Below are positions 1 to 64,000 of a DNA stretch of 64,000 nt, piece after piece (the first letter of the stretch is position 1; each line of letters begins with the position of its first letter). The stretch spans positions 62,001 through 126,000 of the forward strand of contig CACBYG010000001.1 of NCBI GenBank assembly GCA_902543535.1. The letters run 5' to 3'. The notes beneath the pieces were generated by a model. That model searched no databases, had not been told where the DNA came from, and saw nothing but the letters and a program-made list of their open reading frames with translations. The position numbers and the translations under genes were made by a program. Source of the stretch: an uncultured Pelagibacteraceae bacterium (GTDB taxonomy: Bacteria; Pseudomonadota; Alphaproteobacteria; Pelagibacterales; Pelagibacteraceae).

Positions 1-445
1 CTTGTATTGCAACTAGTGCTCTATCATTACTTAGTTCCATTTTATATTTTTTAGACAATATATCGCTTAAAATTTCAAAATCTTTTTCTTTGCATGCAGC
101 ATTTAAAATAATTAAGTATCCATCTTCCAGTTTGGTAATTATAAGATCATCATAAATACCTGCCTCTTCGTTCATAAGAAAACTATACTTAGAGCAATTT
201 TGTTGAAGATTTTTTAAATCTAAAGGAAAAATTTTTTCAAGATCGGATGTTAGATTTTCATTTCCATAAATAAATAATTGACCCATATGTGAAACATCAA
301 AGATACCAGCATGCGATCTTGTAAATTTATGCTCTTCAATAACACCTTTACTGTATTGAATTGGCATCTCATAACCAGCAAATTCAACAAACTTAGCTTG
401 GCTATCTTGATGTAATTTATTTAAAGATGTTTTTTTAATTTCCAT
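1..445 (-). CDS. gcvT: Aminomethyltransferase (glycine cleavage T protein), 5' part
   Basis: The first 148 codons of the T protein lie here; the gene runs off the left edge. T protein releases ammonia from the aminomethyl group carried on the H protein and passes the C1 unit to tetrahydrofolate. The translation opens MEIKKTSLNKLHQDSQAK, followed by FVEFAGYEMPIQY and the family motif HAGIFDVSHMGQ, all typical of the GcvT N-terminal folate-binding domain. ATG is at 443-445 with a TAGAG ribosome site five bases upstream, directly after a tandem glycine riboswitch. That placement independently supports the call. Known SAR11 biology links this riboswitch to use of glycine as carbon source and serine precursor. 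Confidence 0.93.
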   Translation of the reverse strand, partial: MEIKKTSLNKLHQDSQAKFVEFAGYEMPIQYSKGVIEEHKFTRSHAGIFDVSHMGQLFIYGNENLTSDLEKIFPLDLKNLQQNCSKYSFLMNEEAGIYDDLIITKLEDGYLIILNAACKEKDFEILSDILSKKYKMELSNDRALVAIQ

Positions 446-460
446 ACTAACTCTATCGTA

Positions 461-603
461 CCCATCTGTATATTTGCCTGAGAGTTTTACTCCTTCGGCG
501 AGAATCTAATCTCTTTCCAGAGTTAATATGTTACGGTCCTTTTACCTGAGAGTTTCCTGGGTGGTTGCTCCTTCGGTGCCACGTTAAATTGTGATCTCTC
601 CCG
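461..603 (-). promoter_or_regulatory. Tandem glycine riboswitch upstream of gcvT
   Basis: Read on the minus strand, two similar aptamers lie in series. The first, about 603-531, opens with GGGAGAG and contains ACCGAAGGAGCAA and AAACTCTCAGG. The second, about 525-461, contains CGCCGAAGGAG and AAACTCTCAGGCAAA and ends in ACAGATGGG. These are the conserved glycine-aptamer cores. Only 15 bases separate the second aptamer from the gcvT ATG, and the ribosome site lies in that gap. Control of translation start is therefore more likely than a terminator, and no terminator hairpin with a T-run is visible. Confidence 0.93.
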
Positions 604-612
604 TTAATAAAT

Positions 613-639
613 ATTCTATCATATATCAACCAATGTCAA
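613..639 (-). promoter_or_regulatory. Probable promoter of the gcvT riboswitch transcript
   Basis: On the minus strand TTGACA (639-634) is followed after 15 bases by TAGAAT (618-613). A start near 606 would place the first transcribed base just ahead of aptamer 1. The box lies in the only gap between the transporter gene and the riboswitch. The spacer is short, so strength is uncertain. Confidence 0.5.
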
Positions 640-643
640 TATT

Positions 644-1516
644 TTAAGCAGTCTTTTTTTCTAAGGAATAAAGATTGTAAAATTGAAGTAATACTGCAAA
701 AATTACAATTGCACCTCCAATAATCACTATAAATGGTGGCTGTTCATTAATAAACATCCATGCCCAAAGTGGCCCAAGAACTGCTTCTGTCAACATTATG
801 ATTCCAACCATAGCAGATGGTGTTCTTTGAGCACCAATTGTAATTAAAATAAATCCAAATCCTAATTGCATAAAACCTGCTAAGAAACCTAAAAAAATAT
901 CATGTGCAGAAATTAAAATTTTTCCAGACATTAAAAACCCAATGGTTAGAGCAAAAACCCCAGCAATAAATTGTGCAGGCACCATATCTACATTAGGATA
1001 TTTTCTTACAACTAATATTAAAACTGCAAACGAAATTGGCATTATAAATGCAGCAATATTGCCTGTCATTTGACCAGGAGATAAAGAGTTTCCTACCATC
1101 AACAGGATACCAGAAATTGCTAATATTATAGAAGTAAGCGTGATGACTGAAATTTTTTCCTTTAAAAAAAAGTATCCAAAAATTGCCAAAAAGATTGTTT
1201 GAGTTTGAATAATAAAATTAGCATTTGCAACGGTAGTGTTATACATCGCAAAAACGTATCCACAAAAACCAAACGATAAAACAAAACCTCCGACAAAACC
1301 TGGAAAACCTAAATTATAGAATGAACGAAATACTTGTTTTTTGTAAGTTATAATTAAGTAAAGACTAATTATAATTAGAAAAAAAACTGTTCTCCAAAAT
1401 AAGATTTGCCAAAGGGTTGCTCCCTCAAAAGATTTTACTATTAATCCACCAAAACTTAGACTACAAGCACCAAGGAATACTAATAGAGGACCTGGTAATT
1501 TTCTAATGATATTCAT
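644..1516 (-). CDS. EamA-family (DMT) inner-membrane transporter
   Basis: A 290-residue protein made almost entirely of hydrophobic segments, about ten, arranged as two tandem EamA halves of five helices. The first half carries the family pattern LSFGFCGYVFAMYNTTVANA; the second carries MVGIIMLTEAVLGPLWAWMF. Such proteins export or import small metabolites such as amino acids, but the substrate cannot be read from sequence. The ATG overlaps the pxpC stop by one base, so it is probably co-transcribed with pxpB and pxpC. That hints at a link with oxoproline or amino-acid handling, which is inference only. Confidence 0.85.
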   Translation of the reverse strand: MNIIRKLPGPLLVFLGACSLSFGGLIVKSFEGATLWQILFWRTVFFLIIISLYLIITYKKQVFRSFYNLGFPGFVGGFVLSFGFCGYVFAMYNTTVANANFIIQTQTIFLAIFGYFFLKEKISVITLTSIILAISGILLMVGNSLSPGQMTGNIAAFIMPISFAVLILVVRKYPNVDMVPAQFIAGVFALTIGFLMSGKILISAHDIFLGFLAGFMQLGFGFILITIGAQRTPSAMVGIIMLTEAVLGPLWAWMFINEQPPFIVIIGGAIVIFAVLLQFYNLYSLEKKTA

Positions 1517-2460
1517 TAAATTTGACTAAGTAAATTCTTTGTCTCCATTTCATACAGTTTAAACAAAGTTTCTGCATCAGATAATTCTATTTCTTGAAAT
1601 TTAACTTTTGAACCTGGTGCTAATTGTACTAAGCGATCATAATCAACGCTAACTACAACACCTATTTTTGGATAACCGCCTACTGTGCCATGATCTGACA
1701 GCATAATTATTGGATTACCATCAGCTGGAACTTGGATGACACCCTTGACCAAACCCTCAGACTTAATATTTGTATTTATAATATTTTCAATTTTTGGCCC
1801 CTCAAGTCTCATCCCCATCCTGTCAGATAATTTTGAAACAACAAATTCTTTCTCAAAAAATATTTTTTTTCCCTCGTCTGAAAAATAATCAAAATTAGTT
1901 CCTTTAATTACTCTTATGTTTTCAATTTTACTGTTTATATAATTTACTTTTTTAAGTGTTTTATCGGAATTAATTTTTAATAGATTAATCTTTTGACCAC
2001 TATCTAATTTCTTTCCATTATTTGAACCAATATTTGCTTTAGTATTGATTGAACAACTATTCCATTGAAAGTTAAGATCTATTTCAGACCCTATTGCAAA
2101 ATAACCATAAACAGATTTGTTAGTAGAAATTATGTTAATTTCATCACCATTTTCTAAATGGTAGCTCTGATAACAAACTCCATCAATTTCATTATCTTTT
2201 TTTTTGATTTTAAAAATTACGTCTCCAGTAATTACAAAATTTAATTTATCACCTGTATATTTCAAATGTGGACCTTGATAAGCAAATTCAATAACAGGAG
2301 CGGTCAAATGATTGCCAACTAATTTATTTGCTAAAAGGAAATTTCGGTTATCCATTACACCACTAAAAGGAATTCCGATATGATATAAATTTTCTCTTCC
2401 TTTATCTTGAAACGTTGTATTAATACCACCCCTTAATATTTCAAAATAATTACCTATCAT
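1516..2460 (-). CDS. pxpC: 5-oxoprolinase subunit C (AHS2/KipA family)
   Basis: About 314 residues of the biotin-dependent carboxyltransferase-like AHS2 family, which with PxpA and PxpB hydrolyses 5-oxoproline to glutamate using ATP. The start region FEILRGGINTTFQDKGR, the internal HIGIPFSGVMD and the late SDHGTVGGYPKIGVV are family hallmarks. Two starts are possible: ATG at 2472 or ATG at 2460. The second has GAGAG six bases upstream and matches the usual N-terminus, so it is chosen here. Either start overlaps the end of pxpB, indicating coupled translation. Confidence 0.9.
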   Translation of the reverse strand: MIGNYFEILRGGINTTFQDKGRENLYHIGIPFSGVMDNRNFLLANKLVGNHLTAPVIEFAYQGPHLKYTGDKLNFVITGDVIFKIKKKDNEIDGVCYQSYHLENGDEINIISTNKSVYGYFAIGSEIDLNFQWNSCSINTKANIGSNNGKKLDSGQKINLLKINSDKTLKKVNYINSKIENIRVIKGTNFDYFSDEGKKIFFEKEFVVSKLSDRMGMRLEGPKIENIINTNIKSEGLVKGVIQVPADGNPIIMLSDHGTVGGYPKIGVVVSVDYDRLVQLAPGSKVKFQEIELSDAETLFKLYEMETKNLLSQI

Positions 2461-3127
2461 TTTTACTCTCATATTCTTGTCGTGAAATTTTTTTAAAAAT
2501 AATTGTATCTCCGGGGTTAATTAAATTTGGATCTTTCTCTTTACTATCATCAAATACTTTTAAAGGAGTGTTTCCAATTATATTCCAACCGCCTGGGCTA
2601 TCAAAAGTATAAATATTTGCAAATTGTTCAGTTATACCAACTGATCCCTGGGGTACTTTTACTCTTGGCGTTTTTAAACGTTGAGTTCTTAAATTTTCAT
2701 CTATATCTCCCAAAAAAGGCATTCCAGCGATAAAACCCGTCATATAACAAAAGTACTCTTTATCAAAAAACTTTGTCAAAATTTCCTGATAACTTAAATT
2801 TAATTTTTTTTCTAATCTATCTCTGTCTAATGCGAAATTTTCCTCACAACAGACAGGTACTTCAATTTTTTTATTATTTTTATTCTGTTCAATGGTTGTA
2901 TCTAAGTTTTCAATTTTTTTTTTGATTTCACTAAAATTGGTAACACGAAGATCAAATGAAATAATTAATTTATTATATGATGGAGTAAGGTTATTAATAC
3001 CTTTAATTTTTTTTTCTCTAATAGTATTAAAATATTTTATTACTTCTAAATTCGTTGCTTTATTTACCTGTATACCAAAGTCACAATATAATGCTGCGTC
3101 ACCAAGATTTGATATATTTTTTAACAT
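2450..3127 (-). CDS. pxpB: 5-oxoprolinase subunit B (AHS1/KipI family)
   Basis: A 225-residue AHS1-domain protein, the usual family length. Signature stretches are YMTGFIAGMPFLGDID, TPRVKVPQGSVGI and DSPGGWNIIGNTPLKVFD near the C-terminus. It is the partner of PxpC in the ATP-dependent 5-oxoprolinase. The gene is first in a minus-strand run pxpB-pxpC-transporter. Its ATG lies only 28 bases from the divergent pxpA start. No ribosome site is evident upstream, so the transcript may be nearly leaderless. Confidence 0.9.
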   Translation of the reverse strand: MLKNISNLGDAALYCDFGIQVNKATNLEVIKYFNTIREKKIKGINNLTPSYNKLIISFDLRVTNFSEIKKKIENLDTTIEQNKNNKKIEVPVCCEENFALDRDRLEKKLNLSYQEILTKFFDKEYFCYMTGFIAGMPFLGDIDENLRTQRLKTPRVKVPQGSVGITEQFANIYTFDSPGGWNIIGNTPLKVFDDSKEKDPNLINPGDTIIFKKISRQEYESKNDR

Positions 3128-3132
3128 GCCAT

Positions 3133-3140
3133 GTTATACT
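3133..3140. promoter_or_regulatory. Candidate symmetric -10 region shared by pxpA and pxpB
   Basis: The 28-base gap between the divergent starts contains an extended -10 on the plus strand (TGT then TATACT at 3135-3140). On the minus strand TATAAC lies at 3138-3133, so the two hexamers overlap almost completely. No convincing -35 is seen on either side. The predicted starts give very short leaders for both genes. Confidence 0.4.
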
Positions 3141-3155
3141 TCAACAATTAAGGGT

Positions 3156-3929
3156 ATGGAAATTAATATAAATTGTGATTTAGGTGAAAAATCAAAACAC
3201 CATTCAAATAAATACGATCCAGATTTACTTGAAATAGTAAATTCTGCTAATGTAGCTTGCGGATATCACGCTGGAGATAGTCAATCAATGAATGAGGTAG
3301 TCCAAATATCAAAAAAAAATGGGGTTAGTATCGGTGCACATCCATCATTCAACGACCCTGAAAATTTCGGACGAAAAAGAATAGAATTACCAACTATTGA
3401 GATAAAAAAATTAATATTTGATCAATATGAAATTCTTCAAAAAATTGCTCAAAATCATGGGGAAATTGTTACTCATATTAAACCTCATGGTGCATTAAAT
3501 AATATGGCTTGTGAGGATATTAGTTTGGCAACAACTCTAGCGAATGCCATAAAAGAAATTAGTAAAGATTTAATTTATCTTGTGCCTACTGGTTCAAAAA
3601 TGGAACAGGCTGCTAAAAAATTGAATATGAAAATTGCATGCGAAATTTTTGCAGATAGAAACTATGAGGATGATGGCAACTTGGTCTCAAGAAAAAAACC
3701 TCATGCTTTGATAACTGATCCAGAGCTGGCGAAAAAACATGTTTTATTTATGGTTAAAAATCAGTCACTTAATTGTCACAGTGGAAAACAAATACCTTGT
3801 GAAATTGACTCTATATGCATACATGGGGATAATGAAAGTGCATTGGCCACAGCAAAATCGATAAAAAACAATTTGTTGGAAAATGGACTTATATTAAAAC
3901 CCTTAAATCGTTTGGAGAAATTTATTTAA
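3156..3929 (+). CDS. pxpA: 5-oxoprolinase subunit A (LamB/YcsF family)
   Basis: A 257-residue LamB/YcsF protein. The open frame extends far upstream, but that part is antisense to pxpB. The true start is ATG 3156, preceded by AAGGG at 3150-3154, giving the family N-terminus MEININCDLGE. Further signatures are NVACGYHAGD, VSIGAHPSFND, THIKPHGALNN and SICIHGDN, which supply the metal- and substrate-site acidic and histidine residues of the family. It works with PxpB and PxpC to recycle 5-oxoproline. Unlike the usual single pxpBCA operon, pxpA here is divergent from pxpBC. Confidence 0.92.
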   Translation: MEININCDLGEKSKHHSNKYDPDLLEIVNSANVACGYHAGDSQSMNEVVQISKKNGVSIGAHPSFNDPENFGRKRIELPTIEIKKLIFDQYEILQKIAQNHGEIVTHIKPHGALNNMACEDISLATTLANAIKEISKDLIYLVPTGSKMEQAAKKLNMKIACEIFADRNYEDDGNLVSRKKPHALITDPELAKKHVLFMVKNQSLNCHSGKQIPCEIDSICIHGDNESALATAKSIKNNLLENGLILKPLNRLEKFI

Positions 3930-4414
3930 TGTTAAAAAATTTGTTTGTAATTTTATTTCTATTATTTTTTACTACACACTCTTTATCTGCAGGATCTGAT
4001 CCTAAACCAGCTAAAGTTAAAACCAATTATTCCAAAGCTGTGGATGCTATAAAATTTGCTAAAAAATATGAAAAAAAAGGTAAATTAGAAAAAGCTAAAA
4101 AAAGATATGAAAAGGCACAAAAACTTCTTTTAAAATCTAATAAAGAAAAGCCAAATCAGCCTGACACATTAAATTATTTAGGTTTTACAACTAGAAAACT
4201 TGGAGATTATGAAAATGGTGAAAAATATTATCTGATGGGTCTAGAAATTGATCCAAATCATAAAGGTATCAATGAATACTTAGGAGAACTTTACGTTACA
4301 ACAAATAGGTTAGCCTTAGCGAGAGAAAGACTAAAAGTATTAGAAAGCTGTAATTGTGAAGAATATACAGAGTTAAAAGATATTATAGATGGTGTGAAAG
4401 AGTCAAAATATTAA
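3929..4414 (+). CDS. Exported TPR-repeat protein
   Basis: A 161-residue protein with a clear signal peptide (residues 1-21, cut after HSLSA), a lysine-rich stretch, and two to three tetratricopeptide-like repeats from about residue 35 to 150, for example DTLNYLGFTTRKLGDYENGE. TPRs mediate protein contacts, so a periplasmic scaffold role is plausible, but no specific function can be given. Its ATG shares one base with the pxpA stop (TAATG), so the two are translationally coupled. A similar small exported TPR protein lies between guaA and guaB in this window. Confidence 0.7.
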   Translation: MLKNLFVILFLLFFTTHSLSAGSDPKPAKVKTNYSKAVDAIKFAKKYEKKGKLEKAKKRYEKAQKLLLKSNKEKPNQPDTLNYLGFTTRKLGDYENGEKYYLMGLEIDPNHKGINEYLGELYVTTNRLALARERLKVLESCNCEEYTELKDIIDGVKESKY

Positions 4415-4489
4415 TCTAGAACTTATTTGATTAAAAAGTGATACAGCTCACATTGAAATATTAAAAAATTAGACTAATATCTATTTATC

Positions 4490-5104
4490 TTGATCGAACA
4501 ATCCATAATATTATTACAAATTATCTTTATAGACATAATTCTAGCTGCTGATAATGCTATTATTATTGGTCTAATAGCTGCAAACTTTGTTCCCAAAAAT
4601 CGAAAAAAAATTATTCTTTGGGGAGTTGCTGGTGCTTTAGTTTTTAAAGTTATTTTTGCTGTTTTTGCTACATACTTATTTAAATTTTATTTTATTAAAA
4701 TTTTAGGTGGCCTATTATTAATATGGATCGTTAATGATTTAAGGAAAGATTTAGTTGAAATTAAAAAAGTTAAGAAATCACCAACCAAAAAATCAAAGGA
4801 ACCTTCTTTTATAAAAAGTGTTTATAAGGTTTTATTTGCAGATATCACAATTAGTTTTGATAACGTGATTGGTGTAGTAGGTGCAGCAAAAGGGTATTTT
4901 GGTTTTATGATTTTTGGATTAGTTTTATCAGTTGTTTTAACAGGTGCATTAGCAACATATATGGCTAAATATATACAACAACATATCTGGATTGCATATG
5001 TTGGCTTAATATTTATTTTAATTGTTGGTCTTCAGTTGATTATTGGTGGATTAGTTGATTTAGAAATACTAAATATAAACGAGCAATTTAAGAAATACTT
5101 CTAA
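4490..5104 (+). CDS. TerC-family integral membrane protein
   Basis: A 204-residue protein with about six to seven membrane segments. The two TerC acidic signatures are present: DIILAADNAIIIG near residue 15 and DITISFDNVIGV near residue 120. Each half thus has the conserved Asp-Asn pair implicated in metal-ion transport (Mn or Ca efflux in characterised relatives). A basic loop of about 20 residues separates the halves. The only in-frame start giving the expected N-terminus is TTG 4490. The stop abuts the stop of the convergent panB gene. Confidence 0.83.
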   Translation: MIEQSIILLQIIFIDIILAADNAIIIGLIAANFVPKNRKKIILWGVAGALVFKVIFAVFATYLFKFYFIKILGGLLLIWIVNDLRKDLVEIKKVKKSPTKKSKEPSFIKSVYKVLFADITISFDNVIGVVGAAKGYFGFMIFGLVLSVVLTGALATYMAKYIQQHIWIAYVGLIFILIVGLQLIIGGLVDLEILNINEQFKKYF

Positions 5105-5878
5105 TTAATAAGAGTGTTTTTTTAAAGGAAATTTTTTACTTCTCACTTCTCTGGCATAACTTGAAACAGCTTTAGAAATCTCTTTTCTTATATTTATATA
5201 TTTTTTTACAAATCTAACTCTAATTTGATTTAACCCAATCAAATCATCGAAAACTAAAATTTGCCCATCACAATTATTCGAAGCTCCTATTCCAATTGTT
5301 GGGATTTTGACTTGTTTTGTAATAACCTTTGCTAGAGAGCTTTCTATGCATTCTAATACCATTGAAAAAACACCTGATGTTTCAAGTAATTTTGCTTCCT
5401 TTAAAATCTTTTCTCTTTCATAATTTTTTTTACCTTTAAACTTAAAATTCTTAGCTGACTGAGGGAGAAGTCCTAAATGGCCCATAACAGGAATATTATT
5501 TTTAACTAGAACTTTAATAATTTGGTAAATTTTTTTTCCACCCTCTAATTTTACTGCATCACATTTAGTTTTTAATAATATTTTTTTTGCATTCTTAAGT
5601 GCTTCTTTAGAATTTCGATAAGTGTTATAAGGCATATCAACAACCATTAAACTTTTTTTAACACCCAATCTCACACTTTTAGAATGTTCTATCATTGTAT
5701 TTAATGTAACTTCTCTTGTAGATTTATAATTATATAAAACTGATCCTAGTGAGTCGCCAACAAGAACTATGTCACAATAATTATCTAGAATTTCTGCTAC
5801 ATTTTTTGAATAAGTAGATAAGCTTACTATTTTAGTTTTATTTTTTTTTCTTACTATAGATAATATTTTTTTATTCAT
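5105..5878 (-). CDS. panB: 3-methyl-2-oxobutanoate hydroxymethyltransferase
   Basis: A 257-residue PanB, close to the usual 260-270. It transfers a hydroxymethyl group from methylene-tetrahydrofolate to ketoisovalerate, the first committed step to pantoate and pantothenate. Visible motifs are LVGDSLGSVLY (metal-binding Asp), VDMPYNTY, AVKLEGG, PVMGHLGLLPQS, and IPTIGIGASNNCDGQILV with the active-site region. No other pantothenate gene is in the window. The start ATG is four bases downstream of the gloA stop, suggesting one transcript with gloA. Confidence 0.92.
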   Translation of the reverse strand: MNKKILSIVRKKNKTKIVSLSTYSKNVAEILDNYCDIVLVGDSLGSVLYNYKSTREVTLNTMIEHSKSVRLGVKKSLMVVDMPYNTYRNSKEALKNAKKILLKTKCDAVKLEGGKKIYQIIKVLVKNNIPVMGHLGLLPQSAKNFKFKGKKNYEREKILKEAKLLETSGVFSMVLECIESSLAKVITKQVKIPTIGIGASNNCDGQILVFDDLIGLNQIRVRFVKKYINIRKEISKAVSSYAREVRSKKFPLKKHSY

Positions 5879-5882
5879 TGGC

Positions 5883-6302
5883 TTACCAAGAGCCAGTATT
5901 CTCCATAGAAACCCAAGGTTCTTTGGGCTCTAGGTTCCCTTCCTGAAGAATTTCAATCGAAATCTTATCTGGAGATCTGACAAATGCCATATGACCATCT
6001 CTTGGTGGTCTGTTGATTGTATAGCCCATATCCATTAATCTTTTACAAGTGTCATAAATATTATCTACACGATAAGCAAGATGGCCAAAATTCCTTGAAC
6101 CTTCTCCTAGTTCATCACCATCCCAATTATAAGTCAATTCAATTTCTGCCTTATCATCATTTGGTGCAGCAAGAAATATAAGTGTATATCTTCCTTTTTC
6201 ATCTTCCATTCTTCTTGTTTCTTTAAGACCAAGGCCATCACAATAAAATTTTAAAGATTCATCTACATCTTTAATTCTAATCATTGTATGTAAATATTTC
6301 AT
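5883..6302 (-). CDS. gloA: Glyoxalase I (lactoylglutathione lyase)
   Basis: A 139-residue single-domain vicinal-oxygen-chelate protein. It converts the methylglyoxal-glutathione hemithioacetal to lactoylglutathione. The metal ligands expected from the E. coli enzyme are present at matching spacing: His5, Glu55 (in AEIELTYNW), His74 (in NFGHLAYRV) and Glu117 (in ISIEILQ). The lack of the long insert found in zinc-dependent eukaryotic forms fits the Ni/Co-type bacterial class. It lies between guaA and panB on the same strand. Confidence 0.92.
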   Translation of the reverse strand: MKYLHTMIRIKDVDESLKFYCDGLGLKETRRMEDEKGRYTLIFLAAPNDDKAEIELTYNWDGDELGEGSRNFGHLAYRVDNIYDTCKRLMDMGYTINRPPRDGHMAFVRSPDKISIEILQEGNLEPKEPWVSMENTGSW

Positions 6303-6324
6303 AAGCCTACTTTATAGTTTAAAA

Positions 6325-7887
6325 CTACTCTAATTCAATAGTGCTTGGAGGTTTTGAAGTAACATCATAAACAACTCTATTTATACCTCTTATACTATTA
6401 ACTATTTTATTAGAAATTGTTTGCATAAAAGACTTTCTAAATTCAAAAAAATCAGCTGTCATTCCATCTTCTGATGTAATTGCCCTTAAGAGACATAAAT
6501 ATTCATAAGTACGATTATCACCCATTACACCAACAGTTTTGACGGGAAGCAAAGCAGCATATGCCTGCCAAATTTTATGATAAAGTCCATGTTCCCTTAA
6601 CGCTTGTATAAAATAATAATCAGCTTCTTTTAAAATTTTAATTTTCTCATTGGTAATAATTCCTGGCATTCTAATTGCTAAACCTGGGCCTGGAAAAGGA
6701 TGTCTTGAGATAATTTCTTTACTTAATTTTAATTCTAAACCTAATTTTCTTACCTCATCTTTAAATAAAAACTTTAATGGTTCAACAAGTTTTAAGTTCA
6801 TTTTGTTGGGTAAGCCCCCAACATTATGATGAGATTTTATTTTAGACGTTTGACTTCCAGTAACTGATTTGCTTTCAATTAGATCAGGATAAAGGGTTCC
6901 TTGAGCCAAAAATTTAACGTTTTTGATTTTTTTGGCATATCTCTCAAAAATTTTTATAAATAAATTACCAATTATTTTTCTTTTTTTTTCTGGATCAGAA
7001 ACATTTTTTAACTTACCTAAAAACTCCTTTTCAGCATTTACATAAATTAAGTTCATTTTTAGTCGCTTTTTAAAAGTTTGAACGACCTGAGTTTCTTCAT
7101 TTTTTCTTAAAAGACCTGTATTAACAAAAATACAATATAATTTTTTTCCTATTGCTTTATTTAATAATTGAGCAACAACACTGCTATCTACCCCTCCCGA
7201 TAAAGCACAAATAACTTTATTAGTACCTACTTGCTCTCTTACTTCTTTGACTAATTTATTTTTTTGATCTTTTGCTGACCAGTTTCTTTTAATTTTACAA
7301 ATTAAAAATACGAAATTACTTATCAATTTTTTTCCATTTTCAGTATGAGTTACTTCTGGATGAAATTGTACTCCATAAAAATTTTTTAGTTTATTTTCAA
7401 CTATGGCATATTTAGAATTTGTACTAGACGCTATAACCTGAAAATTTTTGGGTAACTTGGATACCTGATCAGCATGACTCATCCAAACCTCTTTGGTTTT
7501 TTTTATACCGTAGAAATTTTTAGTTAGTAAACTATCTTTTTTTCTAAAAATATTGGCTAAACCAAATTCACGATGTTTTGATTGTTTTACTTTACCCCCA
7601 TTTAACTTTGATAAAATTTGGTGACCAAAGCAAATACCTAAAACTGGAATATTGAATTCTAATATTTTTTTATCAAATGAATATTTATTTATTTGGTAAA
7701 CATTCAAAGGACCACCAGATAAGATAATCCCTCTTACACACTGACTGATATCATTAGTTCTAATTTTTTTATGACTTATAATCTCAGAAAAAACACCCAA
7801 TTCTCTAATTCTTCTTGCAATTAATTGGGTAAACTGTGAACCAAAATCTATGATTACAACTTTATCCAGATTTTGATCAAGACTCAT
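6325..7887 (-). CDS. guaA: GMP synthase (glutamine-hydrolysing)
   Basis: A 520-residue two-module enzyme that aminates XMP to GMP. The N-terminal class I glutamine amidotransferase holds the nucleophile Cys86 in LGICFGHQ and the His/Glu pair in [12 protein letters not shown]. The synthase half starts near residue 200 with the pyrophosphate loop [12 protein letters not shown] and ends in the dimerisation domain ([15 protein letters not shown]). Its start overlaps the preceding small TPR gene by 11 bases, and guaB lies just upstream. This forms a guaB-TPR-guaA operon for guanine nucleotide synthesis. Confidence 0.96.
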
Positions 7888-8314
7888 TTTTTGGATCTAT
7901 ATTTTTTAATGAATCTTTGATTTCTTTATTTTCATCACATAAATTTTTACAAACTTTTGAAAATGTATCAGACAAATTTTTAACTTTCTCGTAATTAGAT
8001 TGTTCAATCGCTATTTTCATCATCATCAACATAGCTTCTTCATTATCAGGCTCAATGAGAAGAGCTGTTTCTAAATTATACTCCTCTTTTCTTTGGTTTT
8101 CTTCATGATTATAGATTTTTGCAAGGTATAAATATGAATTAGCATCTTTAGGATTAAAAACTATATTTCTTTCAAATAAAAAACGTGCATCTTCATATTT
8201 TTCTTTTTGATATAATTTTTTAGCTTTATTAAAAAAATTTTCTTTACTAAAGGTTTTGGTATTAACTGAAAAAAATAAAACACCTAAAAGAATTAATTTT
8301 ACAATTTTACTCAT
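7877..8314 (-). CDS. Small exported TPR-like protein between guaB and guaA
   Basis: A 145-residue protein with an N-terminal signal segment ([21 protein letters not shown]) followed by two to three TPR-like helical repeats, including [20 protein letters not shown] and [14 protein letters not shown]. Function unknown. It overlaps guaA by 11 bases and shares one base with the guaB stop, so it is locked into the purine operon, although an exported TPR protein has no obvious role there. Its resemblance to the exported TPR protein after pxpA is in architecture, not close sequence. Confidence 0.68.
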
Positions 8315-9390
8315 TAATACTTACTATCATTTTTAATTACATCAACATTATGAACCATACTTTCATAAAAACCTGCTTTGGTAATTTTTACGAAATGAGG
8401 TTTGCTTCTAAGTCCAACAATATTTTTTGAACCAAGATATCCCATAGATGATTTTAGGCCACCAACTAATTTATAAATAATACTACCAACATTGCCTTTA
8501 TACTTTACAAAACCTTCAACACCTTCTGGTACATATTTAGAAATATCTTTTTGTTTTTTTTGAAAATATCTATCTGCTGAACCTTTGTTCATAGCACCTA
8601 CAGAACCCATTCCACGAAAACTTTTAAATAATTTTCCATTTTTTTTTATTAATTTTCCAGGAGTTTCATTTGTTCCTGCAAATAATGATCCTATCATAAC
8701 TGCGTCTGCACCAGCTGCAAAAGCTTTTGCTAAATCGCCAGAATATTTTATTCCTCCATCAGAAATTATTTTGATTTTTTTGTTTTTAATTCCACTTCTC
8801 ACAGACAAAATTGCACTAAGCTGTGGAACCCCGATACCTGCAACCAATCTGGTTGTGCAAATAGAACCAGGACCAATTCCAACTTTAATTATATCAACTC
8901 CTAATTTTATTAAAAATTTAGCAGCCTCTGGAGTTGCAATATTTCCTGCACATAGCGCAATTTTATTATTTTTGATTTTTTTTATGTATTTAATTATATC
9001 TCCAACTTTTCTTGTATGTCCATGTGCTGTATCCACTACAATTAAGTCGACACCTTCCTTAATAATTTCTTTTACCCTTTTAAATTCTTTCTCTGACGCT
9101 CCTACAGCTGCTCCAACTTTTAAGGAATGCTTTTTAACTTTTTTAATTTCTAAAATTTGTGTTTTGATATCTAAATTTCTATGTATAACCCCTATTCCAC
9201 CTGCTTTTGCAATAGCAATAGCCATTTTGCTCTCTGTAACTGTATCCATTGCAGAGGACAAAAGTGGAATTTTTAGCTTAAGATTATTAGTCAATGCCAC
9301 AGCGGTATCAGTTTCGGACGGCAAAATTGCTGAGTAATTTGGTGCTAATGTTACGTCGTCAAAGGTAAGTGCTTCTTTTATAGGAACCAT
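8314..9390 (-). CDS. guaB: IMP dehydrogenase lacking CBS domains
   Basis: A 358-residue IMP dehydrogenase, which makes XMP from IMP with NAD in the rate-limiting step to GMP. The usual protein is about 490 residues with a two-CBS regulatory insert after the first third. Here the chain goes directly from HRNLDIKTQILEIKKVKKHS to LKVGAAVG (residues 70-97), so the insert is absent. The catalytic loop GPGSICTTR has the nucleophile Cys178, and the phosphate-site and flap regions (DGGIKYSGD, SSMGYLGS) are intact. The enzyme should be active but free of adenine-nucleotide control through a Bateman module. Confidence 0.94.
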   Translation of the reverse strand: MVPIKEALTFDDVTLAPNYSAILPSETDTAVALTNNLKLKIPLLSSAMDTVTESKMAIAIAKAGGIGVIHRNLDIKTQILEIKKVKKHSLKVGAAVGASEKEFKRVKEIIKEGVDLIVVDTAHGHTRKVGDIIKYIKKIKNNKIALCAGNIATPEAAKFLIKLGVDIIKVGIGPGSICTTRLVAGIGVPQLSAILSVRSGIKNKKIKIISDGGIKYSGDLAKAFAAGADAVMIGSLFAGTNETPGKLIKKNGKLFKSFRGMGSVGAMNKGSADRYFQKKQKDISKYVPEGVEGFVKYKGNVGSIIYKLVGGLKSSMGYLGSKNIVGLRSKPHFVKITKAGFYESMVHNVDVIKNDSKY

Positions 9391-9427
9391 AATCTTTTAT
9401 ATACGATTCCTTTTAAATTTAAAGTCC

Positions 9428-10039
9428 CTATCTAATTTTTCTACAAATTATAAAACTTTCTTTTGAATCTTTTCGACTTGATTTAGGTTTAAAAACCCTA
9501 ACTTCTTTAAAAAACTTTTTACCTTCTGCGACTATTTCATTAAATGTCCCACCCATAAAAATTTTAGATATGAAGTAACCATTTTCTTTAATCATTTCTT
9601 TAGCAAATAGCATTGCCTCTTTGCACAATTCACCGGTTTGGATGGAGTCAATATTCTTTATTCCTGTTGTATTTACAGCCATATCTGACAAAACTACGTC
9701 TACTTTTGCATTTAAATTACTTTTGATTTCATTCTGTATTTTGTCTTCATTAAAATCACCCTGTATTTGAACACTGTTTCCTATTGGTTCCATTTTTTTA
9801 AGATCGATTGAAATAAGCTTTCCATTTTTAATAACTTTTGATGAGTATTGTGACCAGCTACCAGGGGCTGCCCCTATATCAATTACAGATAATCCCCCTT
9901 TAAATATTTTAAATTTTTTATCTATTTCTATTAATTTATAAGCTGATCTTGCTCTATATCCGTCTACTTTAGATTGTCTTACATAGATATCTCTTTTTTG
10001 TTTATTGACCCAATTTTTAGAAATTTTATTTTTTCTCAA
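9428..10039 (-). CDS. rlmE: 23S rRNA 2'-O-methyltransferase RlmE (FtsJ)
   Basis: A 203-residue Rossmann-fold methyltransferase, standard length for RlmE, which methylates U2552 in the A-loop of 23S rRNA. The N-terminal segment YRARSAYKLIEID carries the first catalytic lysine. SAM binding follows in VIDIGAAPGSWSQ. The remaining K-D-K-E tetrad members sit in VLSDMAVNTTG, FISKIFMGG and KESFIICRK. It lies between guaB and a glycosyltransferase gene with short gaps. Confidence 0.93.
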   Translation of the reverse strand: MRKNKISKNWVNKQKRDIYVRQSKVDGYRARSAYKLIEIDKKFKIFKGGLSVIDIGAAPGSWSQYSSKVIKNGKLISIDLKKMEPIGNSVQIQGDFNEDKIQNEIKSNLNAKVDVVLSDMAVNTTGIKNIDSIQTGELCKEAMLFAKEMIKENGYFISKIFMGGTFNEIVAEGKKFFKEVRVFKPKSSRKDSKESFIICRKIR

Positions 10040-10951
10040 TTAATTAATAAATCTTAAACTTTTATTTAAAATTTTACCTTGGACTGTTTTAATATCTATT
10101 TGAATTTCTTTGTTTAGTCTCATATCTTTATTATCTTTCCAGATACCTGCAGCAAGATGCATAATGCCTATCTTGTAATTTGGCAAGTATGGTTCTACAA
10201 AAGTATTATTTACTTCATCAAATTTTGGTAAAAGATTGCTAGTTATCCAATTACAATTTAAAGGTAAAAATTCTGTATCAACATTATCAATATAAACAGA
10301 CATATTAATAGCAAGTTGCTCAGATCCAAATATATCTCCTCCTTTGAGACATTGTTCTAAATTCTCTTGCCATTTTTTCCAAGTAGTAGATTTCTTTTCT
10401 AATGAAAAAACTCCAATGTTTATATGTGGAGCAAAAGCTAATTTTCTTGCTTTTTCATAACTAATTTTAGAATTAATAGCGTGTTTAAAATTTTGTGACT
10501 TTATAATTGCAAGTTTTCCAAAAAGCCATTTAACCCTTGAAGTAATTTTATAACCAGGACCAATAGTTTGTGTTATTCCTAATTTTTCATTTTCGCATGC
10601 TTTGAAATATAGTTCTATAGTTTGCCAATCATTTAGCCATGCATCACAATCAATCCAAAGATATTTTTCATAATCAGGAAAATATTTTGGAAGGAACGCT
10701 CTGGAAACTTGACTCTTTAACCATTCACGACCTTTGATTTTACTAGCTGGAACTTTTATATCCCATTCTGCAGATTTAATTTCATCTACTTTTGAGGATA
10801 ATTCTTGCTTTTGTTGATTAGAAAGTCCTGCATCTAAAACACATATTGCAATTTCTTTACTTTTTTCAAACCTTTTAATAGAGTTTATCAACTCCACTAG
10901 TAAAGGATAGTAGTTGGCATCTGCTAGCGAGACAATTACATTTTTTTTCAT
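10040..10951 (-). CDS. GT-A type glycosyltransferase (GT8-like)
   Basis: A 303-residue soluble protein starting NVIVSLADANYYPLLVELINSI, typical of nucleotide-sugar binding GT-A folds, with a DxD-like motif in YLWIDCDAWLND near residue 100 for the metal and sugar nucleotide. HINIGVFSL and GSEQLAINM around residues 175-215 resemble the acceptor-side region of GT8 enzymes. A late HLAAGIWK may supply a metal ligand. The acceptor is unknown. It overlaps pssA by one base (TAATG), so it may act on envelope lipids or polysaccharide. Confidence 0.7.
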   Translation of the reverse strand: MKKNVIVSLADANYYPLLVELINSIKRFEKSKEIAICVLDAGLSNQQKQELSSKVDEIKSAEWDIKVPASKIKGREWLKSQVSRAFLPKYFPDYEKYLWIDCDAWLNDWQTIELYFKACENEKLGITQTIGPGYKITSRVKWLFGKLAIIKSQNFKHAINSKISYEKARKLAFAPHINIGVFSLEKKSTTWKKWQENLEQCLKGGDIFGSEQLAINMSVYIDNVDTEFLPLNCNWITSNLLPKFDEVNNTFVEPYLPNYKIGIMHLAAGIWKDNKDMRLNKEIQIDIKTVQGKILNKSLRFIN

Positions 10952-11757
10952 TACAAGATATCTTCAAGATCATCATCCTCATCTTTAAAATTTTGATCCT
11001 CATTTTGTTTTTTTAACTTTTGGTAATGGAAAAAACTAATTGGGAGTATTGCTAAGTAAACGATAGCACTTACAGCTATTACATTAAAAGGATAAATCAG
11101 AAGTAAACCAAAAAATAGAACTATTCCAAACAAAAGGAAAATTGTTGTTTTTCTTTGAATTACAATTTTTTTAAGAGAATAACTAGGAAACTTACTTATT
11201 AATAATAATGAAGTTGCAATAAAGAAAATTGGTACCAATAAATCATAATTAATTTGAATTAAATTAAAATTAGTCATGCTGATTATTAATGGTGTCAAAA
11301 CTAATATTCCCCCTGCTGGAGAAGGTACTCCTTCAAAAAAATTATCTCTCCATGAAGGTTCTTGACCAGAATTGACATTAAATCGTGCTAATCTCAAAGC
11401 AACACAAATTACATATATAAGACAAATTAACCAACCAAATCGCCCTAAAGTATTTAGTTTCCAAAAGTACATTATGAAAGCTGGAGCGACACCAAAGCTA
11501 ATCATGTCAGTTAGAGAGTCTAATTCTTTTCCAACTTTTGAAGTCCCTTTAATCAATCTAGCAATTCGTCCATCTAATCCATCTATTACTGCAGCTAATA
11601 TAATTGCTACAACAGCGAATTCAAATCTTCCATCTAAAGCAAATCTAATTGAAGTTAATCCAATGCAAACTCCAATTAATGTTAGCATGTTAGGTAAAAT
11701 TACCCTTGCATTTTTTCTGTCGGTAACAACTTTAAAATTGTTTTTTGGTTTTAACAT
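10951..11757 (-). CDS. pssA: CDP-diacylglycerol-serine O-phosphatidyltransferase
   Basis: A 268-residue membrane enzyme of the CDP-alcohol phosphatidyltransferase family with about six to eight hydrophobic segments. The defining DG-x2-AR-x8-G-x3-D-x3-D motif is complete, running from DGLDGRIAR to GKELDSLTD near residues 61-86. It makes phosphatidylserine from CDP-diacylglycerol and serine. The next gene on the strand upstream, psd, performs the following step, so the pair supplies phosphatidylethanolamine. The C-terminal tail is strongly acidic. Confidence 0.93.
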   Translation of the reverse strand: MLKPKNNFKVVTDRKNARVILPNMLTLIGVCIGLTSIRFALDGRFEFAVVAIILAAVIDGLDGRIARLIKGTSKVGKELDSLTDMISFGVAPAFIMYFWKLNTLGRFGWLICLIYVICVALRLARFNVNSGQEPSWRDNFFEGVPSPAGGILVLTPLIISMTNFNLIQINYDLLVPIFFIATSLLLISKFPSYSLKKIVIQRKTTIFLLFGIVLFFGLLLIYPFNVIAVSAIVYLAILPISFFHYQKLKKQNEDQNFKDEDDDLEDIL

Positions 11758-11759
11758 AA

Positions 11760-12407
11760 TTATTTTTTGGCCAATAAGGTCTCACCAGAAATTGCCGTTT
11801 GACCAACTTTGACTAGGGGTTGATAATTTTCATAATAAACATCTGCTCGACTTCCAAATCTTATCATTCCAATTCTATCACCTTGACTTAGTTCTTGGTT
11901 CTTATCTGTTTCACAAACAATTCTTCTTGCTACTAAGCCTGCAATTTGCACGACTATAATATCATTGCCATGCTTATCTTTTATTTTATAATAATTTCTT
12001 TCATTATCTTCACTAGCTTTATCTAATGATGCATTAAAAAATTTTCCAGGTTTGTATAAAATGTCCTCAACTGTTCCTGAGCAAGGAGTTCTATTTACAT
12101 GACAATCAAATACATTCATAAAAATACTAATTTTTTGGAATTTTTTATTTTCAAGACCAACTTCTTTTGGTCCATCTACCTCTTCAACTTTTATAATTTC
12201 ACCATCAGCTGGACTTACAAGATAATTATCGTCACCTATAATAATTCTATCAGGGTCCCTAAAAAAATAATAAACCCATATCGTTAACAATAAACCAATT
12301 AAGCCTAAAAAGTTATTAATGATTAATAAAATAATAGTTATGAAGGCAGCAATGACTAAAAACTTATATCCTTCAGTATGAATTTTTGGAAATATCTTGG
12401 TAAACAT
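11760..12407 (-). CDS. psd: Phosphatidylserine decarboxylase proenzyme
   Basis: A 215-residue short-class decarboxylase that converts phosphatidylserine to phosphatidylethanolamine. The N-terminus holds two closely spaced membrane segments, then VSPADGEI and the FMNVFDCHVNRTP stretch with the catalytic histidine. Self-cleavage should occur in RIGMIRFGSRADVYY between Gly and Ser, leaving the Ser as the pyruvoyl group. It is first in the psd-pssA-glycosyltransferase run and diverges from icd across 77 bases. Confidence 0.94.
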   Translation of the reverse strand: MFTKIFPKIHTEGYKFLVIAAFITIILLIINNFLGLIGLLLTIWVYYFFRDPDRIIIGDDNYLVSPADGEIIKVEEVDGPKEVGLENKKFQKISIFMNVFDCHVNRTPCSGTVEDILYKPGKFFNASLDKASEDNERNYYKIKDKHGNDIIVVQIAGLVARRIVCETDKNQELSQGDRIGMIRFGSRADVYYENYQPLVKVGQTAISGETLLAKK

Positions 12408-12484
12408 ATTCTTCTATTTGCTAATTTTTGATTAATATGTATATAAACCAATCAAATTCAATTAATAAGATAATTTTTATTTTA

Positions 12485-13699
12485 ATGAGTAAAATCAAGG
12501 TAAAAAACCCAGTTGTAGAGTTAGACGGCGATGAAATGACTCGAATTATATGGGAGTTCATTAAGAATAAACTTATCTTACCATATCTTGATCTAGGAAT
12601 TGAATATTACGATCTTGGTATGAAAAGCCGTGACAATACTGATGATCAAATCACAATAGACTCGGCGAATGCTATCAAAAAAATTGGGGTTGGGATAAAA
12701 TGCGCAACTATTACCCCTGATGAAGCAAGGGTAGAAGAATTTGATCTAAAAAAAATGTGGAGGTCGCCAAACGGTACTATTAGGAATATTATTGGGGGTA
12801 CAGTTTTTAGAGAACCTATCATTTGTAAAAATATTCCAAAGCTTGTTCCTTCTTGGACAGATCCAGTAATTATAGGAAGACATGCTTTTGGAGATCAGTA
12901 CAGAGCAACAGATTTTAAAGTTCCTGGTAAAGGAAAAATGGAAGTTAAGTGGACATCAGAAGATGGAAAAGATGAGATAAAATATGAGGTATTTAATTTT
13001 ACTGGTCCGGGAGTAGCACTTTCAATGTATAATTTAGATAAATCAATTCAAGATTTTGCAAGATCCTGTTTCAGTTATGGGCTAATTAAAAAATGGCCAG
13101 TTTACATGTCTACAAAAAATACCATCCTAAAACAATATGATGGTAGATTTAAAGATATATTCCAAGAAGTATTTGAGAATGAATATAAAGAAGAATTTGA
13201 TAAAAATAATTTAACTTATGAACACAGATTAATTGACGATATGGTTGCATGCGCAATGAAATGGAGTGGTAAATATATTTGGGCATGTAAAAATTATGAT
13301 GGTGACGTTCAGTCTGATACTATGGCACAAGGATATGGTTCATTAGGCTTAATGACTAGTACTCTTCTAACACCAGATGGAAAAGTTATGGAAGCAGAGG
13401 CTGCTCATGGAACAGTAACAAGACATTATAGAATGCATCAACAAGGTAAAGAAACTTCAACAAATCCTATCGCATCTATATTTGCATGGACTAGAGGGCT
13501 AGCTCACAGAGGAAAACTTGATAGTAACGATGGATTAATAAAATTTGCGCAAACAATTGAAAAAGTTTGTATTGAGTGTGTTGAAAATGGAGCTATGACA
13601 AAAGATTTAGCAATACTAATTGGCCCATCTAGTAAATACTTAACCACTAATCAATTTTTAGATGAAATTGATGGTAATCTAAAAGCGAAATTAAATTAA
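12485..13699 (+). CDS. icd: NADP-dependent isocitrate dehydrogenase
   Basis: A 404-residue enzyme of the eukaryote-like NADP-IDH class common in Alphaproteobacteria. It makes 2-oxoglutarate and NADPH in the TCA cycle. The open frame reaches back to 12428, but ATG 12485 gives the family start [20 protein letters not shown]. Substrate-binding residues appear in [20 protein letters not shown], metal ligands in [14 protein letters not shown] and NYDGDVQSD, and the NADP site in [12 protein letters not shown]. The stop overlaps the convergent alaS stop by nine bases. Confidence 0.95.
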
Positions 13700-16357
13700 A
13701 GCCTTAAGTTTTTCAATAGCATTGTCTATTTTTGATTGATCTTGGCCACCAGCTTGAGCAAAATCTTTTCTTCCTCCACCACCCTTGCCTCCAATAATCT
13801 CTGAACCAATTTTTACAAACTGAACAGCATCATATTTACTTGTTAAGCTTTCTGTAACTCCAACTGCTATCCCTACTTTGTCATCTTTGCTTGCAAAAAC
13901 TATCACGATACCTTCTGATAAATCTTTTTTACCTTGATCAACTAATTTTCTTAACTCTTTAGGAGGAAGATCATCAACTTTTTGAAGTCTTAATTTAATT
14001 CCATTTATATCTTGATCTTTGATAATATTTTTAGATTTATCATTTAAAATTGAATTTACTGAAAGAGTTTCTAATTGTTTTGTTAAGTTTTTAATTATGT
14101 TTTTTTGATCTGATTGATCTAAGCTCGGTTTTCCTCCAAGCTTTGTAATTTGCTCACTTAAGTCTTTAATAGTTTCATCATCCTTTTCAGAAGATAGGGC
14201 TGAGAGTTTTTCTTTATTTTTCAAATAATTCTCTAATTGTTTGTCTCTTAAAGCCTCAATTCGTCTTACTCCAGCAGCGATTGAAGATTGGCTGACTATT
14301 TTAAATTTTCCAATATCTCCAGTATTTTTAACATGGGTTCCACCACATAATTCTGTGGAAAAATACTTTCCATCCTCATCTCCCATAGAAAGCACTCTCA
14401 CTTCATCTCCATATTTTTCACCAAATAAAGCCAATGCTCCATTTTGTACAGCTTCATCAGGTGTCATTAACCTGGTTTTTACATCTGACTTTTTTGAAAC
14501 CATATTATTCACAAATTTCTCTATCTTATCTATTTCATCATTTTGGATTGGTTTCATATGACTAAAATCAAATCTCAATCTGCTAGGCTCAACAAGTGAA
14601 CCTTTTTGAGTTACGTGATCCCCTAATACTCTTCTCAAAGATTCATGTAAAAGATGGGTTGCAGAGTGGTACGCTCTAGTATCATCTCTTCTTTCAACAT
14701 TTATCTTCATTTCAACATTTTCTTTTAGCTTTATGGAACCACTGACTACTTTTCCATAATGTACAAATAAATCTCCAAGTTTTTTCTGAACATCTGTTAC
14801 CTCAAATTTAAATTCGTTTGATACAATCTCACCAGTATCCCCTACTTGACCTCCAGACTCTCCATAAAAGGGGGTTTGGTTTACAATGATCATTCCCTCA
14901 TCGTTTTCTTTCAGTTGATCGACTTCTTTGTTTTTCTTTAACAAAGATAAAACGATACCTTCTGCTTGATTTGTTTCATAACCCAAAAACTCTGTTGGTT
15001 CCAATTTATCTTTAATCCCAAACCAAATATCTTCAACCGCAGCGTCCCCTGAACCTTTCCAATTTTTTTTAGCAAGTTCTCTACTTTCTTTCATCAAATA
15101 TTTAAACTTATCTATATCAATAGACATAGATTTGTTTCTTAAAATATCTTCAGTAAGATCTAATGGAAATCCGTAAGTGTCATACAATTTGAATGCCACC
15201 TCACCTGGTAAAACTTTATCAATTTTAGAAATTTCGTCATTTAAAATTTTAATTCCTCTATCAAGAAGAACTAAAAATTTTTCCTCTTCCATTCTTAAAG
15301 TTTCTTTAATCAATGACTCTGCTCTTACTAATTCAGAATAATTTCCTGACATTTCATCTTTAAGAGTATCAAACAAATTATAAAAAACTGGTTCCTTGGA
15401 TCCTAATAAGTGAGAGTGTCTCATTCCCCTTCTCATAATTCTTCTAAGTACATATCCTCTTCCTTCATTCGAAGGTAAAACACCTTCTGCAATTAAAAAG
15501 GAGCTTGCTCTCAAGTGATCAGCTATAACTCTAAAACTTGATATATTAGTTTTATTTGATTTAACTTTAACAATATCTGAAGCTGAATTTATAATTTTTT
15601 CAAAATGATCTGTTTCGTAGTTATCATGAGTTCCTTGAAGCAGTGCCGCAATTCTTTCTAAACCCATACCAGTATCCACAGATGGTTTTGGTAAATTTAT
15701 TCTCTTGTCTTTTGAAACTTGTTCATACTGCATGAAAACTAAATTCCAAATCTCAATAAATCGATCCCCATCTTCATCTTTGGAGCCAGGTAATCCTCCA
15801 GCTAAATGATCTCCATGGTCAAAAAAGATTTCAGAACAAGGGCCACATGGACCTGTCTCTCCCATTGACCAAAAATTGTCTGATGTAGCTATTCTAATAA
15901 TTCGATCATCGCTAAAACCCGCTATTTTCTTCCAATAATTGAAAGCCTCATTATCTTCGTGAAATACAGTTACATATAGGCGGTCTTTATCAATGCCAAA
16001 ATCTTTAGTGATTAAATCCCAAGCATAATGAATTGCTTGTTCTTTAAAATAATCTCCAAAAGAAAAGTTTCCTAACATCTCAAAGAAAGTGTGGTGACGA
16101 GGTGTATAACCAACATTTTCAAGGTCATTATGTTTTCCACCTGCACGAACACATTTTTGAGAAGTAGTAGCTCTTACATAATCTCTTTTTTCTAAACCTG
16201 TAAATACATTTTTAAACTGAACCATCCCAGAATTAGCAAACATCAAAGTTGGATCGTTATTAGGAACTAAATTACTAGACTCAACTATCTTGTGCTCGTT
16301 CTTTTCAAAGTACTTTAAGAAAGTATTTCTTATTTCATTTAAGGTTTTGTCAGCCAT
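13691..16357 (-). CDS. alaS: Alanine-tRNA ligase
   Basis: An 888-residue full-length AlaRS. The class II catalytic core occupies the first 400 or so residues, with [18 protein letters not shown] and the motif-2 arginine region [19 protein letters not shown]. The editing domain has its zinc site intact: [11 protein letters not shown] and [16 protein letters not shown]1/C-Ala domain with [13 protein letters not shown] ends the protein. It lies downstream of recA, separated by a terminator, so it probably has its own promoter in the roughly 45 bases between that terminator and the start. Confidence 0.96.
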
Positions 16358-16403
16358 ATTTTTAAAATACAGCTTTTTTAATCTATGTCTAGATATCGAT
16401 AGG

Positions 16404-16435
16404 GAAAAAAGGCGCTTAAATTAAGCGCCTTTTAT
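16404..16435 (-). terminator. Rho-independent terminator after recA
   Basis: The arms GGCGCTTAA (16411-16419) and TTAAGCGCC (16421-16429) form a perfect nine-base stem with a single-base loop on paper, realistically a shorter stem. On the minus strand the stem is followed by six T residues (16410-16405). It lies just past the recA stop. A-rich sequence on the other flank gives a weaker T-run on the plus strand. Confidence 0.85.
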
Positions 16436-16451
16436 TAATAAAGATGACCTA

Positions 16452-17606
16452 TTAATTCTTTTTAGATGGAGGAGTAGCTTCTGCTTTTTCAGCTTCTTCT
16501 TTTTCAGCTACTTTTTTTTCTTTCTCAATTTTATCAGGATCAAGTGGATTTCCTTCTATTTTCTTAGAAATTACTCCTGCTTTTTCCCTAATAGCCATTT
16601 CAATTTCTGCTGCAACTTGAGGATTTTGAGCTAAATAAGTCTTAGCATTTTCTCTACCTTGACCAATTTTCTCACCTTTATAAGCATACCATGCTCCTGA
16701 TTTTTCAATTATATCAGCTTTAGAACCAAGATCGACGAGTTCACCCATTTTGCTAATTCCTCTTCCATACATTAAATCAAATTCTACAACTTTAAATGGT
16801 GGAGCAACTTTGTTTTTAACTACTTTAACTCTTGTTGAGTTACCAATAATTTCATCTTTATCTTTAATGGCACCAATTCTTCTAATGTCCATTCTTACTG
16901 ATGAATAAAATTTAAGTGCGTTTCCACCTGATGTTGTTTCAGGACTCCCAAACATAACTCCAATTTTCATTCTGATTTGATTAATAAAAATCATCATTGT
17001 ATTTGTGTTAGAAATTGAACCAGTTAATTTTCTTAAAGCCTGACTCATTAATCTTGATTGAAGACCAACATGATGATCTCCCATCTCTCCTTCAATTTCA
17101 GCTTTCGGTGTTAGAGCTGCAACAGAGTCAATAACAATAACTGAAATAGAGCCTGATTTTACTAGTGTATCAGCAATTTCTAAAGCTTGCTCACCAGCAT
17201 CAGGTTGTGAAATTAAAAGTTCTTCAGTATTGACACCTAATTTTTTTGCATAAACTGGATCCAAAGCATGCTCTGCATCAACAAATGCACAAATACCTCC
17301 AGCTTTTTGTGCTTCAGCAACAACTTGTAAAGCTAATGTTGTTTTTCCAGATGACTCTGGTCCGTAAACTTCAACAATTCTTCCTTTAGGCAATCCACCT
17401 ATTCCTAATGCTAAATCTAAGCTCAAAGATCCTGTAGATATTGACTCGATATCCATAGCTCTTTTTTCACCAAGCTTCATTACTGAGCCTTTTCCAAAAT
17501 TATCCGTAATTTGAGCTATCGCAGCATCTAATGCTTTGTTTTTCTCTTTGTTGTCCGTCTCTTGATCTTTAGTAGATTTAACTACTTTTAGGTTATTTTT
17601 AGTCAT
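16452..17606 (-). CDS. recA: Recombinase RecA
   Basis: A 384-residue RecA. It forms the presynaptic filament for homologous recombination and stimulates self-cleavage of LexA/UmuD-type proteins. Walker A is [15 protein letters not shown] near residue 72; Walker B is [14 protein letters not shown]; the L2 loop region is [20 protein letters not shown]. The C-terminal tail is a long lysine- and glutamate-rich extension ending PPSKKN. A GAGG ribosome site lies seven bases before the ATG. A possible SOS operator sits upstream, and umuDC is about 3.4 kb away. Confidence 0.97.
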
Positions 17607-17653
17607 ATTTTGCCTCTTTTATTAAATTTTTTAACACTCGAATCATGATATTA

Positions 17654-17681
17654 AATGTACACATTTTGTTCTCATTGGCAA
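17654..17681 (-). promoter_or_regulatory. Candidate recA promoter with SOS-box-like element
   Basis: On the minus strand TTGCCA (17681-17676) and TACATT (17659-17654) are 16 bases apart. Between and overlapping them lies GAAC-N7-GTAC (17671-17657), read on the plus strand as GTAC-N7-GTTC. The alphaproteobacterial LexA site is GTTC-N7-GTTC, so this is a one-base-off match in the right place. The -10 is poor. Confidence 0.4.
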
Positions 17682-17714
17682 TATATTTATTTTGTACCTC
17701 AAAAAGTCAAATAA

Positions 17715-19007
17715 TTACTTAAGATTTAGATATTTGCTATTTAGAAGTCCTACTGCTTTCAAGAGATTATATTGGGCCATAAGGTAGTTTTTCTCAGAAT
17801 TTGCCAAAGATATTTGAGCAGAAAGTAATAATGCATTTGATTGAATAACATCAAGAGTATTTCTTGATCCTCTTTCATACTCTGCTGCAATTCCCTCATA
17901 CGCTATTTGGGATGATCTAACCTGAATTTTTACGGAACTTAGAAAACTTTCTGAAGATTGCAAACTTGACCATGCACTAGCAACATTAGTGTCATTAGTT
18001 CTAACAGCATCATCTAACAATAATCTTTTTCGTGTGGTTAAATTCGAATTTTTATTAATAGTTGATCTTTTTTTTCCACCAGAATAAAAAGGCCAACTTA
18101 AAGTTGCTTTTAATGTATCTTTTTCCCTCTCATCAATAGTTGAAGTAAGGTCATCTGAGTAAGATCTTTCTAAAGATAAAGAAGCTGTGGGTTTTAAATC
18201 AGACTCAGAAATTTCTAAATCTTTTTCAGATTTTTCAAGATCAAGTTTTGCAATTAAAATATCTGGATTATTTTGTTTAGACAGATTAATGGCTTCATTA
18301 AGAGTGCTTGGAATACTTACAATTGCATTAGAATTTTTTTTCAATTGTTTTGGATCATTAATTTTTCCAATTATATTTTCATAATTTAATTTACTGATTA
18401 ATAGATCACTTTTTGACTTTGCGAATTGAGCTTGGGCACCTGCAAGAGAAGATTCTGATTGTGCTAAGTCAGTATTTGTAATTTGACCTCTATCTCTTCT
18501 AATCTTATCATTTTCTACCTGTCTAATTAAAAGATTTAAATTCTGTTCGTTTATTTTAAGTGTTTCTCTAGTTAATATTAAATTTGTAAAAGCATTAATT
18601 GCACTATGAAGTATATCTTGCTCTTTCTTTACCAATTTAGCCTTTGCCAGGTCTAAAGCTGTAATATTTTTTTTAAGCGTTATATCTCTTCCAAAATCCA
18701 ATATTGTTTGTTCTAATTTAATTGAAGTTGTGAATGGATCAACATCATTGATTGTTGCATCTCCTCCACTTTGATTGGTTAGCTTGTTAGTATCTTCAAT
18801 ACTTTTAGATCCACTTAAGGTTAATGAGGGCTTATAATCAGCCTTAGAAATATTGACATCTTCCTCTGACGCTTTAATATTTTCTCTTTCAGCATTTAAT
18901 TGAATGTTATTTTGGTAAGTTTGGTTTAATGCATCATATAAAGTAACTGAAAATGCATTACTAAAATAAAATAACGATAAACTAATTAGTACTAATATTT
19001 TTTTCAT
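17715..19007 (-). CDS. TolC-family outer-membrane efflux protein
   Basis: A 430-residue protein with a signal peptide (MKKILVLISLSLFYFSNAFS) and two OEP repeats of long amphipathic helices. TLYDALNQTYQNNIQLNAER begins the first and LNEAINLSKQNNPDILIAK begins the second, the standard TolC duplication. NTLDVIQSNALLLSAQISLA near the C-terminus is a typical coiled-coil end. It would form the outer-membrane channel for type I secretion or a drug efflux pump, but no inner-membrane partner is adjacent. Its ATG overlaps the glycerate kinase stop by four bases. Confidence 0.88.
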   Translation of the reverse strand: MKKILVLISLSLFYFSNAFSVTLYDALNQTYQNNIQLNAERENIKASEEDVNISKADYKPSLTLSGSKSIEDTNKLTNQSGGDATINDVDPFTTSIKLEQTILDFGRDITLKKNITALDLAKAKLVKKEQDILHSAINAFTNLILTRETLKINEQNLNLLIRQVENDKIRRDRGQITNTDLAQSESSLAGAQAQFAKSKSDLLISKLNYENIIGKINDPKQLKKNSNAIVSIPSTLNEAINLSKQNNPDILIAKLDLEKSEKDLEISESDLKPTASLSLERSYSDDLTSTIDEREKDTLKATLSWPFYSGGKKRSTINKNSNLTTRKRLLLDDAVRTNDTNVASAWSSLQSSESFLSSVKIQVRSSQIAYEGIAAEYERGSRNTLDVIQSNALLLSAQISLANSEKNYLMAQYNLLKAVGLLNSKYLNLK

Positions 19008-19933
19008 TTGGTTTTATATACAGCAGATTTAATTTGATGGTTATCATTTAAATTTAAAATTATTGAGGCATATTTAGGCATATTCTTAAACATATTTTGA
19101 GTAATTCTTTGATAAGTTTGCATAAAATTAATCACATCCACTTTACTCATTATTTTATGGCTTCTTTTATTCTTAGTTTTGAGCCAAAGTTTTTTCTCCT
19201 GCTTTAATCGCCATTTTTGTAACAAGCTGAAGCTTTTAGCTTTTAAGTAAATCATACAATTAAGCTGTGAGTATAGCTTTTTATATTTTTTTTTTAATTG
19301 TTCATTTACGTGTTTTCTCCAAATTAAATTTTGATCATCAGTTTTCTCAAGAGAATTTATTGGCTTTTTTAAAGTTTTATTTATCTCTGCTCTAGCACCA
19401 ACACACCAACCTTCAAATATTATTATGTCTGGTTGTTCATTAATATTATTCCAGTTTTTCTTAGGAAATCTATCATCTATAGCCTTGTTAAAATTTGGCA
19501 CTTTCAATTTTTTAAATCTTTTATTTTTTGCTTTTTTAAAAAAATCTAACATCATCTTAATATCATGGGTTCCTGGTACTCCCCTCGTCATTAACATTGG
19601 GTGAACTTTTTTTGATAAATTTATTCTTTCTTTTCTTGTTTTATAAAAATCATCAATCGAAATTTTAAATACTTTTAATTTGAAATATTTTTCTAATATA
19701 ATTCTTATAATTGAGCTAATTGTAGTTTTACCAGTTCCTTGTCCCCCAGCTAAACCAATAAAATAAGGTTTTTTTTTGTTTGCTTTTTTTGCAATCCAAA
19801 AACATATTGGGATCAAAAAAGACTTTATCATCTTTTCTTTATTTTTAAATTTATCAGTAGAAGTTTCTTGAGATGTAATAAACTTTACGCAGTCATTTTT
19901 CACCTTATTAAAACAAAGACTTACCGATTGCAT
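19004..19933 (-). CDS. P-loop kinase, probable D-glycerate 3-kinase
   Basis: A 309-residue P-loop kinase related to the plant/yeast glycerate kinase (GLYK) and PRK-like fold. Walker A is GLAGGQGTGKTTISS near residue 80. ISIDDFYKTR follows, and a family-specific IIFEGWCVGAR near residue 170 is the recognisable D-glycerate 3-kinase signature, with HPMLMTRGVPGTHD between them. It would feed glycerate into lower glycolysis as 3-phosphoglycerate. It is rich in lysine, as expected for an AT-rich genome. Phosphoribulokinase-like or uridine-kinase-like roles are less likely. Confidence 0.78.
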   Translation of the reverse strand: MQSVSLCFNKVKNDCVKFITSQETSTDKFKNKEKMIKSFLIPICFWIAKKANKKKPYFIGLAGGQGTGKTTISSIIRIILEKYFKLKVFKISIDDFYKTRKERINLSKKVHPMLMTRGVPGTHDIKMMLDFFKKAKNKRFKKLKVPNFNKAIDDRFPKKNWNNINEQPDIIIFEGWCVGARAEINKTLKKPINSLEKTDDQNLIWRKHVNEQLKKKYKKLYSQLNCMIYLKAKSFSLLQKWRLKQEKKLWLKTKNKRSHKIMSKVDVINFMQTYQRITQNMFKNMPKYASIILNLNDNHQIKSAVYKTK

Positions 19934-19938
19934 AAAGA

Positions 19939-20304
19939 TTATTTTTTTTTGTCTAAAGGATGATTTTGTCCATCATTAATTGGAACATTTTCTAGTGCAA
20001 GTGTATCAATCTCATCTATACATCCAACATTAAAGCCTGTCATTGCTGGATTTATTCTTGGATTATGATGGGTATAAATTCCACAGTCAGAGCAAAAGTA
20101 ATGTTTCGCAACCTTTGAATGAAATTGATAAAGTTTTAATTTATCTTCACCTTTAATAATTTTAAAATCTTCATTTTTTACCATCGACATAATTGCACCT
20201 TTTCTTTTACAAATAGAACAATTACATTTTATTACTTTGGCTAAATCTCCATCTACATTAATCTCTGCCTCTACACTTCCACAATGACATTTTAGTATTT
20301 TCAT
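19939..20304 (-). CDS. GFA-family zinc protein
   Basis: A 121-residue Mss4-like protein of the GFA family (named after glutathione-dependent formaldehyde-activating enzyme). Zinc ligand pairs are visible as CHCGS near residue 7, CNCSIC near residue 28 and FCSDCG near residue 71. Members bind zinc and, in one case, glutathione; the actual reaction of most is unknown, so no enzymatic claim is made. It sits between the SOUL protein and glycerate kinase genes with gaps of only a few bases. Confidence 0.82.
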   Translation of the reverse strand: MKILKCHCGSVEAEINVDGDLAKVIKCNCSICKRKGAIMSMVKNEDFKIIKGEDKLKLYQFHSKVAKHYFCSDCGIYTHHNPRINPAMTGFNVGCIDEIDTLALENVPINDGQNHPLDKKK

Positions 20305-20310
20305 ATTTAT

Positions 20311-20868
20311 TTATCCTTTGTTTATATCTACTCTAAACATTATTTCATTTCTTTTTAGCATTGGCAGAGTAAATGGTGAATTATAAGAAGCCCTTATTGG
20401 AGGACTTAAAATTGTGATTTTATCTTTTTTAAGTTCTTCTTCCAGAATTTCTTTGTTTTTTAAAAAATTTGTATCTGATGATCTTCCAGAATATTTTATC
20501 ACTGCATAATATCCACCTTCTATAGTTAAAATCTTTATATCTGAATTAGATGGCTTGGGTGCATTGTCTTTATTAAATTTTGATGGCAAATAAAACTGCA
20601 TTGTCATATTTCCGTTCTTAATTTCTTCGGTTACTGGAACAGTCATTTTAATTTCTTTTTTTTGCTCATTATTTCCTGAAATATAATTAAATAACTTTCT
20701 AAAACCATTACCCTGTGTTGTGTTAGTTTCTATCACCAAACGATCAAAATATTTTCTTATTTCATAGTTATTATTTTCATTTATTATCTCGTAGTTTGCT
20801 TCTTCATATGCCATGGTTTGAGAACTTAAGGTTAATATTGAAATTAAAATTAGTAAAATTTTTTTCAT
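20311..20868 (-). CDS. SOUL-family haem-binding-like protein, exported
   Basis: A 185-residue protein with a signal peptide ending near TMA (residue 19), then the SOUL/HBP fold. Signatures are YEIINENNNYEIRKY, the central KKEIKMTVPVTEEI and the C-terminal RNEIMFRVDI. Eukaryotic members bind haem or porphyrin. Bacterial exported members are poorly understood and not all bind haem. It is the first gene in the minus-strand run towards recA, divergent from umuD. Confidence 0.82.
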   Translation of the reverse strand: MKKILLILISILTLSSQTMAYEEANYEIINENNNYEIRKYFDRLVIETNTTQGNGFRKLFNYISGNNEQKKEIKMTVPVTEEIKNGNMTMQFYLPSKFNKDNAPKPSNSDIKILTIEGGYYAVIKYSGRSSDTNFLKNKEILEEELKKDKITILSPPIRASYNSPFTLPMLKRNEIMFRVDINKG

Positions 20869-20931
20869 TTTTAATTATTTAAACTATCTCTGGTTGAAGT
20901 TATCCACAACCATACAAAATGTAGTTAGGAT

Positions 20932-20980
20932 GTTCACCTTTTGATTCACTTTTGATTCAGTTACAGACTCAAAATACAAC
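20932..20980 (+). promoter_or_regulatory. Candidate umuDC promoter and operator with direct repeats
   Basis: Two adjacent 11-base direct repeats CTTTTGATTCA occupy 20938-20948 and 20949-20959, with GTTC just before at 20932-20935. This gives three TTC half-sites in helical register. TTGATT (20952-20957) and TACAAC (20975-20980) are 17 bases apart and could form the promoter, so a bound repressor would cover the -35. The match to GTTC-N7-GTTC is imperfect. Confidence 0.4.
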
Positions 20981-21000
20981 CTCTTGAGTGTATTGTATAA

Positions 21001-21426
21001 ATGCGCTATAAATTAGAACAAAACAAGAACATGAAACTAACAATCCCTTATTATCTACATAAAGCAGGCGCTGGTTTTCCGTCACCTGCCACTGATTATA
21101 TCGAAGAAGATATTGATCTGAACATGCATTTAATAAGAAATGTTCCAGCTACTTTCATTATCAGAGTGCAAGGTAAATCCATGGTGGATGTTGGGATTAA
21201 TGATGGAGATTTATTGGTGGTTGATAAAAGTTTGAAACCAAAAAACTTTTCAACAGTGATTGCAAATGTTCATGACGAGTTAGTGGTAAAAACTTTAGTT
21301 CAAGAGCGAGATAAAAAATTTTTAACGTCAGGATCTAAAGAATTTGCTGACAGAATTTTAATTAATGAAGAACAAGATATTTTTATTTGGGGAGTAGTTA
21401 CTTATGTCATCCATTCTACGTACTAA
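21001..21426 (+). CDS. umuD: UmuD-like SOS mutagenesis protease
   Basis: A 141-residue S24-family protein. Using ATG 21001, its numbering matches E. coli UmuD: cleavage site Ala24-Gly25 in KAGAGFPSPA, nucleophile Ser60 in QGKSMVD, and general base Lys97 in LVVKTL. This agreement favours the first ATG over the one at 21031. RecA filament would trigger removal of the first 24 residues, giving the UmuD' partner of the error-prone polymerase. It overlaps umuC by 23 bases. Confidence 0.94.
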   Translation: MRYKLEQNKNMKLTIPYYLHKAGAGFPSPATDYIEEDIDLNMHLIRNVPATFIIRVQGKSMVDVGINDGDLLVVDKSLKPKNFSTVIANVHDELVVKTLVQERDKKFLTSGSKEFADRILINEEQDIFIWGVVTYVIHSTY

Positions 21427-22681
21427 AAAAATAGCATTAGTTGATTGCAATTCTTTTTATGTTTCTTGTGAAAGATTATTTAATCCCAAAATAAGAAAAA
21501 AACCTGTTGTTGTTTTATCTAATAACGATGGTTGCATCATTTCAAGATCTAATGAGGCAAAAGCTTTAGGAATTAAAATGGGTGAGCCCTACTTTAAAGG
21601 AAAAGATATTATCATTAAAAATAAAGTTGAGGTTTTTTCCTCAAATTACTCTTTATATGGAGATTTATCTAGAAGAGTGATGCGAACTCTTAAAAGATTT
21701 AATTCAGAAATAGAAGTATATTCAATTGATGAAGCATTTTTAGATTTATCTAATTTTCCTGATGAAGATATAGAAAAAATTGGTAAAGAAATCAGAGAAA
21801 CTGTTTTACAATGGACAGGTATTCCAACTAGTATTGGAATTGCCAAAACAAAAACTTTAAGTAAAATTGCAAATCATATTGCAAAGAAAAAGCAATCAGG
21901 AGTTACTAGTTTAATTGGTATAGAAAACTTAGATCCTATTTTAGAAAAAGTTGAAATTAATGATGTGTGGGGTGTTGGCAGACAACTAACTAAGTTTTAT
22001 CAAAAACATGGAATTTATAATGCCAAACAATTAAAGAATAAATCTAACACATGGATCAAAAAATCTTCTAATGTTCTAAGTTCAAGAACAGCAATGGAGC
22101 TTAGAGGAATTCCTTGTATAGGTTTAGAAACTACTACCACTAAAAGAAAGAGTTGTGTCGTATCCAGATCGTTTGGAAAAAGAATTGAAACATTTCAAGA
22201 GTTAAAAGAAGCAGTTGCAAACTATTGTTTAAATGCCTCTGAAAAAATTAGATCAGAGTCTTTGGTTACAAAAGCAATTACAGTTTTTGTTAGAACCAGT
22301 CCTTTCCAAAGAAACTTTGGCTATTATTCAAATGCAAAAACAGTTGATTTTCCAATTGCAACTAACAACAGTATTGAAATAGTTAAGACAGCGATTTCAG
22401 TACTTGAGAGTATTTTTAAAAATGGATACCGATATCAAAAAGCAGGGGTAATGCTAACAGGATTATCTAATGCTAGTGATAAAACAAATTTATTTACCTC
22501 TGAAAAAGATGAAAAAATAAATAGCTTGATGAGATCAATTGATAATACCAATCATCGATATGGGAGATCTACTTTGAGTGTTGCAAGCGCTGGAGTTCAC
22601 AAAAAATGGAATATGAGAAGACAATACTCTTCTAAAATAGATACTGCTGATTTTTATTGTTTACCAACGATTAGAGCTTGA
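21404..22681 (+). CDS. umuC: Y-family DNA polymerase V subunit UmuC
   Basis: A 425-residue UmuC of full length. The catalytic acidic residues are in ALVDCNSFYVSCERLF (near residue 13) and YSIDEAFLDL (near residue 106), followed by helix-hairpin-helix and little-finger domains. KTNLF near residue 367 matches the sliding-clamp binding motif region. A GGAG ribosome site lies nine bases ahead of ATG 21404, inside umuD. With UmuD' it carries out translesion synthesis after DNA damage. No classical dinB or imuB is seen here. Confidence 0.95.
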   Translation: MSSILRTKKIALVDCNSFYVSCERLFNPKIRKKPVVVLSNNDGCIISRSNEAKALGIKMGEPYFKGKDIIIKNKVEVFSSNYSLYGDLSRRVMRTLKRFNSEIEVYSIDEAFLDLSNFPDEDIEKIGKEIRETVLQWTGIPTSIGIAKTKTLSKIANHIAKKKQSGVTSLIGIENLDPILEKVEINDVWGVGRQLTKFYQKHGIYNAKQLKNKSNTWIKKSSNVLSSRTAMELRGIPCIGLETTTTKRKSCVVSRSFGKRIETFQELKEAVANYCLNASEKIRSESLVTKAITVFVRTSPFQRNFGYYSNAKTVDFPIATNNSIEIVKTAISVLESIFKNGYRYQKAGVMLTGLSNASDKTNLFTSEKDEKINSLMRSIDNTNHRYGRSTLSVASAGVHKKWNMRRQYSSKIDTADFYCLPTIRA

Positions 22682-22711
22682 TTTATTAAACTTTTTGAAT
22701 AAAAAAAGACT

Positions 22712-22933
22712 ATGCAAAACCAAGAAATAATAAAAATAATAGAAAACCTAGGAGGGCGAAGAGGTTATGAGGAGAAAAGAGCCTCAAAATTAGGTTTTAC
22801 ATGTCTCTACGATTATTTTGAAAATAAAATATTAAAGAAACAGAAAGCTATTGAAAACGAGCAAAAAGAATTGGAAGCCACAAGAGTTAACAATCAACCA
22901 AAAGCTGCTAAAAAAAACTGTAGTTGTTGCTAA
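22712..22933 (+). CDS. Small protein of unknown function with CSCC tail, downstream of umuC
   Basis: A 73-residue unrecognised protein, 30 bases after umuC on the same strand. The N-terminal half is predicted helical (NQEIIKIIENLGGRRGYEEK). A lysine- and glutamate-rich segment follows, and the last five residues are NCSCC, three cysteines suited to metal binding or redox chemistry. No membrane segment or signal is seen. Its position suggests co-expression with umuDC, hence possibly DNA-damage inducible. It overlaps the convergent DUF1501 gene by four bases. Confidence 0.6.
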   Translation: MQNQEIIKIIENLGGRRGYEEKRASKLGFTCLYDYFENKILKKQKAIENEQKELEATRVNNQPKAAKKNCSCC

Positions 22934-24081
22934 GCTTTAAAAAGTTTGTCAGTTAGATTTTGTAAATTCTCTCCCCAAAAAACATCTTTTTGAATACGCT
23001 TAAAATCTAAATCAAATACAGTTGACATTGCAGATGCATAAATTGATCTAGCATCAATAGTAGAGTTTAAATCTCTTCCTTCAAATAATTCTTTTCTTTT
23101 TAATCCAGGCCAATCTGTGTGTACTTGAGCCTTTTTAACCAACCCACCTGCCATTAAAACAGCTGAGCCATAACCATGTTCAGTTCCATTGCTACTATTT
23201 TGTTTAATTGTTCTGCCAAATTCAGTTAATGTTACTATTAGTGAATTATTAAATGCTTCTTTCGACATCGATTGTTTTAAACCATTTACTATCCTGTCAT
23301 AGTCAGAAAGGCAATCTGCATGTGCTCCATTTGTTGCTCCTTGTGCAGCATGCGTATCAAACCCGTCTACTTCGAACACAGCCACTCTTGGCCCATTTGG
23401 TTTTGATAGTTCCACGCCTGCATTACTTGCAAGAACCCAACTATCATCACTTGAAGTGTTTTTTAAACCACGATTCATAATTATTTTTAAATTTTCACCT
23501 AATAATTTTTCATCGTGATCTTTATAGGCTTGTTCAATAAGACTAAGGGTTGATCTGCTAGGAAGTTTTTTACCTACCGGAAAATAATTATTATTCATGG
23601 GCACCCCTCTAATTAATAAAGGCATAGGTAGAGCAAGAGCCAAACCTTTTCCTGTTAGACCAGCAACTTTCATACCTCTTCCAAGCCAACCTGTTTTTTC
23701 TTGATAAGGTACTTTGCCTCCTGACTCCATTAAATTTTGACCATCAAAGTGAGATCTTCCTGTATATGGAATATTTGTTGCGTGAACGGCAGCACTTAAA
23801 TTTTCATCCCAAAGTCTTTTAAATGTCTTAAGAGCAGGGTGTAAATCAAAATCAGTTGTTAATGTTAAAGTCCGATCAAGATTAATTTTACTTCTAAGTT
23901 TTTCAAAGTTTTTATCTCCTTTAATTGGAATAGCACACAAACCATCCATGCCACCTCGTAACATAATAACTATTAAATTCTTTTTAGGACCATCGCTAGC
24001 TAATGTTGGTGCAGCAAACCCAGCAAAATACAGTGAAGTCAGTGCAGTTGTTTTTAAAAAATCTCTTCTATTTATCCTCAT
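22930..24081 (-). CDS. DUF1501 protein with Tat signal
   Basis: A 383-residue protein opening RINRRDFLKTTALTSLYFAG, a twin-arginine signal, so it is exported folded. The mature part is alkaline-phosphatase-superfamily-like (DUF1501). Landmarks are VIMLRGGMDGL near residue 40, GRSHFDGQNLMESG near residue 107, VFEVDGFDTHAAQG near residue 233, and TLTEFGRTIKQNSSNGTEHG near residue 290, supplying metal-binding Asp/His candidates. Its function is unknown. It is paired with the upstream DUF1800 gene (overlap of four bases), a widespread conserved pair. Confidence 0.85.
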   Translation of the reverse strand: MRINRRDFLKTTALTSLYFAGFAAPTLASDGPKKNLIVIMLRGGMDGLCAIPIKGDKNFEKLRSKINLDRTLTLTTDFDLHPALKTFKRLWDENLSAAVHATNIPYTGRSHFDGQNLMESGGKVPYQEKTGWLGRGMKVAGLTGKGLALALPMPLLIRGVPMNNNYFPVGKKLPSRSTLSLIEQAYKDHDEKLLGENLKIIMNRGLKNTSSDDSWVLASNAGVELSKPNGPRVAVFEVDGFDTHAAQGATNGAHADCLSDYDRIVNGLKQSMSKEAFNNSLIVTLTEFGRTIKQNSSNGTEHGYGSAVLMAGGLVKKAQVHTDWPGLKRKELFEGRDLNSTIDARSIYASAMSTVFDLDFKRIQKDVFWGENLQNLTDKLFKA

Positions 24082-25517
24082 GCTTTTAAAAACTCCGGAT
24101 GGTTAAATAACAATACATTTCTCTCACTTTTTCGATTAACCATATTTTTAAATAAGTATTTCAATATCTTTTCTGGTTGATCAAAATTTTTTAAAATAAT
24201 TTTTTCGTAAAATTCGTTATTTTCATTTTCGGGTTTAGAAAATTTATAACTTCTATCTGCATAAACTAATCTTCTTATTAATAATTCTGGAGACATCCAA
24301 TCATCCGAAAGGTCAGACCATCCATTAGGCTGTTTTGCTCTGTAGGGATGATGCCCAATTCTTTTGAGAATTTTTTCTGGAGTTCTTTGTATTTTTGAGG
24401 GTTTTGTCCCTAATTTATATGACTCCATAGTTTTATGTGATGGAGGCCATTGCAAATCTCCAATTTTAGCAACTTGAATGAACCAATTTTCTGGGGTTTG
24501 GAACTTTTTAAATTTATTATTATTTTCAAATGCAACTTTAATTGCCGCTTTATGTATTTCGGGAAGAAATCCATCAGATTTTTTAAAGGCATCAATAATA
24601 GGTTGTTTCATTTGTTTTGTGGGCTCATCAGTAATTAAATATTTACATAATCTATCTGCTACAAAATCTCTACAATTTGGGTGATTGACCAAATCTTTTA
24701 TAACCACTGCTAAACTTTTCTTTCCACTTTTGTATTCTTTTCCCAAAACATTTTTTTTACCTGTCTGGTGATATTCGCTATTAAACCAAACATTTCCTGT
24801 TTCTAATTTTTTTTTGCTCCATCTGTGCTGCCAACCTGTCATAATGTATGCAAGCTGAACAACATCTTCTTGGGTATAGCCAGCTTTAGGAGAGACCGTA
24901 TGAAGTTCTAACAATTCTCTTGCGTGATTTTCATTTATTGTAGCAGGTTCTTTTTTTCTTCTTCTCCACTCTTGACTGGCTGTAACACTCTTAGGTCCTG
25001 CACTTTCACTATTATCTAAATGATGAATCATTGCCCACGAAGTTGTTACATCATAAACCATTTTTTCAAATGTTTGATTTAAATTAGGTCGAATAACTTC
25101 TCTATGATATGGGCCTGTAGAGTAATTAGCTAAAAAATCTTTTTCACTTATTGCAAAAAAATTTCCCCAGAACATCCAAAGTTTTGCAAACACAGGGTTT
25201 TGGCTACTGATACCTTCATTATGCCTAATGGATATCTCTAATGACTCCCAAAATTTTTGACCTGTCTCATGTCTTAATAAATCTTTATAAGTTTTATAAA
25301 GGGTTTTGTCGTCTTTATATTTTTTTCTTAAAACTTTTCTATCTCCATAAACCCAATCTTTGTAATGGTTCCTTAATTCTTTTTCTGAATATATTTTACC
25401 TTGCCAAGATAATTTAGGAACTTCTTCTACTTGATTTAGAGCCCAATTTAATGGGTCTGTAGGAACTTCTTCGTTAGGCCCTATTCCAAATGCAACTTTC
25501 CTAAAAAAGTTTTTCAT
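24078..25517 (-). CDS. DUF1800 protein
   Basis: A 479-residue DUF1800 protein. Conserved stretches are NENHARELLELHTVS, GYTQEDVVQLAYIMTGW and HPNCRDFVADRLCKYLI. No obvious signal peptide or membrane segment is seen, although many relatives are exported. Biochemical function is unknown. The tight overlap with the Tat-exported DUF1501 gene downstream implies joint action, possibly at the cell surface. Confidence 0.85.
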   Translation of the reverse strand: MKNFFRKVAFGIGPNEEVPTDPLNWALNQVEEVPKLSWQGKIYSEKELRNHYKDWVYGDRKVLRKKYKDDKTLYKTYKDLLRHETGQKFWESLEISIRHNEGISSQNPVFAKLWMFWGNFFAISEKDFLANYSTGPYHREVIRPNLNQTFEKMVYDVTTSWAMIHHLDNSESAGPKSVTASQEWRRRKKEPATINENHARELLELHTVSPKAGYTQEDVVQLAYIMTGWQHRWSKKKLETGNVWFNSEYHQTGKKNVLGKEYKSGKKSLAVVIKDLVNHPNCRDFVADRLCKYLITDEPTKQMKQPIIDAFKKSDGFLPEIHKAAIKVAFENNNKFKKFQTPENWFIQVAKIGDLQWPPSHKTMESYKLGTKPSKIQRTPEKILKRIGHHPYRAKQPNGWSDLSDDWMSPELLIRRLVYADRSYKFSKPENENNEFYEKIILKNFDQPEKILKYLFKNMVNRKSERNVLLFNHPEFLKA

Positions 25518-25535
25518 AAATAAAAAATATAAAAA

Positions 25536-26408
25536 TTACTTAATTTTTTCAATATCATTTATATTTGTTAAACAATTATTAAATTCATCAATATTTTCTC
25601 TCAAAGCTAAACTAGAGATTGAATAAATCATAATCAACAATAAAACTAAGGGTAAAGAGGTTATAACTGAAGCATTACTTTTTATTAGCAAAATATAAAA
25701 AACAATAAACAAAGCAGAACGGATTAGGACTGTTTTCCTATAAACACTAATAATTGAAAGAGAGTGTTTTAATAAATTGAAAAAACTCATTTGTGATGGT
25801 CCAAAATATCTGGTTCCTCTAATAGATGGTAAAGGTACTAAATCTTTCTCTATTTTTCTTAATGACCCGGAAAAACTACTCCAGGTAGCTTTTTCTTTTA
25901 ACATTTTTTCAATTGTTGATTTTGATAGACAAGTAAAGTTTCCAAATTTAATTGACTGACCTGTAAATGCTAAAGTTAAAAACTTGTGAAATTTATAGCA
26001 TATTTGAAAAAATAACCCTTCAGATCTCTTAACTCTTTCTCCTATAATAGATTGTTCTCCTACCCGTTCAGAAAGTTCAATAAAATTTTTAATTTCCTCA
26101 GGTCTATCTTCCCCATCTCCATCCATTGGTATTACATAATCAAACTCTTTTTTTTCATAAATATATTTCAATCCTGAGGCAATACACCTTGCGTGTCCTC
26201 TATTTTGTTTCATATTGATGATTTCAAAAGAATGAATGTTTTCTAGATTTGGGTAAGTATCTATAATTTGTTGTGATGAGGCATCATTTATTACTAAAAT
26301 TGATATTTCAGCATTTACTCCATTTAGCTCTTCATTAATATTTTCAATTAATTTTGTTAAAGAATCTCTATCGTTATAAATAGGAATTAAAATTGTATAC
26401 TTTTTCAT
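25536..26408 (-). CDS. GT2 glycosyltransferase with C-terminal membrane helices
   Basis: A 290-residue GT2 enzyme. The GT-A domain begins TILIPIYNDRDSLTKLIENI, with VINDASSQ and the metal-binding DGDGEDRPEEI near residue 96. Two hydrophobic helices near residues 227-270 anchor it in the inner membrane. The layout is that of polyprenyl-phosphate hexose synthases (DPM1-like), which load a sugar from a nucleotide donor onto a lipid carrier. The next gene downstream of the GT-C type in the same run could use the product. Confidence 0.8.
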   Translation of the reverse strand: MKKYTILIPIYNDRDSLTKLIENINEELNGVNAEISILVINDASSQQIIDTYPNLENIHSFEIINMKQNRGHARCIASGLKYIYEKKEFDYVIPMDGDGEDRPEEIKNFIELSERVGEQSIIGERVKRSEGLFFQICYKFHKFLTLAFTGQSIKFGNFTCLSKSTIEKMLKEKATWSSFSGSLRKIEKDLVPLPSIRGTRYFGPSQMSFFNLLKHSLSIISVYRKTVLIRSALFIVFYILLIKSNASVITSLPLVLLLIMIYSISSLALRENIDEFNNCLTNINDIEKIK

Positions 26409-26411
26409 AAA

Positions 26412-27734
26412 CTATCTTGAGCCCACACAAACATTATCAAGGCACATGTAATCTTTCAATTGATCTAGTTTAGATCTTTCTACAAAACCTTCCCAAACTG
26501 GTCTTGATTTTAAGTGAAAAGATAAATTACCAGCATTCCATTCATTACCTAAAACTACATTAATCTCCGAGTCAAATTGTTGGTCCCAAGCGTATTGTGT
26601 TTTGATAGCAATTTCTTTTCCTGGATAATCTGTTCTTTTTTCGTCTTTTGAAATTGATACATATGCATAGAGCGCTGGTGATAAAAAGAAAAAGAATACA
26701 AATCCAATCACAAATGGTTTTAATCTTTTTATATTGATTTGAGTTTGAAGCATATAGACGAAGAATGTACCAAAAAATAAATAAAATGGTGTCATCCACA
26801 TAGTTCTAATTTTTGATCCAGTTATAAATGAAGTTAAAAACATTAAAAAGATTGGTAAAAGATTAATGGATAACAAAAAAAGTAATTTTTTATCCTTAAA
26901 ATTTATTTTAAATTTTATTTTCTGAACTAATAGCCAAGTTAAAATAAAAAATGGAATTAATATCCCAATTTGTTTTCCTATAAAAATTAAAGGAAATTGA
27001 ATATGGTTTATTAAGCTTGATTGCTCTAAACCTGTTCTAGCAAGACCATAAGTAATTGTAATAAACTCATTGTTAGTAAGCCAAATAAAGTGAGGTACCA
27101 ATACAACCAAAAATACTTCGGCCGTTATCAAATATTTAAAATTAAACTTTCGATCTTTCTTAATGAAAATTAGATAAATAAACAAAAGATCAATTGACAC
27201 TAAAAGATAAAGAAACAAGTATTTAGATAAAAAACCAAAAGCCGCAAATAGACCAACTAAAAAACAGTCAGAAAATTTAATGTTTTTTCCATTAAATATT
27301 CTCCACGAATAATAAACGGTCAGCGACCAAAATGGAAGTTGGCAAACGTTTACATTAAATTCTGGTGAAGTGAAATTGTAAAAATAAATAGTCTCAATTA
27401 ATAAAACTGAAAGTAAGCCTAATAAATTATTATTTAAGATTTCCTTAGAGAGTTTAAAAACATAACAGAATGAAATAACTAAAAAGATTTGACTAAGCAA
27501 ATAGTAAGCCCAATCTTGTGAGCCAAAAATTTGATAAAAGACTTCTGGAAAAAAAGCGCTCATGGGTGGGTGTTTATTAAATCCCCAATCTAAATTACTA
27601 CCCCAAGCTAAAGCTTCAATGGTATCTAAAGGTAAGTTATGATTAGTAAGCGATGGAATCAAAGTCCAGAAAATTAGGTGAGCTGTAACAAAAATATAAA
27701 AAATATTATTTATATTTTTGCTATTAATGCTCAT
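26412..27734 (-). CDS. GT-C glycosyltransferase (GT39/ArnT-like)
   Basis: A 440-residue polytopic protein with about ten to twelve membrane segments. The first extracytoplasmic loop contains LPLDTIEALAWGSNLDWGFN and HPPMSAFFPEVF, the acidic-residue loop characteristic of PMT_2/ArnT-type transferases. KTQYAWDQQF and ELNVVLGNEWNAGNL-like sequence form a small C-terminal periplasmic part. It should transfer a sugar from a polyprenyl phosphate donor to a periplasmic acceptor, perhaps lipid A or protein. It is three bases from the GT2 gene that may make the donor. Confidence 0.78.
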   Translation of the reverse strand: MSINSKNINNIFYIFVTAHLIFWTLIPSLTNHNLPLDTIEALAWGSNLDWGFNKHPPMSAFFPEVFYQIFGSQDWAYYLLSQIFLVISFCYVFKLSKEILNNNLLGLLSVLLIETIYFYNFTSPEFNVNVCQLPFWSLTVYYSWRIFNGKNIKFSDCFLVGLFAAFGFLSKYLFLYLLVSIDLLFIYLIFIKKDRKFNFKYLITAEVFLVVLVPHFIWLTNNEFITITYGLARTGLEQSSLINHIQFPLIFIGKQIGILIPFFILTWLLVQKIKFKINFKDKKLLFLLSINLLPIFLMFLTSFITGSKIRTMWMTPFYLFFGTFFVYMLQTQINIKRLKPFVIGFVFFFFLSPALYAYVSISKDEKRTDYPGKEIAIKTQYAWDQQFDSEINVVLGNEWNAGNLSFHLKSRPVWEGFVERSKLDQLKDYMCLDNVCVGSR

Positions 27735-27763
27735 TTATAAATATTTATATCAAATCAGGTTGC

Positions 27764-27791
27764 TTGACACCCCTAATTTGCTGAATATACT
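27764..27791 (+). promoter_or_regulatory. Strong sigma-70 type promoter of dksA
   Basis: TTGACA (27764-27769) and TATACT (27786-27791) are separated by 16 bases, the best match to the housekeeping consensus noticed in the window. Transcription would start near 27798, giving a leader of about 14 bases before the dksA ATG at 27812. Confidence 0.75.
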
Positions 27792-27811
27792 CCGGAGCTC
27801 AAAATTGACCT

Positions 27812-28315
27812 ATGCCAAAGACTACCAAAGCAAAGAAAAAAGTCACTAAAGCAAAAATTAAAATTGTAAGTAAAGCAAAGAAAGCTGCAATTAAAGCACC
27901 TATCAAAATTTCAAAAACATATATTCCAAAAGACACTGAAAAATATATGTGTGAAAAACATAAAGTTTTTTTCAGAATTAAACTTAATGAATGGAAAAAA
28001 GAATTGGTGAAGGCAAATAATGAAGCGCTTTACAATGGAAGCATGGATGATAATAGTATTTCAGCTGATATTGTTGACCAAGCAAGTTCCTATACTGATA
28101 AAAATGTAGAAATGAAAGCTATAAATAGACAGATAAAACTAATTTCTGAAATTGATAAAGCTTTAATGAGAATTAGAGATGATACTTATGGATATTGTTT
28201 AGATACAGCAGAGCCAATTGGATTAAAAAGATTAATGGCAAGACCTGTAGCTAAATATACTATTGCAGCTCAAGAGAAGCATGAAAAAGATGAGAAAGTT
28301 CACGCTGATGACTAG
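27812..28315 (+). CDS. dksA: DksA-family transcription factor with basic N-terminal tail
   Basis: A 167-residue DksA homologue that should bind the RNA polymerase secondary channel and act with ppGpp. The coiled-coil tip motif DxxDxA is present as Asp86, Asp89, Ala91. The zinc-finger region YGYCLDTAEPIGLKRLMARP keeps only Cys129; the other three expected cysteines are Thr132, Thr150 and Ala153. That loss is common in alphaproteobacterial DksA, so it is not evidence of decay. The first 40 residues are a Lys/Ala-rich tail resembling histone H1 tails, absent from E. coli DksA. Confidence 0.92.
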   Translation: MPKTTKAKKKVTKAKIKIVSKAKKAAIKAPIKISKTYIPKDTEKYMCEKHKVFFRIKLNEWKKELVKANNEALYNGSMDDNSISADIVDQASSYTDKNVEMKAINRQIKLISEIDKALMRIRDDTYGYCLDTAEPIGLKRLMARPVAKYTIAAQEKHEKDEKVHADD

Positions 28316-28436
28316 AAAAAATAAAAGAAAATCTGCATATCAAAATTCTATTTCTTTCTTGTTTGCAAAAAAATATATCTATTTTTATTATCCTTTTATT
28401 TGGGCGATTTTGATACTTTACTTATTTCTTAAATGA
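28308..28436 (+). CDS. Tiny basic single-pass membrane protein after dksA
   Basis: A 42-codon frame whose ATG overlaps the dksA end by eight bases. The first 12 residues are strongly basic (MTRKNKRKSAYQ), followed by a hydrophobic C-terminal segment YFYYPFIWAILILYLFL, so a single inner-membrane pass with a cytoplasmic N-terminus is expected. The overlap and the next ATGA junction suggest coupled translation. It is not a recognised family. Confidence 0.5.
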   Translation: MTRKNKRKSAYQNSISFLFAKKYIYFYYPFIWAILILYLFLK

Positions 28437-28528
28437 ACAAAAAAATAATTTTAATAATCATTATAGTTATAGCAATAGAATTGTCTGGAATGGGAATTTT
28501 TAGTTCTTTGTATAGATTGATGAGCTAA
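28433..28528 (+). CDS. Tiny hydrophobic peptide after dksA
   Basis: A 31-codon frame starting in an ATGA overlap with the preceding small gene. It has a short basic start (MNKK), then a membrane helix IILIIIIVIAIELSG, and ends two bases before the convergent GST stop. Size and placement fit a small membrane peptide. A chance frame in AT-rich DNA is the alternative. Confidence 0.4.
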   Translation: MNKKIILIIIIVIAIELSGMGIFSSLYRLMS

Positions 28529-28530
28529 AT

Positions 28531-29160
28531 TTAAGGCTTTGGTATAACTGCATCTTTATCCATAAAAGCATAACCTTTAATAACTGCATCACGATCTGCA
28601 ATTTCTAAATACCATCTTGATAAATTTTGATAATTTTTAAGACCAATGTCGTGCCACTCGTGTCTAGCTAACCAAGGCCAGGTGGCAATATCAGCAATTG
28701 AATAACTTTCACCAGCTAAATATTTATTTTTTGATAAGTGATCTTCTAAAACCCCATAAATACTTTTGGTCATTTCAAAATATCTTTTTTCACCAACTTC
28801 ACTTAAACCTTTATTAAATCTGTAAAAATAATGATATTGACCTATCATTGGTCCAATCAATCCCATTTGTGCCATTAGCCATTGATCAATATTTAATTTA
28901 TTCTCTTGGTCATAAAACTTGCCACTTCTTTCCGATAAATAGATTAAGATTGCACCAGACTCAAAAATGGCTTGGTTATTATTTGAATGATCAACAATTG
29001 TTGGTATTTTTGCAAAAGGGCTAATCTTCTTAAATTCAGGTTTAAATTGGTCACCCTTAGCTAAATCTAATTTAGTAACTTTGTAATCGAACCCTATTTC
29101 CTCTAACATAATACTTATTTTTTTTCCGTTAGGTGTATCCGATGAGAAAAGCTCAATCAT
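28531..29160 (-). CDS. Glutathione S-transferase (YfcG/Ure2p-like)
   Basis: A 209-residue cytosolic GST. The N-terminal thioredoxin-like half starts MIELFSSDTPNGKKISIMLEE and carries the cis-Pro and glutathione-contact loop SPFAKIPTIVDH followed by IFESGAILIYLSE. The C-terminal helical half contains YSIADIATWPW. The start resembles the Thr/Asn-type YfcG group, which acts as a disulfide-bond reductase with glutathione. It overlaps the FNR gene by four bases (ATGA), so it belongs to the redox run with FNR, ferredoxin and desaturase. Confidence 0.9.
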   Translation of the reverse strand: MIELFSSDTPNGKKISIMLEEIGFDYKVTKLDLAKGDQFKPEFKKISPFAKIPTIVDHSNNNQAIFESGAILIYLSERSGKFYDQENKLNIDQWLMAQMGLIGPMIGQYHYFYRFNKGLSEVGEKRYFEMTKSIYGVLEDHLSKNKYLAGESYSIADIATWPWLARHEWHDIGLKNYQNLSRWYLEIADRDAVIKGYAFMDKDAVIPKP

Positions 29161-30173
29161 TTTTTAATTCCAAGTCTTTCCTGTGCAGTTTTTGAGGTTG
29201 TTGTAAATTCAAATCTTAATTTTTCATCGGGCTTTGCGTACTTAAAACAACCTCTTGCAGCAAGTGCTCCTTCATGAAAACCAGAAAGAATTAATTTTAA
29301 TTTACCTGGATAAGAACAAATATCACCAATTGCAAATATACCATTTATATTGGTTTCAAAATTTTCTGTATTGACCTCAACTTTTTTTTTATCAATATTT
29401 AATCCCCAATCTAATATAGGACCAAGCTGCATAATCAAACCAAAAAAACCAAGTACATAATCAGATTTAATCTCTTTAATTTCACCCTCATCATGTTTTA
29501 TTTTAACTGTTTCAATATTATTTTCTCCTGAGACAGCTTCCATTTGATATTTGGTATATAAATTTATTTTACCTTGATCATTTAATTCTTTTACTTTTTG
29601 AACACTTGATTCTGCTCCACTAAATCCATCTCTTCTGTGAATTAAATTTACTTTAGACGTGTTAGAAAGTTCTATAGCCCAATCTAGTGCTGAGTCTCCT
29701 CCACCAAAAATTGAAATAGTTTTATCTTTAAAAATTGTTTTGTCTTTAACTGAATAAAATAATGAATTTCCCTCAAATTTTTCACATTCTTTTACTGGAA
29801 ATTTTCTTGGTTCAAAAGATCCTACTCCTCCTGCAATAACAATACTTGCAACATCAAATTCTTTATTTTCATTAGTTTTTATATGCCAACGATTTCCAAC
29901 TTTTTTAAGTTCTTCCACTCTTTGGTTTAAATGGAAATTTATATTAAATGGCTTTATTTGTTTTAAAAGATTATTGGTTAATTCTTCACCAGTACACTCT
30001 GGGATTGCTGGAATATCATAAATAGGTTTATCGGGATAAAGCTCAATACATTGTCCGCCAGCCTTATCCAAATTGTCAGCTATCTCGCAAGTTAGTCCTA
30101 TTATTCCAAGTTGGTGTGCACAAAATAAACCTGTTGGACCTGCTCCAATAATTAATACATCTGTTTTTATCAT
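29157..30173 (-). CDS. Ferredoxin-NADP reductase, thioredoxin-reductase-like (type 2)
   Basis: A 338-residue flavoprotein. The FAD fold opens LIIGAGPTGLFCAHQLG, the NADPH fold is SIFGGGDSALDWAIEL near residue 155, and GIFAIGDICSYPGK is the second FAD contact. It lacks the CxxC redox pair of thioredoxin reductase, and the C-terminal LKLILSGFHEGALAARG extension fits the YumC-type ferredoxin-NADP reductases. It should pass electrons between NADPH and the ferredoxin encoded immediately upstream, its start following that gene's stop without a gap. Confidence 0.88.
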   Translation of the reverse strand: MIKTDVLIIGAGPTGLFCAHQLGIIGLTCEIADNLDKAGGQCIELYPDKPIYDIPAIPECTGEELTNNLLKQIKPFNINFHLNQRVEELKKVGNRWHIKTNENKEFDVASIVIAGGVGSFEPRKFPVKECEKFEGNSLFYSVKDKTIFKDKTISIFGGGDSALDWAIELSNTSKVNLIHRRDGFSGAESSVQKVKELNDQGKINLYTKYQMEAVSGENNIETVKIKHDEGEIKEIKSDYVLGFFGLIMQLGPILDWGLNIDKKKVEVNTENFETNINGIFAIGDICSYPGKLKLILSGFHEGALAARGCFKYAKPDEKLRFEFTTTSKTAQERLGIKK

Positions 30174-30494
30174 TTATCCTTGCTTTGATGGAATGTTTAC
30201 GACCAATCCGTCAAGTATGTCTGAAACAATAAGTTGACAACTTAATCGGCTATTTTTTTTTGGTTCAAATGCCATATCTAACATATCTTCCTCACCATCT
30301 TCTTTTTCAGGAAGCTTGTCTAACCACTCGTCATTAACATATACATGGCAAGTAGCACATGACATTCCTCCACCACAATCTGCATCAATACCTGGAATAT
30401 CATTTTGGATTGCGCCTTCCATTACTGTCAATCCATTTTGAACATCAATAGTGTGGGTGTTATTATCGTGCGTATTGTATGTAATTTTTGGCAT
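30174..30494 (-). CDS. Adrenodoxin-like [2Fe-2S] ferredoxin
   Basis: A 106-residue ferredoxin with the four cluster ligands Cys40, Cys46, Cys49 and Cys86 in the spacing C-x5-C-x2-C-x36-C typical of oxygenase- and P450-linked ferredoxins. [17 protein letters not shown] is the cluster loop and [18 protein letters not shown] the second region. It is encoded between a membrane desaturase and an FNR, so electron delivery to the desaturase is the simplest role. Iron-sulfur assembly ferredoxin is an alternative. Confidence 0.92.
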
Positions 30495-30555
30495 GTTTTA
30501 TATATAGGCTCTTCTTTAGATAGAGCAAGTGAGTAAAGTTAGACTACGACTTTTT

Positions 30556-31557
30556 TTAGACATTTTGTAACTGTGGTAAGTCTTTTTTCAGAAAATAATC
30601 TTCCTCTTTTGATTGTTTCATTATTGCTGGAATGATTTCTTTATATGCATCAATCAGTCCCTCATTTGTTCTTGGAAGTTGATCTTTAATGTGATCGTGT
30701 AGTTTATCTAGATTATAAGAGGGTACTGTAGGAAACATGTGGTGTGTCAAATGATATTCCATCTTCCAATACAAAAAACTTAAAATAGGATTTAGGTACA
30801 TTTCTCTTGAAGTAAGACGATGATCCTTAACATTCCTTGCAAGACCAGCATGTTGAGTAAAAGCAACAAGTTTATGTAATGTTTTTCCGTAAAATTGTGG
30901 TAATAAAAAATAAAGAATAGGTAACCAACTTGTAGCTAATATTGCCCACAAAATAATTGTTAACCAAATAACTAAATAAATTCTTGAATTAAATATCGCT
31001 TTTGACTGTACACTTTCGGGAATACTATCTTGCATTACCTTTGTTTTAATACCAAGGGCGTGTTGAATAATTTCAAATGCAATATGTTTTTTAAAAAAAA
31101 ATAAACCTAAAAAGGGAGTAATATTGATTAATAATCTTTTAGGAGTTTCTTTTAAGTTATTATCATATTCAATTTCATGATCAAAAGGATTTTCTGTAGA
31201 GTAAGTATTTCCATGATGAACAAAGTGGGTGTATCTCCATCTTATGGGTTCGAAGTTAGACATAAAAGATGAAACATAATAAAAAATTTCATTTAAAAAT
31301 TTTGATTTAAAAGCAGTCTTGTGACCTGTTTCATGCCATAATGGATTTGAGAAAGAATAAATATTACCATAAACTAAAAACCAAAATACAGACCACCAAG
31401 ATCCCCATGTGATAAATGCTAAAGTTCCCGTTAAAATTAATAATCCAAAAAAAACTGAAATATGCTGAAGACCTTTTAAGTCAGATTTTTTTGATAGCTC
31501 TTTAAGGATTTCTTTATCGACATAACATTTGTGCCACTTATCTAATTTAACATGCAT
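30556..31557 (-). CDS. Membrane di-iron fatty acid desaturase/hydroxylase family protein
   Basis: A 333-residue membrane protein with four or more hydrophobic helices and the three histidine boxes: HETGHK near residue 78, HFVHHGNT near residue 111 and HLTHHMFP near residue 272, plus an extra QHAGLARNVKDHR. These bind a di-iron centre that activates oxygen. The substrate could be a membrane acyl chain or another lipid. A ferredoxin and an FNR follow on the same strand and can supply electrons. It lies downstream of proteorhodopsin but behind a terminator. Confidence 0.87.
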   Translation of the reverse strand: MHVKLDKWHKCYVDKEILKELSKKSDLKGLQHISVFFGLLILTGTLAFITWGSWWSVFWFLVYGNIYSFSNPLWHETGHKTAFKSKFLNEIFYYVSSFMSNFEPIRWRYTHFVHHGNTYSTENPFDHEIEYDNNLKETPKRLLINITPFLGLFFFKKHIAFEIIQHALGIKTKVMQDSIPESVQSKAIFNSRIYLVIWLTIILWAILATSWLPILYFLLPQFYGKTLHKLVAFTQHAGLARNVKDHRLTSREMYLNPILSFLYWKMEYHLTHHMFPTVPSYNLDKLHDHIKDQLPRTNEGLIDAYKEIIPAIMKQSKEEDYFLKKDLPQLQNV

Positions 31558-31601
31558 TTTAAAATTTATGTATAGTTATTATACTTAATTTTATTACAGG
31601 T

Positions 31602-31637
31602 AAAAAAAAGGGCAAGTATAAAATTATACCTGCCCTT
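31602..31637 (-). terminator. Terminator after proteorhodopsin
   Basis: An imperfect inverted repeat (AAGGGCAxGTATAA against TTATACxTGCCCTT, 31609-31637) gives a long stem with one mismatch. On the minus strand it is followed by eight T residues at 31609-31602. It separates proteorhodopsin from the desaturase gene and would limit read-through. Confidence 0.85.
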
Positions 31638-31658
31638 AATTTAAATTATTAAGTAAAA

Positions 31659-32432
31659 CTACTTAGCTCTTTTACCAGCAACACTAGTTGCAGCAGCCCA
31701 GATTACTAGACCAAATGCAATTTTGTTAATAAAGTCTGCTAAGTTGTAAACAACGTTAAGTGAGTCAGCATCTACTCCACCTGTTAGGTAACCAAATATG
31801 TAACCTAATGGGTAAATAGCCCAACCTACTGTAACAATCATTCTCATTGCACCAAAAGCAGTTACAAGAGCCTTGCTTCCACTTTTTGCTGCAGCTTTTC
31901 CAGCTTCACCTGAGAATACTTCATAAAGAATGTATACCCAACCTGCCATTCCGATTATAAATCCAAGAGTAGCGTTGATGTATCCAGCTTCACCTAAGTA
32001 TCCACCGATTAACATTACTAATGAACCAAGTAGCAATCTCCAGAACATTCCAGAATTTGCCTTACCGATAGCTGCTAGAATTAAATAAAATTCTACCATC
32101 TGTAATGGCACAGTGATTAACCAGTCAATATATCTGTAAACTGTTGGTGAGTCCCCAGTAGCAACCCATACTTCTCTCATGTACATGTAGTGTATGAATG
32201 CAATACCAGTTACTAGCCCAGCAACAATAACTGATGTTCTCCAGCCTGCTGCTACGTTACCAACTTCCATGAAAAAGAAAGCAGTTGCTGCTAACATTCC
32301 CATAGAGATGATCCAAAATGAAATACCTACGAAATCATCCTGATTCAACATGGTTGCGTCTGCTGCAATAGCTATACCTGAAAATCCAATCAGTGCCATA
32401 GCTGCCAAAGCAAACAATTTTAGTTTATTCAT
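31659..32432 (-). CDS. Proteorhodopsin, blue-absorbing type
   Basis: A 257-residue seven-helix retinal protein with a signal-like N-terminus. Key residues are the proton acceptor Asp103 in RYIDWLITVPLQ, its His partner His81, the proton donor Glu114 in QMVEFYLIL, and the Schiff-base Lys237 in ADFINKIAFG. These equal D97, H75, E108 and K231 of the reference green proteorhodopsin, so a light-driven proton pump is expected. Gln111 equals position 105, whose Gln form absorbs blue light. A strong AGAGGGAG ribosome site precedes the ATG and a terminator follows, fitting a highly expressed single-gene unit. No retinal-synthesis genes are in the window. Confidence 0.97.
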   Translation of the reverse strand: MNKLKLFALAAMALIGFSGIAIAADATMLNQDDFVGISFWIISMGMLAATAFFFMEVGNVAAGWRTSVIVAGLVTGIAFIHYMYMREVWVATGDSPTVYRYIDWLITVPLQMVEFYLILAAIGKANSGMFWRLLLGSLVMLIGGYLGEAGYINATLGFIIGMAGWVYILYEVFSGEAGKAAAKSGSKALVTAFGAMRMIVTVGWAIYPLGYIFGYLTGGVDADSLNVVYNLADFINKIAFGLVIWAAATSVAGKRAK

Positions 32433-32464
32433 AAAAAACTCCCTCTCTAGTTAGTTTTTATTTT

Positions 32465-32480
32465 TAGTTTATATAAACTA
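32465..32480. promoter_or_regulatory. 16-base palindrome in the proteorhodopsin leader
   Basis: TAGTTTATATAAACTA is a perfect inverted repeat about 33 bases before the proteorhodopsin ATG. On the minus strand TTGACT lies at 32503-32498 upstream, and the palindrome includes a TATA-like -10, but the spacing (19 or more bases) is not ideal. It could be an operator, or only part of a -10 region. Confidence 0.35.
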
Positions 32481-32644
32481 GACTTAGGTTTCCCCAAGTC
32501 AAAGTTCACGTTAAATAGCAAATAAAAATGGATTTATGAAGAGCAAATTGTCACTAATTAACATTGATTTTACTTAATTTTTAAAATTAAATACAATTTA
32601 TAAGTTAAAAACCAATTAAATTACTTAAATCGAATCAAATAAAT

Positions 32645-34543
32645 ATGTCAGATAAATTCAATAAAATTTACAATCATTCAATAAATAATCCTGAAAAATT
32701 TTGGCAAGACGCTGCTGATGACATCTTTTGGTTCAAAAAACCTACAAAAATTTTAAATAAATCTAATCCTCCATTCTATAAATGGTATGAAGATGGAGTA
32801 ACTAACACTTGTTACAATGCTTTAGACATTCATATTGATCAAGGCAGAGGGGAGAATACTGCTCTTATCTATGATAGCCCAATCACAGGTAACAAAAGAA
32901 AATTTACCTATGAGGAACTTAGATCTAAAGTCGCAAAATTTGCTGGAGCATTAAAAGCTCAAGGGGTTAGCAAGGGTGATCGAGTAATTATTTATATGCC
33001 AATGATTCCTGAAGCTGTAATTGCAATGCTTGGGTGCGCAAGAATTGGTGCAATACACTCTGTAGTCTTTGGTGGATTTGCATCTACTGAACTTGCAAGT
33101 AGAATTGATGATAGTAAAGCGAAATTATTAGTTACCGCCTCTTGTGGTTTTGAACCTGGAAGAACAGTTGAGTATAAACCTTTAGTTGATGAAGCGATCA
33201 AAATTGCAAATCATAAAATAGAGAAGATGATTTTATTTCAAAGACCAGGTCACGAGGTAAAATTAAATGTTCCTATTGAAATTAACTGGGATGAAGTTGT
33301 ATCTAAAGCAGAACCAGCTGATTGTGTTGAGATGAACTCCAATGAGTTTGCATATATTTTATATACCTCAGGCACAACTGGAACTCCAAAAGGAATAGTA
33401 AGAGATGTTGGTGGTCACATTGTTGCTTTGAAGTGGACCATGAAAAATATTTATAATATTGATACCAATGATATCTGGTGGTCAGCAAGTGATATTGGAT
33501 GGATTGTTGGACACTCTTATATTGTTTACGCACCTTTGTTTAAAGGATGTACAACAGTTTTATTTGAGGGTAAACCTGTTGGAACTCCAGATGCTGGAGC
33601 ATTTTGGAAAATTATTTCAGACTATAAAGTAAAATCTTTGTTTACTGCACCAACTGCATTTAGAGCAATAAAGAAAGAAGACCCTGATGGTAAGTTTTTT
33701 TCAAAGTATGATCTTAGTAGTTTTGAAAGTTTGTTTCTTGCTGGAGAAAGAGCAGATCCAGATACTATCAAATGGGCTGAAAATTTACTTAAAGTTCCAG
33801 TGATTGATCATTGGTGGCAAACTGAAACAAGTTGGGCAATTAGTTCAAATTGTACAGGAATAGAAATGATGGAGACTAAGTATGGCTCAGCTTGCAAGGC
33901 AGTGCCTGGTTATGACGTTAAAATTATCAAACCAGATCAATCTTTAGCAAAACCAAATGAAATGGGAGACATTGTAGTTAAATTGCCATTGCCACCCGGA
34001 ACATTCCCTACACTGTGGAATGCTGACAAAAGATATAAAGAAAATTACATGTCAAATTATGATGGCTACTATCAAACCTATGATGCAGGACATATTGATG
34101 AAGATGGTTACATTTGGATTATGTCTAGAACAGATGACATTATTAACGTTGCTGGTCACAGATTATCTACTGGAGCAATAGAAGAAGTTTTATCTGAACA
34201 TCAATCAGTTGCTGAATGTGCGGTGTTGGGGATTGCAGATAAACTAAAAGGTCAATTACCAATTGGTTTGGTTGTTTTAAAATCTGGAGTAGATAAAGAT
34301 AATGAAACCATATCTAAAGAATGTATTCAAATGGTTAGAGAAAAAATTGGTCCTGTAGCTGCGTTTAAAGTAGCGATTGTTATAAAGAGACTTCCTAAAA
34401 CAAGATCAGGAAAAATTCTAAGAGGGACTATCAGAAAAATTGCGGATAGTGTTGAATATAAAATTCCACCCACTATCGATGATCCAGCAATATTAAGTGA
34501 AATAAAAGAAGACTTAATCAAACATAAAATTCTTAATGGTTAA
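32645..34543 (+). CDS. prpE: Acyl-CoA synthetase, propionyl/acetyl-CoA synthetase type
   Basis: A 632-residue member of the ACS branch of adenylate-forming enzymes. The N-terminal cap is followed by the AMP/phosphate loop YTSGTTGTPKG at residues 240-250, DHWWQTETSW (A5), YQTYDAGHIDEDGYIWIMSR (A7/A8) and the catalytic lysine in KTRSGKILRG near the end. The start region and CYNALDIHI resemble PrpE/ACSS3-type propionyl-CoA synthetases more than Acs, but the acid used cannot be settled by eye. It overlaps the SMR gene by eight bases. Confidence 0.83.
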   Translation: MSDKFNKIYNHSINNPEKFWQDAADDIFWFKKPTKILNKSNPPFYKWYEDGVTNTCYNALDIHIDQGRGENTALIYDSPITGNKRKFTYEELRSKVAKFAGALKAQGVSKGDRVIIYMPMIPEAVIAMLGCARIGAIHSVVFGGFASTELASRIDDSKAKLLVTASCGFEPGRTVEYKPLVDEAIKIANHKIEKMILFQRPGHEVKLNVPIEINWDEVVSKAEPADCVEMNSNEFAYILYTSGTTGTPKGIVRDVGGHIVALKWTMKNIYNIDTNDIWWSASDIGWIVGHSYIVYAPLFKGCTTVLFEGKPVGTPDAGAFWKIISDYKVKSLFTAPTAFRAIKKEDPDGKFFSKYDLSSFESLFLAGERADPDTIKWAENLLKVPVIDHWWQTETSWAISSNCTGIEMMETKYGSACKAVPGYDVKIIKPDQSLAKPNEMGDIVVKLPLPPGTFPTLWNADKRYKENYMSNYDGYYQTYDAGHIDEDGYIWIMSRTDDIINVAGHRLSTGAIEEVLSEHQSVAECAVLGIADKLKGQLPIGLVVLKSGVDKDNETISKECIQMVREKIGPVAAFKVAIVIKRLPKTRSGKILRGTIRKIADSVEYKIPPTIDDPAILSEIKEDLIKHKILNG

Positions 34544-34868
34544 AACTTATATTTTTTTAGTTGGCGCAATATTTTGTGAGGTTGCTGGAACTATGCTGCT
34601 CCCTGTCTCACAAAACTTTACAAAATTAATACCAACTGTTGCACTTTCAATATTTTATCTTTGTGCATTTTATCTCTTAACTTTTGTAGTAAATAAACTT
34701 CCAATTGCAATTGTTTACGCTACTTGGAGTGGACTTGGAATTTTCACAATTGCGATATTAGGCTACATATTTTTTAAACAAACTTTAGCTTGGCAAGCAA
34801 TAGTAGGATTATTTTTAATTGTAATTGGTGTAATTCTTGTAAATAGTTTTACAGTAAAACTTAGCTAA
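34536..34868 (+). CDS. Small multidrug resistance (SMR) family transporter
   Basis: A 110-residue four-helix protein. The membrane-embedded glutamate essential to EmrE-type exchangers is present as Glu15 in GAIFCEVAGT, and the second family signature YATWSGLGIF lies near residue 61. It functions as a dual-topology dimer that exports cations or guanidinium-like compounds in exchange for protons. It is probably co-transcribed with the acyl-CoA synthetase gene and overlaps the convergent pyrC stop by eight bases. Confidence 0.88.
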   Translation: MVKTYIFLVGAIFCEVAGTMLLPVSQNFTKLIPTVALSIFYLCAFYLLTFVVNKLPIAIVYATWSGLGIFTIAILGYIFFKQTLAWQAIVGLFLIVIGVILVNSFTVKLS

Positions 34869-36168
34869 ATTTTAAAGGTGTCCCGTCAGGATCTCCTAAT
34901 ATCTTACCTTGCTGCATTTTAATTTTGCCAGCAATAATTGTATGGGTAGGTGTTCCTTTAAATTTATATCCATTAAATGGAGACCATGCACATTTGCTCT
35001 CAATATTTTCATTTTTAATTTCAACAATTTTGTTCATGTCAACTATTGTAAAATCAGCATCATATCCTTCTTTAATAAATCCTTTGCTTTGAATACCAAA
35101 AATTTTAACAGGGTTTTCACAAACAAGATTTATTAATTGTTTTAAAGTTAATTTCCCTTCATTCACATGGTTTAACATCACTGGCATTAAAGTTTGAACA
35201 CCTGGCATACCTGATGGAGTTTTCGGATATTCTTTGTCTTTATTTATTTTTAAATGAGGAGCATGATCTGAACCAATTGTGTCATTAAAATTATTTCTTA
35301 CCGCATACCATAATCTATCGTAATGAGATTTATCTCTTAAAGGAGGGTTCATTTGAGCATAAGTTCCGAGTTTGTCATAACAATCAGGTGCGTATAAAGT
35401 TAAATGCTGAGGGGTAATCTCAAATGTAATATTTCCCTTATGTTGTGATAAGAAGTCAATCTCTTCTTTGGTTGTTATATGAAGAACATGTGCTTTTTTA
35501 TTATATTTTTCAGCAATCCTAACAATTCTCCTCGTAGATGAAATTGCGCACTCTGCACTTCTCCATACTGGGTGAGTATGAACGTCTCCTTGCTTAATAA
35601 GTTTTTTATTAACTTTTAATATTGCCTCATCCTCAGAATGAACTGCAACAACTTTTGAACTATTTTGAAAAACTTTATCAATATCATCCTCTTCAGCCAC
35701 TAATAAATTTCCGGTTGAAGATCCTGCAAAAAGTTTAATTCCACAACAACCCTCTAAGTCTTTTAAACTTGCTAAATCATTTGCATTGTCAGCTGTTGCT
35801 CCAAAATAAAATGCATAGTTACAATACATTCTATTCTTAGCAAGATCTAACTTTCTTTGAAACTCTCTCTTATTAGAAGTTGGTGGGTTGGTGTTAGGCA
35901 TTTCAAAAACACTGGTGATACCGCCTGCAATAGCTGCTCTACTTCCTGAATGAAGATCTTCTGTATCTGTTGATCCAGGCTCCCTAAAATGAGTTTGAGT
36001 ATCTATACATCCCGGTAAAACTGTATGAGCATTTGCATCAATTACTTCTTTAGCTTTTTCTGAAATTTGACCGATCTTATGAATTTTTTTGTTTTTTATA
36101 GCAACATCTACATCCTTTAACTCTCCGTCAATATAACATTTGCCGTTTTTAATTATAAGATCTAACAT
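34861..36168 (-). CDS. pyrC: Dihydroorotase
   Basis: A 435-residue cyclic amidohydrolase of the class I dihydroorotase group; it closes carbamoyl-aspartate to dihydroorotate in pyrimidine synthesis. Metal ligands are visible: His pair in DTQTHFREPG, the lysine in CGIKLFAGSS, His in AVHSED and HVLHITT, and the catalytic Asp in TIGSDHAPH. A C-terminal beta domain (TPTHTIIAGKIKMQQGK) is normal for the family. Allantoinase or dihydropyrimidinase are related alternatives, but the FREPG motif favours dihydroorotase. Confidence 0.85.
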   Translation of the reverse strand: MLDLIIKNGKCYIDGELKDVDVAIKNKKIHKIGQISEKAKEVIDANAHTVLPGCIDTQTHFREPGSTDTEDLHSGSRAAIAGGITSVFEMPNTNPPTSNKREFQRKLDLAKNRMYCNYAFYFGATADNANDLASLKDLEGCCGIKLFAGSSTGNLLVAEEDDIDKVFQNSSKVVAVHSEDEAILKVNKKLIKQGDVHTHPVWRSAECAISSTRRIVRIAEKYNKKAHVLHITTKEEIDFLSQHKGNITFEITPQHLTLYAPDCYDKLGTYAQMNPPLRDKSHYDRLWYAVRNNFNDTIGSDHAPHLKINKDKEYPKTPSGMPGVQTLMPVMLNHVNEGKLTLKQLINLVCENPVKIFGIQSKGFIKEGYDADFTIVDMNKIVEIKNENIESKCAWSPFNGYKFKGTPTHTIIAGKIKMQQGKILGDPDGTPLKFS

Positions 36169-36211
36169 TTTAAGAAAATGTTATTATATTACATCTTATA
36201 ATTAATCAAAT

Positions 36212-37102
36212 ATGAATATCAAAAACGTTTACATTTTAGATGATAGAGCAATTCTTTATATAAACGGAGAAGATGCTAAAGAATTTCTTCAAAATCTCAT
36301 AAGTAACGACATTAATAAAGTAAATAAAGAGACTAGTTGCTTTACATCATTACTTACTCCTCAAGGTAAATTTTTATATGAATTTATAATAGTAAAATAT
36401 AAGTTGGGATATCTTTTAGATTGTGAAAAAACTCAAGCAGAAGGATTATTCAAGCAGCTTACTCTTTACAAACTAAGATCAAAAGTTGAAATTTTAAATC
36501 TTAGTAATGAGTTTGTAGTTGCTGCTTTTGGCTATGAAAAATTTTTAACTTTTGACAAAGCGCAAGATATTCCTGGGTTTACGTTAAAGTTTAGAGAAGA
36601 TCCAATTTTTTTAGATCCAAGAAATAAACAATTAGGTGCTAGATTAATGATTAATTTAGAAAAGCTCTATTTGTCTCTAAAAAAACTAGACCTCCATGAT
36701 GCAGACCTTAAAGAATATTATTCCTTAAGTCATAGCCTTGGAATAGTTCCAAAAGATTTAAACAAGTTACAAGATAAATTGTTTGGTATTGAGTGCAATT
36801 TCGAAGAATTAAATGGAATTGATTTCAAGAAGGGTTGTTATGTTGGCCAAGAAAATACTGCACGAATTAAATTAAAGAACAAGCTTTCAAAAAGATTATT
36901 TCCTATAAATGTCTTAAATGGAAAATTACATGAAGGAGAAAGTATTTATAACAATGAAATTGAAATAGGTAAGGTATTAATTGATAACGATTACCCTTTT
37001 GCTTTAGTCAAATATTTAAATGATAATTTTAATGAAAAAGTTGATTTTAATACAAAAAATGCTTCAGTAAGAATTAAAAAACCTGATTGGATAAAAAACT
37101 AA
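36212..37102 (+). CDS. ygfZ: YgfZ/GcvT-like folate-binding protein
   Basis: A 296-residue protein of the aminomethyltransferase fold. The diagnostic YgfZ motif K-G-C-Y-x-G-Q-E is present as KKGCYVGQENTAR near residue 208, and the N-terminus has INGEDAKEFLQNLISNDI. YgfZ supports maturation of certain iron-sulfur enzymes such as MiaB with folate. It diverges from pyrC with a gap of 43 bases and converges on a small membrane gene with a gap of four. Confidence 0.9.
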   Translation: MNIKNVYILDDRAILYINGEDAKEFLQNLISNDINKVNKETSCFTSLLTPQGKFLYEFIIVKYKLGYLLDCEKTQAEGLFKQLTLYKLRSKVEILNLSNEFVVAAFGYEKFLTFDKAQDIPGFTLKFREDPIFLDPRNKQLGARLMINLEKLYLSLKKLDLHDADLKEYYSLSHSLGIVPKDLNKLQDKLFGIECNFEELNGIDFKKGCYVGQENTARIKLKNKLSKRLFPINVLNGKLHEGESIYNNEIEIGKVLIDNDYPFALVKYLNDNFNEKVDFNTKNASVRIKKPDWIKN

Positions 37103-37106
37103 TTAT

Positions 37107-37268
37107 TTAATTAAATAAATAGACAATCGTTAAGATTATTAAAACCAGAATAATCCATATACTTAGATTTTTAAGAAATGGCTTTACTTGAGAATTTGAT
37201 TTTAAAAAACTTGGAAGAACTAAAAGCAAAACCCCAATCATAAATATTACGGAAAGTAATTTATCCAT
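37107..37268 (-). CDS. Small two-helix membrane protein
   Basis: A 53-residue frame with an excellent ribosome site (AGGAG, seven bases before ATG 37268). Two hydrophobic segments, LLSVIFMIGVLLLVLPSFL and IWIILVLIILTIVYLF, flank a short polar link. It lies between ygfZ and tRNA-Leu. No family was recognised; many Alphaproteobacteria code for similar anonymous two-helix proteins. Confidence 0.6.
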   Translation of the reverse strand: MDKLLSVIFMIGVLLLVLPSFLKSNSQVKPFLKNLSIWIILVLIILTIVYLFN

Positions 37269-37294
37269 CAAAAACTCCTATTTAAAATTCATTT

Positions 37295-37380
37295 TGGTGC
37301 GGTCGGAGAGACTCGAACTCTCATGGACTAGGTCCACACGGCCCTCAACCGTGCCTGTCTACCAATTTCAGCACGACCGC
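37295..37380 (-). tRNA. tRNA-Leu (GAG)
   Basis: On the minus strand the acceptor arms GCGGTCG (37380-37374) and CGACCGC pair perfectly, and the anticodon arm is CACGG-TTGAGGG-CCGTG with anticodon GAG. A long variable arm (GGAC-CTA-GTCC) marks a class II tRNA, and the T arm is GAGAG-TTCGAGT-CTCTC. Discriminator A and the CCA end are encoded (37298-37295). Total 86 bases. Confidence 0.96.
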
Positions 37381-37435
37381 AATATGTCCCATAATAAATG
37401 AATGACAACTATGTTTCAAATTGGTAAAAATCTGC

Positions 37436-38425
37436 ATGGAATTTACACAAGAAGTAAAGCAAGCAACAGACCCGATTTACCAAAAAATTTCTAAGGTTAT
37501 GCCTGAAATTGAGTGGTCAGTTCATGCACCATACATCCACAAAATTAATAAATTAAAAAAAGAAAAGAACGCAGTTATTCTCGCTCATAATTATCAAACA
37601 CCTGAAATATATCATGGTGTTGCTGACTTTTCTGCAGACTCTTTGGCATTAGCAATTGAAGCTTCTAAAACATCTGCAGATATAATTTTGATGGCAGGAG
37701 TTCATTTCATGGCAGAAACTGCAAAATTGATGAGCCCTGAAAAGAAAGTAATTTTACCAGACATGGATGCGGGTTGTTCGTTATCTTCATCAATAACTGG
37801 TAAAGATGTGAGATTATTAAAAGAAAAATATCCAGGTGTCCCCGTTGTTTCATATGTCAACACTTCTGCTGAAGTTAAAGCAGAAACTGATGTTTGTTGC
37901 ACATCTGCTAATGCAGTTAAAATTGTAAAATCACTTGGAGTTAAAAAAGTAATATTTTTACCTGACGATTACCTTGCAAAATACGTTGCATCACAAACCG
38001 ATGTAGAAATTATTTCTTGGAAAGGCATTTGTATTGTTCATGACCAATTTAATGAGAAAGAAATACATGATATTAGAAAAAATAATCCTGGAATAAAAAT
38101 AATTGCACACCCTGAATGCCCACCTGATGTTATTAAAGCAAGTGACTTTGCGGGATCTACATCAGGTATGATTAATTATGTTAAAGAAAAACAACCCAAA
38201 AAAGTGATGATGGTTACTGAGTGTTCAATGAGTGACAACATAGAAGTAGAAAATCCAAATGTTGAATTTATCAAGCCATGTAACATGTGTCCTCATATGA
38301 AAAAAATTACCCTTCCAAAAATTTTAGACTGTTTAGAAAATGAAACAGGTGAAATAATTATGGATAAAGAAACTATCGATAAAGCAAGAATTTCAGTTGA
38401 GAAAATGGCAGCTATCGGAAGATAA
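37436..38425 (+). CDS. nadA: Quinolinate synthase
   Basis: About 329 residues; ATG 37436 (MEFTQEVKQA) is preferred to an upstream TTG at 37421. NadA condenses iminoaspartate with dihydroxyacetone phosphate using a [4Fe-4S] cluster. Recognisable stretches are VILAHNYQTPEIYHGVADF, FMAETAKLMSP, AGCSLSSS, VCCTSANAV, HPECPPDV and CNMCPHMKKITL, which provide the cluster cysteines. nadC follows after four bases. No nadB or aspartate dehydrogenase gene is in the window. Confidence 0.95.
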   Translation: MEFTQEVKQATDPIYQKISKVMPEIEWSVHAPYIHKINKLKKEKNAVILAHNYQTPEIYHGVADFSADSLALAIEASKTSADIILMAGVHFMAETAKLMSPEKKVILPDMDAGCSLSSSITGKDVRLLKEKYPGVPVVSYVNTSAEVKAETDVCCTSANAVKIVKSLGVKKVIFLPDDYLAKYVASQTDVEIISWKGICIVHDQFNEKEIHDIRKNNPGIKIIAHPECPPDVIKASDFAGSTSGMINYVKEKQPKKVMMVTECSMSDNIEVENPNVEFIKPCNMCPHMKKITLPKILDCLENETGEIIMDKETIDKARISVEKMAAIGR

Positions 38426-38429
38426 ATAA

Positions 38430-39263
38430 GTGTCAAAAATAAAACTCAGTAAAGAATTTATTCGCAACACAGTCAAACTAGCACTTAATGAAGACTTATA
38501 TCCATCTGGAGATATCACTTCAGGCTTAATTAAAAATAATAAAATTATTACGATTAAACTTTTATCAAATCAAAATGCTGTGATAGGAGGTTTGTTATTT
38601 GCTAAACAAGCTTTTGGGCTAATTGACAGTAAAATTAAATTCATAATTAAAAAGAAAGATGGATCAAAGGTAAAAAAAGGTTCTTTAGTTGCTTTAATAA
38701 AGGGAAATGCAAAAAATATATTAATTGCTGAAAGAGTTGCACTAAATTATTTATCTCACATTTCTGGTATAGCTACAAAGACTAATGCGTTTGTAAAGCT
38801 AGCTGGAAAAACAACAAAAATTTGTTGTACAAGAAAAACAATTCCAAATTTAAGAGTAATTCAAAAATATGCAGTTAAGTTAGGAGGTGGAACAAATCAT
38901 CGATTTAATTTAAGTGATGAATATTTAATTAAAGACAATCATATAGCAAGTTCAGATCTAAGAAGTTTAGTCACTAAGGCTATCAAAAATAAAAAAGGAA
39001 GAAAGATTACTGTCGAAGTGGATAGTCTAAATCAACTTAAATCAATAATGGGGCTTAAATTTAACACTGTGTTATTTGACAATATGAGTATTAAAAGTTT
39101 GAAGGAAGGCGTCAAAATCTCTAACAAATATTACGAAACCGAAGCTTCAGGGAATATAAGTTTGAAAACGGTTAAATCTGTTGCGTCAACGGGTGTTGAT
39201 AGAATTTCTGTAGGATCTATAACTCATAGCGCTGAAGCAGTTGATCTAAAATTAGAAATTTAA
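38430..39263 (+). CDS. nadC: Nicotinate-nucleotide pyrophosphorylase (carboxylating)
   Basis: A 277-residue quinolinate phosphoribosyltransferase beginning with GTG 38430. Motifs include LNEDLYPSGDITSGL, ERVALNYLSHISGIAT, CTRKTIPNLRVIQKYAVKLG with HRFNLSD, and the phosphate site near ASGNISLKTVKSVASTGVDR. It converts quinolinate and PRPP into nicotinate mononucleotide, the step after NadA. The stop overlaps the convergent MazG-like gene by four bases. Confidence 0.95.
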   Translation: MSKIKLSKEFIRNTVKLALNEDLYPSGDITSGLIKNNKIITIKLLSNQNAVIGGLLFAKQAFGLIDSKIKFIIKKKDGSKVKKGSLVALIKGNAKNILIAERVALNYLSHISGIATKTNAFVKLAGKTTKICCTRKTIPNLRVIQKYAVKLGGGTNHRFNLSDEYLIKDNHIASSDLRSLVTKAIKNKKGRKITVEVDSLNQLKSIMGLKFNTVLFDNMSIKSLKEGVKISNKYYETEASGNISLKTVKSVASTGVDRISVGSITHSAEAVDLKLEI

Positions 39264-39631
39264 GATACAAATTTAGAAAGATCTGGTTTGAAATAATTTG
39301 GTCCTTTCATTACTTTACCTGCATCATTGTAAATAGGTTTTCCATCTTCATCTAACTTACTCATGTTTGAATTTTGAACCTCTTCGAAACACTTGTCTAA
39401 GTTAACTCCAAATGCATGCCCTGCCCCATAAGTTACATACAAAATATCTGTTAAAGCATCAGCTACTTCTAATAAATCTTTTTTGTCCATGGCATCTGTT
39501 AGCTCTTCTAACTCCTCTTTAATAAGATCAATCCTTAATTTATTGATTTTATCTGTACTAAATGAGGGCTCTGTTTTGACTTCTTGGCCAAAAGTTTTCA
39601 TGAAAGTTCCTACTTTACTAAAATTCGACAT
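39260..39631 (-). CDS. MazG-like / PRA-PH all-alpha NTP pyrophosphohydrolase
   Basis: A 123-residue protein of the phosphoribosyl-ATP pyrophosphohydrolase-like fold. The metal motif EELEELTDAMDKKDLLEVAD followed by ALTDILYVTYG provides the ExxE and ExxD acidic residues. AGEHFG-type histidine binding is replaced by GHAFGVNLD. It is more like phage and marine MazG-like proteins than HisE and may clear modified nucleotides or respond to nutrient stress. A strong AGGAG ribosome site precedes the ATG. Confidence 0.8.
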   Translation of the reverse strand: MSNFSKVGTFMKTFGQEVKTEPSFSTDKINKLRIDLIKEELEELTDAMDKKDLLEVADALTDILYVTYGAGHAFGVNLDKCFEEVQNSNMSKLDEDGKPIYNDAGKVMKGPNYFKPDLSKFVS

Positions 39632-39698
39632 ATTGCTCCTGTATGTTTTTAATAATTTATTGTATATTTATAATTATTTGTAACTTAGAAATTAATCA

Positions 39699-41087
39699 AT
39701 GAAATTAAGAAAAGAATTCGACAGCATTGGAAGTGTCAATGTTCCTAATGATAAATTATGGGGCGCATCTACACAAAGATCTAATAAATTTTTTAATATT
39801 GGCAAAATTTTAGTAAATATTTCTATCATTAAATCTATTGCAATCATTAAGAGATCCGCAGCAATAGTTCATGCAAAGGACAAATTAATTGGTAACAAAA
39901 TATCTAAAGCGATTATTAAAGCATCTGACGAAGTAATTAAAGGTAAGTTAGATGATAATTTCCCATTAAAAGTGTGGCAAACAGGATCTGGAACACAAAC
40001 AAATATGAATGTTAATGAAGTTATTGCTAACCGTGCAATAGAAATAATGAGAGGAAAAAAAGGTTCAAAAAAACCTGTTCATCCAAATGATCATGTAAAT
40101 AAATCACAATCTACAAATGATGTTTTTCCAACTGCAATGCATATTTCCGTCGCAAAAGAAACATTAAGTAAATTGTTACCAAACTTAAAGATTTTAAAAA
40201 AAGAATTATTTAAAAAATCTAGGGAGTTTAAAAACATAGTAAAAATTGGACGGACACATCTTCAAGATGCAACTCCTCTTTCATTGGGTCAAGAATTTTC
40301 AGGATACCATGTTCAAGTTAAAAAGGGGATCGAAAGAATTGAACATGCTTTAAAGGAGATTTTATTTCTTGCTCAAGGTGGAACTGCAGTTGGGACAGGA
40401 ATAAATTCAAGAAAAAACTTTGATAAAAAAATAGTAAAAGAAATAGCAAAATTTACAAAAATAAAATTTAAACCTGCGCCAAACAAATTTGCAGAGCTTG
40501 CTGCTCATGACGCAATAGTTAATTTTTCTGGAACTTTAAATACATGTGCGGTAGCTTTAATGAAAATATCGAATGATATTAGATTTTTAGGATCAGGTCC
40601 TAGGGCGGGTTATGGAGAATTAATTTTACCTGAAAATGAGCCTGGTTCTTCTATTATGCCTGGTAAAGTTAACCCCACTCAATGTGAGGCTGTTACAATG
40701 ATTTGTGTGAAAGTTATTGGAAACCATAATGGCATAACAATGGCTGGGTCTCATGGTCATTTTGAATTAAATGTTTTCAAACCTTTGATTGCACATAATA
40801 TTTTGCAATCAATAGATTTAATAGCTGACAGTACCAAAAATTTTGCTCTTTATTGTGTTAAGGGAATAAAGGCTAATAAAAAGAAAATTCAGGAACATTT
40901 AGATAATTCTTTAATGCTCGTTACTGCACTTGCACCTCATATCGGCTATGACAATGCCGCTAAGATTGCAAAGACTGCACTAAAAAACAATACTACTTTA
41001 AAATATGAAACATTAAAAACAGGGCTAATCACTGAAAAAGATTACAAAAAAATAGTAGATCCTAAAAAGATGATCTATCCAGCGTAA
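39699..41087 (+). CDS. fumC: Class II fumarate hydratase
   Basis: A 462-residue fumarase of the aspartase/fumarase superfamily, interconverting fumarate and malate. The start [20 protein letters not shown], the substrate loop [39 protein letters not shown] with the catalytic His, and the signature [15 protein letters not shown] are all present. Aspartase is a relative, but the N-terminal and GSGTQTNMN motifs favour fumarase. It overlaps the convergent AsmA-like gene by 13 bases. Confidence 0.94.
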
Positions 41088-42565
41088 GATTTTAGCAAAT
41101 TATTAATCATATTTTTTAAATAAATTTTATTTTGTATACCAGAACCACGAAAATAAATATCATCTAATTTGTTGTTTACTTTTTGATTATATTTACCATC
41201 AATCATAATATCACTTATCATTAATACTTTTTCATCAAATGAATAAGAAAAACCCAAGTCGATTGTTTTTATTTTTTTTCTAAAATTTTTTGGAGTTAGA
41301 AAAAACTTATAAATATTTGTTACATTAATAATATTTATTTTTGATTTTCCATCAAGAAACAGTTTACCGTCTTTGACAAAAATTAATGTGTCTGTTAGTT
41401 TTATAATAGATTTATCGTTCCATTCTATTTTTGTATTGTCTATATCAATTAGGCCCTCTTGAATTTTAGATTTTAAGAAAAAATTTACAAAATTTCTGTT
41501 ATTTCTAATTTTGTTCGCATTTATATTTAATTTAAAATCAATGTTTTTGTTATTGAAAATACCAGTTCTTAATAATTCAGAGATGATTGCATTTGTTCCA
41601 AATAAATAAGAAACATTTATTTCTTCTGCATTACCATCAAGAGTTGAATAAAAAGGTTTAAAGTTAAATTTTCCGTTATATAAAAATCGCTGTTTATCTA
41701 ATTCATCATAATAATTAAATTCAAAAAAATTTTTATTAGTTTTGTAGTTTATCATACTTTTTTTTTTATTAAAAAGTAGAGAAGCTGAACCTGATTTAGT
41801 ATCATTATTATAATTAAAAATATTTTCGATTTGTAATTTTGCAAAATCTATATTTAACTTAGTATATAGTTTTTTCTCATCTTCATCATTAATTGCCACT
41901 AAGGAAAAAGGTGTGTTAAATATTTCATTTTCTGAATAAAGAACATTTTTTAATTCATTTTGATCATAATAATACTTTAAATTTTTAATTTTATTTATAA
42001 ATAAAACATCTTTATCCAAGTTTCTAAAAAACAAATTACTATTTTTAATTTTTAAATCGGCATCTAAAAAATTGTTATCTAAAATTTCAAAAAAGAAGTT
42101 AGTATTTTTACTATTCAATTCAAAATTTGCTTCCTCCAAGATCACTTCGTTAATATTAAAATTCTTTATAGAAAATAAATTATCCAAAGAAACGTATATT
42201 TTAATTTGATTTATCTCTGCAATATTTTTTTGATTTTTAATTATTAAAGTGTCTTTACTTTTAAAATGCGGTCTTGGTAAAAAGTTATAATTTAGTTTTT
42301 GATTAAAAGTAAATTCTAAGTTGAATTTACTTAATAGCTCATTTTTTAATTTTTTTGAAATATCATCCTGTTTATAAATTGTGGGTACTAAAAGGTAAGA
42401 AATAAAGAAAATAAAAACTGCGACAACACTGAGTATAATTTTATTATTACGCGCTAGAATTTTAAAATTATCAAATTTTAACTTGTTTAAATTTTTCTCT
42501 AATAGACTATTAATTGATTTGCTAATGTTTTTTAAATTTTTAACAAATGAGTTTTGCTTGGCCAT
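41075..42565 (-). CDS. AsmA-like membrane-anchored protein
   Basis: About 496 residues; ATG 42565 (MAKQNSFVK) is preferred to an upstream TTG. A cytoplasmic basic stretch is followed by one membrane helix near residues 43-63 ([19 protein letters not shown]). A long periplasmic region rich in beta-strand and Asn/Lys follows, opening with [25 protein letters not shown], which resembles the AsmA N-terminal pattern. AsmA-type proteins influence phospholipid transport and outer-membrane assembly. The similarity is weak and sequence is divergent. Confidence 0.6.
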
Positions 42566-42599
42566 TTTGATCAAGAAATCTTATAAAGTATTATTTTAA

Positions 42600-44636
42600 A
42601 TGATAAACAAAGATTATTTGAAAAATCTAAATGAACCTCAAAAAGAGGCTGTATTACACCTAGATGGACCACTTTTGATTGTCGCTGGGGCTGGTTCAGG
42701 CAAAACCAAAGTTCTAACTTCCAGAATTGCCAATATTATTAAAGAAAAAAAGGCATTTCCAAATCAAATTTTAGCAGTAACTTTTACAAATAAAGCCGCA
42801 AAGGAAATGCAAAATAGAGTTGGTAATATTTTGGGATCTGCTGTAGTTGGACTTTCTTGGCTTGGAACCTTTCACTCTATTTGTGCAAAACTGCTTAGGA
42901 AACATGCATCTGCTGCAAATCTAAATTCAAATTTCACAATAATAGATACTGATGATCAAATAAGACTTATTAAAAATATTTGTAAATCTGAGAATGTAGA
43001 TATTAAACAGCTATCACCAAGATTTATATTGGCGATTATAGATCGTTGGAAGAACAAAGGATATTATCCATCTGAGGTCATTATTAACAAAAAAGATATT
43101 TATGAAAAAACCATCTTGCCTCTGTATAAAATATATCAACAAAAAATAATTGATTTAAATTCATGTGACTTTGGTGATTTAATTTTACATACTGTGAAAA
43201 TCTTAGAGAACTATTCAGATATAAGAGAAATATATTCTAAAAATTTTAAATATATTCTCGTAGACGAATATCAAGATACAAATTTTATTCAAAGTAAATG
43301 GCTTAATCTTTTATCTGAAAAAAATAAAAATATATGTTGTGTCGGGGATGATGACCAATCAATCTACAGTTGGCGAGGAGCTGAAATTAAGAATTTTCTT
43401 GAATTCGATCAAGTTTATGAAAATACAAAGGTCATAAGACTCGAGCAAAATTATAGGTCATCACAGAATATTCTATCTGTTGCATCTAATCTTATAGCTA
43501 ATAATCAAAATCGAGTTGGAAAAACATTAACAACAACAATGGAAGAAGGAGATTTGGTAAAATTAAACTGTTTTAAAAACGGTAAAGATGAAGCTATTGG
43601 AGTTACAGATGAGATAGAAAAAAACATTGAGAAAAAATTTTCATATAATAATGTTGCAATTCTTGTTAGAGCCATCTTTCAAACTAGAGAATTTGAAGAA
43701 AGATTTCTTAAAATTGGGATGCCTTATAGAATTTTAGGAGGAACAAAATTTTATGAAAGAGCAGAAATTAAAGATTGCGTTGCTTATCTTAGATTGATTC
43801 ATCAAGAAAAAGATGATTTAGCTTATGAGAGAATTGTAAATAACCCTAAGAGAGCAATAGGTGATAGTACTTTAAAAAATATTCACGAATTTGCAAAAGA
43901 AAATCATTTAAACTTAGAAAGAGCATCTATCAAGATGTTAGAACAAAACCTTATTAAACCTAAAGCTAAAATTGGTCTAAGCGTATTTATTAATTCTTTG
44001 AATAAATGGAGAAACGATTTGAAAATTAAAAAATCGAGTCATGTTAAATTATTACAAATTGTTTTAGACGAGTCAGGTTATTCAGCAATGCTAAAAAATA
44101 AAAAAGATTTAGATAATGAAAATAGACTAGAGAACATCAAAGAGTTACTAAGTGCTATGAAAGAGTTTGATACTTTGGAAAGTTTTTTAGAACATGTGTC
44201 ACTTGCAACATCTGTTGATCAGGAATGGGATGGAGAAAAAGTTAATATGATGACAATGCATGCTGCTAAAGGTTTAGAATTTGATGTAGTTTTTTTACCA
44301 GGTTGGGAGGAGGGACTATTTCCTCATCAAAAATCCATTGAAGAAAAAGGTCAAAAGGGCCTCGAAGAAGAGAGAAGACTTGCTTACGTAGGTATAACAA
44401 GAGCCAAACAGAAGGCTATAATTTCATTCTCTATGAATAGGTTTTATCAAGGTGACTGGATAGATAGTATGGCATCTAGGTTTATAGAAGAGTTGCCAGA
44501 AAAAAATTTAGAAAAAAATTCATTTTTTGATGATGAATTTAATAATGAAGAGGATTTTGAATTTAACCAAGATTTTGAAGCAGAAGAAGGAACCAGAAGT
44601 CCAGGATGGATAAGATACCAAAAAAGAATAAAGTGA
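42600..44636 (+). CDS. uvrD: DNA helicase of the UvrD/PcrA family
   Basis: A 678-residue superfamily 1A helicase. Motifs in order: Q-motif LNEPQKEAV; Walker A VAGAGSGKTKVL near residue 32; AVTFTNKAAKEM; ILVDEYQDTN (motif II) near residue 221; CCVGDDDQSIYSWRGA; LEQNYRSS; MTMHAAKGLEFDVVFL near residue 550; and VGITRAK. It functions in nucleotide excision and mismatch repair. The acidic tail is shorter than in E. coli UvrD. PcrA or Rep are close alternatives; UvrD is the normal proteobacterial assignment. Confidence 0.93.
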   Translation: MINKDYLKNLNEPQKEAVLHLDGPLLIVAGAGSGKTKVLTSRIANIIKEKKAFPNQILAVTFTNKAAKEMQNRVGNILGSAVVGLSWLGTFHSICAKLLRKHASAANLNSNFTIIDTDDQIRLIKNICKSENVDIKQLSPRFILAIIDRWKNKGYYPSEVIINKKDIYEKTILPLYKIYQQKIIDLNSCDFGDLILHTVKILENYSDIREIYSKNFKYILVDEYQDTNFIQSKWLNLLSEKNKNICCVGDDDQSIYSWRGAEIKNFLEFDQVYENTKVIRLEQNYRSSQNILSVASNLIANNQNRVGKTLTTTMEEGDLVKLNCFKNGKDEAIGVTDEIEKNIEKKFSYNNVAILVRAIFQTREFEERFLKIGMPYRILGGTKFYERAEIKDCVAYLRLIHQEKDDLAYERIVNNPKRAIGDSTLKNIHEFAKENHLNLERASIKMLEQNLIKPKAKIGLSVFINSLNKWRNDLKIKKSSHVKLLQIVLDESGYSAMLKNKKDLDNENRLENIKELLSAMKEFDTLESFLEHVSLATSVDQEWDGEKVNMMTMHAAKGLEFDVVFLPGWEEGLFPHQKSIEEKGQKGLEEERRLAYVGITRAKQKAIISFSMNRFYQGDWIDSMASRFIEELPEKNLEKNSFFDDEFNNEEDFEFNQDFEAEEGTRSPGWIRYQKRIK

Positions 44637-46315
44637 TAAATAAAATTAAAATTTTAAGAAATAAATTTAAACAATATAACATAGATGGATATGTTATTCC
44701 AAAAAATGATGATTATTTTACTGAATACTCTAAAGTTAACAGACTTAAAGTAATATCAAATTTTAGTGGATCTGCTGGTCTTGCAATAATTTTAAAAAAT
44801 AAAAATTATTTATTTACAGATGGTAGATATACAATTCAAAGTCAGATTGAGTCTGGTAAGAATTTTAAAATTGTTGGAACCGAAAAATTAATTAATTGTA
44901 ATTTATTTAAAAATCTTACTCTTGGCATAGATCCAAATTTATTTACTTATAAACAAATTAAGAGGTTTTTTTTAAGATTTAATAATATAAAATTCATAAA
45001 TGAAAACCTCATAGATCAAATAGAAAAATCTAAAATCAATAATGTACATCCATTCTTCCATTTAGGTAAAAAAATTGTAGGAGAAAGTCAAAATTCCAAA
45101 TTAAATAAAATTTCAAAATATCTAAAAAAAAATAAGGCTGATTTTCTTTTTATCAGTGCGCCAGAAAATGTAGCATGGACTTTAAATATCAGAGGTAAAG
45201 ATGGACCTAATACTCCAATGCCGAACTCAAGATTGATAGTTAGCAAATCAAAAAAAATTTATTTAATGGCTAATAAAATAAAATGTAAAAAACTAATTAG
45301 TCAAAAGATTCTAAGGTCTAATCAAATTTTAGAAATAAAAGAAATCTCTAAATTAAAAGGTAATAGCTTTATTATTGATGAAAACACTTGCTCTATTTAT
45401 TTTGAAAATTTAATTAAATCAAAATTTAAAATAAAAAAAAAAGAAGATCCTATCTATTTTTTTAAATCAATTAAAAATAAAACTGAAATCAATCATATGA
45501 TAAAATCACACATATCTGACGGTGCAGCACTAACTAAATTTTTATATTGGATAAAGAATACTAATAAAAAACCAATCACTGAAGTTGAAGCACAAAACAA
45601 ATTGGAGAAATTCAGAAAACAAAATAAAAATTATCTATATCCAAGTTTTGAAACAATTGCTGGAACTGGAAAAAATGGAGCTATAGTTCATTATCGAGCT
45701 AAACCAGAGAATTGTAGGATTATTAAAAAAAAAGATATATTTTTGTGTGACTCAGGTGGACAATATAAATATGGAACAACAGACGTTACTAGAACTCTTT
45801 GTTTTTCTGAACAAAGTCAAAATATAAAAAATATTTTCACAAAAGTATTAAAAGGACATATAGCAGTAGCAAACTCAAACCTAAAAACAGACAATATTGG
45901 AAAAAAAATTGATATCAGAGCTAGAAAATTCCTCAAAAGGAGTAATTTAGACTATGCTCATGGGACTGGCCATGGTGTTGGATTTTTTCTAAACGTACAC
46001 GAGGGACCACAGTCAATATCCAAGATAAATAAGGTGAAAATTAAAGAGGGTATGATTTTAAGTAATGAACCCGGTTTTTATAAAAAAGATAAATTTGGAA
46101 TTCGTATAGAAAATTTAGTTTATGTTAAGAAAAAAAATAATAAATTGTTTTTTGAAAATTTAACAATGGCACCAATTGAAAAAGATTTAATAAATTTTAA
46201 TTTACTAACAAGATCAGAAAAAAATTATTTATTTAAATATCATTTAAATGTGTATTCTAAAATATCAAAATATTTAAATTCAAACGAAAAAAAGTGGCTA
46301 ACTAGTCTTATTTAA
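44606..46315 (+). CDS. Xaa-Pro aminopeptidase (M24B family)
   Basis: A 569-residue creatinase-fold metallopeptidase with two N-terminal prolidase-like domains (NIDGYVIPKNDDYFTEY near residue 26) and a C-terminal M24 catalytic domain. Metal ligands appear in IFLCDSGGQYKYGTTDVTRT (two Asp), GTGHGVGFFLNVHEGP (His), LSNEPGFY (Glu) and FGIRIENLVYV (Glu). It removes N-terminal residues next to proline. The start at ATG 44606 overlaps uvrD by 31 bases; a GTG at 44633 is the alternative. Confidence 0.88.
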   Translation: MDKIPKKNKVINKIKILRNKFKQYNIDGYVIPKNDDYFTEYSKVNRLKVISNFSGSAGLAIILKNKNYLFTDGRYTIQSQIESGKNFKIVGTEKLINCNLFKNLTLGIDPNLFTYKQIKRFFLRFNNIKFINENLIDQIEKSKINNVHPFFHLGKKIVGESQNSKLNKISKYLKKNKADFLFISAPENVAWTLNIRGKDGPNTPMPNSRLIVSKSKKIYLMANKIKCKKLISQKILRSNQILEIKEISKLKGNSFIIDENTCSIYFENLIKSKFKIKKKEDPIYFFKSIKNKTEINHMIKSHISDGAALTKFLYWIKNTNKKPITEVEAQNKLEKFRKQNKNYLYPSFETIAGTGKNGAIVHYRAKPENCRIIKKKDIFLCDSGGQYKYGTTDVTRTLCFSEQSQNIKNIFTKVLKGHIAVANSNLKTDNIGKKIDIRARKFLKRSNLDYAHGTGHGVGFFLNVHEGPQSISKINKVKIKEGMILSNEPGFYKKDKFGIRIENLVYVKKKNNKLFFENLTMAPIEKDLINFNLLTRSEKNYLFKYHLNVYSKISKYLNSNEKKWLTSLI

Positions 46316-48328
46316 CATTTTTAAAAATTCATCTTGATTTATGATTTTTATCTTAAGCATTTTTGCATCTTCAATTTTTCTCTTGGTTGGTTTTTCACCA
46401 GTAATTAAATAGTTTAATTTTTTAGATACACTACTCACTGTTGTTCCAGAATTTTCCTCAATTAATGATTTTACTTCTGCTCGACTTATATTATTTAACT
46501 TACCTGTTACTAAAAAAGATTTGTCTTTTAATAAACCATTTTTATCTTCGTTTTTTGATTTTTTTATATTTAATAATTTTTCAAGCTCATTTAAAACTTT
46601 TAGATTAATTGAAACTGAAAAAAAATTTTTTACAGAATTAACCTGTGTTTCACCAATTCCATCAATATTTAATAATTCATTATATTTATTAGTTTTTGAT
46701 AAATTTTTAAAGTTTGAAAAGGATATAAAGTATTTTGATAATAATTTTGCATTTTCTAAACCTATGTGCCTTATACCCAAAGCATATATTAATCTATCTA
46801 AGGAGATATTTTTTTTTTCATTAATAGAATATTTTAAATTCTCTACAGATAGTTTTCCCCATCCTTCTAAATTTTCAATTTTATTGTAATCTAATTTAAA
46901 TATATCTTGAGGAAATTGGATTAATTTTAAGCTCCAAAAACTTTCTACAATTTTTTTTCCCAGGCCATCAATATTAAAGGCTTCCTTTGAAACAAAATGC
47001 TTTAATTTTTCTACAGATATTTTCTCACAAAAATAACCTTCACTAGAACATCTCCTAACAGCATCTTTTTTCTTAGTTATTAAATTATATTCTTTAATTG
47101 TTTTTAAACCACATGAAGGACATTTTTCTGGAAAAATAAATTTTAAATTGTCTTTTTTTCTTTTTTTAAAATCTACAGAAATTATATGAGGTATTACGTC
47201 TCCAGCTCTTTCTACAGTTACAGTGTCACCAATTCTAATGTCTTTTCTTTCAATTTCATCCTCATTGTGTAAGGTTGCATTGGATACAAGCACGCCACCA
47301 ATATTAACTGGCTTGATTTTTGCGACTGGGGTTAAAGCGCCAGTTCTTCCAATTTGAATTTCAATATCTTTGATTTGGGATACAGCCTTATTAGAAGAGA
47401 ATTTATGTGCAATAGCCCAGCGGGGTGCATTAGCAACATTTCCAAGCCTTTTCTGAAGTGTAAAATTGTTAATTTTGTAAACAATTCCATCTATGTCAAA
47501 ATCTAAATCAGCTCTTTTTTTTTCTACCTCATTATAATTTTCTATTAAATTTTTAACTCCACTTATCAATTTATTTAAAGGATTAATTTTAAAACCCCAT
47601 TGTTTTAATTTATTTAAATAATCTGATTGATTTTCAACTTTTAAACCATTTTCAAAACCAAAAGTATAAGCAATAAATTTCAATGGAATTTTTTTAGTAT
47701 CTTCAGAATTCTTTTGTCTTAACGAACCTGAGGCTGCATTTCTTGGATTTGCAAATTTATCTTTTAAATATTCAAAATCACTATTTTGAATAAAAACCTC
47801 ACCCCTAATATCAATATCTTCTGGAAAATCTTTAGATAAAATTTTTTTTGGTATATCTTCAATGGTATATAAATTTTTAGTTATGTCCTCACCTTCCTTA
47901 CCATCTCCTCTTGACAAACCCCTAACAAGATTTCCATTTTTATATGTTAGTGAGGCTGAAATACCATCAATTTTTGGCTCAGCACTATAAAATATTTTAA
48001 AATCAGTTTTTTTTGATAAAAAATTTGTAATTTTCTTTTCAAAATTTAATAAGTCTTCCTCCGAAAAAGCATTTGCTAAAGATAGCATTGGAACTTTATG
48101 ATTTACTTTTTTAAAATTTTTTGAAGGTTTGAAGCCAACAGTTTTAGATGGAGAATTTTTTGAATTAAGAAAAGTATATTTTTTTTCGAGTGAAAAAATG
48201 TTTTCTTTTAATTGATCAAAATCTTTATCTGAAACTAGAGGTTCATTTTTTTCAAAATAATATTTATTATATTTTTGTAATAATTTTAAATAATTCTTAT
48301 ATTTTATCTGAATTTTTTTTTTTTCCAT
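46298..48328 (-). CDS. ligA: NAD-dependent DNA ligase
   Basis: About 676 residues with the complete LigA layout. The adenylation domain has catalytic Lys119 in SAEPKIDGISASL, then the OB fold, a four-cysteine zinc finger (CPSCG followed by CSSEGYFC), helix-hairpin-helix repeats (ALGIRHIGLENAKLL) and a C-terminal BRCT domain (FLVTGKLNNISRAEV). ATG 48328 is preferred to TTG 48337. It ends the dcw cluster and overlaps the convergent peptidase gene by 18 bases. Confidence 0.95.
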   Translation of the reverse strand: MEKKKIQIKYKNYLKLLQKYNKYYFEKNEPLVSDKDFDQLKENIFSLEKKYTFLNSKNSPSKTVGFKPSKNFKKVNHKVPMLSLANAFSEEDLLNFEKKITNFLSKKTDFKIFYSAEPKIDGISASLTYKNGNLVRGLSRGDGKEGEDITKNLYTIEDIPKKILSKDFPEDIDIRGEVFIQNSDFEYLKDKFANPRNAASGSLRQKNSEDTKKIPLKFIAYTFGFENGLKVENQSDYLNKLKQWGFKINPLNKLISGVKNLIENYNEVEKKRADLDFDIDGIVYKINNFTLQKRLGNVANAPRWAIAHKFSSNKAVSQIKDIEIQIGRTGALTPVAKIKPVNIGGVLVSNATLHNEDEIERKDIRIGDTVTVERAGDVIPHIISVDFKKRKKDNLKFIFPEKCPSCGLKTIKEYNLITKKKDAVRRCSSEGYFCEKISVEKLKHFVSKEAFNIDGLGKKIVESFWSLKLIQFPQDIFKLDYNKIENLEGWGKLSVENLKYSINEKKNISLDRLIYALGIRHIGLENAKLLSKYFISFSNFKNLSKTNKYNELLNIDGIGETQVNSVKNFFSVSINLKVLNELEKLLNIKKSKNEDKNGLLKDKSFLVTGKLNNISRAEVKSLIEENSGTTVSSVSKKLNYLITGEKPTKRKIEDAKMLKIKIINQDEFLKMLNKTS

Positions 48329-48329
48329 C

Positions 48330-49178
48330 TCAACCAAATAGAGACATAAATTTATTAAATATTGAATTACTTTTCTCTTTTTCTTTTTTAATTTTCATTA
48401 TTTTATTTTCCTCATATTTTTTGTTAAAAATTATGTAAGAGTTTTCATACCATTCAGAAGACTGATAGTTGTAACCTAAAATATTTGCATATTTTTTTGC
48501 CTCATTTTTTAATCCTATTTTGTAATGCACTTCAACCAATCTATGAAGAGCTTCCTCAGTATATTCAGTTGTTTCAAATTCATCTACAACAGTTCTAAAT
48601 CTATTAATAGCTGCTATCCATTTTTTTCTATCAATATAATATCTTCCTAAATACATTTGTTTTGCTGCTAAAATATCATTTATTAAATCAATTTTAAAAG
48701 TTGCATCAAGTGCGTATTCTGAATTTGGAAACTCTTTTATTAAAAAATTAAAATTTTGCTTTGCTTTAACTAAAGATTGTAAGTCTTTTTTTTCATCTAC
48801 TATTTGTTCATAGTGTGAAATGGCTAATAAATAATGAACATAATCCATATGGTTATATCTTGGGTAAACTTTTTTTAGTCTCTCTAGTTCTGCAATTGCG
48901 TCGCTATAGTAATCTTGAGAATAATAAGCATATGCAGCCATCAAAGAGGACTTTGGTGCCCAAACAGATAAAGGATATAAAATCTCTACTTCATTAAATT
49001 TTTTTGCTGCAAATAAAACATCTCCATCATTCAAAGATTTCAATCCTTCTTTATATGCCTCTAGAACTTGCTCGTTAAGTTCGGTTTCATTTATAACTGA
49101 TTTTTCTTTAATATTTTTTGAACACGAAATGTTCATAATAAATACTAATATAGATATAAAAAAATAAATTTTTTTCAC
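48330..49178 (-). CDS. bamD: Outer membrane assembly lipoprotein BamD
   Basis: A 282-residue lipoprotein with GTG start (49178). A signal segment ends at Cys20 (NISCSK), a weak lipobox but the only candidate cysteine. Five TPR-like repeats follow, including GDVLFAAKKFNEVEILYPLSVWAP, which is the conserved BamD first repeat, and YSDAIAELERLKKVYPRYNHMDYVHY. BamD is the essential partner of BamA in outer-membrane protein insertion. It lies between lpxC and ligA, where many Alphaproteobacteria also have recN. Confidence 0.92.
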   Translation of the reverse strand: MKKIYFFISILVFIMNISCSKNIKEKSVINETELNEQVLEAYKEGLKSLNDGDVLFAAKKFNEVEILYPLSVWAPKSSLMAAYAYYSQDYYSDAIAELERLKKVYPRYNHMDYVHYLLAISHYEQIVDEKKDLQSLVKAKQNFNFLIKEFPNSEYALDATFKIDLINDILAAKQMYLGRYYIDRKKWIAAINRFRTVVDEFETTEYTEEALHRLVEVHYKIGLKNEAKKYANILGYNYQSSEWYENSYIIFNKKYEENKIMKIKKEKEKSNSIFNKFMSLFG

Positions 49179-49226
49179 AAAAATTAATATATAGATTTTA
49201 ACTTAAATTTAAAAGAACCGTTAGAT

Positions 49227-50156
49227 TTAAGCAATAGATTTTAGAAAATTTCTATTAATTAGAGTGTGTGGCAGATTTTTTTCCTTTATCTCTAGAATAG
49301 AAAAATTCTCTTTATTTTGAAAAACTTTTCTTAATAGTTGATTTGTAAAATAATGACCACCCTGAGAACACTCTATACTTCCTACAATTCTGTAACCTGA
49401 AGTATAAAGATCTCCGATACAATCCAAAATTTTATGATTTACAAATTCCTTATCGTTTCTGAGTCCATCTGAATTTAATATTTCCTCGTCTTTAACTACT
49501 ATGGCATTCTCTAAGCTACCGCCTTTTGCCAGTCCATTTTTTTTGATAATTTCAATATCTTCAAATAAACAAAAGGTTCTAGAATTATAAATTTCTCTAA
49601 GATCATCTTCGTATACTTTGACTTTATTTCTTTGGTTTCCTATGATTTTATTTTTGTATTTCAATTCAAAGTCAATATCTAAACTTAGTGTTGAAGGTTT
49701 GATGGATATAAATCTTTCTCCATTTGAATATTTTATCTCTTTGTTTATTTTTATAACTTTAATTGGAGAGTTGCTTACTTCAAATCCTGATAAAATTATT
49801 TTATCTATAAATACTTTTGCTGAGCCATCTAAGATTGGAACTTCTTCATTATCAATTTCAATTAGTGCATTATCAATTCCTAAACCAAATAAAGCACCCA
49901 TCAAATGTTCTATTGTTGAAACTCGTGCACCGAACTCATTCTCTACTGTTGTGTTTAGAGATGTGTTTGTGACATTATTAAAATTCGGGAAAATAATATT
50001 ATTTGATTTTAAATCAACTCTCTTGAAAACAATTCCATAATCAGGTTCTGCGGGCTTTATACAAACATTAACATTGTGCCCATTATGTAAAGCTATACCA
50101 CTAAAAGAAATATTATTTTTTATTGTTTTTTGAGTTAAGTAAGACACATTTAACAT
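49227..50156 (-). CDS. lpxC: UDP-3-O-acyl-N-acetylglucosamine deacetylase
   Basis: A 309-residue LpxC, the committed zinc enzyme of lipid A synthesis. Zinc and catalytic motifs are VSTIEHLMGALFGLGIDNALIE (His near residue 80), KEFVNHKILDCIGDL (HKxxDxxGD, near residue 240) and IECSQGGHYFTNQLL (His near residue 268). Its presence implies lipopolysaccharide. It follows the ftsA-position gene after 55 bases, a place normally held by ftsZ. Confidence 0.95.
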   Translation of the reverse strand: MLNVSYLTQKTIKNNISFSGIALHNGHNVNVCIKPAEPDYGIVFKRVDLKSNNIIFPNFNNVTNTSLNTTVENEFGARVSTIEHLMGALFGLGIDNALIEIDNEEVPILDGSAKVFIDKIILSGFEVSNSPIKVIKINKEIKYSNGERFISIKPSTLSLDIDFELKYKNKIIGNQRNKVKVYEDDLREIYNSRTFCLFEDIEIIKKNGLAKGGSLENAIVVKDEEILNSDGLRNDKEFVNHKILDCIGDLYTSGYRIVGSIECSQGGHYFTNQLLRKVFQNKENFSILEIKEKNLPHTLINRNFLKSIA

Positions 50157-50211
50157 TTAGTTTGTATCTGCTAAAATTAAAAAACAACTAATGTTACCAG
50201 ATAAGACGACA
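50157..50211. other. Short gap at the expected ftsZ position
   Basis: Only 55 bases separate the FtsA-like gene from lpxC. In the usual alphaproteobacterial order (ddl, ftsQ, ftsA, ftsZ, lpxC) a gene of about 1 kb or more would lie here. No FtsZ-like coding remnant is visible in the gap. It probably carries the lpxC ribosome-binding region and possibly a weak promoter. Confidence 0.7.
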
Positions 50212-50916
50212 CTAGCTAAATAATTGAAAAAATTTTTCAAAAAAGCCTTTTTTTTTCAGGCTTTTTGAAACTAAAGAAATTTCATTCTGATTGTGACCGT
50301 TTTGTATTTTATAAGCAATTAAAGATAAGTCTAAATGTTCTCCCTGAAAAAAGTTTTTAATATATTTTTTTTCAAACAGACGATCTATTTTTATCTGATA
50401 TTTTTCGAGAACATTGCTTATTTCTTTAATTAAAATATTTGGTGCTGAAATAAAATTTACTTCAACACACATATGTTCAGCATCAATTTCTTTATCAAAA
50501 GATTTACAATCTAAACCGTCTATTAAATATCTATTTAGTGTAAAATGTATAATTTTATTATTTTGATAGTTTTCTTTAAATAAATCTTTTAGCTCACCTA
50601 AAGAACTTTCTAAATAATCTTTATTTATTTTTTCCCCATAATTTTGTTTTTTTATTCCAATTGAAGAATTCAAAATTTGTTCATTTTCAATTACCAAAAT
50701 AATAGTTTTTAAAAAATTACCAATTAATTTTTCAATTTTAAAAATATTTTTATCAAGAAAGTTACTCAATAAATTATAATCGATTAGATCTGTATCATTT
50801 TCTACATCAAGTTCTTCCTTATAAATATTTTTTAAATTTTTTTTATCCAATAAGTAAATCTCATATTTTTTTTTTGAAATACTTAAATAAGCTTCGATAC
50901 TTAATTTATCAATCAT
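50212..50916 (-). CDS. Truncated, divergent FtsA-like protein without ATPase core
   Basis: A 234-residue protein in the ftsA position, overlapping ftsQ by eight bases. Complete FtsA is about 410-420 residues. Residues 1-80 resemble a degenerate 1A start, with none of the glycine-rich phosphate loops. Residues about 81-181 match the FtsA 1C pattern: a strand (ILNSSIGIKKQNYG), a helix, then KIIHFTLNRYLIDG, comparable to the family ILHxxPxxYxxDG, and VEVNFISAPNILIKEI. The actin-like 2A/2B domains are missing. The last 15 residues, KKKGFFEKFFQLFS, look like the amphipathic membrane tail of FtsA. It might be a division anchor that no longer binds ATP. A PilM/GspL-like protein is the alternative. 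Confidence 0.6.
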   Translation of the reverse strand: MIDKLSIEAYLSISKKKYEIYLLDKKNLKNIYKEELDVENDTDLIDYNLLSNFLDKNIFKIEKLIGNFLKTIILVIENEQILNSSIGIKKQNYGEKINKDYLESSLGELKDLFKENYQNNKIIHFTLNRYLIDGLDCKSFDKEIDAEHMCVEVNFISAPNILIKEISNVLEKYQIKIDRLFEKKYIKNFFQGEHLDLSLIAYKIQNGHNQNEISLVSKSLKKKGFFEKFFQLFS

Positions 50917-51580
50917 TCAAAATAATTTGATTTTTAATTCTTGCATCAACAATTTTAATACCATTGATATTATTGTCATTTAAAAATTCAAAAGCTTGGT
51001 CTAATGAAAGTCTAGTATAATCCTTTGATAATTTTAAAATTATATTATTTTTAAGTTCTAAATCCCATCTTTTAGATGGGAAAAAATATAGATTTTTAAT
51101 TTTATTAAGTGAAAACTTTGATTGTTCAATTACATTGGTAAATTCTATAAATTCATCTATTTTTGGTTTACCAAATATAAAAGGTAGTTCTTTATCTAAA
51201 AGTTTTATATCAGATAACTTTCCATTTGATCCTATTAAAAACATTTTTCCATTTCTATTAATTTTTGCCAAAAAGTTAGTTTTTTCAATCTTGATATCTA
51301 TAGTGTCAGGATATTTTTTAAATATCGTGTAATTTTCAACTAAGGTACTTGAACTTATTATTTTTGAAATTTTATTTCCACTTAGGAAAAAAATATTTTT
51401 TAAATTTAGATTTTCAATATCTTTTAAAAGATTTATATTTTCATTTTCGTTTAATCCTGAAATTTCAATGTTTTTAATATTTTCAAATTGAATTCTGGTT
51501 AATGTATTATTGTTTATTGACCCAACTATTAGGAATAAAAATAAATATAATAAAACTTTTTTACCTATTTGTTGACGCAT
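50909..51580 (-). CDS. ftsQ: Cell division protein FtsQ
   Basis: A 223-residue bitopic protein, shorter than most FtsQ (about 270-300). A basic N-terminus and one membrane helix (VLLYLFLFLIVGSINNN) are followed by a POTRA-like domain (IKNIEISGLNENENINLL through YPDTIDIKIEKTNFLAKI) and a beta domain (KRWDLELKNNIILKLSKDYTR, typical of FtsQ). The large cytoplasmic N-terminal part of other alphaproteobacterial FtsQ is absent. It overlaps ddl by 20 bases and the FtsA-like gene by eight. Confidence 0.85.
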   Translation of the reverse strand: MRQQIGKKVLLYLFLFLIVGSINNNTLTRIQFENIKNIEISGLNENENINLLKDIENLNLKNIFFLSGNKISKIISSSTLVENYTIFKKYPDTIDIKIEKTNFLAKINRNGKMFLIGSNGKLSDIKLLDKELPFIFGKPKIDEFIEFTNVIEQSKFSLNKIKNLYFFPSKRWDLELKNNIILKLSKDYTRLSLDQAFEFLNDNNINGIKIVDARIKNQIILND

Positions 51581-52475
51581 CTTTTAATATCCACTCTATT
51601 AATTCTATAAAGCTCATTCCATGGTGAGCAGCTATTTCAGGGACTAAAGAAAGCTTTGTCATTCCTGGTTGAGTATTAATCTCTAACAAATAAAATTTAC
51701 CTTTAAAATATTTAAAGTCTGACCTAGTAACTCCTCTACATCGAATAATTTTATGAGCTTTATGGGCCATATATAATACTTCACTTAATTTTTTTTTTGA
51801 TAGATCAATTTTTATAATATGCTGTGTTTTGGCGTTAGTATTATACTTGGCTTGATAATCATAAAATTTTCTTTTAGGTTTTAATTCAATAGCTCCTAAT
51901 TTTTTATTTCCTAAGATTGCAACTTGTATTTCTCGACCTCCTATAAATTCCTCAATCATTACTTTTTTATAATTTTTAAGTGAATTCAATATTTTAAATA
52001 TGTTTTTTCTATTACAAATAAATACATTCACACTTGATCCTTCATTTAATGGTTTGACAACAACTGGGAATTTTAATTTACTTTTAATAGATTTAACTAG
52101 TTGAGATTTTTTTTTATCAAATGAGTATGTAAGAAATTTAGGAGTATTTATTTTATATTTTGTGAATAATTTTTTAGATATTTCCTTGTCCATTGCTATT
52201 GCAGATGCAATTACACCTGAATGAGTATAAGGTATTCTAAACCTTTCTAGTATAGTTTGGATGTAACCGTCTTCTCCAAACTGACCGTGTAAAGCATTAA
52301 AAATCACATCAGGCTTAAATTTTTTGATTGTCTTTTCTAGATTATTATTTGGCTCAGAGATTTTTACTTTATATGAATTTTTTCTTAATTCTTTTTCCAC
52401 CTGAAAACCTGTATCAAGACTGATCAATCTTTCTTTTGAAATACCCCCTGAAATAATTAATATTTTTCTTTTCAA
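51561..52475 (-). CDS. ddl: D-alanine-D-alanine ligase
   Basis: A 304-residue ATP-grasp enzyme, start TTG at 52475. Family motifs are NALHGQFGEDGYIQTILE near residue 61, YTHSGVIASAIAMDKEISK, PVVVKPLNEGSSVNVF near residue 135, EEFIGGREIQVAI and the metal/product loop LEINTQPGMTKLSLVPEIA near residue 268. It makes the dipeptide consumed by MurF. It lies two bases from murB in the cell-wall operon. Confidence 0.95.
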   Translation of the reverse strand: MKRKILIISGGISKERLISLDTGFQVEKELRKNSYKVKISEPNNNLEKTIKKFKPDVIFNALHGQFGEDGYIQTILERFRIPYTHSGVIASAIAMDKEISKKLFTKYKINTPKFLTYSFDKKKSQLVKSIKSKLKFPVVVKPLNEGSSVNVFICNRKNIFKILNSLKNYKKVMIEEFIGGREIQVAILGNKKLGAIELKPKRKFYDYQAKYNTNAKTQHIIKIDLSKKKLSEVLYMAHKAHKIIRCRGVTRSDFKYFKGKFYLLEINTQPGMTKLSLVPEIAAHHGMSFIELIEWILKDASTNR

Positions 52476-52476
52476 A

Positions 52477-53382
52477 TTATTCTACAATTTTAATTTCTGT
52501 TTCAAGCTTAATTCCAGTTTTTTTTAAAACACAATCGGCTACAAATTCGATCAAATTTTTCATATCTTCAAATTTAGCGTTACCTTTATTTACAAAGAAA
52601 TTACAGTGCTTCCTTGAAATTGAGGCATCTCCAAATGACTTTTCAAGTGGTACAGACTCACTTATTAATTGCCATACCTTTTTATCTGTTTGGTTAATAG
52701 GATTTTTAAATGTGCTACCACTAGTTTTTATCCTTGTGGGTTGAGCTAGTTCTTTTTTTTTTATTAGTCCTTGAACTTCACTCTTAATAAGTGATTTCTC
52801 TTTTTTGTATCCCTTAAATGATGCACTTAAAAAAATAAGCTCATCAGATAGTCCACTGTCTCTATATTTAAAATCTATATCTTTTGCTGGAATAGTTAAA
52901 ACTTTACCTGATTTATTCACCGCTTGAATAGAAATTAATATATCTTTAAATTCTCTACCAAAACATCCTGCATTCATTTTAATACCACCACCAATTGTAC
53001 CTGGGATGCAGGATAAAAATTCAAAGCCACCCAAACCATTATCTATAGCAAATTCTGACAGTGATTTATCACTTACAGAGCTACCCGCAATAATAATTTC
53101 ATCAGCTAATAATGAAATATTATTAAAATCATTTAATAATTTTATTACAACACCATCAAACTGATTGTCTGTTATTAAAGTATTTGAGCCCCCTCCTAAA
53201 ATAAAAATTTTTTCTTTATTGCTTATCTTTTTTAAAAACTTGATCAATTCTTTTAAATTTTTTGCTTTATAATAAATCTTTGTTTTGCCACCGATATTAA
53301 ACCAATTTGTTTTTTTTAAATCGTAGTTTAATTTAAGATTTTCATTAAATTCCAATGATAATTCTTTTAAATAATCACTCAT
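52477..53382 (-). CDS. murB: UDP-N-acetylenolpyruvoylglucosamine reductase
   Basis: About 301 residues; ATG 53382 overlaps the murC stop as ATGA and is chosen over an upstream ATG at 53412. This type I-like MurB reduces the enolpyruvyl group with NADPH and FAD. FAD contacts appear in TNWFNIGGKTKIYYKAKN and ILGGGSNTLITDNQFDG. GGFEFLSCIPGTIGGGIKMNAGCFG carries the characteristic loop, and the catalytic Ser is in TSGSTFKNP. ETEIKIV near the end carries the conserved Glu. Confidence 0.94.
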   Translation of the reverse strand: MSDYLKELSLEFNENLKLNYDLKKTNWFNIGGKTKIYYKAKNLKELIKFLKKISNKEKIFILGGGSNTLITDNQFDGVVIKLLNDFNNISLLADEIIIAGSSVSDKSLSEFAIDNGLGGFEFLSCIPGTIGGGIKMNAGCFGREFKDILISIQAVNKSGKVLTIPAKDIDFKYRDSGLSDELIFLSASFKGYKKEKSLIKSEVQGLIKKKELAQPTRIKTSGSTFKNPINQTDKKVWQLISESVPLEKSFGDASISRKHCNFFVNKGNAKFEDMKNLIEFVADCVLKKTGIKLETEIKIVE

Positions 53383-54776
53383 TTCAAGAATTTTGGTATT
53401 TCTCTCATCCATGATGAAATAGAACCTGCTCCCATACCAACTACTATCTTATCTCCATAAATATTATGTTTTATATATTTTGCTAATTGATATTTATCGT
53501 TAATTAGAAATAGTTCCACCTTAGATTTTTTAATTATCTCTTTTGCAAAATCAGAATAGTTAAAACCTAACTTGATTTTTTCACCTGCGGTATATATTGG
53601 AAAAAGAATTACTTTGTCTGCATTTTTAAATGCAGAGGCAAATTCTGTTTTTAAATCTTTCAATCTTGATATCCTGTGTGGCTGGAAAATACATATTTTT
53701 TCATAATTTGAGTAAACCTTTTTTACTCCATTTAGAACTTCTTTGATTTCAGTTGGATGATGAGCATAGTCATCAAAGAAATCTACGTTGTTAAAGGTAA
53801 AAATTTTATTAAATCTTCTTTGAACACCTTTAAAATTTTTCAGTCCTTTTTTTATATTTGAAATACTTAAGCCAACAGTAAGTGCTAAGGCAGTTGCAGC
53901 TGTTGAATTTTTAATATTATGTAAACCTAATAATGGAATTTTTATTTTTTTAATTATTTCAATTTTCTTATTGGGTAATTTAATTTTTAAATCATATTCT
54001 GAGTATTCTCTAAATTGTTTTATATTTTTAATACTAAAATTAGATTTATTTTCTAATCCATAAGTATAAAAATTTTTATTTTTTAATTTTCTTATTAAGC
54101 TTCTGTTATTTTTATTATCTAAGCAAATAAATGATTTTCCAAAGGATGGAACTTTATTAACAAAGTTTACAAAATATTTATTTAATTTATCCATGGATTG
54201 ATAATAATCCATGTGTTCTCTATCAATATTTGTTATGATAGCGTATGTTGGGGGTGTGTGAATAAAACTACCATCTGATTCATCGGCTTCTAATATTGAC
54301 CATTCACTTTTACCAAGTTTTGCAGAATTATTTATAGAGTTTATCACACCACCATTAATAATAGTTGGATCTATTCTAGTTTCTTGAAAAATAGAAGCTA
54401 TTAAAGATGTGGTGGTAGTCTTACCGTGTGAACCCACTACAACAATGTTTTTTGTTAAAGATACAATATTTGCCAACATTTCTCCCCTTTTATAAATGGG
54501 CAATTGTTTCCTTATTGCTTCTAACATTTCTGGATTATTTTTTTTAATAGCTGAGGATACAACCAATATTGTTGCCTTATTTATATTTTGTTTTTTATGT
54601 CCTATTAAAACTTTTATTTTTTCTTTTCTAAGCCTTTCTATATTTTTATTAATAGAGATATCGCTACCTTGGACCCTAAAACCTTTGCCTTTCATTATTA
54701 AAGCTAAACCACTCATACCAATACCACCAATACCAATAAAATGTATTAACTCAGTTTTTGCTAATTTAATTTTCAT
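53379..54776 (-). CDS. murC: UDP-N-acetylmuramate-L-alanine ligase
   Basis: A 465-residue Mur ligase that adds the first alanine. The N-terminal UDP-binding GIGGIGMSGLALIM, the ATP loop VVGSHGKTTTTSLIAS near residue 117, EADESDGSF, NIDREHMDYY with catalytic His, and FDDYAHHPTEIKEVL near residue 338 are all seen. It overlaps murG by 11 bases and murB by four, indicating coupled translation throughout the cluster. Confidence 0.96.
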   Translation of the reverse strand: MKIKLAKTELIHFIGIGGIGMSGLALIMKGKGFRVQGSDISINKNIERLRKEKIKVLIGHKKQNINKATILVVSSAIKKNNPEMLEAIRKQLPIYKRGEMLANIVSLTKNIVVVGSHGKTTTTSLIASIFQETRIDPTIINGGVINSINNSAKLGKSEWSILEADESDGSFIHTPPTYAIITNIDREHMDYYQSMDKLNKYFVNFVNKVPSFGKSFICLDNKNNRSLIRKLKNKNFYTYGLENKSNFSIKNIKQFREYSEYDLKIKLPNKKIEIIKKIKIPLLGLHNIKNSTAATALALTVGLSISNIKKGLKNFKGVQRRFNKIFTFNNVDFFDDYAHHPTEIKEVLNGVKKVYSNYEKICIFQPHRISRLKDLKTEFASAFKNADKVILFPIYTAGEKIKLGFNYSDFAKEIIKKSKVELFLINDKYQLAKYIKHNIYGDKIVVGMGAGSISSWMREIPKFLK

Positions 54777-55833
54777 TTAAAATTGATAATAAATTTTGAT
54801 TAACATTATTCCATGTATTTTGATAATTTAAATTTTCTAAATTCTTTTTTTTAACCAAATATTCCTCTTTATTTTTAATTATTTTTAGCAAAAGATCTTC
54901 AAAATTTTGTTTGTCAAAATTTTTTTGATTTATAATCCAACAAGAGTTTTGATCCTCATAAAGTTTTGCGTTTTCATACTGATGGTTATCCATAGATGAT
55001 GGAAGGGGGATAGAGATAAATGGAACTTTTAATAATGACAATTCTGCTAAACTTGAAGCTCCGCCCCTTGTAATACATAAATCAGATTTAATTAAGAGTT
55101 TATTGAGATCTTTTTCAAACACAAAAACATGGTGTTCAATTTTATTTTCTTTATAAAAATTTATAAGAAAATTTTGATTACTATCATTTGTTTGATGAAT
55201 AATTTTTATTTTTATACTTTTTGAAACCTTAGCTAAAGTTTGGTGTAATAAATTATCAAATATTTTGGCACCCTGACTACCCCCTATAATAGTAATAGTA
55301 AATAACCTTTTTTCTTGAATATTTGTTAATTCTTCATAATATTTTTTTCTTAGCAAAGGCTTACAAATTCTTAATTTGTTTTCAAATTTTTTAGGATAAT
55401 TAATAATATTTTTTGAGTAACAAATAATAATTTTTGAAAAATTTAAAAAAAATTTATTTGCTCTACCCATAACCATATTTGGTTCAATTAAAAAAATTTT
55501 AATACCCAATAATTTTGCAGCAAAACATAATGGTAATGACATATATCCACCAGTAGAAATTAAAATTGAAATTTTTTCTTTTTTTAAAATACTTAAAGAT
55601 TTTATTATTAATAAAAATACTTTAAAAATTACAAAAGGAAAAAAAATAGAAATTTTCAGTTTTGGAGTATCGACAATAAAAGATTTGTACTTTTCTGTTT
55701 CAAAATATTTTAAGCCTCTTTGATCACTTGAAATAAACATATCGTAATCGGTTTTTAAATGATCGTAAATTGTCAAAGCTGGTAATACATGTCCACCCGA
55801 TCCACCTGTACTAACCAAAATTTTTTTTTTCAT
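54766..55833 (-). CDS. murG: Lipid II synthase glycosyltransferase MurG
   Basis: A 355-residue GT28 enzyme on the inner face of the membrane that adds GlcNAc to lipid I. The lipid-side loop STGGSGGHVLPAL opens the protein. STGGYMSLP, IEPNMVMGRANKFF, GGSQGAKIFDNLL and the donor site RGGASSLAELSLLKVPFISIPLP near residue 255 are MurG signatures. It lies three bases after the ftsW stop. Confidence 0.95.
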   Translation of the reverse strand: MKKKILVSTGGSGGHVLPALTIYDHLKTDYDMFISSDQRGLKYFETEKYKSFIVDTPKLKISIFFPFVIFKVFLLIIKSLSILKKEKISILISTGGYMSLPLCFAAKLLGIKIFLIEPNMVMGRANKFFLNFSKIIICYSKNIINYPKKFENKLRICKPLLRKKYYEELTNIQEKRLFTITIIGGSQGAKIFDNLLHQTLAKVSKSIKIKIIHQTNDSNQNFLINFYKENKIEHHVFVFEKDLNKLLIKSDLCITRGGASSLAELSLLKVPFISIPLPSSMDNHQYENAKLYEDQNSCWIINQKNFDKQNFEDLLLKIIKNKEEYLVKKKNLENLNYQNTWNNVNQNLLSILNEN

Positions 55834-55836
55834 TAA

Positions 55837-56958
55837 TTAATTTATTTTTCTTTTAGTTAAATTTAATATGATGCCTGCTAATATAGATGTACTTATAATC
55901 GATGATCCTCCATAACTTAAGAAAGGTAAAGTCATACCAGTCGTTGGAAATAATCTAATATTTACCCCAATATGAATTGTTGCTTGCATCAATATTAAAC
56001 TTATTGAACCGATTAATATTAATTTGATTTTATCATCTGTTTCAAAACTAATTTTTTTAAAGACCATATAAATGAAAATTAAAAACAATAATAAAATTAA
56101 CATTATTGCCACCACCCCAAATTCCTCGGAAATTACAGAGATGATATAGTCTGTATGCGCCTCAGGCACTCTGTTTTTAAGTATCCCTTCTCCTATTCCT
56201 TTACCAAAAAAACCTCCACTAGTAATTGAGTCTATTGCTTTGTCAGATTGAAAATTGTGAGTTCCAGTTTCCCTATCAAAGAAAGACAGTATACGTCCCT
56301 GAATATAGTTAAACTTAGGTACGTATATTATTAAATATGTTAGCAAAATTATTGCTAGGCAGAAAAATGCTAAAAGAATAAAAATATTAATCCCTGATGT
56401 AAAAATTAAAACAGACCAAGAGAAAATTACTAATAAAGTTTGCCCTATATCTGGCTGAACTATTAGTAAAAGAGATATAATTGAGATAGTTAATGTCGTT
56501 AATATGTACTTAATCATTATATTAGTTTTTTCAGTACAAAGAATGGCTGCCAAAAAAACTATTAAAAAAGGCTTTAGAACTTCTATAGGTTGAAACCTTG
56601 GTAAAAAGAATAGATCTATCCATCTCTTGGAACCCTTGACCTCTACACCTATAATTGGAACTAACACTAATGAAATTAAGGAAACAAAAAAAAGTATTAT
56701 TGAATATTTAATTAATTGTTCTTTCTTTAAAGAAGAAAATATAAAAACAATAAATATCCCAATAACAACATATACTAAGTGTTTAAAAAAAAAGAAGTAA
56801 CTATTTGTGTTTAATTTATCAGAAGCTATTAAAGAAGTAGAGACTAAAGAAAAGAAGAGACCAATAATAAATAATAAACTAATTACAAAAAAAATAGATT
56901 TATCAATATTTTTCCACCACTGATAATAAAATTTATAAAGAAAACTATCTGTTTGCAT
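55837..56958 (-). CDS. ftsW: Septal peptidoglycan glycosyltransferase FtsW
   Basis: A 373-residue SEDS protein with about ten membrane helices. It polymerises septal glycan with FtsI. Motifs include KGSKRWIDL, FQPIEVLKP with the conserved Glu-x-x-Lys, QPDIGQTLL carrying the catalytic Asp loop, AHTDYIISVISEEFG, and the C-terminal LPFLSYGGSSII. It overlaps murD by 14 bases, as usual in the dcw cluster. Confidence 0.95.
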   Translation of the reverse strand: MQTDSFLYKFYYQWWKNIDKSIFFVISLLFIIGLFFSLVSTSLIASDKLNTNSYFFFFKHLVYVVIGIFIVFIFSSLKKEQLIKYSIILFFVSLISLVLVPIIGVEVKGSKRWIDLFFLPRFQPIEVLKPFLIVFLAAILCTEKTNIMIKYILTTLTISIISLLLIVQPDIGQTLLVIFSWSVLIFTSGINIFILLAFFCLAIILLTYLIIYVPKFNYIQGRILSFFDRETGTHNFQSDKAIDSITSGGFFGKGIGEGILKNRVPEAHTDYIISVISEEFGVVAIMLILLLFLIFIYMVFKKISFETDDKIKLILIGSISLILMQATIHIGVNIRLFPTTGMTLPFLSYGGSSIISTSILAGIILNLTKRKIN

Positions 56959-58243
56959 TTAAATATTTTTTTATTATTTGATTGAAATATAAACCTCTAT
57001 CCTCAAAATTTTTAAAATTATCAAATGATGCTCCAGCTGGACTAAATAAAATTGTATTTTTTTCTACTTTGTTATATTTAATCTCTAAAAATATTTGATT
57101 GAGTGTATCTTTTAAATTTTTAAACTTTTTAATTGTCAATTTATTCTTAAGATTTTTGTTAAATTCTATTTGATGTTTGCCAAATATATAGCCCTTGAAA
57201 TATTTACATTGAAATTTAGTGAGATTGAACTTGTCTCCTTTTTTTGGTATACCACACAAAATCCAGTAAACATTTTTAAGGTTTTTAAGAAGGTTCTCTG
57301 ATGAAGCTAAGCTAGTAGATTTTGAATCGTTAATTATAGTTAAATGATTATTGTCAAAAATTATTTGTTGACGATATTTTAATCCTTTAAATTTATTTAT
57401 TGTTTCTAATATTTTTTTTTTGTTAAGACTCAAAATTTTGCATATTTTTAATACAAAAATCAAATTTTCTCTATTACCAGATGACATGAAATACTTATTT
57501 TTAATTTTATTAAAAATTGAAGGTCGAAGCGAAGTATCTATTTTAATAATTTTTTGTTTATAGTTTTTACTTCTCAATCTTTTGGCAATAACAGGATCAT
57601 TTCTTTTTACAAAAGCTACAGATTTTATAGCTTGTGAATCTAGCAGTTTAAATTTAGCCTCTATATAATTTTTAAAATTTTTATGCCTTTCAATATGATC
57701 AGGAGTGATATTGAGAATTACTGAATATTTTGATTTAAAAATTTTACTATAATCAAGTTGATAAGAAGATGCTTCAATTACAAAAAAAGTTTTTTTGGAA
57801 ATTTTTTTTTCTGATAGAATGGGATTACCAATATTTCCAACTAGCCTAGCATCTTTCTTTTGACTCCTAAGAACATCATATAAAATTTTTGCAGTAGTTG
57901 ATTTACCGTTAGTGCCAGTGATCGTAATACTGTCATTACTAAAAAACGAGCAAAAAACATCAAGATCTGTGTAAATTTTAGAAGAATTTTGCTTTAAATA
58001 TTTTGATAATCTGCATTTAGAAAAGTCTATTCCTGGACTAATTATGATGAAATCAAATTTACTTTTAAGAATTTTATTAAAGCTAAGACTCTTTTTAGTG
58101 AATTTAGTATCATTTTTAGGATTGTCATCAAATAAGTTTATTTGAGCTTTATGTCTTAAAAAATTATAAGTAGATATTCCACTTTTTCCTAATCCATAAA
58201 TTAATATTTTTTTTTTTAAAAAAATATTATTGATTTTGTTCAT
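56945..58243 (-). CDS. murD: UDP-N-acetylmuramoyl-L-alanine-D-glutamate ligase
   Basis: About 432 residues. ATG 58243 overlaps the mraY stop (TAATG) and gives MNKINNIFLKKKILIYGLGKSG; the longer open frame upstream is antisense-free but overlaps mraY coding and is unlikely. Mur ligase motifs are ITGTNGKSTTAKIL near residue 110, VIEASSYQLDY, NITPDHIERHKNF and the ending LFSPAGASFDNFKNFEDRG. It adds D-glutamate to the stem peptide. It overlaps ftsW by 14 bases. Confidence 0.94.
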   Translation of the reverse strand: MNKINNIFLKKKILIYGLGKSGISTYNFLRHKAQINLFDDNPKNDTKFTKKSLSFNKILKSKFDFIIISPGIDFSKCRLSKYLKQNSSKIYTDLDVFCSFFSNDSITITGTNGKSTTAKILYDVLRSQKKDARLVGNIGNPILSEKKISKKTFFVIEASSYQLDYSKIFKSKYSVILNITPDHIERHKNFKNYIEAKFKLLDSQAIKSVAFVKRNDPVIAKRLRSKNYKQKIIKIDTSLRPSIFNKIKNKYFMSSGNRENLIFVLKICKILSLNKKKILETINKFKGLKYRQQIIFDNNHLTIINDSKSTSLASSENLLKNLKNVYWILCGIPKKGDKFNLTKFQCKYFKGYIFGKHQIEFNKNLKNKLTIKKFKNLKDTLNQIFLEIKYNKVEKNTILFSPAGASFDNFKNFEDRGLYFNQIIKKYLNANR

Positions 58244-59328
58244 TATCTTAACTTTAAAGTCGCTAATCCTATCATTGCTAAAATGATAGAGATGATCCAA
58301 AATCTTATTACCACCGTAGATTCTGGCCAACCTTTCTTCTCGAAGTGGTGATGAATTGGTGCCATTCGAAAAATTCGTTTTCCAGTTAGTTTAAAAGAAA
58401 TAACCTGAACCATTACAGAAACTGCTTCGAGCACAAAAAGTCCGCCTGTTATTGCAAGCACAATTTCATGTTTAGTTATTATTCCAACTGCCCCAAGAGA
58501 TCCTCCTAAGGACAAGGATCCAGTATCTCCCATAAAAATTTTAGCTGGTGGTGCATTAAACCATAGAAAACCTAAACAAGATCCTATGATTGCACCACAG
58601 AAAATTGAGATTTCACCTGTACCCTCTATGTATGGTATTTGTAAGTAATCAGAAAAAACAATATTTCCTGTCACATAACTTATAAATGCAAAGCATCCTG
58701 CAACCAAAATGACTGGAACTGTTGCCAAACCATCTAAACCATCGGTTAGATTAACTGCATTAGATGAACCAACTAAAACAAACACAGCAAATGGTATAAA
58801 GAACCATCCCAAATTAACAATTAAGTTTTTAAAGAATGGAAAATATAAGTTTGTTATGTTCTGATACTCTACATAATAAACAAAAAAACAAATTCCTATA
58901 ATTGCTAAAACAATCTGAGAAATTATTTTAAATTTTGATGAGACACCAGAAGAATTGCTTTGTTTAATTTTTTTATAATCGTCAAAAGCACCTAAAACCC
59001 CAAACGAAATAGCAATATAAATACAAAAAAGAATATTTATATTTGTTAAGTCTCCCCAACACAAAACTGAAACTAATAGACCTATTAAAATAATTACACC
59101 ACCCATTGTTGGTGTTCCAATTTTTTTTACAATATGCTCTTCAGGCCCATCATCTCGAATAGGATTTAAAATTTTTTGGCTAGAGAAATACTTAATAAAA
59201 GGTCCGCCAATAATTAGAACAATAGCTAATGATGTAAATAGTGATAATCCGGTCCTAAAAGTAATATATTTGAAAACATTCAAAAAACCAAATGTGTCGA
59301 CAAAATTTAGTAAAAATTGATAAAGCAT
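58243..59328 (-). CDS. mraY: Phospho-MurNAc-pentapeptide transferase
   Basis: A 361-residue polytopic enzyme of ten membrane helices that makes lipid I on undecaprenyl phosphate. Cytoplasmic catalytic motifs are GTPTMGGVIIL, GAFDDYKKIK (Asp pair), NAVNLTDGLDGLAT, GFLWFNAPPAKIFMGDTGSL and APIHHHFEKKGW, all intact. It begins right after the murE-murF fusion and overlaps murD by one base. Confidence 0.96.
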   Translation of the reverse strand: MLYQFLLNFVDTFGFLNVFKYITFRTGLSLFTSLAIVLIIGGPFIKYFSSQKILNPIRDDGPEEHIVKKIGTPTMGGVIILIGLLVSVLCWGDLTNINILFCIYIAISFGVLGAFDDYKKIKQSNSSGVSSKFKIISQIVLAIIGICFFVYYVEYQNITNLYFPFFKNLIVNLGWFFIPFAVFVLVGSSNAVNLTDGLDGLATVPVILVAGCFAFISYVTGNIVFSDYLQIPYIEGTGEISIFCGAIIGSCLGFLWFNAPPAKIFMGDTGSLSLGGSLGAVGIITKHEIVLAITGGLFVLEAVSVMVQVISFKLTGKRIFRMAPIHHHFEKKGWPESTVVIRFWIISIILAMIGLATLKLR

Positions 59329-62167
59329 TTAATTTGTACCTTTTAATTCTTTTACAATCTTATTGAAACCTGTCGCATTTGAGGCCTTTATCATCAAGAA
59401 ATCATCATTATCAAAGTTATTTTCAATTAGATCATTTATTTGCAATTTATTCTTTAAAACCGTGCCTTTTTTCAGTTTAGAAATTTTATTATATAAGAAG
59501 GAAATTTCTTTTCCTTTAACAAAAACTTTATGAATATTCGTCCTATTAATTACTGGTGCTATAGATTCATGAAGTTTTTTTGAATGGTTCCCAAGCTCTA
59601 ACATGTCACCAAGTATAAGATACTTTTTTGCATTTTTTGTTTTGATCTTGTTGTAATTTAATATTGCAGTCTTTAAGGACAACGGATTTGAATTATAACT
59701 TTCATCAATTAAGTTTATGGTTTTTTTATTCACTTTAATTTTTGTGATATCGCCTCTTCCCTCTGGAGTTCTGAAATTTAAAAACATATTTTTATCTAAT
59801 TTTAAAATATTAAAGAAAATACTTTTAACAGTTATTGCTGCTAAAATATTATAAATATAATTTTGGAAATCATTTGAAACTATAAAATCTTTTTTAATTT
59901 TATTTATTTTAATACATATTTTGTATTTTTTTTTTGATTTTATAATATTTTGTAGTTTAATATCTGCATATTGGTTGTTTATCCCAAAAGATAATACTTT
60001 GATTTTCTTTTTATGTGCTATTTTCTTATGTAAAACAAAAAAAGCGTCATCGGCGTTAAGAACTACATAGCCATTATCTTTGGTATTTCCAATTATTTCA
60101 GCTTTTGCTAAAGCTATTTGTCTAATGCTTTTAAAATTTTTAGCATGCGCGTAGTTAATATTTGTGATTACACTTATATCAGGTTGAATAATTTTTGATA
60201 GTTGATCAATTTCTCCTTTTTTGTCCATTCCAACTTCAATAACACCATAATCATCATTTTGATTTATATTAAAAAGACTTAGGGGAACACCATATTTATT
60301 ATTATATGATTTTGGAGATATAGTAGTTTTAGATATTTTGTTTAATGTGTTTCCCAACAATTCCTTTAAAGAAGTTTTTCCACAACTCCCTGTTATGGCA
60401 ATAATTTTTGTAGAAATATTTTTCCTAAAAATTTTTGCAGTCTCTGTAAGTAAACCTAAAGGGTTTATTGAGCTTGCTTGTTTCTTTGCGGGTAGTTTCT
60501 TTTGAATTTTATTAACTACAGTTACTGATGCCTTTTTTTTAATTGCTTGTTCAACAAATTTATTTCCATCATTTTTTCTTCCTTTAATTGCAAAAAAAAT
60601 ATCATTTTTTTTAATACTCTGGGAGTCTATGCTAGCTTTATTAATTACTGATTTGGATGGTAGAATATTTTGATCAAATCTTTCATTAAGAATATTTAAT
60701 TTTAAATTTTTAGATAAGTTAAAATTCTTTTTTTTAATTGAGCTTAAAATTATTTGCTTATCTGATAAAAAAAATTTTCTATTTCTAATCTGCTGAGTTT
60801 CTTCATGACCTTTGCCTGCAACTATTAATATATTTCCTGTATTTAAGTTACTTATTGCTTTTGCAATTGCCTCTTTTCTATTAGAAATTTCCACAACTTG
60901 GTGTTTTTTTATGCCCCTTTTGATCTCATCTCTTATTTTCTTGGGGCTTTCATATCTTGGATTATCATCCGTGAGATAAATTTTATCTGCATGTTTATCA
61001 GCAATTTTACCCATTTTTGATCTTTTACCCTTGTCTCTGTCACCACCACATCCAAATAGTACTGAAATATGATTATCAGGGAATTGTTCTCTAATATTTT
61101 GAATACAAGTTTGCAGGGCATCGGGTGAATGGGCGTAATCTAGGAATACTAATGATTTATTTTTAATTTTTCCAATTTTTTCAAATCTACCCTTAACTGG
61201 AGATAGTTTGGGAATAGCATTAAATATTTTTTGTAAATCTAAATTACTTTTTGAAGCTGCTATGACAGCCATCATAATATTTTTTAATTGAATTTTTCCT
61301 ACAAGATTAACTCTTACTTCATGTATTAAGTTTCCATGTTCTATTTTTAATATTTGAGCTTCATTTTTATAATTATGAGATAAAATTTGGAAATATTTAT
61401 TTTTAGGAGTAAATAATTTTAATTTTTTTTTTAAACTAATATTTTTAATCTTTTTAAATTCAGGTATTTTGTTATCAGTTACAATAAATCCGCCTTTTTT
61501 TATCAAATTTTGAAATAAGTAAAGTTTAGCATTAAGATAATTTTTAAAATTTTTATGATAGTCTAAATGATCTTGGGATAAATTAGTAAATATAGCTGAA
61601 TTAAACAATAATCCATCTAATCTATTTTGGTGTAACCCATGACTTGATGCTTCCATAATTACATTTTCTATTTTTTTTTTTTTTAGTTTGTTTAAAATTT
61701 TTCCTAAATAAATAGGATCAATAGTTGTGTTAAGTAAATTTAAATTAAAGTTATTTGATCTCACTCCTAGTGTTCCTATAGAAGCAACTTTTTTATTGTT
61801 GAGACGTAAAATTTGATAATAAAAATCTGAAACTGAAGATTTGCCATTTGTACCTGTTACAGCAATTAGGTTATTTGGTTTTTTTTTAAAGATACTAAAT
61901 GAAATTTGAGCTAGCAATTTTCTAATGTTTTTTGTATTGATAAATAAAACTCCATTTTTCCATTCATCAATATTTTTTTCAGTAACAATTATTTTACAAC
62001 CTTTTTTTATAACTGATGGTATAAAATTATTACCATCTAAATTATTTCCTTTGATTGCAAAAAAAATATAATTTTTTTTAATTTCTCTATGATCAAAACA
62101 AATCCCAGAAAAAAAAAGTGTTATGATATTTTTTTTTTATTTGTTGGAAGTGATCGCCTAAACGCAT
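59329..62167 (-). CDS. murE-murF: MurE-MurF fusion, frameshifted in the MurE N-terminal domain
   Basis: From 61917 downwards one frame codes for 862 residues holding most of MurE and then all of MurF. MurE (to about 60717) has TGTNGKSSVSDF, the catalytic NLSQDHLDYHKNF, and DDNPR (residues 317-321), which indicates meso-diaminopimelate as substrate. MurF has its own N-domain (NDIFFAIKGRKNDGNKF) and loop ITGSCGKTSLKE near residue 508. The MurE N-domain continues upstream in the same frame (SGICFDHREIKKNYIFFAIK) but has no start there. The natural start, ATG 62167 (MRLGDHFQQIKKKY), is in another frame that ends at 62093. A one-base change in the nine-A run at 62109-62117 would join them. Both ligase centres look intact. 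Confidence 0.85.
62093..62167 (-). other. Out-of-frame 5' end of murE with two long homopolymers
   Basis: ATG 62167 reads 24 codons to a TGA at 62095-62093. On the plus strand nine A lie at 62109-62117 and ten T at 62129-62138. Shortening the nine-run by one base yields a continuous MurE start with the typical order KKY-SGI-FDH. It is a sequencing or assembly error, a real mutation, or a slippage site. Confidence 0.8.
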
Positions 62168-62169
62168 GA

Positions 62170-63858
62170 TTAATTAATTTCTATATATTTTGTGGCTAAA
62201 ATGGGCCCAACTTTATCTATAATCTTTCCTGCTACTTCCACAGAAGTCCAACCAGCAGTATTATATAAAGTCCCTTTCCATCCACCTTTTCTATGTCTGT
62301 ATTTATAATAATAATCTTTTGCTTTTTGTGGAGTATCTAACATCACTATAAATACATATTGAGGATTTGAAGTAGGGAATATAGATGCAAAAGTATTTAT
62401 TTTAGCTTCTGAGTATGCTCCATCTTTAGGTTGATCTGCTGTTCCAGTTTTTCCACCTATTTCAAAATATTCTACATCTGCAAATTTTGCGGTGCCCTCT
62501 TCTGTACTAACTATTTTTCTAAGAGCATTTACAACCTGTTCTGAAACACCTTCATTTAATAATTTTTTTTTCTTGGTTTTTTTTTCAAGATTATTATCAA
62601 TAAGAGTTGGATTTATGTCGTAACCGCCATTCGATAAAATTGCATAACCTTTTGCAAGTTGGAGAATTGTAGTAGCTACACCATGACCAAAAGATGCGGT
62701 TGCTAGTTTACATTTTCCAAAATTATAATTTTTTTGAGGTGCCACCTCCTCTATGTCAAACCGAATATCGCTAAGAACACCTATTTTTTCTAAAAATGAC
62801 TTAAATTTTTCCGGACCAACTTTTTGAGCAATTCTTACTGAACCTATATTTCCAGATCTTACAAAGATTTGTTCTGCAGTTAAATCAGATGGAATTTCAT
62901 TATCATACTCTCTGATAGGAAAACCATAACAGTTGATTGATTTTGGTAAATTTAAAAATTCAGTTTCTGGTTTAATTAGTTTTTCATTTAATGCACTAGC
63001 AAACGTAAATGCTTTAAAAACTGAACCAAGCTCATAAGTTCCTTTTGTTACTCTATTTATATAATTTACATCAGTTAGATTTTGTCTTTCATTAGGATCA
63101 AAGTCGGGTAAGGAAACAAGTGATAAAATATTTCCATTATGAATGTCCATTAAAATTGAAGCACTTCCTTTGCTTTTAAAAATTTCTTGATATTTAATTA
63201 ATTCTTCACGAATTAGAAATTGCAAATCTTTGTCTACTGTCAACCTAATAGGTTTTCTAGATTTAATTAAAATTTCATTTAAAGATTTTTCTAATCCTGA
63301 AATTCCAATATTATCATTATCTATTTGTCCAATAATATGGCTAAAAAGATTCTTTTGAGGATAAATCCTCAAAACTTTTTCTTCTGGCTTTAAAGACTTA
63401 TCCCCTAGTTTCATCAATTTTTCGTAATTTTCTTCAGAGACTTTTTTTTCAAGATAAAAAAACTTTTTAGTATTGAATTTTTTTTCTATTTCAACAAAGT
63501 CTTTGTCTGGAAAAATTAAATTTAAACTGAGTAATAATTTTTTTTGATTTATAACATCCGATGTTTTTAAGCCAATATCAATTGAATTAACTGTTTTTGC
63601 TAAATAATTACCATTAATATCTGTAATATCAGCTCTATAAAGCTGATCCTTAATTAGAGGGGTATTAATTTTTTCTCCCTTAGAATAAAGTGAACCAAGT
63701 TTGATTAAATGAATAGAGTAAATTGTATAAATTATAAAAAAAATGAAAAAAATAAAAGCAACTCTGTTAAACTTAATATTTAATCCAGTTTTTTTCTTTT
63801 GATAAATAAAATCATTTTCTAGGTCTACTATCGTCAAATTTGATCTAGATTTGTTCAT
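62170..63858 (-). CDS. ftsI: Septal transpeptidase FtsI (PBP3)
   Basis: A 562-residue class B penicillin-binding protein. A cytoplasmic tail and one membrane helix (residues 32-52) lead to the dimerisation domain. The transpeptidase has Ser279-x-x-Lys282 in ELGSVFKAF, SGN in FVRSGNIGS, and KTG in IGGKTGTADQ. It cross-links septal peptidoglycan with FtsW. The ATG shares one base with the stop of the gene upstream, and murE starts two bases after its stop. Confidence 0.95.
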   Translation of the reverse strand: MNKSRSNLTIVDLENDFIYQKKKTGLNIKFNRVAFIFFIFFIIYTIYSIHLIKLGSLYSKGEKINTPLIKDQLYRADITDINGNYLAKTVNSIDIGLKTSDVINQKKLLLSLNLIFPDKDFVEIEKKFNTKKFFYLEKKVSEENYEKLMKLGDKSLKPEEKVLRIYPQKNLFSHIIGQIDNDNIGISGLEKSLNEILIKSRKPIRLTVDKDLQFLIREELIKYQEIFKSKGSASILMDIHNGNILSLVSLPDFDPNERQNLTDVNYINRVTKGTYELGSVFKAFTFASALNEKLIKPETEFLNLPKSINCYGFPIREYDNEIPSDLTAEQIFVRSGNIGSVRIAQKVGPEKFKSFLEKIGVLSDIRFDIEEVAPQKNYNFGKCKLATASFGHGVATTILQLAKGYAILSNGGYDINPTLIDNNLEKKTKKKKLLNEGVSEQVVNALRKIVSTEEGTAKFADVEYFEIGGKTGTADQPKDGAYSEAKINTFASIFPTSNPQYVFIVMLDTPQKAKDYYYKYRHRKGGWKGTLYNTAGWTSVEVAGKIIDKVGPILATKYIEIN

Positions 63859-64000
63859 TATTCTTTTATTATTTTTAGATCTTTGATATTTCTTTCGTTT
63901 TTTGAAATATTGTAAATTTTAATATTTTTTATATTTTTTTGAATTAATTGATCTTCAAAATATAAAGACTGAAACTCTTGTAGTTTCTCTGCTGAACTTA
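63858..64000 (-). CDS. C-terminal part of a gene upstream of ftsI, possibly FtsL
   Basis: The last 47 residues of a protein that continues past the right edge, ending in TAATG overlap with ftsI. It is rich in Lys, Asn and Ile (KNIKNIKIYNISKNERNIKD) with no recognisable motif. Its position directly before ftsI is that of ftsL in the dcw cluster, so an FtsL-like bitopic protein is the best guess. Only position supports this. Confidence 0.45.
   Translation of the reverse strand, partial: SSAEKLQEFQSLYFEDQLIQKNIKNIKIYNISKNERNIKDLKIIKE

Follow-up and report, generated by a model that had tools for sequence, protein, structure and literature searches.

Subdomain 2B is the part of FtsA that binds FtsZ, and GspL is a known case of an actin-like adaptor whose ATP site does not work. 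Within FtsA filaments, the longitudinal contacts run between IIA and IIB, and the FtsN peptide occupies the cleft between IA and IC (PMC7613929). The C-terminal peptide of FtsZ is bound by FtsA (PMC5832921; PDB 4A2A). The E. coli variant FtsA*, deficient in self-interaction, recruits FtsN earlier, and its 1C domain is believed to be freer (PMC9426451).

Here we describe an orthologue of the FtsA family that fails two defining features of that family, the second lobe and the nucleotide motifs. It shares with FtsA (PF14450/PF02491, TIGR01174; PDB 1E4F/1E4G, 4A2A, 7Q6D/F/G/I) the locus, the 1A+1C fold with the C-terminal helix that returns to it, and the amphipathic helix at the end of the chain, but it differs in having 234 rather than about 400 residues, no 2A/2B lobe, no nucleotide motifs and no match to the family models. 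In the reading that we prefer, with a probability of roughly 0.7, this is an ftsA orthologue minus the whole of lobe 2, whose product serves as an ATP-independent, unpolymerised membrane adaptor that presents the 1A–1C cleft to later divisome proteins.

A reduced ftsA gene between ftsQ and lpxC

The window, by which we mean the whole stretch of 64,000 nucleotides that was analysed, contains on its minus strand an open reading frame of 234 codons plus a stop at 50212–50916. A 234-residue gene between ftsQ and lpxC had been claimed by an earlier note on this DNA, and the reading frame and the Pfam matches of both neighbours bear this out:

50212–50916, minus strand: reduced ftsA, coding for 234 aa (lobe 1 of FtsA and a membrane tail), from the open reading frame, orthology by synteny and alignment, and fold
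50909–51580, minus strand: ftsQ (context), from Pfam POTRA_1 and FtsQ_DivIB_C
49227–50156, minus strand: lpxC (context), from Pfam LpxC, E = 1.2e-91

The first 8 nt of the reduced ftsA are shared with the end of ftsQ, 55 nt separate its own end from lpxC, and ddl, murB, murC and murG lie upstream of ftsQ–ftsA in the window. The order ftsQ-X-lpxC on one strand was seen at every locus in which all three genes were readable (155/155), which is the ftsQ–ftsA position in a division and cell-wall cluster. The window protein itself matched no Pfam or NCBIfam family and did not reach the cut-off of the curated FtsA model. The ftsZ gene does not directly follow ftsA: on the same contig some 15.5 kb separate the two, and ftsZ, about 1.7 kb beyond the end of the window, adjoins an mraZ-like gene. 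The ftsA–ftsZ distance is similar in relatives. By eye, a MurE-like and then a MurF-like ligase share a single 862-aa open reading frame in the window (59329–61917, minus strand), an apparent fusion.

We sought relatives in 118 genomes of the same family; those named here belong to the Pelagibacteraceae (SAR11) and comprise single-cell genomes, MAGs and records of Candidatus Pelagibacter ubique. The relatives fell into two size classes. The short one, of 222–245 aa, occurs in many species of the genus to which the window belongs, and the full one, of about 368–418 aa, in further species of that genus as well as in the family's other genera. Among the genus genomes that were at least 90% complete, taken together with the window's own, 65 carried a short form (220–245 aa), 30 a full form (370–401 aa) and 10 a cut or broken frame, and no genome carried a short and a full ftsA together. 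The named single-cell and other genomes held 71 intact frames of 220–244 aa, conserved in size and place. Since the short form occurs in several 99% complete genomes that consist of a single contig, and in many single-cell genomes, an assembly artefact is ruled out. The short ftsA of one genome, G078 (L016:1464-2163), is broken near a T/A homopolymer, which may be a sequencing error or a true frameshift.

We also surveyed other Alphaproteobacteria, most of which gave a match to SHS2_FTSA; among the strongest matches, which are those listed, the frames were of about 400 aa or more, except for two apparently truncated ones (228 and 345 aa). All five near-complete genomes of genus g65, a small-genome alphaproteobacterial group (about 0.9–1.0 Mb), were without an SHS2_FTSA match, and FtsA may be absent or very divergent there.

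Fold and domain content of the short form

An AlphaFold2 model built on 72 short sequences reached a pLDDT of 85.4 and a pTM of 0.79. Its chain starts in 1A (strands 7–13, 17–24 and 29–37, helix 47–65, strand 71–76), continues through 1C (strand 82–91, helix 99–116, strands 120–132 and 148–159) and goes back into 1A (helix 160–171, strand 176–182, helices 183–189 and 197–205); the tail contains a helix at 225–232, within the low-confidence residues 210–234. The parts of the gene are the following:

50689–50916, minus strand: N-terminal part of subdomain 1A, residues 1–76 (strand-strand-strand-helix-strand), phosphate-1 Asp and Gly lost; from model secondary structure and motif counts
50440–50688, minus strand: subdomain 1C (SHS2-like), residues 77–159; from the model, SHS2_FTSA matches and a profile match to FtsA PDB chains
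50290–50439, minus strand: chain back in subdomain 1A, with the C-terminal helix (residues 160–209); from the model and a structural alignment reaching the C-terminal end of FtsA chains
50332–50343, minus strand: deletion junction, about residues 192–195, where full-length orthologues have about 142 residues more (2A+2B); from alignments and split profile matches
50215–50250, minus strand: C-terminal amphipathic helix KGFFEKFFQLFS, a putative membrane anchor common to full-length orthologues; from identity and hydrophobic moment

When the model was compared with known structures, the top 19 PDB matches of the fold search were all FtsA (4A2A, E = 3.6e-12), followed by PilM and GspL/EpsL. In the structural alignments about 200 residues paired with FtsA chains, spanning these from the N-terminus to the C-terminus, as would be expected if lobe 2 were simply absent; with 1E4G, for example, model residues 3–206 lay on chain residues 6–392 (Z 12.7, 4.0 Å). 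At the sequence level, the best PDB matches of a short-form profile were again FtsA, over 1C and its borders (E = 0.0036–0.02), and the full SAR11 forms matched FtsA at 1e-10. SHS2_FTSA matched 22 of 72 short forms at E ≤ 1, the best at 9.1e-5. Model and PDB comparisons both show 1A and 1C in the FtsA arrangement. The earlier note had proposed a 1C-like domain plus a membrane tail, to be checked by comparing a predicted fold with FtsA 1C, PilM and GspL. The fold came out as that of FtsA, ranking above PilM and GspL, and 1C and the tail are both present; the idea that 1C is all that remains of the body did not hold, as the model retains 1A too and hence the whole of domain 1.

We then located what is missing. 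Aligned with the full form, the short form is the full form minus one block: the two share the N-terminus to about residue 192, and then the last helix and the GFFEKFF tail. Numbered in the full form of genome G026, the absent block spans about residues 189–330 (142 aa), and on dozens of short genes the match of a full-form profile falls into two parts, positions 1 to about 183 and about 325 to 368. The gene is an orthologue of ftsA from which a single internal block has been cleanly deleted. The deleted block is the 2A/2B lobe, with the second phosphate loop, the adenosine loop, the FtsZ-binding site and the polymer interface, so that the two-lobed actin-like fold is not attained. Within this block the full forms of the genus keep the phosphate-2 Gly (28/29) and both adenosine glycines (29/29). 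The phosphate-1 Asp, in the retained 1A, is likewise D in 28 of the 29 genus full forms, and mainly Phe, Tyr, Ser, Ile or Leu in the short ones. All 94 short forms have phosphate 1 substituted and phosphate 2 and adenosine deleted; lobe 2 and the nucleotide site are lost together, and the absence of 2A/2B and the phosphate loops, suggested earlier, was confirmed by the alignments and motif counts.

The tail is the most conserved part of the short forms, with a mean pairwise identity of 74%. Its last 11 residues have a hydrophobic moment of 0.54 (shuffle p = 0.028), the median over 104 short forms is 0.55, and basic residues precede the amphipathic stretch. By sequence, the short form ends in the C-terminal amphipathic membrane helix typical of FtsA, and the Phe-rich, FtsA-like tail previously described is supported by moment, identity and its presence in full-length orthologues.

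We asked whether a second FtsA is encoded elsewhere. In the window's own genome the FtsA profiles found MreB, and TIGR01174 added one weak match, a 647-aa frame on another contig. Because this genome is only 80% complete, we turned to near-complete relatives. Among ten short-form relatives (97–100% complete), nine had a single PF14450 match and one had none; every match was MreB, 86–98% identical to the window genome's own MreB. In four full-form genomes the same profile found both MreB and FtsA. Neither a full-length FtsA nor a separate lobe 2 was found at another place in the short-form genomes searched: PF14450 matched MreB only and the full-form profile the short gene only. The full-length ftsA that could have overturned the earlier interpretation was not found by profile searches of near-complete short-form genomes.

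Selection, division partners and the role of lobe 1

Among close short-form pairs, the median dN/dS was 0.19 for ftsA, 0.18 for ftsQ, 0.09 for ddl and 0.07 for lpxC. The short ftsA is under purifying selection. A comparison of conservation between short and full forms singled out two segments:

50713–50778, minus strand: 1A helix, residues 47–68, with short-form-specific conserved L50, F53, N57, I61 and F68
50278–50298, minus strand: short-form-specific motif G207-x-N209-x-N211-E212-[VI], after the last helix

The positions of the 1A helix and the GxNxNE motif are strongly conserved in short forms but not in the full forms of the genus. Newly conserved positions are not expected of a decaying gene. 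That the short gene is a remnant on its way to being lost would fit its high divergence, its lack of a family match and the frame broken at a homopolymer in G078 (a single contig, 100% complete); with a dN/dS equal to that of ftsQ, a length kept at 220–245 aa in 65 genomes, a tail 74% identical and the new conserved positions, we consider this scarcely credible. A pseudogene as such was ruled out by dN/dS and conserved length.

The new constraint reflects either a gained binding face or a repacked core, and the short-form-specific positions could mark a changed function. The strongest rival to the adaptor reading builds on the former: lobe 1 would have been rewired so that a new surface, formed by helix 47–68 and G-x-N-x-N-E, binds the C-terminal peptide of FtsZ, making the protein an FtsZ anchor that needs neither ATP nor lobe 2. 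FtsZ was present in 29 of the 30 genomes examined, and in all 21 C-termini read, from short-form and full-form genomes, an acidic stretch is followed by [LF]EIPAFLRRQKN. The peptide is unchanged between the two genome classes, as a rewired lobe 1 would have it, although the peptide has other ligands in other bacteria and its conservation is unspecific. A search of 15 genomes gave no match to SepF or ZipA, while positive controls matched, which also speaks for such an anchor; these two proteins were the alternative anchors covered. As to the constraint on the two segments, it may only reflect repacking of the core after loss of the partner lobe. Weighing these points, we regard a rewired lobe 1 as possible but on balance doubtful.

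A third proposal removes the protein from division altogether, with lobe 1 recruited as the membrane adaptor of another machine. GspL/EpsL and PilM, the next fold matches, hold membrane partners through the same type of lobe. Like the short form, the GspL/EpsL cytoplasmic domain and PilM are actin-like FtsA relatives with a 1C-type domain; they differ in belonging to pilus or secretion systems, in their lower fold rank, in their gene context and in keeping part or all of lobe 2. FtsA ranked higher in both fold comparisons, the ddl-ftsQ-X-lpxC context is kept, the constraint equals that on ftsQ, no secretion or pilus genes adjoin the gene, and it does not qualify as PilM or GspL. We therefore view a non-division role as very improbable.

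Under the adaptor reading, the loss of lobe 2 (2A+2B) would leave one folded lobe (1A+1C), a short linker and an amphipathic helix through which the protein would bind the inner membrane. Such a lobe-1 FtsA would not bind ATP and would not make the 2A–2B longitudinal contacts of FtsA filaments; its state is probably non-polymerising. As a permanently unpolymerised adaptor it would offer the 1A–1C cleft to later divisome proteins, somewhat like FtsA*. By analogy, an unpolymerised FtsA may be a coherent end state, given the presumably freer 1C of FtsA* and its earlier recruitment of FtsN. E. coli FtsA* (R286W), self-interaction-deficient and with a 1C believed to be freer, is a functional analogue of what is expected of lobe 1 alone, but it is a point mutant that keeps lobe 2 (PMC9426451). 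With the known FtsZ-binding subdomain 2B gone, FtsZ would have to be tethered by an unrecognised anchor or through a new contact on lobe 1. For the same reason, an 'anchor' function of the short FtsA itself towards FtsZ can only be inferred. The low-confidence tail residues 210–234 and the new conserved positions could count against the adaptor reading, as could the lack of a recognised FtsN for the cleft. No FtsN was recognised in the SAR11 genomes searched, where the SPOR-domain matches were rejected as RlpA-like lipoproteins beside dacC-like and mltB-like genes. At L218-L222 the sole SPOR-domain protein found is RlpA-like and lies between a dacC-like and an mltB-like gene.

Evolution of the short form and its meaning

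Full length is most likely the ancestral state, because other genera have full-length ftsA. In trees of ddl, ftsQ and lpxC the short forms need two changes, as full forms, G026 among them, make up a small clade nested within the short ones; a single short-form clade is nevertheless not rejected by these flanking-gene trees (AU p = 0.18), and the ftsA tree does not settle the number of losses. One or more losses, or a recombination, may account for the short forms.

Full-length FtsA from other Pelagibacteraceae genera (L017-L034) has phosphate and adenosine motifs substituted, including phosphate-1 Asp to Glu (15/15) and phosphate-2 Asp to Asn (14/15); its ATP site looks dead, with lobe 2 still present. 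Degenerate nucleotide motifs are common to these proteins and the short form, and the difference is that the former keep a full-length chain with the lobe-2 region. Judging from these motifs, the FtsA ATP site seems to have been lost more than once in the family.

In the open-access literature, to which our search was confined, we found no report of a lobe-2-less FtsA in SAR11. The need of FtsA for ATPase activity and polymerisation is still debated, and the SAR11 pair amounts to a natural deletion: in close relatives within one genus, the same locus holds either lobe 1 by itself or a full FtsA whose motifs are intact. This pair makes it testable which tasks of FtsA require ATP, filaments or direct binding of FtsZ, and for reconstitution it points to a minimal FtsA of some 230 residues. 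A more tentative proposal is that in many SAR11 species lobe-1 FtsA has evolved a new FtsZ-binding face (helix 47–68 plus GxNxNE) and anchors the Z-ring as a non-polymerising, ATP-free adaptor; if true, the divisome of some of the most abundant cells in the ocean would operate without any FtsA-type actin-like ATPase. Short-form cells seem to divide without an FtsA able to act as an actin-like ATPase, and as SAR11 ranks with the ocean's most abundant groups of bacteria, this may be a common mode of division outside the textbook models.
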